In this document: positions 1 to 64,000 of the stretch, piece after piece
Numbering within the stretch: the first letter of the stretch is position 1
Layout: each line of letters opens with the position of its first letter
Source of the DNA: Salipiger sp. CCB-MM3
GTDB taxonomy: Bacteria > Pseudomonadota > Alphaproteobacteria > Rhodobacterales > Rhodobacteraceae
NCBI RefSeq assembly: GCF_001687105.1
Contig: NZ_CP014597.1
Location: 1-64,000, forward strand
Length of the DNA: 64,000 nucleotides
Direction of reading: 5' to 3'
Program-made: the position numbers and the translations under genes
The notes under the pieces: generated by a model
The model's input: only the letters and a program-made list of their open reading frames with translations
Databases searched by the model: none
What the model was told of the DNA's origin: nothing

Positions 1-1
1 G

Positions 2-418
2 AGGACAAATGCTTGTAAGACGACAGTCAGACCCTGCGAGATTGGTGACTATCCCGCGCTCAGATCGTTCGATGAATTCATCGGAGATAGGCGCATCGAC
101 ATGCAGCATGGCAACCTGGTGGTCGCCGAATTTCAGGGGGAGGTCGTTGGGTACGCCAAGGTCGCGCCCTCCGAGTTTCTGGGCTGGCCGCTGCTCTCAA
201 TCGTCTGCGTTGCAAATTGCGCCCGAAGGCAGGGCATCGGAGAAGCGCTGGTCGCTGACGTCTTACGAGACCCACGATGGTTGAGACTCTACAGCACGAC
301 TGAAGCCTCGAACATGGCGATGCGTGCTCTGCTGAAGAAGCTAGGTGCCGTCGAGGTGGGCTTCGCGGACAGGCTGAATATGTCTGACGAACGTGAAATC
401 TTGTTCCAGTTAAAATAG
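2..418 (+). CDS. GNAT family N-acetyltransferase, 5' end outside the window
   Basis: The frame is open from the first bases of the window, and no ATG, GTG or TTG precedes the internal ATG at 101, so the true start lies upstream. The visible 138 residues begin with a typical GNAT first strand and helix (CEIGDYPALRSFDEFIG). They continue with the acetyl-CoA pyrophosphate loop RRQGIGEALV and end with the late segment NMAMRALLKKLGA. Members of this family move an acetyl group from acetyl-CoA to an amine; the substrate cannot be told. It is the first of four GNAT domains in the opening 24 kb. The part seen is intact, but nothing shows whether the N-terminus is complete. Confidence 0.75.
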   Translation, partial: RTNACKTTVRPCEIGDYPALRSFDEFIGDRRIDMQHGNLVVAEFQGEVVGYAKVAPSEFLGWPLLSIVCVANCARRQGIGEALVADVLRDPRWLRLYSTTEASNMAMRALLKKLGAVEVGFADRLNMSDEREILFQLK

Positions 419-464
419 GTTGCTCCAAGGCATGGCAAAATGGCGCCCCTCTTCAGGAATTCGA

Positions 465-1534
465 ATGAAGGCCCTGGGCCTTCATTGGCGCGGAGATCGT
501 CTGCTCGCAGCCGAGGTCTTGGATGACGCCGGTCGTGTAAAGGGGGTGCGTCCCTAGGAGGCACCGTGGAGTTCGGCGAAACTGCGGAGGCGGCCTTGCT
601 CCGCGAGTTCCGCGAAGAGCTTGGAATTGAGGTCGAGGTTCTGGGCCCGCCCACATTTTTCGAGAATATCTACACCCACGAGGGCAGCCTAGGGCATGAG
701 GTCTTGGCTCTCTTCGAGGTGGCGTTCCCGGCGGGGTCTTTTCAGGGACAGTCGCGCATCGAGTTTGTAGAAGACAATGGCACACCCTGCCATGCAGAGT
801 GGTTCTCGCTCAGCGCTCTGGACTTGCCGAAAGGCCCACAGCTCTTTCCTGTAGGATTGAAGGAGCGGCTAAACAGGCCGGGAGCCGCCCGTCGTCGTGG
901 CCTTCATGGCGGCGTCATACCTCCGAAAGCGCGTCCCGTTGATCCCCTCCCAATCTCGGTTCCGACCGAGGTGGAAACTGCGCGCTTACATCTTCGCAGA
1001 CCTTTACCCACGATGGCTGATGCCCTCGCAGAGGCCAGAATCGAAAGCTTCGCCTCGCTGCACCCTTGGTTCCACGCCGAGATGGGGACGGAGGCGGAGG
1101 AAGCAGACCCAGGCTGGCAGGCAGCAAGGCTTGCCGCCGAAGTGACCGCCTTCAACCAGCGTGAAGACCTCACCTACTACATTTTCAACGCGGATAGGTT
1201 GATTGGGATGATCAGCCTGCGCCCGCTCTGGCGGCGGGGTCAGATCAAGCTGACCTACTGGATCCGGGCTTCAGCGCAGAGACAAGGGTATGGGCTCGAG
1301 GCGGTCGGTGCGATGGCTGTGCTCGCCTTTGACGCCTTGTCAGCGCGCCTAGTCACGACCGGCCACGCCGAACCGAACCTGGGGAGCGCGCGGCTGGCGC
1401 ACGCACTAGGCTTCGAAAAGGTTGCGCGACAACCACTCGCTTGCGAGCTGCCAGATGGGACGCTGGTGGCCGGCATAGGCTATGCGCGTGAAAACAGGGA
1501 TGGCCTGAAGGGGCACGTAGTCACATGGCGGTAG
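465..1534 (+). pseudogene. Frameshifted Nudix hydrolase read through into a GNAT (RimJ/RimL-type) domain
   Basis: An ATG at 465 opens a Nudix N-terminus (MKALGLHWRGDRLLAAEVLD). At 553-556 one C appears to be missing in the run before TAGGAGG, so the frame stops there. The next frame continues the Nudix box as GGTVEFGETAEAALLREF then REELG. The Nudix part ends near 885 (GLKERL). Without a stop the frame runs on into a GNAT domain starting near 950 (TARLHLRR, RQGYGLEAVGAMA, NLGSARLAHALGFEKV) and ends at 1534. The GNAT part alone could be functional if re-initiated. Most likely this is two ancestral genes, one frameshifted, whose junction lost its stop and start; a real bifunctional protein is less likely. 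Confidence 0.7.
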
Positions 1535-1588
1535 GTATTGGTCTTCTCCGATCTCGCGCACTTCGGCTGGCGCTTTCGCAGAGAGGAC

Positions 1589-2137
1589 TCACCGCACTTT
1601 GGAATAGAGGAAGCAATCACGAGGAATGTCAGAGATGTTGGGGTGCCTGAAGTAACGCCGCATGATGCCCTCGCGCACCATGCCAGCCTTCTCCAGAACC
1701 CCGGCAGACGCCAAATTTTCCACATCACAGAACGCTTCCGCTCGGAAAACTTGGGAATGCGACAACGCATGAGCTACGAGCCAGCCCATCACCTCCGATG
1801 CGCAGCCTTTGCCCCAAGCTGATTGCCGAAGGGCGTACCCGAAAGTGACCCTATGCCCGAGCACCTGCGGGTGAAACATCCCAACGAGTTCTGCGGGCTG
1901 CTGGCGATCGAACGCGACCAGAGGGAAACCCTTTCCCGACTCCCACTCCGAGGTTGCAATCTGCAAGAACGCGGTCGTTTCCGTGACGTTCTGGTGAGGC
2001 TTCCAGCCGAGGAACCGAGTGACCTTGGCATCGGTCGCATAGCCATCAAAGATGGCCTGTGCGTCATCAAGTCTGACACGGCGGAGAAGATAGCGGGCGG
2101 TCTCAAAGCTGTTTGGCAGGCGATATTCTTCGGTCAT
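1589..2137 (-). CDS. GNAT N-acetyltransferase, RimJ/RimL type
   Basis: The 182-residue protein matches the length of RimJ/RimL-type acetyltransferases. It starts with the usual ETARYLLRRVRLDDAQAIF and has a substrate loop around WESGKGF. The acetyl-CoA site is GYALRQSAWGKGCASEVM, and the C-terminal motif is NLASAGVLEKAGMVREGIM. These enzymes acetylate N-terminal alpha-amines of proteins or small molecules; the target is not predictable here. The start at 2137 gives a normal N-terminus. It converges on the Nudix-GNAT frame and reads intact, unlike most of its neighbours. Confidence 0.85.
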   Translation of the reverse strand: MTEEYRLPNSFETARYLLRRVRLDDAQAIFDGYATDAKVTRFLGWKPHQNVTETTAFLQIATSEWESGKGFPLVAFDRQQPAELVGMFHPQVLGHRVTFGYALRQSAWGKGCASEVMGWLVAHALSHSQVFRAEAFCDVENLASAGVLEKAGMVREGIMRRYFRHPNISDIPRDCFLYSKVR

Positions 2138-2179
2138 TCCGCTACGCTAGCGATATAGCGCGATCCTGCAATCCAAGAT

Positions 2180-2194
2180 GTCCGCTTCGTCCGC
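2180..2194. repeat. Copy 1 of a 15-bp direct repeat GTCCGCTTCGTCCGC
   Basis: The 15-mer is found again at 2750-2764, in the same orientation, on the other side of the hypothetical gene 2254-2715. Similarity continues weakly for about 8 bases (CCCAGTAGG against GCAGTGGTGG). Short GTCCGC-rich intergenic repeats are common in this family, so the pair need not mark an insertion. Confidence 0.5.
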
Positions 2195-2253
2195 CCAGTA
2201 GGCGCTAGGGCTGGGCACAGCGATGGCAGTAGCGAGCCCTTGGCTGCCACTAC

Positions 2254-2715
2254 TCAACCGAGGAAACTGCGCGACTTCAATGCTGAAGCCATGTGATTGA
2301 AACGGTCGAGAAATGAGCGCGCGCGTTGTCGTGGGTCCATCAGGTACTGATCCGGACCGAGCATCTTCCTCGCATTCAAGTCTTTGGTTTCAAGAAGATC
2401 GAAGTCCACGCCCACGATCTTGCAGTGCCAACCGGGTGCCGAAACCTTTGACCATCCCGAAGTGTGGTGGGCTAGGAGGTTTGCCCTGCAGGAATACCCA
2501 CGGAAATCAAAGGCAAGGACGCCATCGGTTACGAAAATGTGGTTGACAAATCCTTTGCCCGGAATGATCCTCTCCGCGCGAAAACCAGCGAGAGGGGCGG
2601 CCTCAAGATAAATGCCGGCCAAGATATGGCATGCGCCGTGTCCGAAAAATATTCGGTCAGGCAGCTGCCACCGACGATGCGGGTCTTGCTTGATGCCCGG
2701 GTTCAGTTTGTACAT
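2254..2715 (-). CDS. Conserved hypothetical protein
   Basis: This 153-residue soluble protein has no signal peptide or membrane segment. It carries the segments PDRIFFGHGACHILAG and HIFVTDGVLAFDFRGYS, which I associate with a conserved alphaproteobacterial hypothetical family of about this length; the function of that family is unknown to me. A His-Gly-x-x-Cys-His element (GHGACHIL) could suggest metal or nucleophile chemistry, but that is speculation. The gene is complete and lies between two short GTCCGC direct repeats, in a zone where most neighbours are broken. Confidence 0.6.
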   Translation of the reverse strand: MYKLNPGIKQDPHRRWQLPDRIFFGHGACHILAGIYLEAAPLAGFRAERIIPGKGFVNHIFVTDGVLAFDFRGYSCRANLLAHHTSGWSKVSAPGWHCKIVGVDFDLLETKDLNARKMLGPDQYLMDPRQRARSFLDRFNHMASALKSRSFLG

Positions 2716-2749
2716 GGGGTCATCTTAGCCCAACCGGAATATAACGAAA

Positions 2750-2764
2750 GTCCGCTTCGTCCGC
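2750..2764. repeat. Copy 2 of the 15-bp direct repeat GTCCGCTTCGTCCGC
   Basis: It is identical over 15 bases to 2180-2194 and lies directly upstream of the start of the hypothetical gene 2254-2715. Confidence 0.5.
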
Positions 2765-2934
2765 GCAGTGGTGGTCCGATGCCGCATTGTCGCATGGCTA
2801 CACAGTGCCCTGCTACGACACTCGTCTTGCCTTTTTCGGTCGCTCAAATCCAACCGCTCTGAAGCGGCAGCCGCCACCCTTGCAAGGCTTCTCAGCGTTT
2901 GCTAAGATGACGCGAACAAGAATAGGAATTGGTC

Positions 2935-3527
2935 ATGAAATTTCGGTCTCTTGCTGTTTCGAAACTGACGCAGCTCGATCTGGACTGGCCACTTGAGGTC
3001 TCAGCCGAATGAACGGCGTTGAAACCGCATTGATCTGGAAGACGCGAGACCCCGTTCCGTCGGACCGGTGGCATGCGCATCCTTCCTACGCACACCTTTG
3101 ACGAGGCCCCGAGAGTTGGACCTCATTTTCGTGCCAGGCGGACCCGGCCAGATCGATTTGATGGAGGACCACGAAACACTGAATTATCTGCGTCTCGTCT
3201 CAGAGCAGTGCCAGTGGGGTTACTTCCGTCTGCACAGGCTCTCTGGTCCTCGCCGCAGCAGGTCTGCTCACGGGATACCGTGCAACGTCGCACTGGTCTT
3301 CGATTGATCAACTTGGCCTGTTTTGGTGTCGAAGCTGTTGCTGACGCGTGGTCCGAGACCGAAACCGGATTTCCGGCGCCGGAGTCACATCTGGCATCGA
3401 CTTCGCTCTGAACATTGCAGCCGATCTACTCGGCGAGAAGGCCGCCCGATCAATCCAGCTACAGATCGAGTATGATCCTGAACCGCTTTCAAAGACGGGT
3501 CACCTCGTAGCGCCGACCCTGAGCTAA
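2935..3527 (+). pseudogene. Broken DJ-1/PfpI family (isonitrile hydratase-like) gene
   Basis: The ATG at 2935 starts a flavodoxin-like fold typical of ThiJ/PfpI proteins, but the frame changes several times. Readable stretches in order are THTFDEAP and LDLIFVPGGPGQIDLMEDHE near 3100-3170, then [15 protein letters not shown] with HWSSIDQL near 3245-3310. The last is [19 protein letters not shown] near 3380-3440, ending at the TAA at 3525-3527. Together these cover a full-length PfpI/isonitrile-hydratase homologue of about 195 residues. The nucleophile-elbow region is damaged. At least three frameshifts make it non-functional. Confidence 0.8.
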
Positions 3528-3845
3528 TGTCTGAAATTCGCTCGGACATCGCGCCTTTCATTGCTAGGCGACAGCGGGCGTCTGAAGTGGCGGCTGGCGC
3601 TTTACGACCGCCAAAAGGGTCTGAGGAGTGACGGAAGCAGACTAAAGGACAAACGTCCGGAAAGTCCGCTGAGGGAGCACTCCATGCTCATGTCGTGAAG
3701 GTCCGCTTCGTTGGGCAAGGCGTCTCGAGGGGAAGTGCAAGAAAGGGCTGGAAAGCGTCGTCGGCTTCTTTGCGCTGCGTGAGGAAGTTGAACCGGTGCT
3801 GCGGCGGGACTTAGAAGAACGCCTCGCCCGCCATATGACAGAAAG

Positions 3846-4282
3846 TCAGCCTGCCACATCAGCGAGGTTGGCATCGAGCAGAGCTTGTTGGTCGATCGGA
3901 GAGAGCCCTTCATCGAGGATGTCGCAGATGACCTCAAAGACGGCAGCGGCCCTTGCGTCCGATGATGTCTCCCAGATCCATTCGGAACCCGCCATGGCGA
4001 CATCTATGAGGTCACCGCGGACCGGTTCGAGATCTTCTCTGGCAGATCGAGCGCGATCTTCACATCGCCCACACCCTGTCGAGGTATGTTCGAATTTTCA
4101 GCGTAGAGCTCGAAGTTCGTGAAAAATTCCTGTTGGATTCCGGAAGAGACTGCGCGGCTCACGATTTCCAGGATCGGACGCAAGATGGCCTTCGTTTCCT
4201 TGTGTCCATCTACGGCTTCCAGCGCATCGAGCATTTTAGTCTGCCCGCGAAGGCTTGTCGGAACAATCAGTTCAAGTCTCAC
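3846..4282 (-). pseudogene. Frameshifted hypothetical gene
   Basis: The N-terminal frame (start 4282) reads LELIVPTSLRGQTKMLDALE and so on to a stop at about 4005. One base off, a second open stretch continues with GDLIDVAMAGSEWIWETSSD and ends VICDILDEGLSPIDQQALLD before a TGA at 3846-3848. The two stretches join sensibly around 4010-4020, so I read this as one gene of roughly 145 codons with a single indel. I do not recognise the family. Confidence 0.45.
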
Positions 4283-4561
4283 GCTGCAGTATCCCCCCGG
4301 CAGTCATCGATTTTTCTGAACTTATAGTTTCGCGTGGGTATGGCAAGGTGGGGGCATACAGCCTCGCGTCAGGTAAGGAGGGCACGTTGAGCTCTTCCGC
4401 GTTGCCCAAATTGAGACGCTACGTGTTGACATCCTCCGGCCGTTTTCGATAGGCGGCCGCTCCGATGCGAGACTGCTCAGTCGCCGCGTCGCAAACGGAA
4501 CCCCAGCCCGCGGCCAGGAACGCGGACGAGCGCAATACCGACTTCCCCCCGAAAGGACGAT

Positions 4562-6109
4562 ATGTCTGACAGACAATGCCCGGACGGCCATAGTGGCCGC
4601 AGCCGGAGCCTCGACGTGCCGCTGGTGCTTCTCACCGGCGGTTTCATTCTCGCATTCTGCGCACTGGCGCTTTTCGACATCGATCTGCTCTCTGCTTGGG
4701 TCGACGCGGCCTTCAGCTTCTCTGCCCGCTGGTTTGGCCTCTACTGGCAGCTGCTGCTTCGGGCCACGTTCGTGATCGGCCTTGTGCTGTGCTGTCTTCG
4801 TGGCGCGGGCACTCGTATGGGAGGCACAGACACGCCCGAGTTCTCCCGCTTCCAGTGGGGGTCCATGATCATGTGCACCCTGCTGGCGGCGGCGGAGTCT
4901 TCTGGGCTGCTGGTGAACCGATCGCGCACTACCTTAGTACCCCGCCGCTCTTCGACGACGTTTCCGGCGATCCTGAGGCAAAGGCGCACGCAGCGCTGGC
5001 GCAAGGGTTCCTTCATTGGGGCTTTCTCGCCTGGGCGATCCTCGGGGCGCTCGCAACGATCATGCTGATGCACTACCACCACGATCGGGGCTTGCCACTG
5101 GCGCCACGCACGCTCCTCTATCCCGTCTTCGGCGACCGAGTGATCTATGGGCCGCTCGGCACGATTTTTGACGCCTTCAGCATCATCTCCGTCGTCGCGG
5201 GCACCGTGGGGCCGATTGGTTTTCTTGGATTGCAGGTCAGCTACGGCCTCAACGCGCTTTTCGGTGTGCCAGACAGCTTTGCTACCCAGGCGGTGGTGAT
5301 CCTCGCGGCTCGTGGCGATCTACTCGATCTCTGCGGTCACCGGGCTCGCCAAAGGCATCAGGGTCCTGTCGCAATTCAACATCGGGTTGGTCTTTGTTGC
5401 TTCTGGTCTTCATGGTCGTTGCGGGACCGACGACGGCGATCTTCTCAACTTCGCGGGTGGCTTCACCACCTACCTGGAGAACTTCGTGCCTATGGCGCTG
5501 TTTCGCGGTGAAGCTGGTGCCTTTGGCGATAGCGCTTGGCTCGGGTGGTGGACGATCTTCTTCTGGGGTGGTTCATTGGCTATGGCCCGCTGATGGCGAT
5601 TTTCATCGCACGGATCAGCCGTGGTCGCTCGATCCGGTCGATGATCCTGATGCTCTCGATAGTGGCGCCTTTGGTTACCAACTTCTGGTTCACCATCATC
5701 GGCGGTTCCGGCATCACCTTCGAGCAGATTGATCCGGGCATCATCTCCACACCCTTTGAGGGACTGAACCTGCCGGCGGGACTGTTTGGCGATTACCCAG
5801 GCCTTCCCCTTCGGAACGGCGCTGTCGATTGCTTTCCTGGTGCTCACGGTGGCCTTTGTGGCGACCACAGGCGACTCCATGAGCTACGTTGTCGCTCAGT
5901 CCATGTCCGGGGGCGAGCCACGCACCTGGTTGCGGGCATTCTGGGGCATCGCAATGGGCATCATGGCGGTGATCCTAATTTCCATCGGCGCCGGTGGGAT
6001 CAGCAAGCTCCAGAGCTTTATCGTGGTCACGGCAGTGCCGGTGTCGCTGACACTTCTTCCCACGCTTTGGGATGCACCGCGTATCGTTTGGCGACTGGGA
6101 CGACGCTGA
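4562..6109 (+). pseudogene. Broken BCCT-family betaine/carnitine/choline transporter
   Basis: Successive frames rebuild a BCCT transporter of roughly 515 residues with about 12 membrane segments. The first frame begins MSDRQCPDG and shows LDVPLVLLTGGFILAFCALA. Next come GEPIAHYLSTPPLF, FGDRVIYGPLGTIFDAFSII with TVGPIGFLGLQVSYGLNALF, SAVTGLAKGIRVLSQFNIGL, and WFIGYGPLMAIFIARISRGR, which is the family's core signature. The C-terminal frame has FVATTGDSMSYVVAQSMSGG. Frame changes occur near 4885, 5305, 5395, 5445, 5575 and 5785. Such transporters import compatible solutes; this copy cannot be made as one protein. Confidence 0.85.
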
Positions 6110-6126
6110 ACTTTGCCAGATAGAAA

Positions 6127-6153
6127 GGGGTCGGGCAGTTGAGTTCCGACCCC
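6127..6153 (+). terminator. Hairpin after the broken BCCT gene
   Basis: GGGGTCGG and CCGACCCC pair perfectly around an 11-base loop, 17 bases after the transporter remnant. There is no U-run, so it is at best a weak or factor-assisted terminator. Confidence 0.4.
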
Positions 6154-6499
6154 TACGTGCCACTCGAGAGCGACATGGACCTAGGCACAGCGGCAGTTGA
6201 GTGCCTGGCGAATGAGGCTGACGTCTTCAACTCGCGAGCCAGGCGTCGACCAAGCGGTCGAGCGCCGCCCAATCAGTATACTCCTTGTCGCTATCGAGAT
6301 GTGCCTCAGGGTCCTTCATCGCGATGATCCGGCGCATCACGAAGCGTCTGAATAAGTCGTATTCGTGTGGGCGGTAGGCGCCGGCAATCTGTTCGGTATG
6401 GCCAGGCTTCCATCCTGTGGCGTCCGAAAAGTCGTCCAAGACCCTTTACAGGCCTCGCCAGTCCTCGGCGTCGGTGACCGGCCGCCGAAAGAGAGACCG

Positions 6500-6507
6500 A
6501 AAGAAAA
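6500..6507. repeat. Target-site duplication, left copy
   Basis: AAAGAAAA directly abuts the outer end of the left terminal inverted repeat and is repeated in the same orientation at 7181-7188. Confidence 0.85.
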
Positions 6508-6533
6508 GGGGGTGTCCGCAAATCGCGTTGGTT
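6508..6533 (+). repeat. Left terminal inverted repeat of the ccdAB element
   Basis: It matches the reverse complement of 7155-7180 with mismatches only at positions 3, 16 and 19 from the outer end. Confidence 0.85.
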
Positions 6534-6540
6534 TCGCAAC

Positions 6541-6831
6541 CTAAACGCCCGCCATGAGGACATCGACAGCTTTCGTGACGAGATCACCCTGGTCTGCGAC
6601 CGTCCCGACGCGGCGCAAACCCGCCCGTCGAACAGCCGCAATCAGCCTCGTGGCAAGGACCAAGTGCTGGCCGTCATGCTCGAGTTCGGGGTTCAGATGC
6701 CGGACCGCCGGGTAGTTGGGAAGGAGAGGAATGACGACAACGGCAGGATCAGGCGGTAGCAGTTCGCTTTCGACCGTGACCATGAGAACGCCGTTGTATT
6801 CCGCGACATCGAACCGGCTCAACTCTTCCAT
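6541..6831 (-). CDS. ccdB: CcdB-type gyrase-poisoning toxin
   Basis: The 96-residue protein has the length and pattern of CcdB. It contains VVVIPLLPNYPAVRHLNPEL, then HLVLATRLIAAVRRAGLR, and a C-terminal helix DLVTKAVDVLMAGV. CcdB binds the GyrA subunit of DNA gyrase and traps the cleaved complex, and it is neutralised by CcdA. The start codon at 6831 lies inside the end of ccdA, a 13-base overlap that points to coupled translation. The last residues of family members contact gyrase, and they are present here. The gene sits wholly inside the 673-bp element, so the toxin may help keep that element and its replicon in the population. Confidence 0.88.
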   Translation of the reverse strand: MEELSRFDVAEYNGVLMVTVESELLPPDPAVVVIPLLPNYPAVRHLNPELEHDGQHLVLATRLIAAVRRAGLRRVGTVADQGDLVTKAVDVLMAGV

Positions 6832-7088
6832 GAAGCCCCTCCGGGAGCCGCAATGATGTCAGCCAGAGGGTGCCCGTTTCTCGCGTGCCAATCCGACTGG
6901 GCGGCGAACGCATCCGCATTCTCGGCAAGCCATTTCTCGCGTCGTGCGGCAGCGACCGCCTTGACCAATGCGGCCTCAGCGACGGCGGAGACATTGACTC
7001 CGAGTTCCTTTGCGCAATCGAGCGCCTCAGCATCAAGGGTCAGAGACGTCTTGCGCCGGACTTGAGATACCATGCAATCATACTCCAT
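6819..7088 (-). CDS. ccdA: CcdA-type antitoxin
   Basis: I chose the ATG at 7088 because GGAGG lies 7 bases upstream; a second in-frame ATG at 7073 gives the shorter MVSQVRRKTSLTL. The 89-residue product has an N-terminal ribbon-helix-helix segment (RKTSLTLDAEALDCAKELGV, then NVSAVAEAALVKAV). It also has a toxin-binding tail with NADAFAAQSDWHARNGHPLA. The family binds its own promoter and wraps CcdB with the flexible tail. It overlaps ccdB and is the first gene of the pair, the usual ccd order. Confidence 0.88.
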   Translation of the reverse strand: MEYDCMVSQVRRKTSLTLDAEALDCAKELGVNVSAVAEAALVKAVAAARREKWLAENADAFAAQSDWHARNGHPLADIIAAPGGASWKS

Positions 7089-7100
7089 ATCGATACCTCC

Positions 7101-7128
7101 ATTATATACCGCCGCCAACATGACACAA
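7101..7128 (-). promoter_or_regulatory. Candidate ccdAB promoter
   Basis: On the minus strand TTGTGT (7123-7128) and TATAAT (7101-7106) are 16 bases apart and directly precede ccdA. A start site about 7 bases after the -10 would fall downstream of the GGAGG at 7096-7100, so either transcription starts a few bases earlier or another promoter serves the ATG at 7088. Confidence 0.35.
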
Positions 7129-7154
7129 GACCTCGAACGCCGAGGCCTCAGGTC

Positions 7155-7180
7155 AACCAACACGGTTTGCGGACACCTCC
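7155..7180 (-). repeat. Right terminal inverted repeat of the ccdAB element
   Basis: Read on the minus strand from 7180 inward it gives GGAGGTGTCCGCAAAC, matching the left end. It is followed outside by the second AAAGAAAA. Confidence 0.85.
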
Positions 7181-7188
7181 AAAGAAAA
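7181..7188. repeat. Target-site duplication, right copy
   Basis: AAAGAAAA is identical to 6500-6507. One further A run follows, which accounts for the extra T in the disrupted flavodoxin reading frame. Confidence 0.85.
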
Positions 7189-7743
7189 AAGCGATGGCAT
7201 GCGATTGAGGCGATCGACTTCCTGTGCGGCAAATTCTGTAAGTGATCTCTGATATTCGTTGGCGTGTACGGAGGCGGCCAGAACCACTCGGTCGAAGCTT
7301 CCCAGGTCGATGTCCAGGGCTTCGATCAAAGGTATCAGTTCGACCGAGTTGCCAGCGTCAATGATCTGAGCTGCGACGAGACGGGCGATTTTTCGTGTCT
7401 GGCCTTGGTGTGTTGCGTAGCCGATCAGGACCTTCATCTCGCGCCTCCAAGCAATGCGAATTGATGGCGTCTCCTAGCCCAGACGAACTGGGCCGGGACT
7501 ACCTGATAATGAAGCGGTCAGGGGCCCTTGTCCTTGAGGAGCATCAAGATGCAAAGGCTCCGACAAATTTGAAAACCCGCTCAGTTGTAGGTGCACACAC
7601 CTGACCGCGGGCGCCCAGTCGAACTTCCGACAATGTCCCCAAACTCATCGCGAGGAAGCCCTCAAAGAAACCGGGGAGCAAATCCGGAAACTTTCGTGAA
7701 ATCGCTCATCTGTATCCCACAGGCAAAGGAAAGCAGGGATGCT

Positions 7744-8178
7744 ATGAGCAATTTTCAGAGTTTGATCGCGACGCTTGGCGAGCGCGGGTTTACAAAGGGT
7801 ATGTCGACCTCTGAGGGGCAGTTTCTGCATCGTGACGTCAACGGAACCGACGAGATCTGCGTTCACCTCACCGAGAGTACGTTTCCGGCGAACAAGCCCG
7901 GCGCCAACATCTGGCTACAGGACGCTCACAACGCGCGGCCCAAGCATAGAGAAGATGTCCTGACCGGCTCGTTTGCAGACTTTGAGGGGGAGCTGTTTGA
8001 TCGCATTGTTGGTCTAGAAGCTTGGGCGGCAAAGACGACGGTTGAGGCTGTCTGCATGATCCAGCGCAGGATGGGAGCATGTACGGGAATATGGCGCATC
8101 CTGCCTTCCCGTCGGATGTCAAAGACCCCCACAAAGACTATCGGCGAATTCAGAACTACATGGACTCCACGACACTGA
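7744..8178 (+). CDS. Hypothetical protein A (possibly the 5' part of a frameshifted gene)
   Basis: The ATG at 7744 begins MSNFQSLIATLGERGFTKGM, followed by an acidic soluble sequence with DVNGTDEICVHLTES and DFEGELFDRIVGLEAWAAKT. No domain is recognised. The last 30 or so residues (RILPSRRMSKTPTKT) are basic and look like an out-of-frame reading of protein B, which starts at 8079 one frame over. Either the two are separate overlapping genes, or one base was lost near 8060-8090 in a single gene of about 345 codons. TTTTCAGAG, a 9-mer over-represented in this window, lies at codons 3-6. Confidence 0.45.
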   Translation: MSNFQSLIATLGERGFTKGMSTSEGQFLHRDVNGTDEICVHLTESTFPANKPGANIWLQDAHNARPKHREDVLTGSFADFEGELFDRIVGLEAWAAKTTVEAVCMIQRRMGACTGIWRILPSRRMSKTPTKTIGEFRTTWTPRH

Positions 8179-8777
8179 AGCTTGTGGTCGGCGGAGAGAA
8201 AAAGTCTGAAAAGATGCCTGACGTCTTCAAAAAGGTCACGCCGGGAAAGGTCTCGAAGTATCTCGACTTCAAGGCCGCGGACACCTACCGGGGGTTTTCA
8301 AGCCGAACGCGCCGGCTTCAGAATGGGGAGATCGAACTCGCGGTCGCCCACCTCGAGTACTTCGACAGCGTGGAGCCCAATGAGGTAATCCCATCTGAGG
8401 GGCACACGGTGTTGCTTTTCGATGAGAAATCTCATGAGGTCCTTTTCCGGAAGCATCTTCCAGAGAGCGGTGATCCGTTTGTCGATCAGGAGAAGGCTTA
8501 TCTCCTGGCGGCCGCTGTCGAGGCAAGCAGGATGAGCTTCGTGGCCGACGGCGCTGAGTTCCTGACGTCCTATCTCGCCGGCGAGCGTGTTGACCCAGAC
8601 CTTGCGGAGATGGCGTTTGACCTCGTTCGCGAAGACCAATTCGAAGCCCTGGGCGAAGGGGACGATGAGCTTCTTTGGGCTGAGTTCGCAGACGCTCTTC
8701 ACGAGAAGATTCACGGCTTTGCTTATGATATGGAAACTGCGCTTCTTCCGGCAGCCGCGGGGCCGGTCATGGCCTAA
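8079..8777 (+). CDS. Hypothetical protein B
   Basis: This is a 232-residue soluble, acidic protein of unknown family. Visible segments are HPAFPSDVKDPHKDYRRIQN, a central part with LAVAHLEYFDSVEPNEVIPS, and GHTVLLFDEKSHEVLFRKHL. An acidic helical C-terminus follows (ADALHEKIHGFAYDMETALL). The start at 8079 has GGGAG close before it; an alternative is the ATG at 8091. It overlaps the preceding frame by 100 bases, which is unusual for two separate genes. It is followed after 70 bases by the small gene and the Doc-type toxin on the same strand, so they may be cotranscribed. Confidence 0.55.
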   Translation: MYGNMAHPAFPSDVKDPHKDYRRIQNYMDSTTLKLVVGGEKKSEKMPDVFKKVTPGKVSKYLDFKAADTYRGFSSRTRRLQNGEIELAVAHLEYFDSVEPNEVIPSEGHTVLLFDEKSHEVLFRKHLPESGDPFVDQEKAYLLAAAVEASRMSFVADGAEFLTSYLAGERVDPDLAEMAFDLVREDQFEALGEGDDELLWAEFADALHEKIHGFAYDMETALLPAAAGPVMA

Positions 8778-8847
8778 GGCTGAGTTTGTCGTTTTCAGAG
8801 TCGGCTGATAGGTTCCAGAAAACGGCAGCTCAAAAAACGAGATCACG

Positions 8848-9018
8848 ATGACTGACAAAAACGAAGACACCAAGCCAGCTGATGAGGCTCAGGAGCAGGA
8901 AAAGGGGCAGGGCGCGCGCGAGCGTTTCATGAGCCCGGCTCAGCGCAAGCTTCTTCAAGGCGGCATCGACAGTTTGAAGAAGAACGGACCTGCCTATGAC
9001 ATTCTCAAGAACCGATGA
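8848..9018 (+). CDS. 56-residue putative partner (antitoxin) of the Doc/Fic protein
   Basis: The frame runs MTDKNEDTKPADEAQEQEKG at the start, then a helical MSPAQRKLLQGGIDSL, and ends at 9018. It overlaps the start of the Fic/Doc gene by 23 bases, an arrangement typical of antitoxin-toxin pairs. The sequence does not resemble Phd (no N-terminal DNA-binding domain is visible), and I do not see the inhibitory S/T-x-x-x-E-G/N motif of VbhA-type antitoxins. The assignment rests on position, size and overlap only. A disordered charged N-terminus and one predicted helix pair would fit a small toxin-wrapping peptide. Confidence 0.5.
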   Translation: MTDKNEDTKPADEAQEQEKGQGARERFMSPAQRKLLQGGIDSLKKNGPAYDILKNR

Positions 9019-9487
9019 CATCGCAATAGAAGACCAATTTGGCATCCCGGATGCCTACACCTTGGAAGTGATCCATGACATCGAGCTTGAGCGCTCGGGC
9101 GGCCTATCTGGCCTTCGAGAGCCCAACCTGCTGGAGTCCGCTGTGGGGTCGGTGATCACCGCAATGAGCTTTGATCCTGGGATGGATCAGGTCGATGCCG
9201 CCGCGAAGCTGGCCTTCGGCATCATGAAGAACCACCCCTTCGCCGACGTTAACAAACGTACCGCTCTCGCGGCAGCGGAAATGACCTTGAAAGGCGCCGG
9301 ATACGAAGTGGTGGCAGACCCGGAAGAGCTGGCGGATGCGATCGTGGACTTCGCGGCTAATGCCAAAGGCTATGAGCCAATTTCAGAGTGGCTTCGCGCG
9401 CATCTCGAGCAAAATCCAGAGTTCTGCCTCGGTGACGAGGCAGCTGAGTTGAAGGTGGCATCGCTCTCAACTGATTACCGTTACTGA
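8996..9487 (+). CDS. doc: Doc-type toxin (Fic domain)
   Basis: The 163-residue protein has the Doc/Fic arrangement. A loop with GGLSGLREPNLLESAV is followed by helices and then the catalytic motif HPFADVNKRTALAAAEM, with the catalytic histidine at residue 80. Doc phosphorylates elongation factor EF-Tu, while other Fic proteins transfer AMP. The NKRTA form here is Doc-like rather than the AMP-transferring GNGR form. It is about 35 residues longer than P1 Doc at the C-terminus. It begins inside the preceding 56-residue gene, its likely antitoxin. Confidence 0.82.
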   Translation: MTFSRTDDIAIEDQFGIPDAYTLEVIHDIELERSGGLSGLREPNLLESAVGSVITAMSFDPGMDQVDAAAKLAFGIMKNHPFADVNKRTALAAAEMTLKGAGYEVVADPEELADAIVDFAANAKGYEPISEWLRAHLEQNPEFCLGDEAAELKVASLSTDYRY

Positions 9488-9702
9488 TGTCGACGGCCAT
9501 CCTGAATAGTGGTGTCCACCAAGAGCGGCGGAGGACCTCTTTGAGTGTCCGGAACCGGGCGCACTTGGAGGGCCAAAAGAGGCTTACGAGCTACCAGAGC
9601 TCGGCACTGGGATTGAACGCAAAGCCGCTGAAGGCTATCGCGAACGATGTGCCTTTTGAAATTGGCGGACATCCCCGTGCGTCGCACCGCGTGACATAGT
9701 CT

Positions 9703-9864
9703 TTAATCCTTGGCGCCTTCTTTGCTACGGTCACTCCGGGCCATCGTGGCCTGCGCGTCGGCTTTCAAGGCCGCAGCCTCTTTGGGTGAGAACCCAAGAT
9801 CCGCGAAGACGTTTCCTCCAGCAGGGGTTGTGTGAGCGATCATGTCAGAGTTTTCCTTTGTCAT
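9703..9864 (-). CDS. Short XRE/HigA-like antitoxin fragment
   Basis: This 53-residue frame reads HTTPAGGNVFADLGFSPKEA followed by ALKADAQATMARSDRS. The element GNVFADLGFSPKEAA is the usual N-terminus of a group of XRE-family antitoxin-like regulators in proteobacteria. Here the sequence ends before the helix-turn-helix should begin, so it is a truncated copy or a standalone helical remnant. Start 9864 has AAAGGAAA nearby inside its first codons rather than a clean site. It follows gene 9908-10267 after 43 bases on the same strand. Confidence 0.4.
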   Translation of the reverse strand: MTKENSDMIAHTTPAGGNVFADLGFSPKEAAALKADAQATMARSDRSKEGAKD

Positions 9865-9907
9865 TATTTCTTCCTTGGCTGCCCCGTTAAATATAGGTGG
9901 CTTGAGA

Positions 9908-10267
9908 TTAAAAGGATAGAGGAGAAACCGGTTGCTCGCACTCGGGCTTCCAACCAGTGTTGCCCGGGTAGAGGTCGAAATCGTACTCCGGGGCGAGCCG
10001 GCGAAAGGCTTCGATCACTTCGGTAGCTGCATCATCCTCAATGAATAATGGGTCGAGCAGCTTCGGCAGCACTTCCGATGATACCGAGCGGCCAGCCTCG
10101 AGGTTCCAAAGATGAACTGAGGACTGCTTGTTGCCAAAAAAGATTACGAGCGCGGTGCCTTCGGACAGACGTCGGCCCGGATGTATCTTTCGACCGTGCT
10201 GTGCAGCAAGGTTCAGGTCTTCGACGCCGAGAGCGGCCTCGAAATTCGGATCATCGTCGTCTCTCAT
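9908..10267 (-). CDS. Hypothetical protein
   Basis: This 119-residue soluble protein has no recognised domain. It opens acidic (MRDDDDPNFEAALGVEDLNL), has a central segment EGTALVIFFGNKQSSVHLWN, and then TEVIEAFRRLAPEYDFDLYP. The start at 10267 overlaps the end of the preceding gene (10251-10445) by 17 bases, so the two are translationally coupled. Confidence 0.5.
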   Translation of the reverse strand: MRDDDDPNFEAALGVEDLNLAAQHGRKIHPGRRLSEGTALVIFFGNKQSSVHLWNLEAGRSVSSEVLPKLLDPLFIEDDAATEVIEAFRRLAPEYDFDLYPGNTGWKPECEQPVSPLSF

Positions 10268-10445
10268 GTTGGCCTCTCTTCAAGTTGTACCTGTCTTGGA
10301 GTTCAGACACGGCCTTTTCTGGTTTGCGGTTCCAGAGACGCTGGAAGGTCTCACGTAAGGGTCTCATGGTGAGGACGTCGTCCACACCTCTGGAGAAGGC
10401 TTGCGGTTCGAGCGTGGCGCCCGAGCGCTTCTTGTCTGGGCTCAT
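10251..10445 (-). CDS. Small hypothetical protein
   Basis: The start at 10445 is chosen because AAGGAGG lies at an ideal distance upstream. The 64-residue product is basic (SPDKKRSGATLEPQAF, then LRETFQRLWNRKPEKAVSEL). No family is recognised. It is the first of a three-gene minus-strand set (10445, 10267, 9864) whose first two members overlap. Confidence 0.5.
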   Translation of the reverse strand: MSPDKKRSGATLEPQAFSRGVDDVLTMRPLRETFQRLWNRKPEKAVSELQDRYNLKRGQHERRR

Positions 10446-10593
10446 GGTAGGCCTCCTTCCGTATAATGTCTGGCTTGCACAGTGAACTCCTCGGGAAAGC
10501 AAATGCTCGCGGCCATGCAAGTTGTATCATTGTCCGCTCCACGCATTTACCTGTTCGAAAATGGTTTAGTGCATATAAGGAGTGCGCCACGCG

Positions 10594-10782
10594 ATGTGGT
10601 TGCCATCAGATGGCGGTTTGTCTCCTTTGGCCGCAATCTTGATGCTTTTGACATGCTTCTTGGGTCGCCATCACTCGTGGGTGGCGGCCCGGCTTGTTTC
10701 TACACACTCGCGTCGCCAGGAGGGAGAAGCCAAGGGCTGCTTCATTGGTGTCATTAACGATTTGATAACAAAGTTGGTCTAG
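10594..10782 (+). CDS. Possible small membrane peptide
   Basis: An ATG at 10594, 11 bases after AAGGAG, opens a 62-codon frame with one hydrophobic stretch (LSPLAAILMLLTCFLG) and a basic tail. A hairpin with a T-run ends about 100 bases later on the same strand. Nothing else supports it, and it could be chance. Confidence 0.25.
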   Translation: MWLPSDGGLSPLAAILMLLTCFLGRHHSWVAARLVSTHSRRQEGEAKGCFIGVINDLITKLV

Positions 10783-10857
10783 ATATCCTCCTTGTACCGC
10801 CTAGCGCGGTCTCACTCGGATAGACATATCCATTCCTTCTTGTTGTTGTACCGTTAG

Positions 10858-10887
10858 GCCGCTTCCTCCGGGGAGCGGTCTTTCTTC
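10858..10887 (+). terminator. Rho-independent terminator candidate
   Basis: GGCCGCTTCC and GGGAGCGGTC form a GC-rich stem with a short loop, followed by TTTCTT on the plus strand. The only plus-strand gene upstream is the doubtful 10594-10782 peptide, so a short untranslated transcript is another possible source. Confidence 0.5.
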
Positions 10888-10912
10888 GTAGCAAGCGCAG
10901 GCCCTGATCGCG

Positions 10913-11149
10913 TCACGGAGAGGCCACGAACTCGGATAGCACCAGGTCTCCATCGAGGCGAACCCTCAGAGGACGGTCTGCCCACTTTCTGACGACCCAC
11001 AGCCCATTCACTTTTCGGGGCCTCCGCCAACCTGATCCGATCGGCTTCGCATAGGACATACCGTAGGAGAAGCTCACGAGCACTTTGTCGGGCCTTCCAT
11101 TTCTATCCAGTGGGATGTCGGCATCTTCGGCCGGTCGACTTGGGATCAC
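10913..11149 (-). CDS. Hypothetical protein
   Basis: This is a 78-residue basic protein with the patterned segment YAKPIGSGWRRPRKVNGLWV followed by RKWADRPLRVRLDGDLVL. It starts with GTG at 11149. No family is recognised. Strong beta-strand character suggests a small folded domain rather than a chance frame. Confidence 0.4.
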   Translation of the reverse strand: MIPSRPAEDADIPLDRNGRPDKVLVSFSYGMSYAKPIGSGWRRPRKVNGLWVVRKWADRPLRVRLDGDLVLSEFVASP

Positions 11150-11307
11150 CTGGGCGACCTTTTCTTATCTGTCTTTGCGAAGTTTGGCCTCTCTTTGGAG
11201 GCATATCAACTTACTCGAAGATCATCCATACTCGCAATGATCTGTTAACCATATTTCAGCTATATGGATAGTGTACAGTTCTACGACGTATATTTTCCTT
11301 TCAGACT

Positions 11308-11341
11308 GGCCGCGACCTTCGGGTTGGCGGCCTCTTTTTTT
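11308..11341 (+). terminator. Strong rho-independent terminator without an upstream gene
   Basis: GGCCGC and GCGGCC enclose an inner ACC-TTCG-GGT stem-loop, followed by TCTTTTTTT. The nearest upstream gene lies on the opposite strand, so the terminator probably ends a small RNA whose promoter lies between about 11160 and 11260. Confidence 0.7.
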
Positions 11342-11481
11342 GTCGCTGTGACGGAGGCTTAGCACGAAGGTTCGACAGGCCCTTTGTCGCATTCAATTGG
11401 CTCACCACCTGATCATGAGCGCCCAGCGCGCCGAAGCCGGCGAAGGCCCGTACAAACCATTCAGTAAACCACGCCTGCTAT

Positions 11482-11495
11482 ACCACGTATGTGGT
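11482..11495. promoter_or_regulatory. Palindrome upstream of nrdHIEF
   Basis: ACCACGTATGTGGT is a perfect 14-base palindrome about 75 bases before nrdH. NrdR, the usual repressor of ribonucleotide reductase genes, binds 16-base palindromes of the form ACACnATATnTnGTGT. This site has the same symmetry but a different half-site, so the assignment to NrdR is only a suggestion. Confidence 0.35.
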
Positions 11496-11570
11496 CTCGA
11501 CGAGTGTTGTCTGACGCTTGCCGGGCAGGCTTGGTCTGCAGCAGAGACCATGAAGTAAAGGAAAGAATTC

Positions 11571-11792
11571 ATGAAACCCAAAGTCTACTCGAAACCAAAC
11601 TGTGTGCAATGCACGGCGACCACGCGGGCCCTCAAATCGAAAGGCATCGACTTTGACGTCGTGGATCTGTCTGAGGATGCAGAAGCGATGGCCGAGGTCA
11701 CGAGCCTCGGGTACCGTCAAGCACCGGTTGTGATGGCTGGTGAGGTGCACTGGTCCGGCTTTCGTCCCGACAAGATTGCGCAGATCGCCTAA
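11571..11792 (+). CDS. nrdH: NrdH glutaredoxin-like electron donor
   Basis: The 73-residue protein has the redox motif CVQC (residues 11-14) and the C-terminal WSGFRPDKI that marks NrdH and separates it from ordinary glutaredoxins. NrdH takes electrons from thioredoxin reductase and reduces the class Ib reductase NrdE. AAGGAAAG lies 7 bases before the ATG. It heads the operon nrdHIEF, with an 8-base gap to nrdI. Confidence 0.93.
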
Positions 11793-11800
11793 CGCGTCCA

Positions 11801-12199
11801 ATGAGCGAGATCGTTTACTTCTCATCTCGTTCTGAGAACACGCATCGCTTTGTGCAGCGCCTCGGCCGCAAAGCGATGCGTATCCCGCGCCTGCCAGCTG
11901 AGGACCTACCAGAAATCTTTGAGCCCTATGTGCTCTTCACGCCGACCTTTGCCGATGGTGAGGGCCGTCATGCCGTGCCGCGACAGGTGATCCGCTTTCT
12001 CAACGATCTTGAAAGACGACGGCTGCTACGTGGGGTGATTGCGTCGGGCAATCGGAACTTTGGCGAGACCTTCGCCATCGCAGGCAATGTGGTGGCTCAG
12101 AAGTGCCAAGTGCCGCTGCTCTACTGTTTTGAACTTGCGGGGACCGATCGTGATGTTGCCCGTGTAAATGAAGGACTGAATGAATTTTGGAAAAGTTGA
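11801..12199 (+). CDS. nrdI: NrdI flavodoxin
   Basis: The 132-residue protein shows the NrdI pattern. [16 protein letters not shown] is the FMN phosphate loop, followed by [12 protein letters not shown], then [20 protein letters not shown] and [11 protein letters not shown] near the end. NrdI supplies oxidant to build the dimanganese-tyrosyl radical of NrdF. It overlaps the start of nrdE by 13 bases, so translation of the two is probably coupled. Confidence 0.93.
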
Positions 12200-14337
12200 A
12201 TTTTGACACCGAGCATACGTCGACTGAAGGGCAGGGGCTCGACTACCACGCTCTGAACGCCATGCTGAACCTCTATGACGCTGATGGAAACATCCGCTTC
12301 GATGCAGACCGAGAGGCCTCACGGCAGTACTTCCTGCAACACGTGAACCAAAACACCGTCTTCTTCCACTCACTGAGCGAGAAGCTGCAGTACCTGGTCG
12401 ATGAAGGCTATTATGAGCCGGAAGTGCTCGAGCAGTACGAGCCGGAGTTCCTGCAGTCAATTTGGGATGAAGCCTATGACCAGCGCTTTCGTTTTCCGAC
12501 CTTTCTCGGGGCCTTCAAGTACTACACCTCCTACACTCTGAAAACACGTGACGGGAAGCGTTACCTCGAGCGCTATGAAGATCGCGTTGTCATGACTGCG
12601 CTGGCCCTTGCGCGCGGCGATGCTGATCTTGCGCGCCTGTTTGTCTCCGAAATTCTCGCCGGCCGTTTTCAGCCGGCAACGCCGACTTTCCTGAACGCCG
12701 GCAAGAAGAGCCGCGGTGAGCTGATCTCCTGCTTCCTTTTGCGGGTCGAGGACAACATGGAGAGCATCGGCAGGTCGATCAACTCGGCGCTGCAGCTTTC
12801 CAAGCGTGGGGGCGGTGTCGCGCTCATGCTGACCAATGTCCGAGAGACCGGTGCACCCATCAAGGGGATCGAAAATCAGTCTTCGGGCGTGATCCCGGTC
12901 ATGAAGCTCCTCGAGGATAGCTTCTCCTATGCAAACCAGCTCGGCGCGCGCCAAGGGGCAGGGGCCGTCTACCTGAACGCCCACCATCCGGACATTCTGA
13001 AATTCCTGGACACCAAGCGTGAGAACGCGGACGAGAAAATCAGGATTAAGACGCTCTCGCTCGGCGTGGTCATTCCAGACGTGACCTTCGAGCTGGCGAA
13101 GCGCAATGAGCCCATGTACCTCTTCTCGCCCTACGACGTCGAAAAGGTCTACGGCGTGCCGTACTCAGAGATCTCGGTCACGGAGAAGTACGAGGAGATG
13201 GTCGAGGACAAACGCATTCGGAAGACCAAAATCAACGCGCGGGAGTTCTTCCAGACACTGGCCGAAATCCAGTTCGAAAGCGGCTACCCTTACATCATGT
13301 TCGAGGACACCGTGAACGAGGCGAACCCGCTCGCAGGCCGGGTCACCATGTCGAACCTCTGCACCGAAATCCTTCAGGTCGCCGAGGCGTCCGAGTTCAA
13401 CGCGGACCTGAGCTTTTCGAAGATGGGGGCAGACATCTCCTGCAACTTGGGGTCGCTGAACATCGCCAAGACCATGGATGGCCAAGACCTTGGGCTTACA
13501 GTCATCGCTGCTATCCGGGCTCTCACAGCGGTCTCTGAAATGTCAGCGATCGACTCCGTGCCTTCAGTCCGCCGCGGCAACGACGATAGTCACGCGATCG
13601 GCCTCGGACAGATGAACCTTCACGGCTTCCTCGCACGCGAGCACATCCACTACGGCAGCGAAGATGGTGTCGAGTTCACGTCGGTCTATTTCGCGGCGGT
13701 CGCCTATCATGCAATCCGTGCTTCGTGCGATCTCGCCAAAGAGAAAAGGGCCACCTTCAAGGGCTTCGAGAACTCTGCCTATGCCGATGGCAGCTTCTTC
13801 GAGAAGTACGTCACCCGAGATTGGCTTCCTACGCGAGAGCGCGTGAGCGAACTGTTCGAGTTCATCAGTCTGCCCACCAGGGCTGAGTGGGAGTCTCTGA
13901 AAGCGGATGTGATGAAGTTCGGTATCTACAACCGGAACCTCCAGGCGGTGCCTCCGACGGGCTCGATCAGCTACATCAACAACTCGACCTCTTCGATCCA
14001 CCCGATCGTGTCCAAGATCGAAATCCGCAAGGAAGGCAAGATCGGCCGTGTCTATTACCCGGCGCCGTTCATGGACAACGACAACCTCGAGTACTATCGC
14101 GACGCCTATGAGATCGGCCCAGAGGCGCTGATCGATACCTATGCCGCGGCGACCGAGCACGTCGATCAGGGGCTGTCGATGACGCTTTTCTTCCCGGCGG
14201 AGGCTACCACCAGGGACATCAACAAGGCGCAGATCTACGCGTGGAAGAAGGGGATCAAGACGATCTACTACATCCGCCTGCGCCAAGCGGCTCTGGAAGG
14301 CACTGAGGTCGAGGGCTGCGTCTCCTGCAGTCTCTGA
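12187..14337 (+). CDS. nrdE: Class Ib ribonucleoside-diphosphate reductase, large subunit
   Basis: At 716 residues it has normal NrdE length. The start is TTG at 12187, with AAGGA 11 bases before it; the ATG at 12180 is in another frame and stops quickly. Active-site cysteines are visible in [19 protein letters not shown] and ISCNLGSLN, corresponding to the redox pair and the thiyl-radical cysteine. The phosphate-binding segment [15 protein letters not shown] is present. The swinging-arm pair is the C-terminal EGCVSCSL. The enzyme reduces ribonucleoside diphosphates to deoxyribonucleotides with NrdF. The gene lies between nrdI and nrdF. Confidence 0.95.
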
Positions 14338-14401
14338 TCTGCCCGATCACCAGCGCGGCCCCTGGGCCGCGTTTCCCCCGGGCCTGCTCGTTTCCGTCTG
14401 A

Positions 14402-15409
<1,008 letters not shown>

Positions 15410-15474
15410 GGTAATAACTATTTCATTTGCGCCCTCTCGATTTCCGTGAGGACTTATCCGACAAAAAGAGCAAA

Positions 15475-15498
15475 GCGGGCGATTTTTAGGTCGCCCGC
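15475..15498 (-). terminator. Terminator of the MocR/ABC operon (possibly bidirectional)
   Basis: GCGGGCGA and TCGCCCGC pair perfectly around 8 bases. On the minus strand the stem is followed by TTTGCTCTTTTT, which suits termination of the MocR gene ending at 15554. In the plus direction it lies 66 bases after nrdF but lacks a T-run. Confidence 0.7.
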
Positions 15499-15553
15499 AG
15501 CAGGAACTCCCCAAAGCGAGTGCGGGGCTTCCTTGCGTATTGTCAATCCAAGG

Positions 15554-17188
15554 CTACCGACGAGCGAGGCTTTGGCAGATGTTGGAAAGTTGCCGGATAC
15601 CGGTGTCGATCTGTTCAGGGGTAAATGTCGCGAAGCCTAGGATAAGTCCGTCGTCAGCAAGCGGGGCGCGCGCGAATGCGGAAGTCGCCTGAACTTCCAT
15701 CCCCTCTGCTTGAGCTGCTTGGGAGACTTCCTTGGCGGTCACGCCGGCGACCGTAAGTTTCGGGCCAAGACTTGCTACGAGTTCGAACCCAGTCTGGCTT
15801 CGTCGTGGAATAAGCCAGCCCGAAAGATCGCGCTCCATCGCAATCAGAAGCAACTCCTGCCGGTCAGCATAGAGCTTTCGCATACGCCTGACGTGCTTCG
15901 AGAAATGACCAGCTTCCATGAAGTGAGCCACCTGAAGCTGCGGGAGGATTGCGGCATAGCGATCAAGTACGGTGCGCGCCGCAATCACAGGCTCTACGAG
16001 GCGCTTCGGCAGGATGGCATATCCGAGCCGCAAGGCCGGGAACAGAGATTTAGAAAAGGTCCCCAGATAGATGACCGATTGGGTGTCATCGAGACTGAAG
16101 AGAGACGGCAGCGCCTTGCCGCTGTAGCGAAATTCGCAGTCGTAGTCGTCCTCAAGGATCCATGCGTTCGTCTCGCGCGCCCATTCGATGAGCTCGATAC
16201 GGCGTTTAAGCGAAAGTGTGCTCCCTAAGGGAAACTGTTTGGAGGGGCTTGTGTAGATCATGCGGGCATCCGGGGCGCGTTTCCGTGCCTCAGCTACGAT
16301 GAGCCCATTCTGATCGACTGGTGCTGGCACCGGCTGGGCTGAAACGGCGACGGCTGATGCATAAATGCCATCATAACCGGGGTCTTCGCACACAACCTTA
16401 TCCGACGGCATGAGTAGCAAACGCGAACACAGGTCGACTGCCTGCTGGGCGCCGGCGAAAATAACAACTTCGGAGGCAGAGCAGACGAGTCCTCGCGTGC
16501 GCGCGGCGTGGATGGCGATTTGCTCGCGGAGGGCGAATAGTCCTTGAGGGTCGCCTTCTCCAAGAATGTGTGCTGCCTGTTCTCCACGCAGGCTGCGCAG
16601 CACTTCAGTCAGCGAGCGCGCCCAAAGTTCTGTGGGGAATACGTCGATCGCGGGCAGATTTGCACGAAAAGGAACCGGGCGACGCATGTGTCGGAGCGTT
16701 GGCGGCACCTGAGCAACTTCCGGACGCATCTCCGCAGCGCGCCCGATGTCGCCGGCGGCCTCCAGCGCTGGATTGAGCCGGGATTTCCGCTGGGCTTCGG
16801 TGAAAGGTGGGGCCGCTGCAACGAAACTTCCAGTGCCTGTCTGACCTTCGATCCAGCCTTCCGCCGCGAGCTGCTCGAAAGCCAGGACCATTGTAGTACG
16901 CGATACATTTAGTTCCGTCGCAAGCTTGCGGGTAGAGGGTAGTCGGTCTCCGGGATGCAGGAGGCCGCGGTCAATGCCGTTAGCCAACGCCTCATAGACC
17001 TGATGGTACAGTGGCGTCGCTTCCTGCTCACGGTTGATGGCCAACGCCAACATATCGAGGAGGGGCGGGGTGCCGCCCGCTGCGCTCGCGTCAGCCTTCG
17101 ACCGGCCGCTTCGCGAGGAGGTCGGTCGAAGGTTCTTGTTGGAGGCGGGATCAACCAACGGCGCTTTGCCTTTCAGGTCTGTGGCCAA
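15554..17188 (-). CDS. MocR-type transcriptional regulator (GntR HTH plus aminotransferase domain)
   Basis: The 544-residue protein has a GntR winged helix at about residues 55-125 (LLHPGDRLPSTRKLATELNV, then SRTTMVLAFEQLAAEGWI). A fold-type-I aminotransferase-like domain runs from about 170 to 540. The PLP lysine is K380 in GTFSKSLFPALRLGY, and DDYDCEFRY holds the pyridine-binding Asp. MocR proteins sense PLP adducts of amines and control amine, taurine or PLP genes. It is the last gene of the operon and overlaps the preceding permease by 38 bases, so it likely regulates the transporter and transaminase genes beside it. The first 40 residues are poorly conserved, and a later start is possible. 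Confidence 0.9.
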   Translation of the reverse strand: MATDLKGKAPLVDPASNKNLRPTSSRSGRSKADASAAGGTPPLLDMLALAINREQEATPLYHQVYEALANGIDRGLLHPGDRLPSTRKLATELNVSRTTMVLAFEQLAAEGWIEGQTGTGSFVAAAPPFTEAQRKSRLNPALEAAGDIGRAAEMRPEVAQVPPTLRHMRRPVPFRANLPAIDVFPTELWARSLTEVLRSLRGEQAAHILGEGDPQGLFALREQIAIHAARTRGLVCSASEVVIFAGAQQAVDLCSRLLLMPSDKVVCEDPGYDGIYASAVAVSAQPVPAPVDQNGLIVAEARKRAPDARMIYTSPSKQFPLGSTLSLKRRIELIEWARETNAWILEDDYDCEFRYSGKALPSLFSLDDTQSVIYLGTFSKSLFPALRLGYAILPKRLVEPVIAARTVLDRYAAILPQLQVAHFMEAGHFSKHVRRMRKLYADRQELLLIAMERDLSGWLIPRRSQTGFELVASLGPKLTVAGVTAKEVSQAAQAEGMEVQATSAFARAPLADDGLILGFATFTPEQIDTGIRQLSNICQSLARR

Positions 17189-18050
17189 AACGAGCGATGC
17201 CGCGCGCCATGGCGAGATACATTGCTATCAAGATCGCTACGACCACCAGATTGACAAGTGTTGCCAGCGCGAAAAGCTCGGGTTTCACGCCATATCGCAG
17301 CGCTCCCCAGGCGACCGATGGTAAAGTGGGCGTCGCGCCTAGGAGGTAGAAGCTGATCTCGAGGTTATTGAAGGACAAGATGAACGAGATGAGGAAGGCC
17401 CCCATTAAGCCCGGCCAAATGAGTGGGAGGGTCACTTCTCGGAAGGTCTGCAGCGGAGTGGCACCGAAAACTGTCGCTGCCTCGTCGAGCCGCCAGTCGT
17501 AGCGGAAGAGTTGCGTGGCGATGATCAACAGTGCGTAGCTGAAGCAGTGAACCGAGTTGGCGATAATCGCAGATCCGAGGTTGCCGGGTAGACCGAGAAA
17601 CAACCCTGAGAACACCAGTGACGATATTCCGACCAGTACTTGCGCAACGAAGAGCGGTGCCACGAAAAGGATAACGAAATACCGCGCCCGACTACCGGAA
17701 AAACGGATCACGCCGATTGTGGCCATCGTTGCCATCGAGACTGTCAGTGCGGCTGAGCCAAGACCGAGCATAATGCTGTTAACTAGAGCGCGCTGATAGA
17801 GTTGGTTGCCGAAGAGATCTGCAAAGGCTTTCCCGGTCAGCTGTGGCGGATAAGGAAAACTGTGGTTTTTCGAAACAGAACTGAGCCCTATGTGAAAGAT
17901 TGGCAGGTAAAGGAAGATATAGACGAGAGCCATCACCGTCAGGAGTACAGTTGCGGTGATCATCGCGCGCATTGAGATCGTTCTGTGTTTGGGCTTGCGC
18001 TGAGTCTGTGCCATGCTGCGCATTTCTTGTCTTGCCGACATGTCACTCAT
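17151..18050 (-). CDS. ABC importer permease, polyamine/putrescine type (PotC-like)
   Basis: This integral membrane protein of about 300 residues has six predicted segments, starting with VLLTVMALVYIFLYLPIFHI. The EAA loop that contacts the ATPase is DEAATVFGATPLQTFREVTLPLIWPG. The start at 18050 was chosen because it lies 2 bases after the stop of the first permease; an upstream extension to 18170 would overlap that gene. It belongs to the spermidine/putrescine transporter group, whose members also carry opines, 2-aminoethylphosphonate or other amines. Confidence 0.88.
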   Translation of the reverse strand: MSDMSARQEMRSMAQTQRKPKHRTISMRAMITATVLLTVMALVYIFLYLPIFHIGLSSVSKNHSFPYPPQLTGKAFADLFGNQLYQRALVNSIMLGLGSAALTVSMATMATIGVIRFSGSRARYFVILFVAPLFVAQVLVGISSLVFSGLFLGLPGNLGSAIIANSVHCFSYALLIIATQLFRYDWRLDEAATVFGATPLQTFREVTLPLIWPGLMGAFLISFILSFNNLEISFYLLGATPTLPSVAWGALRYGVKPELFALATLVNLVVVAILIAMYLAMARGIARFGHRPERQSAVG

Positions 18051-18052
18051 TC

Positions 18053-18913
18053 TCAAGCCCTTCCCATTCCAGAGAAGCCGGCGCGGCGTAGATCGATGCG
18101 GAACATCAGTAGCGTGACCGAGATCGATACGATGAAAAGAATTACGCCCATAGCGGCTCCCAGCGCCCAAGTTCCCGATTCAGCAAATTGCTGCGCCAGA
18201 GCCATTCCGAAGAGTGTGCCGTCCGGCCCGCCCAGAAACCGGGGAACGAGGGTTGTCGACAGGCAGGGGATGAAGCACAGCACAACCGAAATCAGCGTCC
18301 CGAATAGGTTGAGCGGCCACGTGATCTCGAAAAACGTGCGGACCGGTCCTGCCCCGAAAATTCTAGCGGCGTCTGCGAGCCGCGCATCGAAGTTCAACAA
18401 TGAGAGGTAGATCACGGTAATCGCGATGGGGAGGTAGAGATAGACAAGGCCAATGGCGCTGGCGATGTTGGAGTACATCAAGAAGCGCAAGGGCATGGCG
18501 CCCATGTGCATCAAGGCAGCATTGATCAGCCCCATTGGCCCGAGGAGTCCCTGTAGCGCGATCACGCGAAGGACTTCGCCAGTGAGAAAGGGGACTGCGA
18601 GCGCAAGAGTGAAGAGAAGTTTGTAGCGTCCGCCATAAACCATGATGGCATAGGCAACAGGCCATGCAATGCCGGTGCAGATCGCTGAGACGGCCACAGC
18701 CATCACTACTGAACGCAAAAGGAATACCTGATAGGCGGGCTCGACCAACAGTGTGTGGAAATTGCCGAAGTTGGCCTCACGGATGATATGGTAGTTCTCA
18801 GTTCGCCAGAAGGCGAGCACAGCCATCGAGACTAGTGGCAAGACGAAGAACAACAGTAGATAAACGCTCGGCATTCCGAGGAAGGCCAGCCTTGCGATCC
18901 GATTGTCTCTCAT
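18053..18913 (-). CDS. ABC importer permease, polyamine/putrescine type (PotB-like)
   Basis: The 286-residue membrane protein starts MRDNRIARLAFLGMPSVYLL, with the first helix immediately after. The ATPase-contacting EAA loop is ADAARIFGAGPVRTFFEITW. The ATG at 18913 overlaps the stop of the ATPase gene (ATGA), which decides the start over a longer frame reaching 18976. With the neighbouring permease it forms the heterodimeric channel of the importer. Confidence 0.88.
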   Translation of the reverse strand: MRDNRIARLAFLGMPSVYLLLFFVLPLVSMAVLAFWRTENYHIIREANFGNFHTLLVEPAYQVFLLRSVVMAVAVSAICTGIAWPVAYAIMVYGGRYKLLFTLALAVPFLTGEVLRVIALQGLLGPMGLINAALMHMGAMPLRFLMYSNIASAIGLVYLYLPIAITVIYLSLLNFDARLADAARIFGAGPVRTFFEITWPLNLFGTLISVVLCFIPCLSTTLVPRFLGGPDGTLFGMALAQQFAESGTWALGAAMGVILFIVSISVTLLMFRIDLRRAGFSGMGRA

Positions 18914-20004
18914 GCGACTTTCTCCACTGGCTTGTCGCTGGCCACGGCGAAAACGTCGATGTCTCCAGGTTTCCATTCCGCGAGCACCCGCGCTCCTGGC
19001 TCAAACAATTTAGTCGCACGCGGGCTACTAACCGACAGTTCTAGCGAGCCTGCATCGAGGATGTAGTCGATTTGCGGTCCCCGCAGGATGATGTCGCGGA
19101 CAGTACAGGCGAGTGTGTTTGCGCGTGGGGAGAATCCATCTCCGATCGGCGATAGGCTGATCTTCTCGACCTTGACGAAGGCTTGCGCTGGGGTGCCGGG
19201 AATTCCGCGCGGGCCCTCAGGTGGCAGGGCGAGTTGTAGACCAGAATTAGTCTCTAAAATCGTGCCGCCAGCGGCGATGTGTCCGTCAAATTTGTTCGAT
19301 CGACCGACGAATTGAGCGATAAAACTGGTCTTGGGTGTATCGTAAACGGCACTGCGTTCGGCGAAATCTTCAATCCGGCCCTTCCGCACGACCGCGATAC
19401 GGTCGGACATGCTGAGTGCTTCTTCCTGATTGTGTGTCACATAGATGAATGGAATGCCCAGCGTGGCCTGATGCCGGCGGATCTCGATCTCCATTTCCTG
19501 TCGTAACTCCCGGTCGAGGTTTGCCAGAGGTTCGTCGAGAAGCAGGGCCTTGGGTTTGCCCACCAATCCACGACCAAGTGCCACGCGTTGTTGCTGCCCA
19601 CCTGAGAGCTGGTTTGGGTAGCGGTCTTCTAGACCGTCAAGCGACATGAGGCTGACAATCCAACGCAGCCGCTCTTCGATGTCGGAACGTGACATCTTCA
19701 TCATGCGTAGTGGAAAGGCGAGGTTCTCGGCGACGGTTCGGTGTGGGAAGAGAAGGAATTCTTGAAAAACCATGGCGACACCGCGCCGATGCGGAGGTAA
19801 CGCGGTGACGTCCTGCCCGTCGATGATGACGCGACCTCGCGTAGGTCGCTCGAGTCCAGCTATCATCCTCAGAAGCGTGGTTTTACCTGAACCGGATGGA
19901 CCTAGCAGTGAGATGAACTCTTCTCGGCCAATGCTCATGTTGGCTCGATCGATGGCCCAGAAGCCTGAATATTCCTTCGATATCCCGTCAAGGGTAATAT
20001 ACAT
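18910..20004 (-). CDS. ABC importer ATPase (PotA-like)
   Basis: The 364-residue protein has Walker A GPSGSGKTT (residues 35-43), Q-loop VFQEFLLFPH, signature LSGGQQQRVALGRGL, Walker B ALLLDEPLANLD and H-loop YVTHNQEEA. A C-terminal TOBE-type regulatory domain follows from about residue 235. The FQEFLLFPHRTVAENLAFP stretch is typical of the polyamine/Fe/maltose group of importers. It drives uptake through the two following permeases, with which it overlaps by 4 bases. Confidence 0.92.
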   Translation of the reverse strand: MYITLDGISKEYSGFWAIDRANMSIGREEFISLLGPSGSGKTTLLRMIAGLERPTRGRVIIDGQDVTALPPHRRGVAMVFQEFLLFPHRTVAENLAFPLRMMKMSRSDIEERLRWIVSLMSLDGLEDRYPNQLSGGQQQRVALGRGLVGKPKALLLDEPLANLDRELRQEMEIEIRRHQATLGIPFIYVTHNQEEALSMSDRIAVVRKGRIEDFAERSAVYDTPKTSFIAQFVGRSNKFDGHIAAGGTILETNSGLQLALPPEGPRGIPGTPAQAFVKVEKISLSPIGDGFSPRANTLACTVRDIILRGPQIDYILDAGSLELSVSSPRATKLFEPGARVLAEWKPGDIDVFAVASDKPVEKVA

Positions 20005-20032
20005 GGTTGTACTCTCGCGAAGTATGGGAGGG

Positions 20033-20056
20033 ACAGCCCCGGCGCACCGGGGCTGT
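20033..20056 (-). other. Intercistronic hairpin between binding-protein and ATPase genes
   Basis: ACAGCCCCGG and CCGGGGCTGT pair perfectly around four bases. Such stems after a binding-protein gene often protect its message from 3' decay, giving more binding protein than transporter; that role is inferred. Confidence 0.6.
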
Positions 20057-20073
20057 GTGTAGATTTGGTCGGA

Positions 20074-21249
20074 TCATGCTGCTTGCATGTTGGACCAGAC
20101 CCGCTCCCATTTTTCAGTCGAGGAGGGCTGGTCGAACATGTACATGTTCGCCAACTCGTCGGTGCGCTCCATAAGGTAGAGGTCCACCTCTTCGGGCGAC
20201 GAGATCGAGCGGATATCGACGGTTGTCGAAGTCCCTGCGCTGAGAGAAACTGTGCGGATGACCTCGGGCGAGGTCATCATGTCGATCCAGGCCGTCGCGA
20301 GTTCTAGCCGTTCACCGTCTTCGACACCGGAAGATACAAGCCAAGTGTCGACCCAGCCAAGTCCGCCTTCTTTCGGGGTCAGGACGTGATCGAAGGTCGT
20401 ATCGATTTCTCCCTCTGCTTTGGCTGTGCGAAGTAGGCGGTAGACCTGCGCGAACTCGGGTGCTGCGACGATAGCTTGTCCCATCAGCAACTGGCGCAGT
20501 GTATTGTTGTCTTGGTAACGGGTGAGCAGAAGGCGTTTTTGCTCGATTAGTAACTCTTCGACCCCTGCGAGTTCTTCGTCGGTGAGAACGTATGGGTTGA
20601 ACGACTTGCCGTCCGGCCGTTCTCCATTGATTGTCCCCATTCGCGTAGCGACGAGTATACCTGCCAGCGCAATATTCTCTTCGAAGCGCGCTGAGGTGGA
20701 GAGCCGACCGGCGTGTTCGGGGCTGAACATCATTTCGATGCTTGAAGCCTCGTCGCGTGAGACGGTATCGGCATTGTATGTGATGCCGTAGCTTCCCCAG
20801 CAGAAGGGCGCGCCGAAGATCTCTCCGCTCTCTTCGTCCATGAGCAGCTTGAATGCCTCGGGCTCGAACACCGGGAAGAAGCCTCCTGCGCTCTTCATCG
20901 AGCGGAAGTCAAAGCTCCGGATCAAACCTTCTTTGTAATAGAGGCCTGGCCAGTAGCCATCTGCCTGCACGAGATCGAAGTCGCGGGTGCCGCCGACGCG
21001 GAGCTTATTGTAGGCCTCAGAATTTCCGTCGAAAAAAGTCGGCGTGAAGCGGATACCATGCTGCTCTTCGAAGGCCGAAATGATTTCAGGCACGGCATAG
21101 CCTTCCCACATCAAGGCGCGCAGACTGTTGGATTGCGCCTCTGCGGGCCGGATGTAGTAAGGGGCTGCGATTGAGGAAGCCGCGCCTGCGGCCATGAGTT
21201 TGAGAGTCCGGCGACGGGTAAACTGCGTCTTTGTATTTTCCTGTGTCAT
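20074..21249 (-). CDS. Periplasmic substrate-binding protein of the amine ABC importer (PotD-like)
   Basis: The start at 21249 gives a 391-residue protein with a twin-arginine signal (RRRTLKLMAAGAASSIAA), presumably cleaved after PAEA or near AEAQ. The mature part follows the spermidine/putrescine-binding fold, with LRALMWEGYAVPEIISAFEE, DFDLVQADGYWPGLYYKEGL, FCWGSYGITYNADTVS and GWVDTWLVSSGVEDGE. Tat export implies folding before export or a cofactor. The ligand is unknown, but the neighbouring transaminase suggests a primary amine or amino acid derivative. Confidence 0.88.
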   Translation of the reverse strand: MTQENTKTQFTRRRTLKLMAAGAASSIAAPYYIRPAEAQSNSLRALMWEGYAVPEIISAFEEQHGIRFTPTFFDGNSEAYNKLRVGGTRDFDLVQADGYWPGLYYKEGLIRSFDFRSMKSAGGFFPVFEPEAFKLLMDEESGEIFGAPFCWGSYGITYNADTVSRDEASSIEMMFSPEHAGRLSTSARFEENIALAGILVATRMGTINGERPDGKSFNPYVLTDEELAGVEELLIEQKRLLLTRYQDNNTLRQLLMGQAIVAAPEFAQVYRLLRTAKAEGEIDTTFDHVLTPKEGGLGWVDTWLVSSGVEDGERLELATAWIDMMTSPEVIRTVSLSAGTSTTVDIRSISSPEEVDLYLMERTDELANMYMFDQPSSTEKWERVWSNMQAA

Positions 21250-21328
21250 GAGTTCGGTTCCCTGTTGGAGAGGTAGTCGCCCTCCGGCGCCGCCGGGGTC
21301 GATCTTTGAAATCTTGCAGGTTGTGTGC

Positions 21329-21358
21329 TGCGCGAGCCCGTATGAAGGGGCTCGCGCA
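21329..21358 (-). other. Intercistronic hairpin after the transaminase gene
   Basis: TGCGCGAGCCC and GGGCTCGCGCA pair perfectly over 11 bases with an 8-base loop, just past the transaminase stop. No U-run follows, so it looks like an mRNA processing or stabilising structure inside the operon. Confidence 0.55.
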
Positions 21359-21365
21359 ACCTCAG

Positions 21366-22307
21366 TCACGCATCGGCCGGAACGAGGAAGGGGTTTTCAG
21401 CGTCGGCATAGTTGATTGGTGTCATGTGCCAGCCGTCCTTATGCTTCTGCCAGTAGAGGTCCTTGATCTTGGAACTGATCGGGCCGGGGCGGTCGTTGCC
21501 GTAGATTTTCCCATCCACACGGGCACACGGCATGACGCCGCCGGCAGTCGTCGCGGTAAATACCTCGTCGGCATCCATTATGTCCTGATAGGTGATCGGT
21601 GCGATCTTGCCTTCGAGGCCGAGCTCCGGGCAAAGGTCGAGCACAGAGAGGCGGGTGACCCCTTCGAGAGCCCCGCGATCCGGGGTTAGGACCTCAGTAC
21701 CCTTGACAATGAAAACGTTGAAGCCCGCGCCTTCTGTCAAATACCCTTCTTGATCGAGCAGGATTGCGGTGTCGGCCTGCTTGTCGAGCGCCTCGAACAT
21801 TCCACGCGTGAAGTCGCGCCACATGTAGTTCTTGAGGGTCGGGTCGAGGGATTTTGGAGAGATGCGCGGCGTCTCGGATACGATTAGATGGGCGCCGCGT
21901 TCTTGAACGTCGGGCTTAATTACGTCGACCCATGGTACTGAGTAGGCGATGAAGGTGTTGTCGCAATCCATCGGGTTGCGCGAGCCGTAGACGCGGGGCA
22001 CGCCTCGGGTCGAAACCATCGCTACGAAAGCGTCCTGAAGTTCCGAGAGTGCAACGCATTTGCCGAGGATGTGCTTCATTTCTTCGCGGCTGTATCCTGG
22101 GTCCAGCCGGTAGCCTTTCAGCGACTTCGCGAAGCGGTCGAGGTGGGTGTCGAGGCGGAAAAACGCGCCGTCAGTGACATGCACGACGTCATAAGTGACG
22201 TCTGAATGCGTGAAGCCCCAGTCCCCGACGGGGATGCGGGCTTCAGAAATCGGAACATATTTGCCGTCGATGAAAGCCGCGCCGCCTTTGTAGATCGTAT
22301 CTGTCAT
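21366..22307 (-). CDS. Fold-type-IV PLP transaminase resembling (R)-amine transaminases
   Basis: The 313-residue protein has the class IV aminotransferase pattern. It shows GGAAFIDGKYVPISEARIPV, HSDVTYDVVHVTDGAFFRLD, the PLP lysine K159 in DPTLKNYMW, the Glu of EGAGFNVFIVKG and GVTRLSVLDL. From memory the first two blocks and the tail TTAGGV are closer to (R)-selective amine transaminases (Arthrobacter ATA-117 type) than to IlvE or DAAT. The start at 22307 fits MTDTIYKGG. It is the first gene of an operon with an amine-type ABC importer and a MocR regulator, so it probably deaminates the imported substrate. Confidence 0.82.
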   Translation of the reverse strand: MTDTIYKGGAAFIDGKYVPISEARIPVGDWGFTHSDVTYDVVHVTDGAFFRLDTHLDRFAKSLKGYRLDPGYSREEMKHILGKCVALSELQDAFVAMVSTRGVPRVYGSRNPMDCDNTFIAYSVPWVDVIKPDVQERGAHLIVSETPRISPKSLDPTLKNYMWRDFTRGMFEALDKQADTAILLDQEGYLTEGAGFNVFIVKGTEVLTPDRGALEGVTRLSVLDLCPELGLEGKIAPITYQDIMDADEVFTATTAGGVMPCARVDGKIYGNDRPGPISSKIKDLYWQKHKDGWHMTPINYADAENPFLVPADA

Positions 22308-22661
22308 TAGAAGGACCAACCCTGTTTGTTCGTAGATGGTCTGATCATCTCGCTACATGCTGCGCTGCGGAAAGGTCCACTTGTGGCAAATCGGGTAAGA
22401 CCACTTCACAAGAGAGGAGGATTTCAGAGTATATCTTTTTTTAACAGTGACTTGGCGTGAGTGGTGCTTGTGCTCATTTTAGCGACTTTGGTTGTGAAAG
22501 CCCGATTTGCATGCAAAAAGGAGCTCCCTGACGATCAGGTGGTGACGAAAAATATGGTCCGCTGTGTCCTTGTTGTAGGCGTACGCCACTAGCGTTGAAG
22601 TAGGGTGACCAATAAGCGCAGAGTGGCGCTAGACCACCTAATCCTCTCTGGCAGCCCTATA
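22308..22661. other. Intergenic region with operon promoter, no gene seen
   Basis: This 354-base stretch precedes the transaminase operon and should hold its promoter and MocR sites, but I could not fix them by eye. The part nearest the broken transporter may be decayed coding sequence with no readable frame. Confidence 0.4.
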
Positions 22662-23043
22662 CAGTGGGCTGTCGCCGCTGGGTCACGAACGCAAGCCCTC
22701 TAGAAACCTCTGCTTGGACGATGCTTTTCGGAGCCATCATGTTGATACTGGCCTCCTTCGCTTTGGAGAGCCCGATTTCGTCGTTCGCAACTGCTGGGAC
22801 ATCAGGGTGGAGCGCGACACTGTGGATGGCGATTGCCGGCTCGACGCTTGCATTCGCATTCTGGCAAATTGGGATCCGTGCTCGGGGCCCAGGGCCGACT
22901 TCAGTGCTGTTCAACCTGGGCCGGTGGCTGCCCTGTTTATTGCCATGATCTTCGGCCGCATGCCGAACGTCTCGCAAATGTTTGGCGTCGTTATCGCGAT
23001 CGGTGGCGTCCTATGGGCCAGCGGCAGACCACCTAAGCCGTAG
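22662..23043 (+). pseudogene. C-terminal remnant of an EamA/DMT-family transporter
   Basis: Two frames together give the second EamA repeat. The first reads SPLETSAWTMLFGAIMLIL, STLAFAFWQIGIRARGPGPT and SVLFNL. After a frame change near 22910-22925 the second reads VAALFIAMIFGRMPNVSQMF and VIAIGGVLWASGRPP. The N-terminal half of the transporter is missing. The family exports or imports small metabolites; this remnant cannot work. Confidence 0.75.
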
Positions 23044-23117
23044 ATGATGGCTGCCGCATTGCACAGTATGTAGATGAGTGTCTACTTGCTAAGCAGGAAA
23101 CAGCACGTGGCGAGCAT

Positions 23118-23561
23118 ATGATTACCAGGCCTGCAAATGCGGACGACATCCATGACCTCGCAGCGATCTATCGGGACTTCTTCCTCGAGGATGGCATCAC
23201 AACAGAGCCGGAGGCGATCCAGACCAATCTTACGCTCATGTTGAAGGATGAGCGGGCATGCATCTTCGTGTGCTTGGTGGATGAGGAGATCGTCGGGGTC
23301 TCGTCTGGAAGCATCACCTTCGGCGTCGAATTCGGCTGCGCAGCGGAGCTGGAAGACCTCTACATTAAGCCGGAGCACCGGGGGCGAGGATGGGCGCGGA
23401 AGCTAGCGACCGCAGTTCTAGAATGGGCGGAGTCGCAAGGCGCTACGGAGACGATCTTGGTGATTACCCCGGAGGCCGAGGCTGATCAGGGGCTGACCAC
23501 TTTCTATCGGAAGCTTGGCTTTGAGGACTCTAAGCGCATCACGATGTATCGGCAAAATTGA
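23118..23561 (+). CDS. GNAT N-acetyltransferase
   Basis: The 147-residue protein begins ITRPANADDIHDLAAIYRDF, the standard GNAT start. Its acetyl-CoA site is LEDLYIKPEHRGRGWARKLA, and the C-terminal segment GLTTFYRKLGFEDSKRITMY follows. Length and motifs suit a small-molecule acetyltransferase related to aminoglycoside 6'-acetyltransferases or YhbS-type enzymes; the substrate is unknown. It stands alone on the plus strand after the broken transporter. Confidence 0.85.
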   Translation: MITRPANADDIHDLAAIYRDFFLEDGITTEPEAIQTNLTLMLKDERACIFVCLVDEEIVGVSSGSITFGVEFGCAAELEDLYIKPEHRGRGWARKLATAVLEWAESQGATETILVITPEAEADQGLTTFYRKLGFEDSKRITMYRQN

Positions 23562-23653
23562 CTGCTTTTCGCCGGGCACCCAGCGACGATGAGTGCGTAG
23601 ATGATGGCCCCAGCCCTCAGGTCACCACAAAGCCGCCTACAGCTCAATGTCGA

Positions 23654-24115
23654 CTACTGGATCAGTCTACGTCGCAGGCGCTCGTCTGGCAGGGAGCACA
23701 TATCGGTCTTTCCGAAGCGATAGCGGTTCAGGGCGATACGGCGGTACATCCATTCGCGGACCGGCCGAGGGAAGACGCGTAGGGCGGTTGCGAGCTTGCC
23801 TATTCCCCCGAGGGCTTCTCCGATCCTGATAATCGCTTCCATGCCTGTCCAGGCTCGCCCGTTTTCGAGGAAGAGCCATGTCTCAGGATCATCAAGTGCA
23901 AGGCCGTAGTGAAGCCCCAGGGCCTTGCCAGTCGGAGACTGGAGTGGGCAGATTCTGAATTTTTCAGTGTGGTCGAGCTTCGCGATCGTTCGCGCACCCC
24001 ATGAGCAGAGAGCGCAGTCGCCATCCATGACAGCAAGCGCCCTATCGTCCTTGAAGGAAGGCACTTCAGGGTCTTCGCGATAGGAGTAGGGGTTTCGATC
24101 GATCAGATTGGCCAT
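23654..24115 (-). CDS. DCC (DUF393) thiol-disulfide oxidoreductase family protein
   Basis: The 153-residue protein has the family signature DGDCALCSWGARTIAKLD (DGxCxxC), which gives the DCC name, then FRICPLQSPTGKALGLHYGL and DPETWLFLENGRAW. The C-terminal part includes FPRPVREWMYRRIALNRYRF. The CxxC pair suggests thiol-disulfide exchange; the physiological partner is unknown. The protein is complete with an ordinary start at 24115. Confidence 0.88.
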   Translation of the reverse strand: MANLIDRNPYSYREDPEVPSFKDDRALAVMDGDCALCSWGARTIAKLDHTEKFRICPLQSPTGKALGLHYGLALDDPETWLFLENGRAWTGMEAIIRIGEALGGIGKLATALRVFPRPVREWMYRRIALNRYRFGKTDMCSLPDERLRRRLIQ

Positions 24116-24224
24116 GGTCGCCTCGACGGTTGTTCTGAGCTCAGCGTAGAGCGTCTGGCTCGAGACGCAATCAAAGCCGCTGAGCGCCGATAAATAAGCC
24201 TGCGGGGTCCATGTTGCTGAGCTT

Positions 24225-24255
24225 GCCGGCCATCCGAGAAAATTGGGTGGCCGGC
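24225..24255. other. Perfect 8-bp hairpin in an otherwise empty region
   Basis: GCCGGCCA and TGGCCGGC pair around 15 bases. It lies between the diverging minus-strand genes, without a T-run on either side. 24116-24346 holds nothing else I can name. Confidence 0.4.
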
Positions 24256-24346
24256 ACTAAAGGCTGTTGCCAGCCGAAGCAGCCGAAGCTGTCTCGTTAG
24301 CTTGTGCTAACTCGGTTCCTACCGGGTTAACCGGCGGTGGGTGCCC

Positions 24347-24802
24347 TCAGGACATTTCACACTTTTTGATGCCGGACGAGCCGGTCAGATCGAAGGTAAA
24401 ACGGTCGCCAGAGGGCGTCGTCCAAATTGCTTCGGAGCCCGTCGCGAGTGCGGTGATGATGGCGTTGTGCTCGTCTTTGCGAAGCTGGCCCCAATCTCTC
24501 TGCACATCGCTCGAGAAGATCGTTCGATCCTGACGGGAGCTATACGTCGTGTCGCCGGTTGCAACCTCTTTGCCATCGACGGTGATGGAGCTCAGGCCAG
24601 CCGCGATATGGGCCCCTTTTGCAGAGAAGGTGAGCCGGGAAGACATGCCAGTGCAGCCATAGAAGAGGCCGTAGCTTTCGTCGCTGGTCGAGTAGTTACC
24701 TTCGAATTGACCCATGGGGGCCGCCGCGTGGTGCCATCCCTCCGCGGATGCGCCGCCTGCGATGACCGCGAAGAAAGCTGCAGTCAAAACCGATTTATTC
24801 AT
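24347..24802 (-). CDS. Secreted hypothetical protein
   Basis: Starting at 24802, the 151-residue protein has a clear Sec signal, MNKSVLTAAFFAVIAGGASA, with cleavage expected after ASA. The mature part is small and rich in Ser, Thr and Gly, with two cysteines (LFYGCTGMSS and GIKKCEMS) that may form a disulfide. No family is recognised. An AGGAGG-like site (minus-strand reading of CCTCCTAAAA) lies before the start. Confidence 0.65.
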   Translation of the reverse strand: MNKSVLTAAFFAVIAGGASAEGWHHAAAPMGQFEGNYSTSDESYGLFYGCTGMSSRLTFSAKGAHIAAGLSSITVDGKEVATGDTTYSSRQDRTIFSSDVQRDWGQLRKDEHNAIITALATGSEAIWTTPSGDRFTFDLTGSSGIKKCEMS

Positions 24803-25131
24803 GATACACCTATTTTTAGGAGGGACTGTTAATGTCCCGCCATCGTTGATATGTGTGGTGAACATCTTGGGAGCATGCAAGCCTAAGTTGCTTTCGCGTC
24901 GAAAAAAATCGGCTCGTTTTTTTTGGCGGTGCGATATTTCAGCCTCACAATAGTGACGCGTCGAGTGTGGTAAAAATCTCTGTTTGGGAACTTTGCCCTA
25001 GCCTTAAATCGAGGCCAGGTAGAGAATGCTGACACAAAACATGTCCCCAAAATGAGCGGTATTCCGCTATAATTGCTTGTCTTCACTATTCGCGGGTTTA
25101 AATCGTTCGCTACGGAAATCGGAGACAACAA
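24803..25131. other. Divergent promoter region, no gene seen
   Basis: This 329-base AT-rich stretch separates the secreted protein from the H-NS gene. It contains A/T tracts (for example TTTTTTTTGG near 24918-24927) of the sort H-NS proteins bind, so autoregulation is possible. Confidence 0.4.
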
Positions 25132-25455
25132 ATGTATGAACAGTCAGACCTCGTTGAGATGGACAAAGCTGAGCTCGAAAGTCTTAGCAAGCGAGTGAGC
25201 AAAGCGCTTGAAGACTACGACAATCGGCAACGCGCTAAAGCGTGGGCCGCTGCTGAAGCGTCGGCCAAGGAATTTGGGTTCGCGCTCAGTGAGCTAATGC
25301 AGAACCCGGGCAAAAAGGCTTCGAAAGGCGCTCCCAAGTACGCACACCCAGAACAGCCGTCTGAGACCTGGACCGGTCGGGGCCGAAAGCCCAAGTGGGT
25401 TGAGGCGCACCTCGCAGCTGGCGGTGACTTGGAAGAGCTCGCGATCGCCGCGTGA
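25132..25455 (+). CDS. H-NS family nucleoid protein (HvrA-like)
   Basis: The 107-residue protein has an N-terminal coiled-coil oligomerisation segment (MDKAELESLSKRVSKALEDY) and a basic linker (GKKASKGAP). Its C-terminal DNA-binding domain is KYAHPEQPSETWTGRGRKPK followed by WVEAHLAAGGDLEEL, in which TGRGRKP is the H-NS AT-hook-like motif. GGAGA precedes the ATG at 25132. Such proteins silence AT-rich and foreign DNA, which suits a replicon carrying cargo genes. It is close to HvrA, a light- and oxygen-responsive regulator of Rhodobacter, but that role is not shown here. Confidence 0.9.
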   Translation: MYEQSDLVEMDKAELESLSKRVSKALEDYDNRQRAKAWAAAEASAKEFGFALSELMQNPGKKASKGAPKYAHPEQPSETWTGRGRKPKWVEAHLAAGGDLEELAIAA

Positions 25456-25476
25456 GCTACAAGCTTCTTTGAGAAG

Positions 25477-25506
25477 GGCCACCCGGGATACTGATCCTGG
25501 GTGGCC
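25477..25506 (+). terminator. Hairpin after the H-NS gene
   Basis: GGCCACCCgGGAT and ATCCtGGGTGGCC form a 13-pair stem with one mismatch and a 4-base loop, 22 bases after the stop. There is no T-run, so it could be a stabiliser rather than a terminator. Confidence 0.5.
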
Positions 25507-25699
25507 GTAGACGTCTGAAGCCGTCTGCAGCGTTGCTATTTGGCACCTGGCTGAGGAATGCGTCGCATAAGACGCAAAGACGGTTGTTCGCTCCTGCAAA
25601 CTCAATGTCGATATTCAGATACTTATGGAGAACGCTGCCGAGTGCAGGACCCCCGACGGACGCTATCATCCATTCGATAAATCTCCAATGATTAAAGGG

Positions 25700-26179
25700 T
25701 TAGCGACACGCTTTGGTGTAGGCAGCCAGAGTTCTAATCTGTTTTCCTGTAAGCGGTTTCGAGATCCTGACTGTGGGTAGTCTGTTGTAGGGGAGCTCTG
25801 AGACGACGCCGTCGCAATTCTCCTGGTATATGGTATTTGTGACGCCTTGAGCGCCATTGGTTTGCCAAGGGAACTTAGGTCCGTCCATAAATAAGATGAA
25901 CGTTCGGCCGCCCACCACCGACGCGTAGATGTCGCGAGCAGTGGTGAGGTCGATTTCATATCTTTTCGCGTGAATGACCGCATCTTTACGGTAGCCGCAG
26001 GCACGGGTATACGTGGCAACGACCTTGAGGGTGCAGCCGTCGACAGTGGCGACGACCTTCTGGGCGTCTGAATCTGTCGCCAGAATAGGGGGGATTTCGG
26101 TCGGATCGGGGGATATTTGGCGAAGGCCAAACCAAACGCCGAAAGAAATCGTTACTGCAGCTAGAACAAACTTCAACAT
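25700..26179 (-). CDS. Hypothetical membrane-anchored protein
   Basis: From the ATG at 26179 (a GTG two codons upstream is an alternative), the protein has one N-terminal hydrophobic segment, MLKFVLAAVTISFGVWFGLR, and a periplasmic-type domain of about 140 residues. Three cysteines stand in VDGCTLKVVATYTRACGYRK and YQENCDGVVS, with another at the C-terminus, which suggests disulfides outside the cytoplasm. No family is recognised. 26180-26469 upstream holds no convincing gene. Confidence 0.6.
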   Translation of the reverse strand: MLKFVLAAVTISFGVWFGLRQISPDPTEIPPILATDSDAQKVVATVDGCTLKVVATYTRACGYRKDAVIHAKRYEIDLTTARDIYASVVGGRTFILFMDGPKFPWQTNGAQGVTNTIYQENCDGVVSELPYNRLPTVRISKPLTGKQIRTLAAYTKACR

Positions 26180-26469
26180 AATCACAAGCGGCTTACTTAT
26201 CTGCGAGTGACGCTAGTCGGCAATACTTTACCTGGTCAACCCCTAGGAGAAATTGGCGCATTGAATTCAATTTTTTAGATTTGAAGGTGAGGCCCGCGCT
26301 CCAGGACGGATGGGAGCCTGACCGATCGAGACTTGGGCTCGGTGAAAAAGTCGCGTGGCCGTCTAGCAAAAGATCGCTGGGATCATAGCTGGGATCATAA
26401 TCAGCAAGCGTCAGGGGGAACCGCGTCGCTGACTTAGGCGCCACGGGCACTCTCCCGCTACCTAACCAA

Positions 26470-27441
26470 TTAGTTTTCTGTCCGCCTGACCTGTCCCGGG
26501 GTGATGCCAAACACGCGCCGAAAGGCACGGTTGAAGGCGGGCTCGGACTGGTAGCCAAGATCAGCGGCGATGGTGGCAATTGGCAACTTGGTGTCTCGGA
26601 GAGATTGGCGAGCGAGGTTCATTCGCCATTCGGCAAGATATTGCATCGCAGGCGTTCCAACGAGGCTGGTAAAGCGCGCGGCAAACGCAGACCTTGACTG
26701 ACCGGCCACCTGCGCCAACCGCTCCACCGACCAATTAGCTGCCGGGTCGCGATGAATGGCAACGATGGCGCGGCCGATCTGTGGATCTCGAGCAGCCTTG
26801 AACCATCCTCTGTTGGCGTCAGGTGAGCGAGCAAGCCAGCGCCGGATAGCCTCGATCACCACGACGTCCGCCAAACGCGTTATCACGGTCTCACCACCTG
26901 GGCGGAGTTCACGGGCCTCTCTAGCTATGAATCGCAGTGTGCCCTGCAGCCAGCTTCCTGCCTCTTCGTCCCATGGGTCCACCTTCAGTACGTCTGGGAG
27001 CAACGCCATGAGTATTGGGCTCGAGGCATGATCAAGCCGCGCGAGGCCGTACATGATGCTGCACTCGGTTCCACCGCCGCCGAATTCGACTGTCTCGTAG
27101 AGCTCGGTCACCTTGCGTATCGGTAGCTCTTCCAGCTCCATCAATCTGGCGCCCTGGTCGCTGAAGAGGCCGATGGGTGCGCCATGCGTCATGAGGACGA
27201 GGTCGCCCTTAACGACTTCAAAGGCGTCGTCCTCTCCGACTTTCAGCCACGCGCGCCCATCGATAACGACGATGAAGCTCATCACCTCCGGGAAGCCGGG
27301 AATAGCGATGCCCCATGGCGCGGTCATCCTAGACTGACAATAGAAGGTTCCGGTCAGCTTGAGCAGATGCAGGACTTCTCCCAGCGGATCACCGATGGGC
27401 TGGGCAAGCACGGATGGGTCAGGAACATGAGGCTCTACCAT
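26470..27441 (-). CDS. AraC-family regulator with N-terminal cupin
   Basis: The 323-residue protein has an N-terminal AraC-binding-like cupin (GFPEVMSFIVVIDGRAWLKV). A central part is rich in the residues common to the cupin_6 group. The C-terminal double helix-turn-helix runs SVERLAQVAGQSRSAFAARF then ATIAADLGYQSEPAFNRAFR. It is transcribed divergently from the NmrA-type gene at 27592 with a shared promoter of 150 bases, so it likely regulates that gene. Cupin_6 AraC proteins commonly sit beside oxidoreductase genes and respond to small aldehydes or quinones, but the ligand here is unknown. Confidence 0.88.
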   Translation of the reverse strand: MVEPHVPDPSVLAQPIGDPLGEVLHLLKLTGTFYCQSRMTAPWGIAIPGFPEVMSFIVVIDGRAWLKVGEDDAFEVVKGDLVLMTHGAPIGLFSDQGARLMELEELPIRKVTELYETVEFGGGGTECSIMYGLARLDHASSPILMALLPDVLKVDPWDEEAGSWLQGTLRFIAREARELRPGGETVITRLADVVVIEAIRRWLARSPDANRGWFKAARDPQIGRAIVAIHRDPAANWSVERLAQVAGQSRSAFAARFTSLVGTPAMQYLAEWRMNLARQSLRDTKLPIATIAADLGYQSEPAFNRAFRRVFGITPGQVRRTEN

Positions 27442-27591
27442 AAAGGAAAGATGCAGAAAGCCATGCCTTCCGTCCAGGCTCTTTGGACGATCTGCTAATA
27501 AGTGCGGACGATGGAGAATGGTTCATCCAGAAATTCTGGGCGACTTTGGGCTACCGAATTTGAAACGCATCCCATCGTAAGGAAAAAGCCC

Positions 27592-28419
27592 ATGCAAACC
27601 AAACCAATCCTCGTACTCGGCGCTACCGGAAAAACCGGCTCCCGCATCGCAGATCGCCTTGAAGCCCGGTCGTTGCCAGTCCGCCGCGGCTCCCGATACG
27701 CTGAACTGCCCTTTGACTGGAGCGAGCCGGAGACTTGGCGTCCCAACCTGAAGGACGCCGGAGCTGTCTATATCTCTTACTACCCTGACATAGCAGTTCC
27801 CGGCGCGGTGGAGACGGTAAGTGCCTTCGTGGAGCAAGCCCGAGCCGCAGGTGTTGGCAAGCTGGTACTACTCACCGGCCGCGGCGAGCACCACGCCCAG
27901 CGCGCAGAAGACGTCGTCCGGAATTCGGGTGTGCCGTTTACTATTGTGCGCGCCGCATGGTTCGCCCAGAACTTTTCCGAAGGAGCACTGCATGCGCCGA
28001 TCCTGGCGGGTGTTCTGCCAATGCCAGGTGGCGACGTGCTGGAGCCGATCGTTGACGTCGATGACATCGCGGATGTTGCCGTCGCAGCCTTGTCCGACGA
28101 CGGGCATGACGGACAGCTCTATGAGGTTACCGGACCGCGCCTGTTGAGCTTCGCTGAAATGGCCAGTGCGCTATCCGCGGCTTCTGGGCAGCCGATCGCC
28201 TATGTGCCGATTTCCTTTGAGGAGTTCCACGGGGCACTCAAGAAGGATCAAGGGGACATGGTCGCGGATGTATTGACCGGTATTGCTCGAGAGACGTTGG
28301 ACGGCCGCAATGCGCATTTGGCTGATGGTGTCCAACGCGCGCTTGGACGTGCTCCACGCGATTTCACGATCTTCGCTGATGCGGCTGCCCGTGAGGGCGC
28401 ATGGGCCGTGGCAGCGTAA
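27592..28419 (+). CDS. NmrA-like NAD(P)-binding protein
   Basis: The start at 27592 follows AAGGAAA; a longer frame from 27502 lacks a site. The 275-residue protein begins KPILVLGATGKTGSRIADRL, the NAD(P)-binding GxxGxxG Rossmann motif. The atypical-SDR features GKLVLLTGRGEHHAQRAEDV and FTIVRAAWFAQNFSEGAL follow. Relatives act as redox sensors or NAD(P)H-dependent quinone/azo reductases. It pairs with the divergent AraC regulator and is followed after 28 bases by a DUF4345 membrane protein, so the two form an operon. Confidence 0.85.
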   Translation: MQTKPILVLGATGKTGSRIADRLEARSLPVRRGSRYAELPFDWSEPETWRPNLKDAGAVYISYYPDIAVPGAVETVSAFVEQARAAGVGKLVLLTGRGEHHAQRAEDVVRNSGVPFTIVRAAWFAQNFSEGALHAPILAGVLPMPGGDVLEPIVDVDDIADVAVAALSDDGHDGQLYEVTGPRLLSFAEMASALSAASGQPIAYVPISFEEFHGALKKDQGDMVADVLTGIARETLDGRNAHLADGVQRALGRAPRDFTIFADAAAREGAWAVAA

Positions 28420-28447
28420 GCAGTCTTTGAATCGAAAGGATCTCCAG

Positions 28448-28861
28448 ATGACACGGTTTTGCCGACTTACTCTCGGTGCGGCAGGCGCCACGGCGCTCGG
28501 CATTGGCCTCGCCATTACATTCATCCCACAGGTCTTCTACGCCGGCTACGGAATGGAAATCAGTACACATCCAGCCGCCCTGAGCGAGCTTCGCGCCCCA
28601 GGTGCCAATCTCGCTGCGCTTGGAGTGGTGATCGCCGCCGGAGCCCTCCGCCAAGACATGGCGCGCTTTTCCGCGCAGCTCGGCACTGTCGTCTTCTTGG
28701 CGTTCGCCGCCGGGCGCATCGTGAGTTTCTTGCTGGATGGGTGGCCCGGGGAAGCGATCATGACCGCCTTGCTGATCGAAGGTGCGATAGGTGTGCTGTG
28801 CCTGTTCGCTTGGAGGGGGCTTGAGCCCAATCCCTTGCGCCACCGACAAGCGGCAGCGTGA
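28448..28861 (+). CDS. DUF4345-type small membrane protein
   Basis: The 137-residue protein has four hydrophobic segments: GAAGATALGIGLAITFIP, APGANLAALGVVIAAGALR, LGTVVFLAFAAGRIVSFLL and EAIMTALLIEGAIGVLCLFA. The loop FYAGYGMEISTHPAALSELR is characteristic. AAAGGA stands before the ATG at 28448. The family is of unknown function and often sits beside oxidoreductases. It is the second gene after the NmrA-like gene. Confidence 0.8.
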   Translation: MTRFCRLTLGAAGATALGIGLAITFIPQVFYAGYGMEISTHPAALSELRAPGANLAALGVVIAAGALRQDMARFSAQLGTVVFLAFAAGRIVSFLLDGWPGEAIMTALLIEGAIGVLCLFAWRGLEPNPLRHRQAAA

Positions 28862-28981
28862 ACAAGCTGATTGTTTGTGAGAAGGCGAGGCATTGCTGCG
28901 ATGCCTCGCCTATGTCGCTGTTCGGGGCTTGTGCCGGAGCTAAGGCGGACGGATGCTCGCGCCCGCTCACATGGCCCTACC

Positions 28982-29809
28982 TTATACGGCTTTGAATTTT
29001 TCAGAGTATTCGGAGTGCCAGCGGGAAAGCGGAGGGCGGTTTTGAATGATGTCGCCTGCAGCCCAGGCAATGCGTCTCTCATCCATCTCTCGGGTGACCT
29101 CGTTGTCCGGGCATAGAATGTAGAAGTCGTCTCCCTCGAGAGCGTCGAAGAGGAACTCCGCGACCTGGTCAGGGGTCCATGCGCCATCCGGCTTTTCAGT
29201 GCGGTCACCAGCTGTCAGTGGCGTGAAAACAAATCCAGGGATCAATAGGCGGGCTTCTACGATGCAGTCCTCGATATTGCGGAGTTCGTGCTGAAGGGCC
29301 TCGGTGAAGGTCTTCACTCCAGACTTTGAGACATTGTAGGCCGGATCGCCCGGAGGTGTGGTGATCCCTTGTTTGGAGCCCGTGTTCAAAATCAGTCCGG
29401 GCTGGTTCGAAGCAATCATGCCGGGTGCGAAGATCTGCGCGCCACGAATGATCCCCCACATGTTCACATCAATGATGCGCTGCCAGTTGTCTTCCGGGTC
29501 GAAAATTGAGCTTCCAGGCTGCATGCCTGCGTTGTTCATCAATACATTCACGGGACCAAGGTCAGAGGTTACGCGCGCTTCGAGGGCCCGAATTTGTTCG
29601 ATGTCGCCGACGTCAGTTTTTACGCTCATGACTTCCGCCGCGCCGGCCGACTTGAGATCGTCTGCCGCTTTTTCGAGCGCCTGCTCCGAGACATCGGCTA
29701 TGCAAACCTTCATGCCGTGTGCTGCGAAGCTCTTGGCTACGGCTAGGCCGATGCCAGAGCCGCCCCCGGTGACGACTGCGACATTGTCTGGTGCGATTGC
29801 TGCATGCAT
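28982..29809 (-). CDS. Short-chain dehydrogenase/reductase
   Basis: The 275-residue protein has the classical SDR motifs. The cofactor loop is VVTGGGSGIGLAVAKSFAAH, and the acidic residue in CIADVSEQAL favours NAD. NNAGMQPG, the catalytic NTGSKQG and YNVSKSG follow. The start at 29809 has GAGGAAG before it, while a frame to 29878 adds an unlikely basic leader. The C-terminal EFLFDALEGDDFYILCPDNE is seen in SDRs acting on larger substrates. The substrate is unknown. TTTTCAGAG overlaps the last codons. Confidence 0.88.
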   Translation of the reverse strand: MHAAIAPDNVAVVTGGGSGIGLAVAKSFAAHGMKVCIADVSEQALEKAADDLKSAGAAEVMSVKTDVGDIEQIRALEARVTSDLGPVNVLMNNAGMQPGSSIFDPEDNWQRIIDVNMWGIIRGAQIFAPGMIASNQPGLILNTGSKQGITTPPGDPAYNVSKSGVKTFTEALQHELRNIEDCIVEARLLIPGFVFTPLTAGDRTEKPDGAWTPDQVAEFLFDALEGDDFYILCPDNEVTREMDERRIAWAAGDIIQNRPPLSRWHSEYSEKFKAV

Positions 29810-29975
29810 GATCAGGCTTCCTCGTGGTTTGATCGTTTGCCATTCGAAGTGGCTCCAAGACTTCCGTTTTCCACCCAAAGTTCGTCTTCGCTCGAGCTTA
29901 ACGCGTGCGGCCTAAGTCATTGCCTGAATGACAAGCATGCGCACGTAAGCTATTGAAACATTGAGCAGGACGACC

Positions 29976-30293
29976 GTGACAAAACACCGAAAGCGACTGC
30001 TGAGGCAGATCGATACTCTGGCTCGCAAAATGCCCGCTCTGAAGCGGCCGTCGCGAGCGTTGCTAGGGCAAGGATGGTCCGTGATCAGAATGCCGACTGC
30101 AGTGCTGCTGATCCTCGGCGGACTCCTCTCGTTCCTGCCTGTCCTCGGTATCTGGATGCTACCGCTAGGTCTGATGCTTCTGGCTGTCGATGTTCCGGTG
30201 CTTCAGAATCCAATGTCGTCCGCATTCATTCGATCTCGGCGGTGGTTTGCAGTCCGCCGGAGGGCGTACAGGCGCGCCAGGTCCAGCCGATAG
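29976..30293 (+). CDS. Small hypothetical membrane protein
   Basis: I prefer the GTG at 29976 (AGGA 6 bases upstream) over the TTG at 29961. The protein of about 105 residues has a basic N-terminus, one long hydrophobic region likely forming a hairpin in the membrane (AVLLILGGLLSFLPVLGIWM then LPLGLMLLAVDVPVL), and a very basic C-terminus (RRWFAVRRRAYRR). It looks like the small alphaproteobacterial membrane proteins annotated only as hypothetical. It is divergent from the SDR gene. Confidence 0.6.
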   Translation: MTKHRKRLLRQIDTLARKMPALKRPSRALLGQGWSVIRMPTAVLLILGGLLSFLPVLGIWMLPLGLMLLAVDVPVLQNPMSSAFIRSRRWFAVRRRAYRRARSSR

Positions 30294-30480
30294 GACCCAT
30301 CACGGCGCTACAATAGTACCAGTGATGGGCCGCCCATTACCGTGGGTTGCTAGACCAAGCGGGTTCACTTGGTTGGCTTAGCGTCGACCTCTAAGTCAGC
30401 ACGCTTATGGGATATCTTGTCTCCAGCGAGGAGATTGCAAGATGGTTGTCACGGCTTGTCGGTGGCATGTGCCCGTAGGC

Positions 30481-30514
30481 GACGGCCCAGTTCAATACGC
30501 GGAGCTGGACCGTC
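30481..30514 (-). terminator. Hairpin after the glycerol dehydrogenase gene
   Basis: GACGGCCCAG and CTGGACCGTC pair with one G-U-type mismatch around 14 bases, 15 bases past the gldA stop. No clear U-run follows on the minus strand. Confidence 0.4.
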
Positions 30515-30528
30515 TTGCCTGATCAAGT

Positions 30529-31623
30529 TCAAGCAGCCTTCTTTGCGAGCGTATCCACCGCAAGGATCGCGTCCGCGATGTCATCGGCGGAGAGATCGGT
30601 GGCGAGATTGCGCAGGGTATCGCTTTCAGAGTTTGCGAGATCGCCGACCTTTTTCAGGTCCTCGCGAGGTGCATTCTCGAGGTGGAGTTCCTTGAGGGTC
30701 ACGGGCATGCCGATGGCGCGGTATAGCTTGATGAACTTGAAGACATCTTCTTCCGGCCGTTGCTCAAGAACCATCTGGACAAGAGTGCCGTATGCGACTT
30801 TCTCACCGTGTGTGAGGTGGTGAATGTCACCATCCAGGGCCGTGAACCCATTGTGGATCGCGTGGGCGCCGGCAAGACCGCCGTTCTCGAAGCCGAGCCC
30901 AGACAGCAAAGTGGATGCCTCAACGACGGCCTCAACGGCAGGCGTTACAAGGCCCTCTTTAACAGCTGCGTAGGCAGCCTCGCCATAGGTCAGCAAAGTC
31001 TTTTCACAGGCTTCCGCGATGGCGATGCCGGCGATCGTAGGCGCGCCGGACACCATCGTTTTCGACCGAGATTTCAGGACAGCCTGGGCCTCCACGTTGG
31101 TGGCAAGACCATCGGCGATCCCGGAAGCGAACAGGCGGGCAGGGGCCTGGGCGCAAATGCGGGTGTCGACGATCACGAGATCAGGGTTCTTGTTGTAGAA
31201 CCGGTAGCCCTCGAAGACGCCTTGATCGGTGTAGATCACCGACAGTGCCGAGCACGGCGCGTCTGTCGAGGCAATGGTAGGAACGATCGCGACAGGCAGG
31301 CCAAGGTCGTCGGCCGTGCCTTTGGCGGTGTCCATGGCCTTCCCGCCACCCATGCCAACAATCAGGTCAGCGCCTTTGGACCTCGCAAGTTCTGCAAGGC
31401 GGGAAATCTCGTTCTTGGAGGCTTCCCCGTTGAACTCCTCGTGGTGGAATTCAGTCTTTCCCTGCATGGCTGCGCTGGCTTTCTCTCCAACGATCTTCCA
31501 TGTCGTCTCATCCGCGATGATGAAGGCTGACTTGCCAAGTGTGGCAAGTTGCTCGCCGAGTTGATCGATGATGTCGGCGCCCTGAACGTAGCGAGCCGGG
31601 GAAGCAAAAATGCGAGTGGTCAT
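30529..31623 (-). CDS. gldA: Glycerol dehydrogenase
   Basis: The 364-residue protein has the iron-containing alcohol dehydrogenase fold of GldA. The NAD site GADLIVGMGGGKAMDTAKGT and PTIASTDAPCSALSVIYTDQ are followed by zinc ligands in ASGIADGLATNVEAQA (Asp), GLAGAHAIHNGF (His) and HHLTHGEKVAYGTL (His). It oxidises glycerol to dihydroxyacetone with NAD and can run in reverse. The leader just upstream has the palindrome ACCGAATGGTTCGGT. The gene stands alone. Confidence 0.92.
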   Translation of the reverse strand: MTTRIFASPARYVQGADIIDQLGEQLATLGKSAFIIADETTWKIVGEKASAAMQGKTEFHHEEFNGEASKNEISRLAELARSKGADLIVGMGGGKAMDTAKGTADDLGLPVAIVPTIASTDAPCSALSVIYTDQGVFEGYRFYNKNPDLVIVDTRICAQAPARLFASGIADGLATNVEAQAVLKSRSKTMVSGAPTIAGIAIAEACEKTLLTYGEAAYAAVKEGLVTPAVEAVVEASTLLSGLGFENGGLAGAHAIHNGFTALDGDIHHLTHGEKVAYGTLVQMVLEQRPEEDVFKFIKLYRAIGMPVTLKELHLENAPREDLKKVGDLANSESDTLRNLATDLSADDIADAILAVDTLAKKAA

Positions 31624-31644
31624 GATAGGTACTTTCCTTAATCT

Positions 31645-31659
31645 ACCGAATGGTTCGGT
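31645..31659. promoter_or_regulatory. Candidate operator before gldA
   Basis: ACCGAA-TGG-TTCGGT is a perfect inverted repeat 22 bases upstream of the gldA start, where a repressor would block transcription. No regulator gene is adjacent to name it. Confidence 0.45.
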
Positions 31660-31718
31660 GTCGTAAGGCGATGTATGCCACGGTATTCCATCAGCAAGAG
31701 GAGCGGACCCCTCAGTTT

Positions 31719-32417
31719 TCAGAGAGTTTTCGTGATTTGACCCGTCTTCGGAAACTGCCAGGGCGTGGCGAGCCCAACTCCTCTGACGGCGATGCCGCTA
31801 TCTAGCCGATCCGAGTAGTTCTTGTGATGGTGGCCATGGATCACGAGCGACACGTCCATGTCGGCCGCCAGCTGGTCAATGAACTCAAAACCGTGTTCGT
31901 GGCAGCTCGGCGCTTCATGCGTGATGAGGACATCTGCTTTCTGAGCCCTGAGGCTTTCGACCGTCCAAGGCATAATCGTCGTCAGGTGCTTTCTGGGAAG
32001 GCCGCCATTGATGCGCTCGTTTCGAGGTGTCCGCGCGATGAGTTCGGCTTCTGAAGCGACAAGCGCCTCTCCGTCTCCGCGCCAGACCTTCTCGCGTACG
32101 ATGCCGCCCAGGCCGGCGATGCGAAGTCCTCCGACCTCGATGATTTTACCGTCGATCCGGTGCCCGTCGAAGTCCTTTAAAAGATCAATCTGGTTGTCGA
32201 GGGAGGCATCGTGGTTCCCAATGATGAAGCGAAGATCGAGCCCCATATCGATCAAGCGACCGAATGCCTCCCGGGTCCGGTCCGCCCCACTTGGGTCCAG
32301 TTTCCCATCCGAGAAGTCACCGAGGACAATCACCGTCCTGGTGGAGCTATCGATAGCCTCGAAGAGCGGGTTCCACTTTCCGTGCGGATCGCCATAAATC
32401 AGAAATTCAGAGTTCAT
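31719..32417 (-). CDS. Calcineurin-like metallophosphoesterase
   Basis: About 232 residues with all the metal motifs in order: GDPHGKW, VLGDFSDGKL, IIGNHDASLD, ITHEAPSCHEHG and VIHGHHHKNY. These bind two metal ions and hydrolyse phosphomonoesters or diesters. The GD-FSDG spacing and the small cap suit the group of phage-like and plasmid-borne serine/threonine phosphatase relatives; the true substrate is unknown. Starts at 32429 (GTG), 32423 and 32417 (ATG) are all possible; I use 32417, giving MNSEFLIYGDPHG. TTTTCAGAG lies across the end of the coding region. Confidence 0.85.
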   Translation of the reverse strand: MNSEFLIYGDPHGKWNPLFEAIDSSTRTVIVLGDFSDGKLDPSGADRTREAFGRLIDMGLDLRFIIGNHDASLDNQIDLLKDFDGHRIDGKIIEVGGLRIAGLGGIVREKVWRGDGEALVASEAELIARTPRNERINGGLPRKHLTTIMPWTVESLRAQKADVLITHEAPSCHEHGFEFIDQLAADMDVSLVIHGHHHKNYSDRLDSGIAVRGVGLATPWQFPKTGQITKTL

Positions 32418-32501
32418 ACCCATCTTCACTAGTTAGAAATATAGGATAGCGCAGTGCAAGCCGAGTGTGTAGCCTGCATGTGAAATGTGTAAGAAATTCT
32501 G

Positions 32502-33179
32502 ATGAATACGACTGTTTCCCTCGAAGATCGCGTGGCGCATACGTCTAAGCTGTGGAGAGAGCTGGCCAACCGGGAGATGCCCTGGGTCTGGGACGATATG
32601 GAGATCAGCTACCATGTCGGAAACCTCCTGGCGCGCTTCCTTCCCAAGGTGATCGACTTCGCGAACAAGCTTCAGGCCAAGGAAAGCGCTTCGGGGCGGA
32701 CGCTCGAAAGCATTTACGACGAAATCAGAGAAATCATGGAGCCTGAAGCGGTCTTTTCAGACCGGCTTTGCTGGCTTCGAGATGAGACCGCGGAGGCTCG
32801 GCTGGCCGGCACCGCGACTTGGATGGAGGTCGAGGAAGGCACGACGTCTATTTTGAGCCTTTTGAAGACGGAAGCACCGGAGGTGTCCGACGACGAACTG
32901 ATCGAGAACCTGCTTCTCGTGACGGTTTTCTTTGAGGGCTACGACCTCGGGCTTCCGCAAACGTCGTATGACAAGCGCAAGCCGCGGTTCGATCCGGAGC
33001 AGCTGTCGAACAAGATCCGTGAGCTTGCGGCAACCGTGGATCGGAAACTTATGATCGAGTCCGCGCTCGATGGCTACGTCAAGGACCGCAAGAAGCTGCA
33101 GTACCCGAAGGATGTCGTCCAAGAAGCATTCAAGAACGGCGTTCTCGCCGACTTGGTCCCTGCCGAGGCCACGGACTAA
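32502..33179 (+). CDS. Hypothetical protein
   Basis: This 225-residue soluble, acidic, mostly helical protein is not recognised. Segments are WRELANREMPWVWDDMEISY, GNLLARFLPKVIDFANKLQA, ELIENLLLVTVFFEGYDLGL and KNGVLADLVPAEATD. No signal peptide or membrane segment is seen. Coding quality is good throughout. It is followed by a strong shared terminator that separates it from wrbA on the opposite strand. Confidence 0.6.
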   Translation: MNTTVSLEDRVAHTSKLWRELANREMPWVWDDMEISYHVGNLLARFLPKVIDFANKLQAKESASGRTLESIYDEIREIMEPEAVFSDRLCWLRDETAEARLAGTATWMEVEEGTTSILSLLKTEAPEVSDDELIENLLLVTVFFEGYDLGLPQTSYDKRKPRFDPEQLSNKIRELAATVDRKLMIESALDGYVKDRKKLQYPKDVVQEAFKNGVLADLVPAEATD

Positions 33180-33187
33180 ATTAGTCC

Positions 33188-33232
33188 GTCATCCCACACG
33201 CAAGTCTTTCCGGAGCCTGCGTGTGGGATGAC
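33188..33232. terminator. Bidirectional terminator between convergent genes
   Basis: A perfect 15-base stem (33188-33202 with 33218-33232, GTCATCCCACACGCA) closes a 15-base loop between the stops of the 32502 gene and wrbA. CCTTTAT follows in the plus direction. Confidence 0.75.
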
Positions 33233-33235
33233 CCT

Positions 33236-33829
33236 TTATCCAATCAGCCTTGAGGTCACTTCGACCAACCGTTTTGCCTGATGGGCGACCGATGCCTTAC
33301 CGGCGTCGTCAAACTGCCCAGCTTGCGCAGAATAGCCGTATGGATTTCCTCCCGAGGCATAGATGACATCGCTGGTATAGCCCGGGGGCACAATGATAGC
33401 GCCCCAGTGCATCGCGGACGTGTAGAGGCCCAACGTGGTGGCTTCCTGGCCGCCGTGCGTGTTCTGGGCGCTGGTGGTCGCGGTAATTGTCTTGCCTGCG
33501 AGCTTGCCCTCAGACCAGACCCCACCAAGCGTGTCGATGAAGGCGCGAAGTTGAGATGCGGACTGGCCGTAGCGCGTTGGGGCGCTGAAGAAGTAGCCGT
33601 CGGCCCAGACCATGTCATCAGGGGTGACGACGGGAATGTCTGCCATCTTCTCGGCTTGCTCCTTCCAGGCATCCTGACCTTTGACGACTTCCTCGGGCGC
33701 CGTTTCAGCGACCCGCAGAAGACGAACGTCAGCGCCGGCCTCCTTGGCGGCCTCTGAGGCCGTAAGAGCGACTTGGTGGTTGGTGCCGTAGGTCGAGTAG
33801 AAGATCACTGCGATCTTTGGTTGTGCCAT
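33236..33829 (-). CDS. wrbA: WrbA-type NAD(P)H:quinone oxidoreductase
   Basis: The 197-residue flavodoxin-like protein begins [20 protein letters not shown], the FMN phosphate loop. It has the WrbA blocks [20 protein letters not shown] and [20 protein letters not shown], then the characteristic [20 protein letters not shown] and [12 protein letters not shown]. WrbA reduces quinones by two electrons with NAD(P)H and protects against redox cycling. It stands alone on the minus strand. Confidence 0.92.
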
Positions 33830-34070
33830 GGTTCCTCCTCCAGATGCGGGTTTGGGCCCGTGGACGAGAAGATAGGGCGCTCGAGCGGGACAAAAACAGT
33901 TGATCTTACCGATAACCGTACTCTTGCTTGAAGTCGATCTAAAGCTCCATCAGCCAGTGGTTGGCGATATATTGCGCATTCCGTGATCAACTCGAAGTCG
34001 GCCATATAATCGCGGTGTGAACTGTTGTACTATATCGCAAATATTGTTTTAGGTAATTGAGGCAAGGCAG

Positions 34071-34703
34071 ATGAAGCCCGGAGACTGGACATGGCTTGAG
34101 CTGACGAAAGTCTTGCTTGGTGTTCTCACGCCACTGACAGTTTTTTATCTTTCATTTGTTGTTGATAGCGCAATCCAAGATCGTGAGTTCTCTAGTCTGC
34201 AAGCTGAGGCAATACGAGAATACACTCAGGACATTTATTCCCGTCGAGTGCGCGCCGAGCTACTCGCGGCTGGTCTTAGACGTCATGCCGAGGAGCCTAC
34301 TGATCAGTCTCTTTCCGAGGTTATTGAGCGCAAGGCTCGGTACGATGAAGCTTACTCGGAGTGGAACAAGAAGAGCCAGGCTAACTTGCTGGTGATAAGA
34401 AAACTGCTTGAGTCTGATACATACACAGAGCTGGAGGATATTGTCGAGCAAGGGCTTGTCCTTGAAGGATTCAAGAGGCTGGATAACTGTCTCACAAATG
34501 CTTACCACGAAGCTATCAGGGGGCGAGATCCTGTTAGCTTGATGAACGATTGCGATACGGCTTATTTATTGGATTTTGTTTTAAGGTGTGGAAGTAATAT
34601 ATCGGATGGGTTGTATGGATTATCTAGATCTGGTGGCGGAGATAAATTATCGGCGATTAAGATAGATAAGAGCATAAAAATTGCATGCGGATATCCGGTA
34701 TAA
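34071..34703 (+). CDS. AT-rich hypothetical membrane-anchored protein
   Basis: The 210-residue protein has one N-terminal membrane segment (VLLGVLTPLTVFYLSFVV) followed by a helical, charged domain with SSLQAEAIREYTQDIYSRRV and KARYDEAYSEWNKKSQANLL. Base composition is clearly AT-richer than the neighbours, especially after 34500, and codon choice differs (many AAA, TTA, ATA). That points to recent transfer. Single-anchor, coiled, orphan proteins of this kind are common in phage-defence and mobile islands, but nothing in the sequence proves that role. Confidence 0.5.
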   Translation: MKPGDWTWLELTKVLLGVLTPLTVFYLSFVVDSAIQDREFSSLQAEAIREYTQDIYSRRVRAELLAAGLRRHAEEPTDQSLSEVIERKARYDEAYSEWNKKSQANLLVIRKLLESDTYTELEDIVEQGLVLEGFKRLDNCLTNAYHEAIRGRDPVSLMNDCDTAYLLDFVLRCGSNISDGLYGLSRSGGGDKLSAIKIDKSIKIACGYPV

Positions 34704-34813
34704 TAAGCCTAGACCGTATGCTATTCTCGTATCAGATGGCTAACTTTAGTGTGCGCGGCCAGCGATCTATAGATGCTCTATGAAATGGCGTATACTGGAT
34801 GCTGCGTTGAGAT

Positions 34814-34850
34814 GCGCTTAGCGCTCCGCTCGTCGCGGAGCGCTAAGCGC
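34814..34850. terminator. Perfect 16-bp inverted repeat
   Basis: GCGCTTAGCGCTCCGC (34814-34829) is exactly complementary to 34835-34850 with a 5-base loop. It lies between the convergent 34071 gene and pncA, where a bidirectional terminator belongs. No T-run follows. The half-site itself contains the smaller palindrome AGCGCT. Confidence 0.55.
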
Positions 34851-34864
34851 ACTTGCATACCGGT

Positions 34865-35506
34865 TTAAGCGAGCATGACACCCGCCGCTTTCATAGCGCC
34901 CTTCTGGGCAGCAACGCCAGCCGGATCGATGCCGCGGCAGGCGTCCTCGATGAGAGTGACCTTGAAGCCCAGCGCAGCGGCGTCGAGGGCCGAGAAGGCC
35001 ACGCAGAAATCAGTCGCCAGTCCGCACATCACCACGTGCTCAATGCCGCGCTCGCGCAGGTAGCCGGCAAGCCCGGTCGTGGTGGTCTTGTCGTTCTCCA
35101 GGAAGGCGGAGTAGCTGTCGATCTTAGGGTTTGTGCCCTTGCGAATGATCATCTGCGCCTTTGCCATCAGGTGATCGCTGAGTGCAATCTTCGATCCGAA
35201 GCTTCCTTGTACGCAGTGGTCTGGCCAGAGGACCTGCTCACCGTAGGGCATCTTAGTGGTCTCGAACGGCGCCTTGCCTTCGTGTGCGCTTGCGAAGCTC
35301 TTGTGCGAGGCAGGGTGCCAATCCTGGGTGAGGACGACGTTGTCGAACATCTGGATCAGATCGTGGATGGGAGCAATTACATCGTTGCCCCCAGGGACCG
35401 CGAGAGCCCCGTCGTCCTTGGACGTATCCGCCGGAAGGAAGTCATACTGCAGGTCGATCACGATGAGGGCAGTCTTGGGTTGGTCGATGGTGTTGATGTC
35501 AAACAT
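34865..35506 (-). CDS. pncA: Nicotinamidase
   Basis: The 213-residue protein has the cysteine-hydrolase triad of nicotinamidases: the Asp in LIVIDLQYDFLP, the Lys in IIRKGTNPKID and the nucleophile in CGLATDFCVAFSALDA. Metal ligands lie in TQDWHPASHKSFAS. It hydrolyses nicotinamide to nicotinate and ammonia, the first step of NAD salvage. It is the last gene of the nadE-pncB-NMNAT-pncA set and is separated from the preceding gene by 102 bases that hold two hairpins. Confidence 0.94.
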   Translation of the reverse strand: MFDINTIDQPKTALIVIDLQYDFLPADTSKDDGALAVPGGNDVIAPIHDLIQMFDNVVLTQDWHPASHKSFASAHEGKAPFETTKMPYGEQVLWPDHCVQGSFGSKIALSDHLMAKAQMIIRKGTNPKIDSYSAFLENDKTTTTGLAGYLRERGIEHVVMCGLATDFCVAFSALDAAALGFKVTLIEDACRGIDPAGVAAQKGAMKAAGVMLA

Positions 35507-35531
35507 TGGTGGTCTCTTTCAAGTTTCCTGA

Positions 35532-35584
35532 CCCCACCATTGGGGCCGGTAGGTTGGTGCGCCGCCCGCAACCCCAGCATGGGG
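35532..35584 (-). promoter_or_regulatory. Tandem hairpin leader of pncA
   Basis: Two near-identical stems lie in the 102 bases before pncA: CCCCACCATTGGGG (35532-35545) and CCCCAGCATGGGG (35572-35584). The first recurs exactly before nadE (39635-39648). The second shares its flank CCGCAACCCCA with the nadE copy. The shared sequence beyond the stem suggests a recognised element (RNA switch or protein site) rather than a simple terminator, since no U-run follows. Confidence 0.5.
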
Positions 35585-35608
35585 CCCGGGCACACGCCTT
35601 GCAGGGGA

Positions 35609-36397
35609 TCAGTCGCCCATGCTCTTGCGATTTTCAGAGTCCGAACGCGCGCGCCACTTTCCGTCATCCCGCAGGATAAAGACCCGCTCCGGATCGTCGA
35701 TATAGATGCATTTGGTTCCAACCGGCTGCCCATTGGGGAAGTCAGTCTGCGGATCGCGGTCTGCAGTCGGTTCGACTTCGATGGCCACACGAAGGTGGGG
35801 CGGGTACTCCTGCTCGTAGTAGTTCCAGAGCTTTGCCGGCACCATGTCCATCCAGGCCGGATCACGGCGCTCGATCAGCATCCGGGCTTCGCTTGAGGAG
35901 ATGCCGTCTTCCGTGCGGTCCAGGATGTGGATCCGTTTCCCGGTCTCGGGGTTCTCCCAGACGTTGAAGCGGCCGCGCGTGAAGGTCGGCTCGCCCTTGA
36001 GCGAAGCGAAGTGAGCCTCGTACCAGCGGGCTTCATGCTTTGATCCGGAGTAGAGGTCGGTCGGTTCAGGGAGCTGGTTTCTCGCGATGCGGTCGAGGAC
36101 GTAGTTCCCCCAGTCCGCAGTGCGGTCGGTCGCGCCGATATCTTGCAGCATGCAGATCTTGAAGGCGCTGCCCCAGATGCCTTGATGCGCAATGCGCTTT
36201 TGGTCCGCGGTGAGCGGGTTGCCCTCGACCCCATGCTTCTCACACGAGCCCAGGCCCATGATGTTGACCGAGTTGTCGATCATCATCTGGCTTTCTATGC
36301 CGGCGTGGGCCAGCGTCTTCACTTGCTGGCGAGAGATGATGAGCCCGACACGGTCGTTGCTGATGCGGGGATCGATTTTCAGAGTTTTGGTTACCAT
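35609..36397 (-). CDS. Divergent NMN/NaMN adenylyltransferase-like protein
   Basis: The 262-residue protein sits between pncB and pncA, where the adenylyltransferase step of NAD salvage is otherwise missing. It has a cytidylyltransferase-like layout. RVGLIISRQQVKTLAHAGI stands where GRFxPxHxGH belongs, GNPLTADQKRIAH matches the NPFTxxER segment, DWGNYVLDRIARNQLPEPTD follows, and ISSSEARMLIERRDPAWMDM with VPAKLWNYY matches the ISxTxxR block of NadM/NadD. The family would join nicotinate mononucleotide to ATP. The nucleotide-binding motif keeps one His but lacks the second. TTTTCAGAG occurs at both ends of the gene. Confidence 0.7.
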   Translation of the reverse strand: MVTKTLKIDPRISNDRVGLIISRQQVKTLAHAGIESQMMIDNSVNIMGLGSCEKHGVEGNPLTADQKRIAHQGIWGSAFKICMLQDIGATDRTADWGNYVLDRIARNQLPEPTDLYSGSKHEARWYEAHFASLKGEPTFTRGRFNVWENPETGKRIHILDRTEDGISSSEARMLIERRDPAWMDMVPAKLWNYYEQEYPPHLRVAIEVEPTADRDPQTDFPNGQPVGTKCIYIDDPERVFILRDDGKWRARSDSENRKSMGD

Positions 36398-36414
36398 TTC
36401 AGAATCTCCTCGCT

Positions 36415-37776
36415 TCAGACTTCGACCGGAATGTCGGCGACGCCTTCAGCCCCGAAGATCTCACGGTAGTAGGCGATCTCTTCTTCGGGGCCGGTGGCCT
36501 TGGTGTAGTTGTCCGAGAGTTTCACTGCGCCGACCTTGCCGCCGGTTTTGAGGTCCTTCACCTCGGTGACTTTGCAGACGAGCGAGATCGGGTTGAGGTC
36601 GGTCCCGCCGCGGGGATCACAATCTCTGAAATCGTTCGTGGCATTGGTGCCCCAGCCAAAGCCGCAGCGGATGCGATCTCTGAACTTGTTGCTGAGGTCG
36701 ATCATCAGCTTGTGGTCGAGGCCGTCCGAGAACAGCTGCAGCTTTTCGCGCGGATCGACGCCGAGCGATTTCCAGAACGCGATCTTCTCCTCAGCCGCGA
36801 TGTAGGGGTCCTTGCTGTCTTCTCTGAAGCCGGTCCAGTGCTCGATGTTCGGGAAGCAGCTTTCTGCATTCTGCAAAAACTGAGTGGAGCCGAACGTGTC
36901 GGGAAGGGCCACCAGAAGGTTCCCGCTGAAGGTCTGTTCCCATTGCTCGAGGACGCGGTACTGGCTCATGAAGACCGAATGCCTGTCGGAAGGCTTCTCA
37001 CCGTCTTGCATGCCTTCCAGGCGGGCCAAGGCGGTGATCGTCATCGGGAGCTCGTGCGCGTTGGTGCCGATCGCCTCGAGGTCCATGCGCATGGCGTGCA
37101 GCGCGTTCGATGTGCCGATGAAGCCTGCGCCGAGTTCCTCCTGCATGGCCTCGATCACGAACTCCTGCCAGAGGAATCCGTGACGGCGCCGGGTGCCAAA
37201 TTCGGCAATGCCGCGGACATCGGCTTCCTTCAGTGCCTTCAGCTTGGCAACAAGTTTGGAGGTCGCGTTCGCATAGAGGACGGTGAGCTCGTACTTGGAC
37301 ATGTCTGCCATGGCCGCGCGGGACTTGGCTTCGTTGATCACTGCCAAAGCGTAGATTTCCCAAAGCGTGTGTTCGAACCAGGTCCCACTGAAGGTGATGT
37401 GGTATTCGCCGTCCCGGATCTCGAGGTGATAGTCGGGCAGCTGCAGGTCGGCGAGCGCGGCAATGAAGTCGCCGGGGAAGATGCCTTCCTGGCCGTAGAA
37501 GCTGTTGCCTTTGAGCCAGATGAGCTCCGACTTGGTGAAGCGTAGCGAGCGGACGTGGTCGAGTTGCTCGCGGAGTTGCGCCTCGGGGACAATCGCGGGC
37601 AGCTTCACTGCCTTGGTGCGGTTCTTGACGGTGAAGGTCACACCGACATCCGGATAGTGCTTCCAGATGAAGTAGGCCATCAGGAGCTTGTAGAAGTCGG
37701 TGTCCATCAGCGAACGGACGTAGGGGTCGAATTTATAGTTCGCGTTGTGGATGCGCTGAGCAAAGTTGGTGGTCAT
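36415..37776 (-). CDS. pncB: Nicotinate phosphoribosyltransferase
   Basis: The 453-residue protein shows SLMDTDFYKLLMAYFIWKHY at the start, then FTVKNRT, FSGTWFEHTLWEIYALAVIN and FGTRRRHGFLWQEFVIEAMQ, in which the conserved His is phosphorylated in PncB enzymes. FIGTSNALHAMRMDLEAIGT and FGWGTNATNDF near the C-terminus bind phosphoribosyl pyrophosphate. It converts nicotinate and PRPP to nicotinate mononucleotide using ATP. It stands 61 bases after nadE and 17 bases before the adenylyltransferase-like gene. Confidence 0.94.
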   Translation of the reverse strand: MTTNFAQRIHNANYKFDPYVRSLMDTDFYKLLMAYFIWKHYPDVGVTFTVKNRTKAVKLPAIVPEAQLREQLDHVRSLRFTKSELIWLKGNSFYGQEGIFPGDFIAALADLQLPDYHLEIRDGEYHITFSGTWFEHTLWEIYALAVINEAKSRAAMADMSKYELTVLYANATSKLVAKLKALKEADVRGIAEFGTRRRHGFLWQEFVIEAMQEELGAGFIGTSNALHAMRMDLEAIGTNAHELPMTITALARLEGMQDGEKPSDRHSVFMSQYRVLEQWEQTFSGNLLVALPDTFGSTQFLQNAESCFPNIEHWTGFREDSKDPYIAAEEKIAFWKSLGVDPREKLQLFSDGLDHKLMIDLSNKFRDRIRCGFGWGTNATNDFRDCDPRGGTDLNPISLVCKVTEVKDLKTGGKVGAVKLSDNYTKATGPEEEIAYYREIFGAEGVADIPVEV

Positions 37777-37807
37777 GGTGTTGTCTCGAAAATAGAATTG
37801 GGGGAGG

Positions 37808-37828
37808 GCGCCCAGTTCACCTGGGCGC
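37808..37828 (-). other. Hairpin between nadE and pncB
   Basis: GCGCCCAG and CTGGGCGC pair perfectly around TTCAC just after the nadE stop. No U-run follows on the minus strand, so it may tune expression inside the operon rather than end it. Confidence 0.5.
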
Positions 37829-37837
37829 GCGCAAAAT

Positions 37838-39583
37838 TCAGAAGGAATAGACGCCTGCAGTCGGGTACCGCCACCCGGCGCCGAAATCGGTCGCGTTGAT
37901 TTTCACACCCGGCGGTGCTTGCATCCGCTTGTATTGCGCTCTGCGCAGCAGCCCGGCGATCCGGTCCGAGTAGGTTTGTGCGTCCATGCCGCCAGTCAGG
38001 CGGGGCAGATCGTTTCCGAACGTCTTTTCCAGCCGGGTAGCAGCGACCTTCGCACTACCGAATTCTTCGACCAAGATACGCAGGACAAAATCGAGCGCCT
38101 CATAGTCACCGAGGGTGTTCGCGTCCTCCTGGTCGTCGGCGAGTTCTGCTGATGGCGGCCGATCGATGATCTCAGTCGGGATGGGATCGCAAGTATCGAA
38201 ACCCTCGTATCCATTGCGCCAGCGGGCCATGGCGAAGGCGTCGGTTTTCCACACGCTTTTGAGAGGGTTGTAGCCACCGCTCATGTCTCCATAGAGCGTT
38301 GCATAGCCCACGGACATCTCCGACTTATTGCCGGTCGACAGAAGGATGGTGCCGGGAATGGCATTGGTGATGCCCATAAGCTTGAGACCGCGCAAGCGGG
38401 CCTGATAGTTCTCTCGAGCCAGTGCAAGATCGGGTTCTTCACCCACCTCCGGAGCCAGTTCCTCGCAGAAGGCGGACATCGCTTCGTCGACAGCACTGAA
38501 GGCATCTTCGATGCTGATGGTACGCTGATGGATATCCAGGCGGTTCATCAGGTCGGTGGCGAGGTCGATGCTTTCTTGGCTTGTGTACGGGCTGGGCATC
38601 ATTACCCCGATGACGTTTTCAGAGCCGATTGCGTCGGCAGCCATAGTCGCTACCAGCGCACTGTCGAGACCGCCCGAGACGCCGAGGACGACCCGTTTCA
38701 TGCCGGTCTTGCCAAGGTAGTCTCTGAGGCCCAGAATGCAGGCTTGATAGTCGGTCTCGATGGGGTCCGCAGGGTAGAGTGCGCGTTCTCCGCCCTCGAA
38801 GCCAATGGTGGTCTGTCCCAGCTGGTCACGCTTGAGGGATACCTTCAGTTCGGCGCGATCGAAGGCCGGCCCCTGCAGAAGGCTGCCGTCCGGGCTGTGG
38901 GGATCGGGATCGAAGGCAAAGCTGCCACCATCGAAAACGAGCTCGTCCTGACCGCCGTACTGGTTCACGTAGATGAGGGGCAGGCCGGTCTCTTTGGCGC
39001 GCGCACGAGCGTGGCGCAGGCGGACATCGTGTTTGCCGCGCTGATAGGGAGAGCCGTTGATCACCAGCAGTACATCTGCAAGCTCGTCCGCAAGGCCACG
39101 AGAAACCCGGCCATGCCACATGTCTTCGCAGATCTGGACGCCAAGCTGGAAGCCGCGGAAGGAGAGGGGGGCAGGGCGGCTACCTTCGGCGGAGGCAAAG
39201 ACGCGGCGCTCGTCGAAGACATCGTTGTTGGGCAACTCGGTTTTCATGACGGTACGGATCGAGCCGTCGACATCGATCAGCAGTGCCGCGTTCCCGGGAA
39301 GGGTCGTTCTTGCGACAGGTGCACCGATCAGGATGGCCGGGCCCTGCTTTTCGACGACGGCCTGGCGGATGCGCTCGATGCCGGCATCAACTTGCGAAAG
39401 AAAGCCGGGGCGAAGCACCAAGTCTTGCAGAGGGTAGCCGGAAATGAAGCACTCAGAGAAGACTAAAAGGTCCGCGACCGCATTGCGGTTCAGCACGTCG
39501 AGAACGATGTTGGTGTTTCCGTCGATATCCCCGACGGTCGGGTTGTCCTGCACTAGGACAAGATGCAATGCATCCTGTGTCAT
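37838..39583 (-). CDS. nadE: Glutamine-dependent NAD synthetase
   Basis: The 581-residue protein has two domains. The N-terminal nitrilase-like glutaminase (about 1-250) has its Glu in LLVFSECFISGYP, Lys in VMKTELPNNDVFDE and Cys in LGVQICEDMWHG. The C-terminal synthetase (about 275-581) has the ATP loop VLGVSGGLDSALVATMAADA, then STGNKSEMSVGYATLYGDMS and GGYNPLKSVWKT. It turns nicotinate adenine dinucleotide into NAD with glutamine as nitrogen donor. AGGGAG precedes the ATG at 39583. It is the first gene of the operon and follows a structured leader. Confidence 0.95.
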   Translation of the reverse strand: MTQDALHLVLVQDNPTVGDIDGNTNIVLDVLNRNAVADLLVFSECFISGYPLQDLVLRPGFLSQVDAGIERIRQAVVEKQGPAILIGAPVARTTLPGNAALLIDVDGSIRTVMKTELPNNDVFDERRVFASAEGSRPAPLSFRGFQLGVQICEDMWHGRVSRGLADELADVLLVINGSPYQRGKHDVRLRHARARAKETGLPLIYVNQYGGQDELVFDGGSFAFDPDPHSPDGSLLQGPAFDRAELKVSLKRDQLGQTTIGFEGGERALYPADPIETDYQACILGLRDYLGKTGMKRVVLGVSGGLDSALVATMAADAIGSENVIGVMMPSPYTSQESIDLATDLMNRLDIHQRTISIEDAFSAVDEAMSAFCEELAPEVGEEPDLALARENYQARLRGLKLMGITNAIPGTILLSTGNKSEMSVGYATLYGDMSGGYNPLKSVWKTDAFAMARWRNGYEGFDTCDPIPTEIIDRPPSAELADDQEDANTLGDYEALDFVLRILVEEFGSAKVAATRLEKTFGNDLPRLTGGMDAQTYSDRIAGLLRRAQYKRMQAPPGVKINATDFGAGWRYPTAGVYSF

Positions 39584-39598
39584 GTATGCTCCCTCTCA

Positions 39599-39705
39599 TC
39601 CCACAGTGGGACGGAAATCTTGCTTAGGCCGCAACCCCACCATTGGGGCTCGGTAATAAAGATATGGCGCCAGCCTATCCATAATTCAAGGATAAACTGA
39701 CGCCA
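39599..39705 (-). promoter_or_regulatory. Structured leader of the NAD operon
   Basis: Three inverted repeats follow one another towards nadE. The first is a long one (TGGCGCCAG and TATCC at 39665-39680 with GGATA and CTGACGCCA at 39690-39705, one mismatch). The second is CCCCACCATTGGGG (39635-39648), and the third is TCCCACAGTGGGA (39599-39611). The middle one is identical to a stem before pncA. A promoter has to lie upstream of or inside the long repeat. The repetition at two NAD genes suggests control by NAD status. Confidence 0.5.
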
Positions 39706-39733
39706 TTGTTTGGAGGTCGGTCGCGTGGTGTTG

Positions 39734-40207
39734 TCAGACCATCCCGAGGGCGGCCGGGTCGAATTCAACACCGACCACTTTCCAGGTCAGGCCGCGAGGT
39801 GCCATTACGAGGCTTACGGGACCTGCCTCAGTCTCGAGGTTGATCTTGAACCGCGTGACGCCGAAGCCGAAACTGTAGTCCATGTCCCCGGTATCGGGTC
39901 TCGCTCCCATACCGCTGTTGGCCCAGGACGTGACCGCTTGCTCGCTGGCAAAGTTGTCCAACATATCGTTGAGAATGGCTTTCGTCATCTCGCGCGCCAT
40001 GGGGTTCTGTTCTGCAGCAACGATGTCGTCGATTTCGGAACGGACATTTTCATGGAGGGCATCGAAATCAATCTTGGCGACAAGGGCGTCGGCATCCTGG
40101 TTGTCGATGGCGGATTTGAGGCTCGAGGCAGCGATCAGCGGGCTGGCGAAAACATGGGCACTGAGAGCAACAAGTGCGAGAGCGCCAGCGGCGATGTATT
40201 TCTTCAT
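39734..40207 (-). CDS. DUF2939-type secreted protein
   Basis: Starting at 40207, the protein of 157 residues has a signal segment (MKKYIAAGALALVALSAHVF). The DUF2939 pattern follows: LKSAIDNQDADALVAKIDFD, ALHENVRSEIDDIVAAEQNP, then TKAILNDMLDNFASEQAVTS and a C-terminal beta part ending VVGVEFDPAAL. The family is periplasmic or membrane-tethered and of unknown function. The gene stands alone upstream of the NAD operon and on the same strand, but it precedes the leader and is probably separate. Confidence 0.75.
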   Translation of the reverse strand: MKKYIAAGALALVALSAHVFASPLIAASSLKSAIDNQDADALVAKIDFDALHENVRSEIDDIVAAEQNPMAREMTKAILNDMLDNFASEQAVTSWANSGMGARPDTGDMDYSFGFGVTRFKINLETEAGPVSLVMAPRGLTWKVVGVEFDPAALGMV

Positions 40208-40503
40208 GTAATTCCTTTGAGGGGTTGTGTGTATACAAGTAAAGCGCATTTGAAGCCCCATGTAAATAGAATAGAATTTCTGGCGGTCAGCTTCACCATT
40301 CTCAGAGTGCTTTGAGGCTGTAGTCGCCATTCAATCAATGATTTTTCTGATTATTTCGCTTACTCAAGGTCACGCCTTGAGGCGCCATTTAGGATTGCGA
40401 GGCGACCCGCAAGAAGTTCGGTTTCCCCTTGTAGGGATTGGTTCTCCGGGCTCTTGGTAAGCGGTCGTCATGGTTTGACGATGCGTGCGGAAACAGGGAG
40501 AAG

Positions 40504-40746
40504 CCCCATGGACGTTACCCCGACTCTGAAAACGGGACGTATGTGGTCGGGCTGGTGGTATTGTCAGATGGTCTTGAAATCGTACGCGTTGATGCGGACT
40601 CCATCGCAGCGTAGATTGGCATCTACGACTTTCCGCAACAGTTCGCTGACATCGACTATGATCCGCGGACGGCGGAGCTGTTCAGGGAACTGGATCATCT
40701 GCTGGGGGCAGATGATCCCAAGCAACGCTGGTCTATGAGACCGTAA
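40504..40746 (+). pseudogene. Degenerate hypothetical frame with an internal stop
   Basis: One frame reads PHGRYPDSENGTYVVGLVVL, then EIVRVDADSIAA, a TAG at 40612, and continues IGIYDFPQQFADIDYDPRTA and ELFRELDHLLGADDP to a TAA at 40744. The reading is protein-like on both sides of the stop, so it looks like a gene of at least 80 codons with a nonsense change. The family is not recognised. Confidence 0.4.
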
Positions 40747-40771
40747 CCATCGCTTGGGATCGGGTAGGGCA

Positions 40772-41617
40772 TCAGATGGCTTGAGCAATCAGTTCTTTTT
40801 CTAGCACCTGGTATTCCAGGCCGTCGAAATAGGATATTTCCATGGCGCATTCGTAGACACCGATTTCGTCAGCGATTGAAACTCCTGGGGTCTGAAAATA
40901 GGGTCTGAATGTGTCGAGCTCACCAGGGTTCAGTGTTTCAGAAAGCGAGTATACCTGGTCTTCGAATTGATAGATGCCGAAGTTGGTAGTGTCTGAGAAG
41001 CTGACTTCAATCTCGGTTGCTGTGGTGCCGCCCGTATTCGTTACTGTGAGTTGGACGGCGCTTGCGCTGCCAGCAAATACCGTGCCAACGTTAAATGGAT
41101 TGGCGCCGTTGATCGTGAGCACGGCTGGGTCCACTGGCGTATCATCAATGAGTTCAACATCCTCGACGTTGCGGATCTCAAGATCGACTGCTTCGAAGTG
41201 GAAGGACTTCGTGAAGTCACCAGCGTCCAGGTACGCTTGGAGCCGCTGGAAATCACTTGCAAGCTCGTCGGCCGTGGCGTCGGTATAGATGATCCGGAGG
41301 GTGTCGTAGTCTTTTCCGCCATCGATGAAATCGGAGCCTTCCTCGAGGCTGGTGGCGTTGAAGATGAAGACGTCGTCGCCAGACCCGCCGAGGATCGTGT
41401 CAGAGCCCGATCCTCCGTTGGCAGTGTCATCACCCTGTCCCAGGATCAGAAGGTCGTCACCGGCGCCGGCATCCACGCTATCGTCGCCTTTTCCTGCGAC
41501 GATGAGGTCGTCGCCATCTCCGGAGTCTACCGTGTCGTCTCCCGCTTTCAGAATGATGATGTCGCCCTCAGGGGAAGCGACTATGTCGTCAGAATCTTTG
41601 GTTCCAATATCGAGCAT
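40772..41617 (-). CDS. Short RTX-repeat (hemolysin-type calcium-binding) protein
   Basis: From the ATG at 41617 the 281-residue acidic protein has an N-terminal block of nonapeptide repeats of the GGxGxD type: DGDDLIVAGKGDDSVDAGAG, DDLLILGQGDDTANGGSG and SDTILGGSGDDVFIF. A beta-rich domain follows that ends with a choice-of-anchor-like repeat (VLTINGANPFNVGTVFAGSA). Calcium binds such repeats outside the cell after type I secretion. Here the repeats are at the N-terminus and the usual C-terminal signal is not obvious. The type I exporter at 52-55 kb is a possible route. Confidence 0.75.
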   Translation of the reverse strand: MLDIGTKDSDDIVASPEGDIIILKAGDDTVDSGDGDDLIVAGKGDDSVDAGAGDDLLILGQGDDTANGGSGSDTILGGSGDDVFIFNATSLEEGSDFIDGGKDYDTLRIIYTDATADELASDFQRLQAYLDAGDFTKSFHFEAVDLEIRNVEDVELIDDTPVDPAVLTINGANPFNVGTVFAGSASAVQLTVTNTGGTTATEIEVSFSDTTNFGIYQFEDQVYSLSETLNPGELDTFRPYFQTPGVSIADEIGVYECAMEISYFDGLEYQVLEKELIAQAI

Positions 41618-41710
41618 GACAAATCTCCACTGCGCTTTGGTCAAATAGCATCGTGTTTTTGGTGACCTACGAGGATCACCGCGCAATGAGAGATGAGGAG
41701 TGTAGGGTGG

Positions 41711-42253
41711 TCATCGCCCAGTTGGGCTACAAGGCAGCAAATTTTCTTGGCCTCCAAGCTCCGTAGGCTGACTCTGAAGCATCCTCGCGACCTCATCTGG
41801 ATCGAGTGCTCTTCTGATGGTGACGATCTCCGGATCGAGGACGACCCAGCTGTCTTTAAGCTCAGGAACACGCCGTCGGACCTCGGCGTCACTCATCCGA
41901 TCAAACCTGTCACTACCGATTTTCAGGATCTTTGCGAGAGCTGCTTCGTCGACGCCTTCGTAGCGGTTGAGGTACACGAGGGCAGCCGATCCATTGCCGC
42001 GGGCGCGTCTGTTGGTGGTGCGCCATCCGCCCGGGCGATCCTTCACGCGTTTCAGTCCGTTCGGAGATAGCTGAGAGGCATTGACGATCACCTCGATCAC
42101 AGTGCCGCGGCCGGCACGCATCTTGGCTTGAGCGAGCGAGCCCAGGTGTATGCCTTCAGGGAAGTCAGCGAGCCCCCCAAACGTGAACGTCTCAGCATCG
42201 ACGTCTCGAGTGCGAATACCGTGATACGCGGTCCAGCTTTCAAGATGACTCAT
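41711..42253 (-). CDS. ADP-ribosyltransferase-like (ART fold) protein
   Basis: The 180-residue protein begins with the pattern of small phage and polyvalent ART domains: WTAYHGIRTRDVDAETFTFG, then DFPEGIHLGSLAQAKMRAGR. The end, LKDSWVVLDPEIVTIRRALD, matches the usual SYVVFDPxxIxI close of that fold. Members transfer ADP-ribose from NAD to proteins and act as toxins or phage effectors. The HG-T/R element and the strand end are visible; the catalytic Glu cannot be fixed by eye. It has no neighbour that looks like an antitoxin. Confidence 0.5.
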   Translation of the reverse strand: MSHLESWTAYHGIRTRDVDAETFTFGGLADFPEGIHLGSLAQAKMRAGRGTVIEVIVNASQLSPNGLKRVKDRPGGWRTTNRRARGNGSAALVYLNRYEGVDEAALAKILKIGSDRFDRMSDAEVRRRVPELKDSWVVLDPEIVTIRRALDPDEVARMLQSQPTELGGQENLLPCSPTGR

Positions 42254-42568
42254 ACAGGGGAACCTCTGGTGTTGGTTCCCATGTAGTCAGCGATATGAAA
42301 CTTGATGGCTTAGGCGGCGCTTAGGGCTTGGAGAGCCGTTCCTGTTGGGCCTGGCGACCTCGGAAGAGGCTTGGAGCCATGAAGTCTGGCCTCGAGAAGG
42401 GTATCTGAGCGAACGGATTTGAATCCCTTCGAAAGTCCGATAAGTCATCTTATGTAATATATGTGGAAATGCTTTTGCCTTCGCGACTGGTGACATCGAT
42501 ACTATCATGGATGAACACGGGACCCTAGGGAGTTGATATCACACACTCATGCTGCGGGAGGATGACAC
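42254..42568. other. Gene-free stretch upstream of the ART-like gene
   Basis: No coding frame is supported. AT-rich TATGTAATATATGTGG near 42455 is a plausible promoter area for either side. Confidence 0.35.
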
Positions 42569-42673
42569 ATGTTCAAACTTAAGTTGACCGAGACGCCCTA
42601 CTGGAAGATCAGCATCTGCTTGAGCCTGATCACCATCGGCGTGGCCGCTGTGGACTACATCCATCATCTTTGA
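42569..42673 (+). CDS. 34-residue single-span membrane peptide
   Basis: GGGAGGATG stands 5 bases before the ATG at 42569, a strong ribosome site for such a short frame. The product is MFKLKLTETPYWKISICLSL followed by ITIGVAAVDYIHHL, with one membrane span and a basic start. Its stop overlaps the convergent 42664-42906 gene by 10 bases. Small peptides of this kind are easily missed; the function is unknown. Confidence 0.45.
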   Translation: MFKLKLTETPYWKISICLSLITIGVAAVDYIHHL

Positions 42674-42906
42674 CGGTGCCGGTGCACGACGAGCTTGCTC
42701 CCTATGAGAGGTTCGCGAGAGATGGCCTTCAGCTCATCCCAGTTGTCGAAGCCCAGAAGCGCTCCGACAGTCCTGATGAAGATATCCGCCTTCGGAGTGC
42801 CGAAGATTTTCTCCCGGCCTTCGAATGTCGACTTGGGGTAGACGAAGGAAGTGTAATCGGTTTCGCCGAACACCTGGATGATCAGGCAGTCGTCGAGTTC
42901 GGTCAT
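42664..42906 (-). CDS. Hypothetical protein
   Basis: This 80-residue soluble protein has the segments LIIQVFGETDYTSFVYPKST and GALLGFDNWDELKAISREPL. CGAGG precedes the ATG at 42906. No family is recognised, but the composition and start support a real gene. Confidence 0.45.
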   Translation of the reverse strand: MTELDDCLIIQVFGETDYTSFVYPKSTFEGREKIFGTPKADIFIRTVGALLGFDNWDELKAISREPLIGSKLVVHRHRQR

Positions 42907-43022
42907 GGAGTACCTCGTTTGGGCAAAAACTGTGATTGGTAAGTGGCGCGGCCTGGCTAGCTATCTGGGCGCCGCCGCAGGGCGGGATCTGCATCGCGGC
43001 TGCTATATGTGATGGCTAAGCT

Positions 43023-43679
43023 TCAGACTGCACAGATCCGCCGAACGACCCGGCCGATCACCGGAATCGCTTCCGGAGCGACATCGACAAAGGGCTGGTA
43101 GCTGGCATTGTCACAGGAGATACGCAGCTTGCCGTCCGCCGGAGAAATCGACACGCGTCGGATGGTTGGAATGTCCTGTTTCGCCAGTTTCAAAGCGTAG
43201 ACACCATCGCGCGTGATCTGGGACACATGGGTGTCGATGAAAACCATGTCGCCCACTCCGAGAAACGGCGCCATGCTGTCATCCCGAAGCTGAAAGAGCG
43301 CGATACGGCTTTCCGGTGCTTTCGGAAGATCACCGAGAAGTCTTTCGTCCAGCGCCACGCGGCTCGCCTCCTTGCCCCCAAGAAGGGTTGCAATCAGCGT
43401 CCCTTGCGAAGCTGCCTCGGCAAACTTGGGGTCGGGAACCTTGCGCGGCCGCCCGGAGGGCTGGGGCGCCGCCGGAATGGCCCCATCGCCCATGACATCT
43501 TGCGGCGTGACCTTGAAGATCGTTGCAAGCGCCCGAAGGTCCTTGGAGCTGAAGACCCGGGCCCCACTCTCCCAGCGTGATATCGTCACATTGGTGACGT
43601 TCATCCGCTCTGCAAGGTCTTCCTGCGTCCAGTCTCGGGCCATGCGCAGCTGGCGGATATTGTTCCCTGGAATGCTCAT
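43023..43679 (-). CDS. XRE-type repressor with S24 (LexA/CI) peptidase-like domain
   Basis: The 218-residue protein has an N-terminal helix-turn-helix at residues 6-40 (RMARDWTQEDLAERMNVTNV then TISRWESGARV). A linker to about 125 follows, then an S24 domain with the nucleophile Ser135 in LRDDSMAPFLGVGDMVFID. In LexA the general base is a Lys 37 residues further on in TVKRL; here the matching place reads PTIRRV, so the Lys appears to be Arg. No clear Ala-Gly or Cys-Gly cleavage bond is seen in the linker. It could therefore be resistant to RecA-stimulated self-cleavage. It faces three operators upstream. Confidence 0.85.
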   Translation of the reverse strand: MSIPGNNIRQLRMARDWTQEDLAERMNVTNVTISRWESGARVFSSKDLRALATIFKVTPQDVMGDGAIPAAPQPSGRPRKVPDPKFAEAASQGTLIATLLGGKEASRVALDERLLGDLPKAPESRIALFQLRDDSMAPFLGVGDMVFIDTHVSQITRDGVYALKLAKQDIPTIRRVSISPADGKLRISCDNASYQPFVDVAPEAIPVIGRVVRRICAV

Positions 43680-43731
43680 TTTCCCGCTTTCTTCTTGCCG
43701 ACGTCACACGCGAGCCAGGCTCGCCCTGACT

Positions 43732-43786
43732 TTTACCACTAGTAAATCACATTACCATAAGGGTAAACCACTTACCAAAGAGGTTA
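43732..43786. promoter_or_regulatory. Three phased operators of the S24-type repressor
   Basis: Three 15-base palindromic sites start at 43732 (TTTACCACTAGTAAA), 43752 (TTACCATAAGGGTAA) and 43772 (TTACCAAAGAGGTTA). They are exactly 20 bases apart, with the common half-site TTACC. Two helical turns between starts put all three on one face of the DNA, as in lambda-type CI operators. They lie between the repressor start and a plus-strand region, so they probably control both directions. Confidence 0.7.
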
Positions 43787-43860
43787 CCCATGAGGCTTGA
43801 AGCCTCTTGGCCAGCATCCCTCTCGCGGAACGATGGCTTCTCTTCATCAGACCTGCGGGG

Positions 43861-44016
43861 ATGATCGCCGCCATGGCTAGCGGCTTTGCCCAGAGCCTCT
43901 CGCGCAAGGACTCTGCTGCCGATGTCACGGGCGCTGAATATGAAAACGCGCCGCCATATATAAAACAAAGTGGCGCACAAAGGAGATTTAATATGAAATT
44001 TTTATTTCAGGGCTAG
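43861..44016 (+). CDS. Possible small protein under the repressor's divergent promoter
   Basis: The ATG at 43861 opens a 51-codon frame, starting MIAAMASGFAQSLSRKDSAA and then DVTGAEYENAPPYIKQSGAQ. An alternative TTG at 43807 extends it. It lies directly downstream of the three operators and is followed by a strong terminator at 44093-44117, so something is transcribed here. The frame itself has no recognised family and no clear ribosome site. Confidence 0.3.
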   Translation: MIAAMASGFAQSLSRKDSAADVTGAEYENAPPYIKQSGAQRRFNMKFLFQG

Positions 44017-44092
44017 TCGCAATCATTTGATTCTCGTATGTTGCGGGCAATAAAGTAATGCATCGCAGCTTTGACGCGTATGCAGATGGTTT

Positions 44093-44117
44093 TAGGCAGT
44101 CATATACTGCCTTTTTT
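44093..44117 (+). terminator. Rho-independent terminator
   Basis: GGCAGT-CATAT-ACTGCC followed by TTTTTT is a textbook terminator. It ends the transcript starting near the operators at 43732-43786. Confidence 0.8.
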
Positions 44118-44504
44118 CTGTAGTATCCGGCGATACGCCGTGGTTTTTAATTGGTGAAAGGCTTTCCCATGTCGACTTCGGTGTCGGTGCGACTTCCCAT
44201 GGCGTCTCTGCTGATGGAAATATACTACCCGCATTCCGCATATTGCGGGCCGGATCAGAACAATCCCCACATACGGAAGCATCCCCCAAGGGGCTGCCAT
44301 GGAGTCGGATCCCGGCGCTCTCCGGGCGAGGAATCCGAGATTTATGCGATATTTCTCAGAGATTTGCGGAAACAACGCTCCGCGGGCCCGAGCGTCCGGA
44401 GCTCCCTACCCTGGCCCCTGGCTGGCAATCCGGATTCCGCATCTCAGTGAGCGCGGCCGCAGCGCGGCCAGGCCCTCCCCATTTGCAGCCTATTGACGAC
44501 CGAG
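44118..44504. other. Leader region before the ebo cluster, no gene seen
   Basis: No coding frame is supported. An inverted repeat CCCGCA-TTCCGCATAT-TGCGGG lies at about 44228-44249. The sequence becomes markedly more GC-rich towards eboD. The promoter of the ebo genes should be here. Confidence 0.4.
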
Positions 44505-45833
44505 ATGAACGACATGAAAAAACTGCCTAAAATTTTGACATTTGACGCCACCCCCTCTTCCGCTTTCATCAGGCCAGCCCCGACCCCGCAGCATGAGATC
44601 CACTCCAGAACCCAATCCTTTTCGGTCAATTATGAATACAGGGTCGTTTTCACGCGAGACCTGTTCTCCCCGGCCAACGCGTCCCTTCGGGAGGCCCTGG
44701 AGGTGTCGGAGCATTCGCGCCGCCAGAGGTGCCTTGTCTTTATTGACGCCGACGTGCTCAAGCAGCGGGGCACGCTCGGCTATGAGATTGCCAGATATTT
44801 TCGAGAAGAAGTCCCCGGAGTGGAGCTCGCGTGTGCGCCGCTCGCCATTGAGGGCGGTGAGGCTGCGAAGGCCGGGCTGTCGAGGCTTGAGCAGATTTAC
44901 CACCGCATCCTGGAGCACGGGATTGATCGGCACTCCTATGTTCTGGCCATCGGTGGCGGCGCGGTGCTGGATGCGGTGGGCATGGCAGCGGCCACGGCGC
45001 ACCGCGGGATCCGGCATATCCGTATTCCAACCACGGTTCTGTCGCAAAATGACAGCGGCGTTGGCGTGAAGACAGCCGTGAACTTTGCCGGCTCGAAAAA
45101 CTTCGCGGGCTGCTTTGCGCCGCCATGGGCCGTGCTCAATGATTTCGACTTTCTGGCCACATTGCCACCCCCGGTGCGCCGATCGGGACTATCGGAGGCG
45201 GTGAAGGTCGCGCTTATTCGCGACAGGGATTTCTTCCTCTGGATCGAAGCGAATGCGGCAGAGCTCAAACGATTTGAGCCGGAGGCCGAAGAATACATGA
45301 TCCGTCGCTCCGCGGAGCTCCACATGACCCAGATCGCGCATGGCGGAGACCCCTTCGAGCGGGGTTCTGCGAGGCCGCTCGACTTCGGCCATTGGTCGGC
45401 GCACAAACTCGAGACCTTCACGCAGTATTGCGTCAGCCATGGGGATGCAGTGGCCATGGGGATCGCGCTTGATGCGCGGTATTCGGTGCTGACTGGCCTT
45501 CTTGCGCCAGGCGAAGAAAGCCGCATTGTCTCCGTTCTGAATAGCCTGGGTCTCCCGCTATGGCATCCGGGCCTTGCCAGGCACAGCAAGAATGGAAACC
45601 TGGAGCTTCTTCGCGGCCTCGAAGAGTTTCGCGAGCATCTTGGTGGCAAGCTGACGATCACGCTGCTCTGCGCTCTTGGCAAGGGCATAGAGATCAATGA
45701 GATGCGGCCTGATCTTGTGGCCGATGCGATCGGCTGGCTGAAACGCCAGGCGCATGCATACAGCCTTGCCAGCGAGCAGGGCCAAGGTCAGGTCCCTGGC
45801 CAGCCAGACTGCATCGATCGGGGGTGGGCGTAA
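44505..45833 (+). CDS. eboD: EboD, 3-dehydroquinate synthase-like enzyme
   Basis: The protein of about 440 residues has the dehydroquinate synthase fold. NAD-binding YVLAIGGGAVLDAVGMAAAT, then HIRIPTTVLSQNDSGVGVKT, GLSEAVKVALIRD and the metal ligands in LDFGHWSAHKLETFTQYCVS (His) and VSHGDAVAMGIALDA (His) are visible. Start choices are TTG 44493, ATG 44505 and ATG 44514. EboD belongs to the ebo cluster, whose product is unknown; it is thought to make a cyclic sugar-derived precursor. It overlaps eboE by one base (TAATG). Confidence 0.85.
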   Translation: MNDMKKLPKILTFDATPSSAFIRPAPTPQHEIHSRTQSFSVNYEYRVVFTRDLFSPANASLREALEVSEHSRRQRCLVFIDADVLKQRGTLGYEIARYFREEVPGVELACAPLAIEGGEAAKAGLSRLEQIYHRILEHGIDRHSYVLAIGGGAVLDAVGMAAATAHRGIRHIRIPTTVLSQNDSGVGVKTAVNFAGSKNFAGCFAPPWAVLNDFDFLATLPPPVRRSGLSEAVKVALIRDRDFFLWIEANAAELKRFEPEAEEYMIRRSAELHMTQIAHGGDPFERGSARPLDFGHWSAHKLETFTQYCVSHGDAVAMGIALDARYSVLTGLLAPGEESRIVSVLNSLGLPLWHPGLARHSKNGNLELLRGLEEFREHLGGKLTITLLCALGKGIEINEMRPDLVADAIGWLKRQAHAYSLASEQGQGQVPGQPDCIDRGWA

Positions 45834-47020
45834 TGCTGCTGAGCGGCGGGCTGGGCACCCTCACCTACTGCCTCAACATCCATGCCACCGAAACCTGGGA
45901 GGAGTGCCGGGAGGCACTCACCGGGCCCCTCCTGAAGGTAAGGGAACAGGTTTGCCCCGACCGGCGCTTCGCTGTGGGGCTGCGGCTTTCGTCCAACGCT
46001 CTTGACCAGCTCGACCAGGGCGACCAGAGGGCGTGGCTCAAAGCCTTCCTGCGCGAGCAGGATCTCGCACCGGCGACGATGAATGGCTTTCCCTACGGAC
46101 CCTTCCACGGCGTGCGGGTGAAAGAGCAGGTCTACCAGCCCGATTGGCGTGACCCCGAGCGTTTGCACTACACCAACAGGCTTGCCAACCTCATGGCCGA
46201 GCTCTCGGAGCCGGGTGACTGGGTGAGCCTGAGCACTGTACCGGGGACGTTTCGCACGCTCGCCGCGGGTACCGAGGGAGAGATGACCGAGCGCTACCTG
46301 CAAGCAGCAGCGCATTGCGTGGCGATCAAGGCCCGTACCGGGGTCACCGTGGCACTGGCGATCGAGCCCGAGCCCTTCTGCTTTCTCGAGAACATTTCCG
46401 GCACCGTGGATTTTTTCAAGGACTGGCTCTATTCGCCGGGTGCAGTCACGCGTTTCCGGGAGGTGACAGGGCTGAATGGCGAGGCTGCCGAAGAAGCGCT
46501 CCGTTGCCACCTGGGCCTGTGTTACGACGTATGTCATGCGGCGGTGGAATATGAAGACCCCGAAGCCAGCATCGCGGCCCTGAAATCGGTTGGGATACCA
46601 ATCCATAAGTTGCAGCTGAGTTCTGCCTTGCGGGCGCAGATAAGGCCGGAGGTGCGCGCGATGCTCAAGGCCTTCGCCGAGCCGACCTACCTGCACCAGG
46701 TACTTGCCCGTCGCGGCGACGGGCCGATCACCGCCTATTCCGATCTGCCCGAGGCGCTGGCCCGCGGCGCCGAGGCGGATGGCGAGGAATGGCGCATCCA
46801 TTTCCATGTCCCGGTGTTTCTGGCCTCGCTTGGCCTCTTCGACAGCACACAGGAGTTTCTAAAGGAAATCCTCGACCTGCACCGCGCCGCGCCGATCTCG
46901 CCGCATCTCGAGGTCGAGACCTACACTTGGGATGTGCTGCCGCCCGAGTTGCGCACCTCCAGCGTCGATGCCGCCATTGCGCGAGAGCTGCGCTGGGTTC
47001 TGGAAAGGCTGGGCCAATGA
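45833..47020 (+). CDS. eboE: EboE, TIM-barrel metabolite protein (sugar isomerase-like)
   Basis: The protein of about 395 residues resembles xylose-isomerase-like TIM barrels as found in EboE: GTLTYCLNIHATETWEECRE, NGFPYGPFHGVRVKEQVYQP, EPEPFCFLENISGTVDFF, CYDVCHAAVEYEDPEAS, and HFHVPVFLASLGLFDSTQEF near the end. Metal-type residues (Glu, Asp, His) lie on the expected strand ends. I use the ATG at 45833, which overlaps the eboD stop; GTG 45824 is possible. Its stop overlaps eboC by 4 bases. Confidence 0.87.
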   Translation: MLLSGGLGTLTYCLNIHATETWEECREALTGPLLKVREQVCPDRRFAVGLRLSSNALDQLDQGDQRAWLKAFLREQDLAPATMNGFPYGPFHGVRVKEQVYQPDWRDPERLHYTNRLANLMAELSEPGDWVSLSTVPGTFRTLAAGTEGEMTERYLQAAAHCVAIKARTGVTVALAIEPEPFCFLENISGTVDFFKDWLYSPGAVTRFREVTGLNGEAAEEALRCHLGLCYDVCHAAVEYEDPEASIAALKSVGIPIHKLQLSSALRAQIRPEVRAMLKAFAEPTYLHQVLARRGDGPITAYSDLPEALARGAEADGEEWRIHFHVPVFLASLGLFDSTQEFLKEILDLHRAAPISPHLEVETYTWDVLPPELRTSSVDAAIARELRWVLERLGQ

Positions 47021-47874
47021 TCCGCACCGCTCTGGAACTGGGCCGCGTGTCCAACCTGCCGACGGTCTGGACAAATGCCATGGCGGGGGCGCTGCTGGCG
47101 CTCTCGGCGGCCCCGGGCACGGCGTTCTGGCCAATCGTGCTGAGCGCACTGGCGCTGACCCTCTTTTACGTGGGCGGCATGTGGCTCAACGATGCTTTCG
47201 ACGCCGAGCACGACCGCACGCAAAAGGCCGACCGCCCCATCCCCCGCGGCGACATCCGTCAGGGCGATGTCTTTGTCGGCGGTTTCGTCATGCTGGGCAC
47301 CGGCATTTTGCTGACCCTGCCGCTGGGAGGCTGGGCGCTGGTCTCGGCGGTGCTGCTAAGCATCAGCATCTTCCTCTACGACTGGCTGCACAAACGCACC
47401 GCGCTGGCGCCGGTGATCATGGGGGTCACGCGGTTCTTCTGCTACGCGCTGGCTGCCTTCGGCGCGACGGGCAGCTTTCCGGGCGTGGCGATCTGGGGCG
47501 CGCTTGGGCTGCTGGCCTATGTGGTGGGCCTCACCTACGCCGCCAAACAAGAGGCCTACAACCGGATCGAGCGCGCGTGGCCGCTGGCGGTGATGGGTTT
47601 TCCCGGCCTGCTGGTGCTGATCTTCAGCTGGGGCAGCGCGCTGGCGCTGCTGATCGCGCTGGGGTTCTTCGCCGCCACCGGGCTGGCGCTGCACTATCTC
47701 TTCCGCCGGGCAAAGGGCGACGTGCCGAAGGCCGTCACCCTGCTGATCGCCGCCATCTCGCTCTATGACGCCACGCTGATCGCCGGGGTCCACGGAGGAT
47801 GGATCCCGGCGCTGCTGGCGGTTCTTGGCTTTGGCCTCACCCGCGCGCTGCAGCGGGTCATTGCGGGGACTTAG
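47017..47874 (+). CDS. eboC: EboC, UbiA-family prenyltransferase
   Basis: The 285-residue membrane protein has about eight hydrophobic segments and the first aspartate-rich motif NDAFDAEHDRTQKADRPIPR, which binds the prenyl diphosphate through magnesium. The second region is near YDWLHKRTALAPVIMGVTRF. EboC proteins belong to the ebo cluster and are expected to attach a polyprenyl chain to the cluster's product at the membrane. The gene follows eboE with an ATGA overlap and converges on eboF with overlapping stops. Confidence 0.87.
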   Translation: MIRTALELGRVSNLPTVWTNAMAGALLALSAAPGTAFWPIVLSALALTLFYVGGMWLNDAFDAEHDRTQKADRPIPRGDIRQGDVFVGGFVMLGTGILLTLPLGGWALVSAVLLSISIFLYDWLHKRTALAPVIMGVTRFFCYALAAFGATGSFPGVAIWGALGLLAYVVGLTYAAKQEAYNRIERAWPLAVMGFPGLLVLIFSWGSALALLIALGFFAATGLALHYLFRRAKGDVPKAVTLLIAAISLYDATLIAGVHGGWIPALLAVLGFGLTRALQRVIAGT

Positions 47875-49256
47875 TCGAAGATATGGCTCAGCGTCAGCGC
47901 CTTGAAATCCACCGCCCGGACCGATCCTTCCGGCAGCAGGCCCGCCTCGGAAGAGATCACCAGCGGCCCGTCGCCGGGATCATCGGTGAGCCGCCCGTGG
48001 CTGCCCTTCACGAGATCGGTCCGCGAGGGAGAGATCACGTCGAGAAGCTGCCGAAAGCCCATCTTGCGCTTGGCCAGCTTCCAGCCCGCCGCCAGCTTGG
48101 GAAACCGCAGATCGGGATCGAGGAACAGCTCGACCGGGTCATAGCCGGGCTTGCGGTGGATATCGACGGTGGGGGCAAAGTCCGGGGCCTTCGCCTCATC
48201 CAGCCAGTAGTAATAGCTGAACCAGCGGTCGGGCTTCGAGACGGCCACAAGCTCGCCCGAGCGCGGATGGTCGAGGCCATTCTGGCGCTTGCCGTCCTCG
48301 TCCCAGACCGTCTCGACCCCATCGAGCCCCTCGACCAGCGCCTTCACCTCGGCCAAACGCGCGGCGTCATTGACGTAGATATGCGCAAGCTGGTGGTCCG
48401 ACAGAGCAAAGGCCGCCGAAGCGCCCGCGTCGAGAATTTCGCGCCCATGTTCCTCGGGGCGCACGGCGATCAGCCCGGCCTTGCGCAGGGCGCGGTTGAT
48501 GTGGATCGCCTCGCTGACCGGGGTGATGCCATATTCCGACACGACCAGCACCCGGCGTCCCTCGGCATCCGCCGCGGCGACCAGTTTGCCGACCAGCGCG
48601 TCAATGTCCTTGAGGGAGCTCTGCACCTCTGGGTGCGCCAGATCGGGGCCGAACTTCTGCAGGTCGTAATCCAGATGCGGCAGGTAGGTCAGGGTCAGCG
48701 TCGGCTGGCGCGTTTCCATCACATGCAGCGTCGCCTCGGTGATCCACGCCGAGGAGGTGATATCCGCCGTCGGCCCCCAGAAGGTGAAAAGCGGGAAGCG
48801 CCCGAGCTTGGCATCCAGCTCGTCATGCAGCTCGGGCGGATAGGCGTAATGGTCGGGGATCTTGCGCCCGTCCGCCGGATACATCGGGCGCGGCGTCGCC
48901 GAGTAATCGGCGGTGGCGTACATGTTGTACCACCAGAACATCTTGGCGCAGGTGAAGCCCGGATCGCGCGCCTTCCCCGCGTCCCAGATTTTCTCTCCCT
49001 CGATCAGCGAGTTGGGCTGCCGCCACAGCAGCACCTCCTTGAGATCGCGGAACAGCCAGCCATTGGCCACGGCACCATGGCCCGAGGGCGGCAAGCCGGT
49101 CGCCAGCGTCGCCTGCACGGTGCAGGTGACCGCCGGTGTGACCGTCTCCAGCGGGCGCATTCCGCCGCGTTCGGCAAGGGCTGCAAGGTGGGGGGTATGA
49201 GCTCCGACAAGTTTGGGTGTCAGGCCGACGACAAGAATAACAAGGGTCGGTTTCAT
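47871..49256 (-). CDS. eboF: EboF, alkaline phosphatase superfamily (nucleotide pyrophosphatase-like)
   Basis: The start at 49256 gives 461 residues. The fold follows nucleotide pyrophosphatase/phosphodiesterases: LVILVVGLTPKLVGAHTPHL holds the first metal site and VTPAVTCTVQATLATGLPPS holds the catalytic Thr. FTFWGPTADITSSAWITEAT, LTYLPHLDYDLQKFGPD and RVLVVSEYGITPVS carry the other Asp and His ligands. It is the only ebo gene on the minus strand here, convergent with eboC and divergent from eboA, so it has its own promoter. Confidence 0.85.
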   Translation of the reverse strand: MKPTLVILVVGLTPKLVGAHTPHLAALAERGGMRPLETVTPAVTCTVQATLATGLPPSGHGAVANGWLFRDLKEVLLWRQPNSLIEGEKIWDAGKARDPGFTCAKMFWWYNMYATADYSATPRPMYPADGRKIPDHYAYPPELHDELDAKLGRFPLFTFWGPTADITSSAWITEATLHVMETRQPTLTLTYLPHLDYDLQKFGPDLAHPEVQSSLKDIDALVGKLVAAADAEGRRVLVVSEYGITPVSEAIHINRALRKAGLIAVRPEEHGREILDAGASAAFALSDHQLAHIYVNDAARLAEVKALVEGLDGVETVWDEDGKRQNGLDHPRSGELVAVSKPDRWFSYYYWLDEAKAPDFAPTVDIHRKPGYDPVELFLDPDLRFPKLAAGWKLAKRKMGFRQLLDVISPSRTDLVKGSHGRLTDDPGDGPLVISSEAGLLPEGSVRAVDFKALTLSHIFD

Positions 49257-49365
49257 GCTGTGAACCAAAATCCATTCGAAAAAAACAAGAAGAATATGGG
49301 CGCAACTATGACGCGCCGCCATCCCCTCAGTCCAGTGTTTCATTGATTATTCGGGAGAGAGTTTG

Positions 49366-50109
49366 ATGACCGATCCGAAAGACCTTTTGTATGGATGGAT
49401 AAGTGAGCGCGCCGGGGACGAAAGGCCTTGGCTCGACGCGCAATTGGCGCAGCTCGCCGCGCCGGACGCGACCGAGCGCGATCTGCATATGTATCTCGGC
49501 TTTGCGCCGCGCAGGCTCGGCAAGGCCGATCTCGCGCTGACGCCGGACGATCTGGCGCAAGCCGATGCCGCGCGCTCTGGTTGGGACCCCTCGGGCTGGA
49601 GCATCGACGGTGCCGCGCGCATTCTGGGGCTGCTGACCTACAGCGGCACCCGTCCCTTCGCCGAGACCTTCAAGGACCTGCGCCGCACGTCGGACGCTGC
49701 CGAGATGATCGCGCTCTATCGCGGCCTGCCGCTCTACCCCGCGCCCGAGAGCCTGCATTTCGAGGTTGGCGAGGGGCTGCGCTCGAACCTCAAGCCGGTG
49801 TTCGAGGCGATCGCCCACAACAACCCCTACCCGCGAGATCATTTCGACGAGCACCGCTGGAACCACATGGTCCTGAAGGCGCTGTTCATCGGGGCCGAGC
49901 TTGGCCCGATCACCGGGCTTGCGGCCCGCGCCAACCCCGAACTGGCGCGCATCCTCGTGCAATATGCGCGCGAACGCTGGGCCGCCGGACGGCCCGTCAT
50001 GCCCGAGCTTTGGCCGCTCGTGGCGCCCTTTGCCGAAACCCCTGAAATCCGTGCCGAGCTCGACCGGGCCCGCGCCGAAGGCCGTACATTTGAGGATCTT
50101 GTATCATGA
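49366..50109 (+). CDS. eboA: EboA-domain protein
   Basis: The 247-residue protein is soluble and acidic. It has GFAPRRLGKADLALTPDDLA and the segment SGTRPFAETFKDLRRTSDAA, MIALYRGLPLYPAPESLHFE, then NNPYPRDHFDEHRWNHMVLK and ALFIGAELGPITGLAARANP. These match the EboA family, whose biochemical role is unknown. The ATG at 49366 fits MTDPKD better than TTG 49363. It overlaps eboB by 4 bases and is divergent from eboF. Confidence 0.85.
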   Translation: MTDPKDLLYGWISERAGDERPWLDAQLAQLAAPDATERDLHMYLGFAPRRLGKADLALTPDDLAQADAARSGWDPSGWSIDGAARILGLLTYSGTRPFAETFKDLRRTSDAAEMIALYRGLPLYPAPESLHFEVGEGLRSNLKPVFEAIAHNNPYPRDHFDEHRWNHMVLKALFIGAELGPITGLAARANPELARILVQYARERWAAGRPVMPELWPLVAPFAETPEIRAELDRARAEGRTFEDLVS

Positions 50110-51029
50110 TGCTGATTGACCCCCACGCCCATATGATCTCGCGCACCACCGACGACTATCAGGCGATGGCCGCCGCCGGTGTCGTGGCGCTCATCGAGCC
50201 CGCCTTCTGGGTTGGCCAGCCGCGCACTTTCGTGGGCACCTACGTAGATTACCTGTCGACCATCGTCGGCTGGGAGCGGTTCCGCGCCGGGCAGTTCGGC
50301 ATCCGCCATTACTGCACCATCGGGCTCAACTCGAAGGAGGCCAACAACGAGGAACTGGCCGAGGGCGTGATGGAATGGCTGCCGCGTTTCGCCCTCAAGG
50401 AAGGCGTCGTGGCAATCGGCGAGATCGGCTATGACGAGCAGACCGAGCTCGAGGACAAATACTTCCGCCTGCAACTGTCGCTGGCCAAGGAACTGGACCT
50501 GCCGGTGATGGTCCACACGCCGCACCGCGACAAGAAGCAGGGCACCACCCGCTCGATGGATGTCTGCGAGGAGATGGGGCTCGACCCGTCGATGGTGATC
50601 ATCGACCACAACAACGAGGAAACCGTCGGCGAGGTGCTGCAGCGCGGCTATTGGGCGGGCTTCTCTATCTACCCCTCGACCAAGATGGGCAACGCGCGGA
50701 TGGTCGAACTGCTCAAGCAATACGGGTCCGAGCGCATCATCGTCGACAGCGCCTGCGACTGGGGCATTTCCGACTGCCTCGGCGTCGCCAAAACCGCGCA
50801 GCTTGCGCTGCAGAGCGGCGTTCCCGAAAGCACCGTGCGCGCGGTCTGCTATGGCAATGCGCTGGCGGCCTATGGCCAGAGCGGGCAGATGAAGGAAAGC
50901 GACTGGCTCGAGCCCCCGGCGATCGACCAGCGCACGCTCTACGAGGGCAACTCGATCCTGCGCGGCGGTCGCGATCCGGTCATCGAGGAGCCGGGCACGC
51001 TGCGCCGCAAGGGGCTGCAGATCAAGTGA
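50106..51029 (+). CDS. eboB: EboB, TatD-family metal hydrolase
   Basis: The 307-residue protein shows the amidohydrolase-type metal ligands of TatD enzymes: LIDPHAHMISR (HxH), AIGEIGYDEQ (Glu), PVMVHTPHRDKKQG (His), VIIDHNNEET (His) and IIVDSACDWG (Asp). It begins with ATGATG overlapping the eboA stop. TatD relatives act as nucleases or amidohydrolases; in ebo clusters this member's substrate is not known. A hairpin region follows at once. Confidence 0.87.
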   Translation: MMLIDPHAHMISRTTDDYQAMAAAGVVALIEPAFWVGQPRTFVGTYVDYLSTIVGWERFRAGQFGIRHYCTIGLNSKEANNEELAEGVMEWLPRFALKEGVVAIGEIGYDEQTELEDKYFRLQLSLAKELDLPVMVHTPHRDKKQGTTRSMDVCEEMGLDPSMVIIDHNNEETVGEVLQRGYWAGFSIYPSTKMGNARMVELLKQYGSERIIVDSACDWGISDCLGVAKTAQLALQSGVPESTVRAVCYGNALAAYGQSGQMKESDWLEPPAIDQRTLYEGNSILRGGRDPVIEEPGTLRRKGLQIK

Positions 51030-51051
51030 AGCCTGGCGCCAGGCACATGTC

Positions 51052-51081
51052 TTGAAGCGGGCCTGCCAAGGTCCGCTTCAA
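51052..51081 (+). terminator. Hairpin after eboB
   Basis: TTGAAGCGG and CCGCTTCAA pair perfectly around 12 bases, 22 bases past the stop. A smaller perfect palindrome, GCCTGGCGCCAGGC, lies at 51031-51044 before it. No T-run is present. Confidence 0.5.
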
Positions 51082-51780
51082 CCTCTCCACCCCGGAATGC
51101 CTCCAATCCAATACTCCGATGTGGGGTCATATTGGTTTTCCGCTTTTATAGTATTCATTAGGACCGCACGCAAAAGTAGAAATGACCCTACGCAAAGATT
51201 TCTTAGAGGACTCCACTCGATGGAAAATAGAGCGCTTTTCGTGACATTTTAATGAATGGGGGCGCTTTATGCTCAAAGTGATCTTTCAAGTGTAATTTAT
51301 TCAAATAACACTTGACGGGCAAGGAAATAGCCTCATAGGCTTACCCCATATCCATCTCAGTCCACCCCATTTTTTTTGAAAAGGCAAATTTCATGTGTAT
51401 CCCTCTTATGCGCCAATAGAGCGCGCCTCGCTCACCGCCGATCGCGCCGACCGAACGTCGGGGAGTCACTTGCATCCCTCGGTGCCCTCTCGGCGTTTTT
51501 GGCGCAGGTCTCTCCAGGCCCCCTGACTACAGGGGTGCGACTTGGCGCCCAAACAGTTGATATATTTTCAGAGTTGATCGCCAAGCCCCAATCCTTGGCG
51601 AGCGACGCCGTGCGGTGATGTGAGGTGAAGCGGTGCATACTGCATGACTTTCAGCCATCTGCCGCGGAGGAATTACCCAGCGTTCCCTGCTGCACCCTAG
51701 ATGCAGGGGTGACGCTGTGGAGATGTGACAGACAAAGGTCTGCCTGCGAGACTGCGCAGGAATATTGAATAGGTGATTTT
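51082..51780. other. Intergenic region before the secretion genes, no gene seen
   Basis: This 700-base stretch has AT-rich parts between 51120 and 51400 and one inverted repeat, TCAAGTGT (51286-51293) with ACACTTGA (51308-51315), suitable as an operator. A TTTTCAGAGT copy is at 51565. Frames on either strand between 51430 and 51700 are short and unconvincing. Confidence 0.45.
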
Positions 51781-52197
51781 GTGGACCCCGAGAATCATAA
51801 GAGCGGAACAGCCCCAGCGACCGATGATGTGCAAGAAAACGCACCAGCGCGCGGCCCTGATGGCAGAGGTCTGGGGATATTTATTTTAGCCCTGGCATTG
51901 TCCCTATTGGGCGGCCTTCTGCTGTTTATTTTCGGAGCCTCGCCGTGGATCATATTGGGGTTTATTGTTCTATGCCCGGCCGCCGTGATCTACGCGCTCA
52001 TCTTGGCGTACACCTACTGGCCAACAGGTCCCGACAGGGGCTCGGATCATGGCGCTGTCCTGATGCGGTCAACATCGCGCGGAGGCTCTGGCCTCGACGA
52101 TAACCGCGCGAGACCCGGATGCGACCATGTCGAGGGCAATCTCCTGCGCGACACAGATTGCGGCTCGCGCTCCCCGAAGGACACGTGCCGGAAGTGA
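51781..52197 (+). CDS. Small hypothetical membrane protein
   Basis: Starting with GTG at 51781, the 138-residue protein has an N-terminal hydrophilic part (MDPENHKSGTAPATDDVQEN) and two adjacent membrane segments (GIFILALALSLLGGLLLFIF and PWIILGFIVLCPAAVIYALI). The tail beyond YTYWPTGPDRGSDHG looks less protein-like. It sits 58 bases before the type I secretion genes on the same strand, which suggests but does not prove a link. Confidence 0.45.
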   Translation: MDPENHKSGTAPATDDVQENAPARGPDGRGLGIFILALALSLLGGLLLFIFGASPWIILGFIVLCPAAVIYALILAYTYWPTGPDRGSDHGAVLMRSTSRGGSGLDDNRARPGCDHVEGNLLRDTDCGSRSPKDTCRK

Positions 52198-52255
52198 TGA
52201 AAGCTTCCTAATTCCCGATAACCAGTGTGAAGATTTGAAGAGTGAGGACATCCGG

Positions 52256-53986
52256 ATGAATGAGCGCAGCAAAGCCGCGGGCGCCGAGGAACTTGCCGCC
52301 AACCGCCGGAAGAGTCGCCAGTATTACTGGTTCGTCGGTATATTCAGCTGCTTCGTCAACCTGCTTATGCTGACGGGGCCGCTCTACATGCTGCAGGTCT
52401 ACGACCGTGTGCTGGGGTCGCGTTCCGAAGCAACGCTGATCGCCCTGACCGCGCTGGTCGTTTTTCTCTATGGCATGATGGGCATTCTCGACTACGCCCG
52501 GGGCCGGGTTATGGCGCGCGTTGCGGCGCGCTTCCAGGCGGCGCTCGACATGCGCGTCTTCGACGCGGTGATCCGCCGCTCGGCGGTCAAACCCGATGAG
52601 CTCGCCGCCACCGGCCTCAAGGATCTCGAAGCCGTGCAGCGATTCATCGGCTCGCCGGTGCTCATGGCGCTGTTCGACCTGCCCTTCACCCCGCTGTTCA
52701 TCGCCGGGATCTTTGTCTTCCACCCCTGGCTCGGGTTCCTTGCCATCGCCGGTGGCCTGGTGCTGGTGGTCATCACCCTGCTCAACACCACCCTTAGCCG
52801 CAATCCGACGCTGAAATCGAACCGCGCCGTGCTGGCCGCCGAACAGACCTCCGAGCAGATCCGCCTCGACGCCGAGACCGTGCAGGCCATGGGCATGCGC
52901 GGTGCCGCCTTCTCGCGCTGGGACCGCGCCCGGTCCGAGGCGTTGAGCGGCCAGATCTCGACCAACGATCTCGTCGGCACCTTCACCACGATGACCAAGA
53001 GCTTCCGCATGCTGCTGCAGTCGGCGATGCTGGGCCTCGGTGCTTACCTGGTGCTGCAGAACGAGCTGACCGCCGGTGCGATGATCGCCGGCTCGATCCT
53101 GATGGGCCGCGCGCTGGCTCCGATCGAGCTTGCCATCGGGCAATGGCCGCTGGTGACCCGCGCTCGCAAGGGCTGGGACAACCTGGCGGAGCTGCTGGGC
53201 GACATGCCCCCCGAGCCGACCCGCACAGCCCTGCCAAAGCCGCGGGCCCTGCTCGAGGTGCAGCAACTCACCGTCGTGCCGCCGGGCGAGCAGCAGGCCT
53301 CGCTGCGCCTGGTCTCCTTCGACCTGCAGCCTGGTCACGCCATCGGGGTGATCGGCTCCTCGGGGGCCGGCAAGTCGACTCTGGCCCGCGCCATCACCGG
53401 GGTCTGGCGCCCCGCCGGCGGGCGTATCCGCCTCGATGGCGCGACGCTCGACCAGTACGATGAGGATCTGGGCAAGCACATCGGCTACCTGCCGCAGCGG
53501 GTCAGCCTGTTCGACGGTACCATCGCCGAGAACATCGCCCGCCTCGCCGCGCAGCCCGACCCCGACAAGATCGTCGAGGCGGCCAAGAAGGCCGATGCGC
53601 ATGAGATGATCCTCAAGCTACCCAAGGGCTATGACACCCGCGTCACCGCCACCGGCGGGCGGCTCTCGGGCGGCCAGATGCAGCGGATCGGCCTGGCCCG
53701 CGCGATGTACGGCGATCCGATCATCCTCGTGCTCGACGAGCCCAACTCGAACCTCGACAACGAGGGCAGCGAAGCGGTCAACGCCGCCATCCGCCGCCTC
53801 AAGGAAGAGGGCAAGTCGGCCCTCATCATGGCCCACCGCCCGGCCGCGATCCGCGAATGCGACCAGCTGCTGATGCTCGAACACGGCGCCCGCGTCGCCT
53901 TTGGTCCGAAGGACGAAGTGCTGCGCTCCCAGGTAAAAAACCATGAACAGATCACCCGCCATGCCGGGGTCGGAGGAGTTAGCTGA
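52256..53986 (+). CDS. Type I secretion system permease/ATPase (PrtD-like)
   Basis: The start at 52256 gives 576 residues. The N-terminal membrane domain (WFVGIFSCFVNLLMLTGPLY, MLQVYDRVLGSRSEATLIAL, and LFDLPFTPLFIAGIFVFHPW) is characteristic of PrtD/HasD. The C-terminal ATPase has Walker A GSSGAGKST, signature GGRLSGGQMQRIGLARAM and Walker B ILVLDEPNSNLD, with MAHRPAA as the H-loop. The protein energises one-step export from cytoplasm to medium. It overlaps the fusion protein gene by one base. The giant open frame downstream is its likely substrate. Confidence 0.94.
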   Translation: MNERSKAAGAEELAANRRKSRQYYWFVGIFSCFVNLLMLTGPLYMLQVYDRVLGSRSEATLIALTALVVFLYGMMGILDYARGRVMARVAARFQAALDMRVFDAVIRRSAVKPDELAATGLKDLEAVQRFIGSPVLMALFDLPFTPLFIAGIFVFHPWLGFLAIAGGLVLVVITLLNTTLSRNPTLKSNRAVLAAEQTSEQIRLDAETVQAMGMRGAAFSRWDRARSEALSGQISTNDLVGTFTTMTKSFRMLLQSAMLGLGAYLVLQNELTAGAMIAGSILMGRALAPIELAIGQWPLVTRARKGWDNLAELLGDMPPEPTRTALPKPRALLEVQQLTVVPPGEQQASLRLVSFDLQPGHAIGVIGSSGAGKSTLARAITGVWRPAGGRIRLDGATLDQYDEDLGKHIGYLPQRVSLFDGTIAENIARLAAQPDPDKIVEAAKKADAHEMILKLPKGYDTRVTATGGRLSGGQMQRIGLARAMYGDPIILVLDEPNSNLDNEGSEAVNAAIRRLKEEGKSALIMAHRPAAIRECDQLLMLEHGARVAFGPKDEVLRSQVKNHEQITRHAGVGGVS

Positions 53987-55296
53987 TGACACAGGTTGCC
54001 AATGTGCGGTTCCCCCTGAAAAGGCCGCTTACCCTGGGAGTGATTGCCCTGCTGGTGCTAGTAGGTGGTTTCGGGACATGGGCTGCGACCACGAACATAT
54101 CCGGCGCTATCGTGGCCAGCGGCCAAATCCAGGTCGAGCGCAACCGTCAGGTCGTGCAGCATGCAGATGGCGGTGTGGTCGATCAGATCGTCGTCGACGA
54201 GGGCGATGTGGTCCAGGCGGGCGATATGCTGATCAAGCTCGACCCGACGCTGCTGCAGTCGGAACTGAACATCGTCGAAGGCCAGTATTTAGAACTGGTC
54301 GCCCGCCGTGCCCGCTTGCGGGCCGAGCGTGACAGCACCGATGAGATGGTCTTTGACCAGGTGCTGCACGAGGTCGCCGAAGGCAATACTGACGTCGAAG
54401 ACCTTATGGAGGGACAGCTCAACCTCTTTTTTGCCCGGCGCGAGTCGCTCGATCGCGAGAGCGAACAGCTTGCGAAGCGTCGTGACCAGATCGGCAATCA
54501 GGTTGAAGGGATCGACGCCCAGAAAACATCTCTGAAAAGGCAGCTCGCGCTCATCGAGCAGGAGCTGGGTGACCAGAAGTCCCTGCTCGACCGCGGCCTC
54601 GCCCAGGCAAGCCGCGTGCTTTCCCTGCAGCGCGAGCAAGCCCGTCTCGCGGGCGAGGTGGGCGATCTCACCGCGCAGAAGGCCGAGGCCGAGGGACGCA
54701 CCACCGAGATCGACATCGAGATCCTGAAGCTGGCAACCATCCGCCGCGAAGAGGCAATCACCCAGCTGCGCGACATGCAGTACCGCGAGCGTGAACTGGC
54801 CGAGCAGCGTTCTGCCCTGCTCGAGAAGCTCAAGCGGATGGAGATCACCGCCCCGGTCGGCGGCATCGTCTATGGCCTGACCGTTTTCGCCCCGCGATCG
54901 GTGGTCCGCGCCGCAGACCCGGTGCTCTACCTGATCCCGCAAGACCGTCCGCTGGTGATCACTGCGCAGATCCCGACGATCCATATCGACCAGGTGCACG
55001 TCGGTCAGGAGGTGACCCTGCGCTTCTCGGCACTCGATCAGCGCCGCACGCCGGAGACTTTCGGCACTGTGACGCAGATCTCGGCGGATGCCTTCAACGA
55101 CGAGAACACCTCAGCCAGTTTCTACCGCGCAGAGATCATGCTCGACGAAGGCCAGATCGAACGCCTGCCCGAGGGCTCGACCCTGGTGCCTGGCATGCCC
55201 GTCGAGGCATTTCTAAGGACGGCGGACAGGACGCCGCTTGCCTACCTTGTGAAGCCTTTCACCGATTATTTTTCGAAGGCATTTCGTGAAAGCTGA
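53986..55296 (+). CDS. HlyD-family periplasmic adaptor (membrane fusion protein)
   Basis: The 436-residue protein has one N-terminal membrane span (TLGVIALLVLVGGFGTWAAT) and a lipoyl-like half-motif (GQIQVERNRQVVQHADGGVV, then VDEGDVVQAGDMLIKLDPTL). A long coiled-coil hairpin (about residues 95-290) follows, then the second lipoyl half (MEITAPVGGIVYGLTVFAPR) and a beta-barrel end. It bridges the ABC exporter to an outer membrane TolC-type channel, which is not encoded in this window. TGATG joins it to the exporter gene. Confidence 0.94.
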   Translation: MTQVANVRFPLKRPLTLGVIALLVLVGGFGTWAATTNISGAIVASGQIQVERNRQVVQHADGGVVDQIVVDEGDVVQAGDMLIKLDPTLLQSELNIVEGQYLELVARRARLRAERDSTDEMVFDQVLHEVAEGNTDVEDLMEGQLNLFFARRESLDRESEQLAKRRDQIGNQVEGIDAQKTSLKRQLALIEQELGDQKSLLDRGLAQASRVLSLQREQARLAGEVGDLTAQKAEAEGRTTEIDIEILKLATIRREEAITQLRDMQYRERELAEQRSALLEKLKRMEITAPVGGIVYGLTVFAPRSVVRAADPVLYLIPQDRPLVITAQIPTIHIDQVHVGQEVTLRFSALDQRRTPETFGTVTQISADAFNDENTSASFYRAEIMLDEGQIERLPEGSTLVPGMPVEAFLRTADRTPLAYLVKPFTDYFSKAFRES

Positions 55297-55316
55297 AGAG
55301 CCCTGGCATTAACCTC

Positions 55317-55344
55317 CTTCAGAGCAGGAATTTCTGCTCTGAAG
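55317..55344 (+). terminator. Hairpin after the adaptor gene
   Basis: CTTCAGAGCAG and CTGCTCTGAAG pair perfectly over 11 bases with a 6-base loop, 20 bases after the stop. No T-run follows. Confidence 0.55.
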
Positions 55345-56208
55345 TGATCCATGCAGGCCGCGGGAGCTTGTTTTCGCTCGGCCACGTCAAAGCAACGAAA
55401 GCGCTCCATCGAGCCTCGGGAGAATGAGGCACCCGACCCTCGCGAAGGGTGTCGCGCTTGCAGGTCCGATCCTTCCCCAAGCCAGAGTCATGTCCCTCAG
55501 GTCCCCGCGCTCGGACCTGTCTTTTGGACAGCCTGGGGCTCGCGCAGCGCCTCTGCCTCGCTTCTTGCAGTGACTGTTGATCCGCGCCAGGAAGACCACG
55601 CAGCGGTCAAGTTCTTTGTCTGGACCGACTCTTCCTAGAGCATCGAAGTCCTTACCGGCTTGCCCATCCAAGAGGGCCTGCGCCTGGCCGACGAAATCTT
55701 CGCGATGAGCACCACAGCGAAAATCAATTGATCTTTGCCTACCATTGACGCGAATTACTGCCAGCTCGCAACTGCAGCCACCGCCCCCACTTCCGCAATC
55801 AACCTTACGGGGAAATGCAATGTGAACTAATTTTAATTCCTGAAAGAATCCCAAGAATTGATTATTGACAGAAAACTTATACCGCCCACATGATGATATC
55901 AATTCGATGGTGATTCACTGCACCACCCATACCTCACGATACATGATGTCAATTTATCCAGGGCCGAAACCCTGAAGTGTTAACTTTGAAAGGTTTTACA
56001 TCACGACAGGTGGATCACCCCCACCAAAAATCTCCATAAATCACCGTTGTAACGTGGGCTTACTCCACAAAAATCTGATCGCTCAGGCTTCAGTCGCGAA
56101 TTACGCGGCATGCTTGATTTCCATTGCTCCCAATTGGGGTGCAGTATTTTTTACTGCGCCTCGCAGTATCAAAATTTGCGTAAACTCGCAGTAAATTAGG
56201 ATAATCCG
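55345..56208. other. Long leader before the giant exoprotein gene
   Basis: No intact gene is seen in 864 bases. A frame near 55575-55730 reads TVDPRQEDHAAVKFFVWTDS, a stop, then SIEVLTGLPIQEGLRLADEI, which may be a decayed gene end of unknown family. From 55800 the sequence is AT-rich. TTGACA at about 55865 could belong to a promoter, and AGGA stands 8 bases before the ATG at 56209. Confidence 0.4.
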
Positions 56209-59200
56209 ATGCCGATCGAAACCATCATCATTCAAGCCGAATTTTTCACTCTGGACCTGGTCGGCGAAAGCGCGTCGAGCCCGAACGCAATGCGCACCCG
56301 TAATGACCCCGAAACGCAGCCATCCAATACGCCTGCCACCGGATACGATCAATATGGCCTGCGCGAAGGATATACCGGCGAAGGCGATGAGAATGGATGG
56401 GGATACCTCGACATCAATGGTTCGGACACCGGCGCCCAGGCATCGACTGAATTTGTGGCCGAGGAGGCGGGCACCTATGCCGTAACCCTCCGGCTGTCCA
56501 ATGGAAACGGCGCTCGCCCGATTTCCATCACGATCGGCGATGTGACCGTTGAGATCGAAAACACCAACACCGGCGATTTTCACTATTGGGAAACCCGCAC
56601 GGTGCTGATCGACGTGCCCGAGCCGGGAACCTATACGCTGACGATCAATCAGACGTCGACCGGTGGCGCGCCGAATGTCGATGCAGTCGCGATTCATGAC
56701 CCCGCGATCACCCCGGATTTCTCGGCACCGGTCTTTCTCGGGCAGACAGATTTTCTCATGAACGAGAACTCACTCGCAGTGGGCGCAGTTTCCGCGCAGG
56801 ACATTGCCAACGACACGTCCCCCGATGCGGCCTCCAGAGCGGGCATGTCCTACGCGATCGTCGGGGGCACCGACGAGGAGAAATTTGAAATCGACGCCGA
56901 TACTGGCGAAATTTCTCTCATCGAGCCCTCGGATTTCGCGGGACAGTCCAGCTATGATTTGCTGGTTGCGGCGACGGATGCCGAGGGCAGCGCGACGACG
57001 CAGGCTGTGTCGGTGACGGTGATCGACAACGGCGGCTCCAGCTTCGAGACGACATATGTAGCCGCTGAAGACCTGGTGCGTATCGACGGCGCCGGATCGG
57101 CCTCTGTGCTGCGCTCCATCGACGGAGAAGTGGAATCTTCGGCAAGCGGGACCAATACCGGCGCCGCGGAAGATGGGTATCCCTTCGATGAGCACTTCCT
57201 GCGGCACAACTACTCCGGCATCGGCTACGTCGATGTCAACGGTGACCCCGGGGACAAAATCTCGACCTCTTTTTCCTCGGGCGCTGGTGTCTACGACATT
57301 GCCATCCGGCTGACCAATGGCGCGAGCGATCAGCCCCGGCCCATTTCGGTGAAGGTCGACGGAGTCGTTGTTGGGAGCCTGGAGAATACCAGGACCGCCG
57401 ACTGGAGCACCTGGGAGGTGCATACCTTCACGGTCATCCTTGATGAGGGGGACCACGAGGTCATCATCACGCAAGATGATGACGGCGCGCCGAATATCGA
57501 CGCTGTCATGATCGGCTTCACCGGCCAGGAGATGAGCTTCTTCGCGCCGGAGATCACAAGCTCTTCGGAGTTTTCGGTCGCTGAAGGGGAAACCTTCATC
57601 GGTCAGGTCTTCGCCGACGACCAGGACGACACCGATTTCACCTTTGCGCTGCGTGGGGCAGATGCCGAGGCCCTGGAAATCGATGAGAGCGGCAACCTGT
57701 CCCTGCTGAGCTCGGCAGATTTCGAGATGCCGACTGATGAGGACGAGGATGGCATCTACGAGGTGATCGTCGATGTGTCCGACGGATCGCAAACCAGCTC
57801 GCAGGAGATCTCGGTCACCGTGTCGGATGTGGAGCCCGATCCCGACAACACCGCGCCGACCTTCGCAGGCGAAAGCCTTGAGATCGAGATTGCAGATGGC
57901 GCCAGCGTCGTGGCAACGGGGCTTTGGGCCGTTGATGCAGAGGGCAATCCGATCACCTACGATCTCGTGGGGGCGGATGCCGAAGCGTTCGAGTATGATG
58001 CCGAAACAGGCACTCTGTCTCTCCTTTCCGCGGCCCAGCATTCGGCTCCTGGCGACATGGATAACGACGGGACCCTCGAGGTGTCCCTTGTTGCCAGCGA
58101 CGGCCATCTGTCGAACGCGCTCACCGTGGCGGTTACCATCGCTGAGCCGGTCGATGTTCCGGCCTCGGCCATCTTGCTCACCGCGATCGATGTCACGGAA
58201 AATCTCGCCGGCGCGGTTGTGGCCGAAGTCCATGTCACCGATCCCGACAGCAGCTATGTCGCGGCAGACCTGAGCCTTGCGGGGGAAAATGCCGAGGTCT
58301 TCGAACTCGTCGATGGCACGACCGGGATCGAACTCAAGTTCCTGGATGGAATTGCAGGGGACTTTGAAGGCGCACCGCTGGAAGTGTCCGTCACCCTGGG
58401 GGACCTCTCTTCCGAGCCCTTCACCCCCGCGCTGATCGACGAAGTCGAGCCGATGGCCGTCGTTTTCGACGAGACCGCCATCAGCGCCTACAATGACGCC
58501 CAGGACCAGCCCGAAGACGGTGGCGCGGTGAGCGTGTCGGAAGACGGCTCGTCCGTGACGCTCGACGGCAATTTCTGGAAGCGGGTGCAGCTGCCGGAAA
58601 GCTACGAGATCAGTGCCGACACCCGGCTGACCGTTGACATCACGCTTGGTGATGCGATGCCGGAAATCGTCTCCCTTGGCTTCGATGACGACGATCAACC
58701 CTTCGAAGCGTCGGACGGCTCGAACTACCAACTCGCCGGCACCCAGAGCCAGGGCGGCTTCATCGATCTGCGCGGCCAGGGCGAAGACCTCGGCGATGGC
58801 GTGCTCCGGTTCACGATCGATCTGTCTGCCCATGCCGGAACCACCATCAGCTCGCTCACGCTGGTTTCCGATGATGACGCCTTCGGCAATGGCCGAGGCT
58901 CCGTTACCTTTTCGAACGTCCAGCTTTTTGAAAGCGATGGGGAGGCTGAAAATAGCGGCCCGATCGTTGTCGGCGGCGGTATCGCCGATTTCTCTGTCGA
59001 TGAAACAGGTGTGATTGAGGTCGACCTGCCCTTCACCGATCCCGATGGCGATGAGCTGACCTACAGCCTTCAGGTTCTGGATGCGGAAGGGGCGCCTGCC
59101 CAGAACCACGGGATGACCATTGCCGGCGGCGTTCTCTCGGGGGCGGCCCCGGAAGAGCCCGGTGCCTATACCGTGCTTGTCACGGCGACCGACGTGGCTG

Positions 59201-62200
59201 GGAGCAACAGCACGCAAAGCACCTCCTTCGTCCTTACCGTCGACAACGTGAACGATGCGCCGATCTCGAGCGCACCGGCGCTTGAGCCCTATTTCGTCCA
59301 GGCCGGCGAGACGATCGATGGCATCGACCTGGCGCAGTTCGAGGAGTTTTTCTCAGACCCCGATGGGGATGCACTCACCTTGAGCGCCGAGAACCTGCCG
59401 TCCGGCCTGAGTGTCGATGCGGAAGGGGTGATCACCGGCATGCCGACTGTCGGAGGTGAGTTCGAAATCACCATCCTTGCGACTGATCCTGCAGGTCTTT
59501 CTGCCTCGCTTACCATTTCCATGGTGATCGAAGGCGGGCAAATCGGCGATGAGATTGTCGTCGAGGCAGAGAATTTCACCGGCCTTGAAGTGGCCGACGA
59601 GTTCTATGCGACCGGCCAAGCCGGCGCATCCGAAGACCGGATCTTGCGCGTCGGTGCCATCGGAGATGTGGCCGAAGTCACCACCGATCTGACCCAGAAT
59701 GGCGTGATCGAGGGCTGGTACATGGTCTCAATGACCCGGTACGACGAGACAGATGGCAGCGCCACTTACTCGCTGACCATCGGAGAGACGGTGCTTGCCG
59801 AGAACGCCGCCTTCGATGGCACTCCGGATGCGGACAGCGAGAATGACGCTTTCGACAACGACAATGCGCGGGGCGATGCGGGGCAGTCGGGCAATCTCAA
59901 GACCATCACCTACGAAACTCCGGTCTATGTGTCGGAAGGCACGGTGCTTCGACTGAGTGGTGTGGCCGACGGTGAGCTTCTGCGCACCGACAAATTCACC
60001 TTCACCCGGATCGAGACGCCCAACAGCGCGCCTGGCGCGGTGTCCATCGACAACGCGAGTGTTGCCGAAAACAGCGCCGGCGCCGTGATCGGGCTGCTGT
60101 CGGCTACGGATCCGGAAGACGGAGCCGAAGGCCTGACCTTCAGCGTCGATCCCGCCTCGGATTTCGAAATCGCCGATGGCGCGCTCAAGCTCAAGGAGGG
60201 GGTATCGCTCGATCATGAGGCGGGCGCGAGCATCCTGGTCGACGTGATCGTTACGGATGCCCAGGGCGCAGAGACCGCAACCACCCTGACCATTGCCGTG
60301 ACGGACGTCCGGGAGGCCCCGTCCTCCCCTGTCATCACCGGCACGGTGGTTGCGGAGAACGCGGAGGGCCAGGTGATTGGCACCCTGTCGTCGGTCGATC
60401 CCGAGCAGACCGCGGTGACATTCGAGGTCAGTGATGACCGTTTCGAAGTCGACGCTTCCGGACAACTGTCCCTGAAGGCCGGCATCTCTCTCGACCATGA
60501 GGCTGAATCTGCGGTTCAGCTCGTCGTGACCGCGACAGACGCGGCCGGAGAGACCGCGCAAACCATCTTCGAAATCACCGTGACCGATCTCAACGAGGCG
60601 CCGGTTCTGGGATCGCCGGATGCGCTTGGCGATATCGAGATTGAAGATGGTGCCGGCGCGCTGGTCGACCTTTCGATCCTGGCTGCATCCGACCCCGACG
60701 CCGAGGCGATGCTTGCCTTTGAGGTCGCTGAGGCCAACGGCGGGACGCTGCCCGACGGCTTCGTCATCTCGGGATCGGAACTGATCATTCCGGCCGACGC
60801 GCCAACGGGCGTCTATGAGCTCGCGATTTCGGTCAGCGACGGAGAGCTTTCGACGGGACCGGTGAGCTTTGCCGTCACCGTCGGTGACCCCGATGCGATC
60901 CAGCCCTTCACCATCCAGGCCGAGGACGACAGCCTGGTCGTCATCGAGGATGTTGGAGGGACTGAAACCGGCGAGGTCATCCGCGTCGTGAATGCGGACA
61001 ACCCTGATGACTACGGCTCCTACCGCGCTGGCGCCGTGGGCGGTGAATATGTCGATTTCGGAAGCAACCCGGGCGACAAGATCACGGTTTCGGTGAGCGC
61101 CCCCGCTGCCGGGGCGTACGAGCTGGCCATCCGCTACGCCAGCGATGGCGATCGTCCGCTGTCCCTGGCCGTGAACGGAAACGACAGCACGCTTCTCGAT
61201 TTTGCCAGCACAGACGATGAAAACCCCTGGGAAACCTGGATCGATCAGCTTGTGACGATCGATCTCGAGGCGGGCATCAACACGATCACCCTCGAGATCC
61301 CGGAGGGGTATGCCCGCGGGCCCAATGTCGACCAGATGACCTTGAGCTATCTGGGCACGACCTCGGATCAAGCGCCCTCGATCCCGGCCCTATCGAATGC
61401 CTCGGTGGACGAGAATGCCGACGGCGCGGTTATCGGGACCGTCTCTTCGGTCGATCCGGAAGAAACGGCGGTATCTTTCACGGTCGATGACGCCCGCTTC
61501 GAAATCGATGGTGACGATCAGCTCACCCTGAAGTCGGGAGAGTCGCTCGATCATGAGGCGGAGGAAACGGTTTCGGTGGTCGTCACGGCAACCGATGAAA
61601 CCGGTCAGACCTCGGAGGCAACCTTCGAGATCGCCGTGAATGATCTCAACGAGGCGCCGGTTCTGGGCACGCCCGAGGCGCTCGCGGATGTTGACCTGGA
61701 CGAAGGGGCCGGCGGGTCGATCGATCTTTCGGCTCTGGGGGCCACAGACCCCGACACCGATGACGAGATCGTCTTTGAGGTCACCGCCCTTGGCGGCGGG
61801 GCGATGCCCGAAGGCTTTGCGGTCTCCGGGAACACTCTCATCGTTGCGGCCGAAACCCCCGTGGGCATCTATCAGATCCTGGTTGCGGCAAGCGATGGGG
61901 CGCTTTCGAGCGGGCCCGTGAGCTTCACCATCACCGTCGGAGATCCCTATGCGATCGATCCGATCACGATCCAGGCCGAGGACGCGAGCCTCGTTGAGAT
62001 CGATGATGTCGGAGAGAACGCACAGGGGCAGGTCACCCGGGTTGTGACGGAAGAGAACCCGGATGACTTTGGCAATTACCGGGCCGGTGCGACCGATGAC
62101 GCATATGTTGATTTCGGCAGCGATGCCGGCGACAAGATGACCATCACCGTCGATGCCCCGATTGCCGGCACCTACGAGGTGGCGTTCCGCTATGCGAGCT

Positions 62201-64000
62201 CGGGCACGCGCCCGCTCACCATGTCGCTGAATGGCGGCGCGGGAGAACTCGTCTCCTTCACGGGAACCGTGGGAGCCGAGCCATGGGAGGCCTGGACGGA
62301 TCTCTTGGTCACCGTGGAGCTGGTGGCCGGTGAAAACACCGTCTCTCTTGCGATCCCGGAAGGAAGCAGCAGCGGGCCGAATATCGACCAGGCGACCTTC
62401 TCTTTCCTGGAGCCGGCTGTCGATGCGAGCGCGGATGAAGACGGAGACCTCTCGGCCTATGTGGATGCGTCCGTAGCGCCGGCCGATCTGGCCCAGGTGC
62501 AGTTCGAACTGACCGGCGTGGACGCAGACATCGTATCCTACGCCTATTCCACGGATGACGGCGCGAGTTTCATCCCGATTGTCCCGGTGGATGGCCTGGC
62601 GACGCTCGACCTCACGGAGTTTTCCGAGGCCGACGCTGTTGAGGTGATCTTCCAGGTTACCGACGCTGCGGGGAACGTGGCCACGACATCGGCCTCGCTG
62701 CAGATCACGAGCGGCGCCGTGGACTTTGCGCAGACCATCCAGTTCGAGGCGCGTGATGGGTCCATCACCATCACCGATGATACGCCTGGCACCAATGGCA
62801 CCGGGATGACCCAGGTGCGTGATGCGCTCAATCCAGAGGAGGTGACGGCGGAGCGTGGCTCCGATGGTCTCTGGGACGACTTCGAAGGGGACGGCTATCT
62901 CGATGTCGGCTCTGATGTCGGTGACATGGTGTCCTTCGAGGTGGATGTGCCGGCCGGAGGGACCTACGCCTTCACCATCCGCTACGGCAACGGCAGCTCG
63001 AGTGGCGATGATCGCCCCATGACCTTCTCCGTGGACGGCGTGGTTGTCGAAACCATCCCCTTCTCGGTCACCGAGGATTGGGACGTCTGGGAAGACGTGA
63101 CCGTCGAGGTCGATCTCTCGGCCGGTTCGAATACAATCTCTCTGACCAACACGACGGCCAATGGCCCCAACCTCGACCAAGTGGTCGTCTCGAGTGTTGA
63201 CGTGGGTCCGGTCGAGCCGGAGGTCCCGACCGAACCGGGCGCGCGCGAGACCATCAAGATCAACTTCCAGGACGGCACGGTGCCGGTCGTCGAGGGCTAT
63301 CTCGTCGGGAACTTCACGGATTACGGGCTTCAGTCCAATGGGGTCACCTATGGTTTCGTGACGCAAGCATCGGCTCTCGATGCGGATGGAACCACAAACA
63401 CACCGGTGGGGTCCGACTACCCGGCAATCGCGATCAACGAGCGCTCGGGGACGGGCACGCTCGATGACGACGGCAGCCTGCCGGCAGAAAAGTTGACCGT
63501 CGATTTCGACAGCATGGACGCGCGCCTCACCGGCTACGCCCATCTCGATCTGGGGACGACCATTCCGGCCGTTGGCTGGGAGATCGAACTGGAGAATGGT
63601 TGGTATGAAGTAACCGTCGCGGTGGGTGACACCGGCGGCGTCAACGACAGCGACAACCAACTCTACGTCGAAGGCGAGCTTGCCAGCTCCTACACGCCGA
63701 ACTCGGCGTTCAAGACCGAACTGGTCACGACTGTCGTGAAGGTCGAAGATGGCCACCTGACCCTCACGGGACAAGGCGGGACGATCACCGAGCTGCAATA
63801 TCTCGAGATCCGTCACCTGCCTGACCTGACGCCGGATGACGGCAACGAAGCGCCCGAAGACTATGCGGCCTTCGTCAATCCCCGAGCGGTATCAGCCGAT
63901 GGTGAAATGGAACTCGGCGCCAATGGCGCGGACCTTCCGGTCGGCGTCGACCCAACGTCGGATATCGTCCTGGGCATCGAGGTCGTGGATGGGCGCGGAG
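56209..64000 (+). CDS. Giant repetitive exoprotein with cadherin-like and CBM6/35-like modules (3' end outside the window)
   Basis: The frame is open from the ATG at 56209 to the window end, over 2,597 codons. It is highly acidic and made of beta-sandwich modules. CBM6/35-like modules begin near residues 5 (IIIQAEFFTLD), 282 (TYVAAEDLVRID), 1115 (EIVVEAENFTG), 1565 (QPFTIQAEDDS), 1919 (ITIQAEDASLV) and 2175 (QTIQFEARDGS). Cadherin-like repeats lie between them, with closings such as VTDLNEAP and VDNVNDAP. Another beta domain starts near 2347 (TIKINFQDGTV). Residues about 1370-1721 and 1722-2073 form two similar units of about 352 residues. No Sec signal is present, consistent with export by the type I system encoded just upstream. 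It is likely a calcium-stiffened, glycan-binding adhesin. Confidence 0.85.
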   Translation, partial: MPIETIIIQAEFFTLDLVGESASSPNAMRTRNDPETQPSNTPATGYDQYGLREGYTGEGDENGWGYLDINGSDTGAQASTEFVAEEAGTYAVTLRLSNGNGARPISITIGDVTVEIENTNTGDFHYWETRTVLIDVPEPGTYTLTINQTSTGGAPNVDAVAIHDPAITPDFSAPVFLGQTDFLMNENSLAVGAVSAQDIANDTSPDAASRAGMSYAIVGGTDEEKFEIDADTGEISLIEPSDFAGQSSYDLLVAATDAEGSATTQAVSVTVIDNGGSSFETTYVAAEDLVRIDGAGSASVLRSIDGEVESSASGTNTGAAEDGYPFDEHFLRHNYSGIGYVDVNGDPGDKISTSFSSGAGVYDIAIRLTNGASDQPRPISVKVDGVVVGSLENTRTADWSTWEVHTFTVILDEGDHEVIITQDDDGAPNIDAVMIGFTGQEMSFFAPEITSSSEFSVAEGETFIGQVFADDQDDTDFTFALRGADAEALEIDESGNLSLLSSADFEMPTDEDEDGIYEVIVDVSDGSQTSSQEISVTVSDVEPDPDNTAPTFAGESLEIEIADGASVVATGLWAVDAEGNPITYDLVGADAEAFEYDAETGTLSLLSAAQHSAPGDMDNDGTLEVSLVASDGHLSNALTVAVTIAEPVDVPASAILLTAIDVTENLAGAVVAEVHVTDPDSSYVAADLSLAGENAEVFELVDGTTGIELKFLDGIAGDFEGAPLEVSVTLGDLSSEPFTPALIDEVEPMAVVFDETAISAYNDAQDQPEDGGAVSVSEDGSSVTLDGNFWKRVQLPESYEISADTRLTVDITLGDAMPEIVSLGFDDDDQPFEASDGSNYQLAGTQSQGGFIDLRGQGEDLGDGVLRFTIDLSAHAGTTISSLTLVSDDDAFGNGRGSVTFSNVQLFESDGEAENSGPIVVGGGIADFSVDETGVIEVDLPFTDPDGDELTYSLQVLDAEGAPAQNHGMTIAGGVLSGAAPEEPGAYTVLVTATDVAGSNSTQSTSFVLTVDNVNDAPISSAPALEPYFVQAGETIDGIDLAQFEEFFSDPDGDALTLSAENLPSGLSVDAEGVITGMPTVGGEFEITILATDPAGLSASLTISMVIEGGQIGDEIVVEAENFTGLEVADEFYATGQAGASEDRILRVGAIGDVAEVTTDLTQNGVIEGWYMVSMTRYDETDGSATYSLTIGETVLAENAAFDGTPDADSENDAFDNDNARGDAGQSGNLKTITYETPVYVSEGTVLRLSGVADGELLRTDKFTFTRIETPNSAPGAVSIDNASVAENSAGAVIGLLSATDPEDGAEGLTFSVDPASDFEIADGALKLKEGVSLDHEAGASILVDVIVTDAQGAETATTLTIAVTDVREAPSSPVITGTVVAENAEGQVIGTLSSVDPEQTAVTFEVSDDRFEVDASGQLSLKAGISLDHEAESAVQLVVTATDAAGETAQTIFEITVTDLNEAPVLGSPDALGDIEIEDGAGALVDLSILAASDPDAEAMLAFEVAEANGGTLPDGFVISGSELIIPADAPTGVYELAISVSDGELSTGPVSFAVTVGDPDAIQPFTIQAEDDSLVVIEDVGGTETGEVIRVVNADNPDDYGSYRAGAVGGEYVDFGSNPGDKITVSVSAPAAGAYELAIRYASDGDRPLSLAVNGNDSTLLDFASTDDENPWETWIDQLVTIDLEAGINTITLEIPEGYARGPNVDQMTLSYLGTTSDQAPSIPALSNASVDENADGAVIGTVSSVDPEETAVSFTVDDARFEIDGDDQLTLKSGESLDHEAEETVSVVVTATDETGQTSEATFEIAVNDLNEAPVLGTPEALADVDLDEGAGGSIDLSALGATDPDTDDEIVFEVTALGGGAMPEGFAVSGNTLIVAAETPVGIYQILVAASDGALSSGPVSFTITVGDPYAIDPITIQAEDASLVEIDDVGENAQGQVTRVVTEENPDDFGNYRAGATDDAYVDFGSDAGDKMTITVDAPIAGTYEVAFRYASSGTRPLTMSLNGGAGELVSFTGTVGAEPWEAWTDLLVTVELVAGENTVSLAIPEGSSSGPNIDQATFSFLEPAVDASADEDGDLSAYVDASVAPADLAQVQFELTGVDADIVSYAYSTDDGASFIPIVPVDGLATLDLTEFSEADAVEVIFQVTDAAGNVATTSASLQITSGAVDFAQTIQFEARDGSITITDDTPGTNGTGMTQVRDALNPEEVTAERGSDGLWDDFEGDGYLDVGSDVGDMVSFEVDVPAGGTYAFTIRYGNGSSSGDDRPMTFSVDGVVVETIPFSVTEDWDVWEDVTVEVDLSAGSNTISLTNTTANGPNLDQVVVSSVDVGPVEPEVPTEPGARETIKINFQDGTVPVVEGYLVGNFTDYGLQSNGVTYGFVTQASALDADGTTNTPVGSDYPAIAINERSGTGTLDDDGSLPAEKLTVDFDSMDARLTGYAHLDLGTTIPAVGWEIELENGWYEVTVAVGDTGGVNDSDNQLYVEGELASSYTPNSAFKTELVTTVVKVEDGHLTLTGQGGTITELQYLEIRHLPDLTPDDGNEAPEDYAAFVNPRAVSADGEMELGANGADLPVGVDPTSDIVLGIEVVDGRG

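What the first reader, a model, noticed from the sequence alone, without database searches (positions are those of the whole stretch)
6500..7188. A toxin-antitoxin pair mobilised as a 673-bp MITE-like element that disrupts a HemG-like gene
The only genes between two 26-bp inverted repeats (23 of 26 matching) are ccdA and ccdB. An 8-bp direct repeat AAAGAAAA flanks the element exactly, and the two halves of a HemG-type flavodoxin gene lie on either side. This is a clean insertion whose sole cargo is an addiction module. A non-autonomous element that carries only ccdAB could spread by transposition and hold its replicon at once. I do not know a described family of ccd-carrying mini-elements.
Basis: partly seen in the sequence, partly recalled or inferred. 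Interest (0 to 1): 0.85.

Follow-up and report, generated by a model that had tools for sequence, protein, structure and literature searches.

The report
Toxin-antitoxin pair moved by IS1595 ends
A 673-base piece of DNA carrying only a toxin gene and its antidote gene looks like a small jumping element: close copies sit at unrelated places in several bacteria, each bounded by the same end repeats that a known family of jumping genes uses.

Summary
Window 6508-7180 (673 bp) has 26-bp inverted repeats (23/26 matching), an exact 8-bp target duplication, and only ccdA and ccdB inside. It sits in a HemG-type flavodoxin gene whose uninterrupted homologue exists in a congener.
The same 673-bp unit lies at other sites in Phaeobacter sp. 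22II1-1F12B (96% identical, duplication 8/8), Salipiger bermudensis (84%, 7/8) and Pararhodobacter sp. CCB-MM2 (8/8). Decayed copies occur in four further genera. Flanks are unrelated.
The repeats are IS1595-family ends. In the same bacterial family they bound elements with an IS1595 transposase, plain or with passengers, and transposase-less elements with other cargo. The Phaeobacter genome holds both an IS1595 element with an open transposase and the ccdAB element; in the window's genome only a damaged fragment was found.
So it is best called an IS1595-derived mobile insertion cassette (not a MITE) with a selectively maintained ccdAB operon, here on a plasmid-type contig. Movement in trans and addiction are inferred. 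Most ccdAB relatives (22 of 34 loci) have no such ends. Passenger-bearing IS1595 elements and Tn3 toxin-antitoxin transposons are in print; my searches listed no IS1595 ccdAB cassette. New variant of a known kind.

The parts
6500..6507 (.). left copy of the 8-bp target duplication AAAGAAAA
6508..6533 (+). inverted repeat, ccdB side (26 nt, IS1595-type end)
   Evidence: same ends around IS1595 transposase elements
6541..6831 (-). ccdB toxin gene, 96 aa
   Evidence: PF01845 above cut-off; predicted fold matches solved CcdB, best E 2.3e-05, TM 0.83
6819..7073 (-). ccdA antitoxin gene, 84 aa, overlaps ccdB by 13 nt
   Evidence: PF07362 above cut-off
7074..7154 (-). leader between ccdA and the repeat; holds a TATAAT box at 7101-7106 on the minus strand
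   Evidence: read from the sequence; the sigma-70 pair scan found no promoter-like site, so a promoter is inferred only
7155..7180 (-). inverted repeat, ccdA side (26 nt)
7181..7188 (.). right copy of the 8-bp target duplication AAAGAAAA
7181..7437 (-). 5' part of the interrupted flavodoxin (HemG-type) gene
   Evidence: PF12724, 57.1 bits; colinear with the intact homologue L140:1252-1779
6227..6507 (-). 3' part of the interrupted flavodoxin gene; the gene carries further lesions besides the insertion (length changes and an in-frame stop)

Best explanation
Window 6508-7180 is a non-autonomous mobile insertion cassette of the IS1595 family. A complete ccdAB operon (81-bp leader, antitoxin, toxin, 7-bp tail) lies directly between two IS1595-type ends. 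Shown: the two ends, the 8-bp target duplication, the same 673-bp unit at unrelated sites in several genera, transposase-bearing IS1595 elements with the same ends, and both genes open and conserved at protein level. Inferred: an IS1595 transposase supplied in trans (as from the element found in the Phaeobacter genome) recognises the 25-26-bp ends and inserts the cassette into an 8-bp, usually AT-rich target. CcdA neutralises CcdB and represses its own operon. If the plasmid or the cassette is lost, labile CcdA disappears and CcdB attacks its target, gyrase by analogy. The pair thereby protects any site that the cassette enters from loss, and the cassette lets the pair move between replicons.
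For: Ends and duplication. Four copies at different sites with 8/8, 8/8, 8/8 and 7/8 duplications; against the window copy the genes are 80-99% identical and the 150-bp flanks 25-28%. Homology stops at the repeats. Same ends on elements with an IS1595 transposase (NF033547, 132.3 bits against cut-off 75): 15 of 27 elements have a transposase match, remnants included, and 12 have none. Helper and cassette in one genome: Phaeobacter sp. 22II1-1F12B holds a 5358-bp element with these ends, duplication 8/8, open transposase 93% identical to the reference. Uninterrupted flavodoxin homologue. Purifying selection: dN/dS 0.04-0.13 for ccdA and 0.00-0.19 for ccdB among the four well-bounded copies. CcdB fold. 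Plasmid-type contig. End length, 8-bp duplication and AT-rich targets agree with IS1595 elements in print (PMC5704250, passages).
Against: No intact IS1595 transposase of this kind was found in the window's own genome, only a fragment of 34% identity with two stops; none at E 1e-5 in G019, G438 or G439. So movement in trans today is not shown there. No toxicity or addiction data. The residue that in the F-plasmid toxin is a gyrase-stacking tryptophan (recalled) is never tryptophan in 27 relatives, though the glycine after it is invariant. 22 of 34 ccdAB loci show no matching end, and of 19 family genomes with a CcdB match only 2 have both ends and 1 has one, so the module does not need the element. 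Clustering of end-bearing copies on the tree is not significant (91 of 500 shuffles as low). No same-site empty allele in a close strain was found.
Confidence: 0.9

Rival explanations
1. The ccdAB pair was captured inside an IS1595 element that then lost its transposase, so the unit is a decayed transporter IS rather than a cassette that moves as such.
For: Elements with transposase plus passenger exist with the same ends, one of them with a RelE/HTH toxin-antitoxin pair (L048); L054 shows a transposase remnant.
Against: No transposase match in the 673 bp; the interior shares nothing with the Phaeobacter IS1595 element beyond 25 bp at each end; and 7 of the 8 two-ended copies have the same 673-bp length, the eighth 674, so the unit was already transposase-free before it spread.
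Confidence: 0.15
2. Two unrelated solo ends happen to flank a ccdAB operon, or the flanking repeats are remains of two IS copies that formed a composite transposon.
For: Solo ends are common: many hits have no partner in the fetched stretch, and single pattern hits are partly chance (controls).
Against: The same spacing recurs at the same offset from ccdB in several genera, with duplications; such an end with 6 or fewer mismatches falls at a random place in about 0.0003 of cases.
Confidence: 0.02
3. The copies spread by plasmid transfer and homologous recombination or vertical descent, not by transposition; the ends are fossils.
For: The window copy lies on a plasmid-type contig; several copies have decayed ends and no clear duplication (L093, L097, L113).
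Against: Flanks are unrelated between copies and four copies have 7-8/8 duplications; the Phaeobacter copy is 96% identical to the window's, with no other match of its 3-kb stretch in the window's genome among the 15 of 137 first-look candidates scored.
Confidence: 0.05
4. The ccdAB genes are inert passengers (no toxin activity) and only hitch-hike.
For: The residue before the invariant C-terminal glycine is A, S, V, T, G or H, never W.
Against: No stop in either reading frame in any of 34 loci, dN/dS well below 1, and a predicted CcdB fold.
Confidence: 0.2

Closest known systems
IS1595-family transporter IS (tISCpe8, MTnSag1/tISSag10)
   Same: 25-bp ends, 8-bp duplication, preference for AT-rich regions, passenger gene; described in PMC5704250 (passages); Siguier et al. 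2009 itself not held
   Different: Those carry their own transposase and a lincosamide-resistance gene; here no transposase and a toxin-antitoxin operon
Mobile insertion cassettes (MICs, such as MIC231 of Bacillus cereus)
   Same: IS-related object without its own transposase that a cognate transposase can activate (PMC3129680, passages); cargo between IS ends (recalled)
   Different: MIC231 belongs with IS231, an IS4-family element (recalled); this one has IS1595 ends and ccdAB cargo
Toxin-antitoxin pairs in Tn3-family transposons
   Same: Type II pair carried by a DDE transposon (39 of 190 transposons in PMC7157771, passages)
   Different: There the pair mostly sits in the transposition module beside res, in elements with 38-40-bp ends; the five toxin families named do not include CcdB
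TIMEs, Tn3-derived miniature elements
   Same: Non-autonomous, taken to be moved in trans (PMC4133298, passages)
   Different: Tn3 ends, 5-6-bp duplications, core of the simple TIMEs without ORFs
F-plasmid ccdAB and V. fischeri CcdB
   Same: CcdB fold, antitoxin then toxin with overlapping genes (that the F operon has this order is recalled)
   Different: About 20-25% identity in the structural alignment; no PDB sequence match at E 0.01; different residue before the last glycine

Membership tests
IS1595-derived mobile insertion cassette | terminal inverted repeats shared with an IS that encodes an IS1595 transposase | tested here: met
   same ends on L008, L156 and others; transposase L008:8542-9546 above the NF033547 cut-off, just below the Pfam one
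IS1595-derived mobile insertion cassette | 8-bp target duplication | tested here: met
   AAAGAAAA on both sides; 8/8 also at L089 and L046, 7/8 at L007
IS1595-derived mobile insertion cassette | no transposase, but coding cargo | tested here: met
   ccdA and ccdB; no transposase match
IS1595-derived mobile insertion cassette | copies at different sites | tested here: met
IS1595-derived mobile insertion cassette | moved in trans by a cognate transposase | not testable with these tools
   possible helper and cassette coexist in the Phaeobacter genome; movement not observed
MITE | short derivative of an IS without coding cargo (definition partly recalled) | tested here: not met
   interior is a ccdAB operon and shares only 25 bp per end with the Phaeobacter IS1595 element
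CcdA/CcdB type II toxin-antitoxin | family profile match of both proteins | tested here: met
   PF07362 and PF01845 above cut-offs; NCBIfam gave no CcdB match and a CcdA match below its cut-off
CcdA/CcdB type II toxin-antitoxin | CcdB fold | tested here: met
   mean pLDDT 89.2; the 12 best PDB matches are CcdB, then MazF
CcdA/CcdB type II toxin-antitoxin | C-terminal W-G-I of the F-plasmid gyrase poison (recalled) | tested here: not met
   ends A-G-V; tryptophan absent in all 27 rows, glycine invariant
CcdA/CcdB type II toxin-antitoxin | toxin arrests growth, antitoxin rescues, plasmid is stabilised | not testable with these tools
   needs an experiment

The most novel reading that the evidence does not exclude
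A minimal addiction transposon: a self-protecting selfish element in which an addiction module is the whole cargo of an IS1595 cassette, so that each new insertion makes its replicon costly to lose, and the cassette persists after the transposase that moved it has gone. The same ends have also taken up a RelE/HTH pair together with the transposase, and a STING-domain candidate defence gene, so this IS1595 group would be a general shuttle for toxin-antitoxin and defence genes in this bacterial family.
Probability: 0.35. Interest if true: 0.75.

Novelty: new variant of a known kind. Interest (0 to 1): 0.55.

Why it matters
Toxin-antitoxin pairs turn up in scattered places in bacterial genomes and how they get there is usually unclear. 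Here the vehicle is visible: defined ends, target duplications, possible helper elements and an uninterrupted homologue of the target. It makes directly testable whether a toxin-antitoxin pair can be a transposable unit on its own, whether it stabilises each plasmid that it enters, and whether addiction explains why cassettes outlive their transposase.

Tried and rejected
MITE: rejected, because the element has coding cargo and shares only its ends with the Phaeobacter IS1595 element. Tn3-type ends: rejected by the 8-bp duplication and by the IS1595 transposase in elements with the same ends. Partner element in the window's own genome: looked for with end patterns and with the transposase; only a damaged, 34% identical fragment. 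Ends at all ccdAB relatives: rejected, 22 of 34 loci have none, and of the 19 of 394 family genomes with a CcdB match 2 have both ends, 1 has one and 16 none at 5 or fewer mismatches. Plasmid collection: 3 of 72,556 records matched; the two with complete genes have no ends, the third was not tested for ends. Wider spread: the end pattern in 386 genomes of the class gave 2 with hits, the own one and one other, while the reversed control rang 7 times, so in that draw the pattern is at chance level. Sequence search of solved structures: no match at 0.01. Literature, listings only unless a passage is cited: searches listed no ccdAB or other toxin-antitoxin cassette with IS1595 ends. The listings are ranked and several were cut at 10-30 papers, the library lacks most subscription papers, including the one that defined the IS1595 family, and no ISfinder copy was on hand. 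Passages of PMC3281130, PMC7371123 and PMC6354349 (toxin-antitoxin systems there select against MITE-made plasmid deletions) did not show one either. Pairs dropped from the 29 printed before counting: four (second choices in L053, L056 and L066, chosen partly by their duplication, and a 9.5-kb pair in L059 without duplication); two elements (L089, L156) were added later, giving 27. L071 counts as 2/8 at fixed ends although it is 8/8 with one end shifted by one base.

Full report
1. What is there. The inverted repeats are 6508-6533 and 7155-7180, 23 of 26 matching. AAAGAAAA abuts both. CcdA and CcdB lie inside and both pass the Pfam cut-offs. A degenerate 26-nt pattern of the ends, up to 3 mismatches, occurs in the 5.52-Mb genome at these two places only. 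The whole element occurs once in its genome.

2. The interrupted gene. The flanks are the two parts of a Flavodoxin_5 gene (the 3' part scores below the curated cut-off). Of 20 genomes of the genus, one (G015) matched the 3' part up to the insertion point at 71% identity and one more (G013) matched part of it. Both carry an open reading frame without the element, 175 and 186 aa. With the element and one copy of the duplication left out, the window's gene runs colinear with that of G015 over its length, apart from small length differences. Besides the insertion, the window's gene has further lesions, so it is a pseudogene. These homologues stand in for the empty site; the pre-insertion allele itself, in a close strain, was not found.

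3. Other copies. A search of 61 genomes found matches in 3: the own one, an 84% copy in G019 whose match starts and ends within the repeats, and two isolated ends in G010. A scan of the species-genome collection with the CcdB alignment gave 31 loci (word patterns, close relatives only). With the window and two plasmid loci this makes 34. Ends with at most 6 mismatches in 20 lie at the expected offset on both sides in 7 of 34 (window, L089, L090, L093, L096, L097, L113). L094 has 8 and 4. Four more (L101, L103, L104, L117) have the right end only, at 3-7 mismatches. 22 have neither. The rate for a random place in these loci is 0.0003 at 6 or fewer mismatches and 0.0013 at 7 or fewer. In an even draw of 394 family genomes, 19 have a CcdB match; 2 of these have both ends, 1 has one. 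Seven of the eight two-ended copies are exactly 673 bp and one is 674. Target duplications are 8/8 (window, L089, L096), 7/8 (L090), 6/8 (L094), and 4, 3 and 2 of 8 in L097, L113 and L093. L090 is the same place as L007, and L096 the same as L046. The Phaeobacter copy (L089) is 96% identical to the window's copy over the element, with no other match of its 3-kb stretch in the window's genome among the 15 of 137 candidates scored. Flanks of 150 bp are 25-28% identical between the window and the three other well-bounded copies, which is chance. Names as deposited: Phaeobacter sp. 22II1-1F12B, Salipiger bermudensis HTCC2601 (same genus as the window's genome) and Pararhodobacter sp. CCB-MM2; the decayed two-ended copies are in Marivita, Pseudosulfitobacter, Roseovarius and a Yoonia metagenome bin.

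4. Whose ends they are. G010 holds a 5052-bp element with the same ends and duplication AAATTTTT. It encodes an ArsR-type regulator, an FAD-dependent oxidoreductase, an MFS transporter (ArsK model, below its cut-off) and a transposase above the NCBIfam IS1595 cut-off; its Pfam IS1595 match lies just below the Pfam cut-off. The 20-nt end core, up to 2 mismatches, occurs in 5 of 20 genomes of the genus (reversed control 1 hit), 46 of 394 of the family (control 11 hits in 10 genomes) and 2 of 386 of the class, one of them the own genome (control 7 hits). Single hits are therefore partly chance; pairs with duplications are not. From the listed hits I fetched 40 stretches, not all of them. These with the window, L007 and L008 gave 25 accepted pairs of 29 printed; L089 and L156 bring the set to 27. 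Of these, 21 have a duplication of at least 7/8, 12 of them 8/8, against 30 of 702 mismatched pairings at 7/8 or more, and the duplicated bases are 83% A+T. 15 of 27 match the IS1595 transposase, some only as remnants, and 12 do not. Of the 12, four are ccdAB. Of the other eight, the main gene of seven was scanned: four without a Pfam match, two with matches below the cut-off (DUF2711, glyoxalase) and one with a prokaryotic STING domain.

5. The possible helper. The Phaeobacter genome that holds the 96% copy also holds a 5358-bp element with the same ends, duplication AATTTCTA 8/8, and an open transposase of 335 aa at 93% identity. The window's genome gave only a 34% fragment with two stops; G019, G438 and G439 no match at E 1e-5; G264 one partial match of 56%; G437 three of 28-52%.

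6. Is the cargo kept? No stop codon occurs in either reading frame in any of the 34 loci (frames of fixed length). Among the four well-bounded copies dN/dS is 0.04-0.13 for ccdA and 0.00-0.19 for ccdB (Nei-Gojobori, short genes, so rough). The CcdB model (mean pLDDT 89.2) matches F-plasmid and V. fischeri CcdB best, with MazF next. The residue before the invariant penultimate glycine is never tryptophan in 27 rows. In the F toxin that residue stacks on gyrase (recalled), so the target should be tested, not assumed. The contig of the window, 315,806 bp, carries a RepA-type initiator at 267 kb (PF10134, 115 bits against cut-off 27) and no RP-C match, so it is most likely a plasmid.

7. History. 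On a CcdA+CcdB tree the four well-bounded copies form one supported group (97/90). The other end-bearing copies fall in a second, weakly supported group (90/75) among loci with one end or none. The label needs two changes, and 91 of 500 shuffles do as well, so the tree does not prove one origin. The near-identical length and offset in both groups argue for one capture followed by decay of the ends where the cassette came to rest. That is inference.

8. What it is. By anatomy it is a mobile insertion cassette of the IS1595 family. IS1595 elements with passengers, 25-bp ends and 8-bp duplications are in print (PMC5704250, passages; PMC3129680, passages). So are toxin-antitoxin pairs in Tn3 transposons (PMC7157771, passages) and trans-mobilised Tn3 miniature elements (PMC4133298, passages). 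I found none in which a toxin-antitoxin pair is the sole cargo of a transposase-less IS1595 cassette (searches, listings), within the limits of that library. Hence: new variant of a known kind.

Noticed in passing
L048:500-2427: Same IS1595-type ends (duplication TAATGTTT, 8/8) around an IS1595 transposase plus a RelE-family toxin (PF06296, 133.6 bits) and an HTH antitoxin candidate: a second toxin-antitoxin pair in this element group, here with its own transposase.
   Followed up: partly
L071:2686-5356: Transposase-less element with these ends carrying a protein with a prokaryotic STING domain (PF20300) and a small membrane protein matching the phage-defence candidate PDC-M50A, plus a third small gene.
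   Followed up: partly
L056:838-1399 and 1409-2988: Two repeat-bounded elements 9 bp apart, a transposase-less 562-bp one and a 1580-bp one with transposase, each with a T-rich duplication.
   Followed up: no
L066:3137-4027, L067:4950-5500, L068:4796-5411, L069:2955-4024: One genome (G134) holds four short transposase-less elements with these ends, each with one main gene of unknown function (one weak DUF2711 match); the first has no clear duplication.
   Followed up: partly
window:8996-9487: Fic/DOC-family gene (PF02661, 39.5 bits) about 1.8 kb from the ccdAB cassette, possibly another addiction gene on the same plasmid-type contig.
   Followed up: partly
window:11571-15409: Glutaredoxin, a small intervening gene (not scanned) and both ribonucleotide reductase subunits on the plasmid-type contig.
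   Followed up: partly
L161:6806-8107 (G000:C3 about 267 kb): RPA-type replication initiator: the window's contig is most likely a plasmid.
   Followed up: yes
L152 (G000:C2:285992-286336): Damaged, 34% identical IS1595-like transposase fragment in the window's genome, with an end-like sequence (4 mismatches of 20) about 80 bp before it.
   Followed up: no
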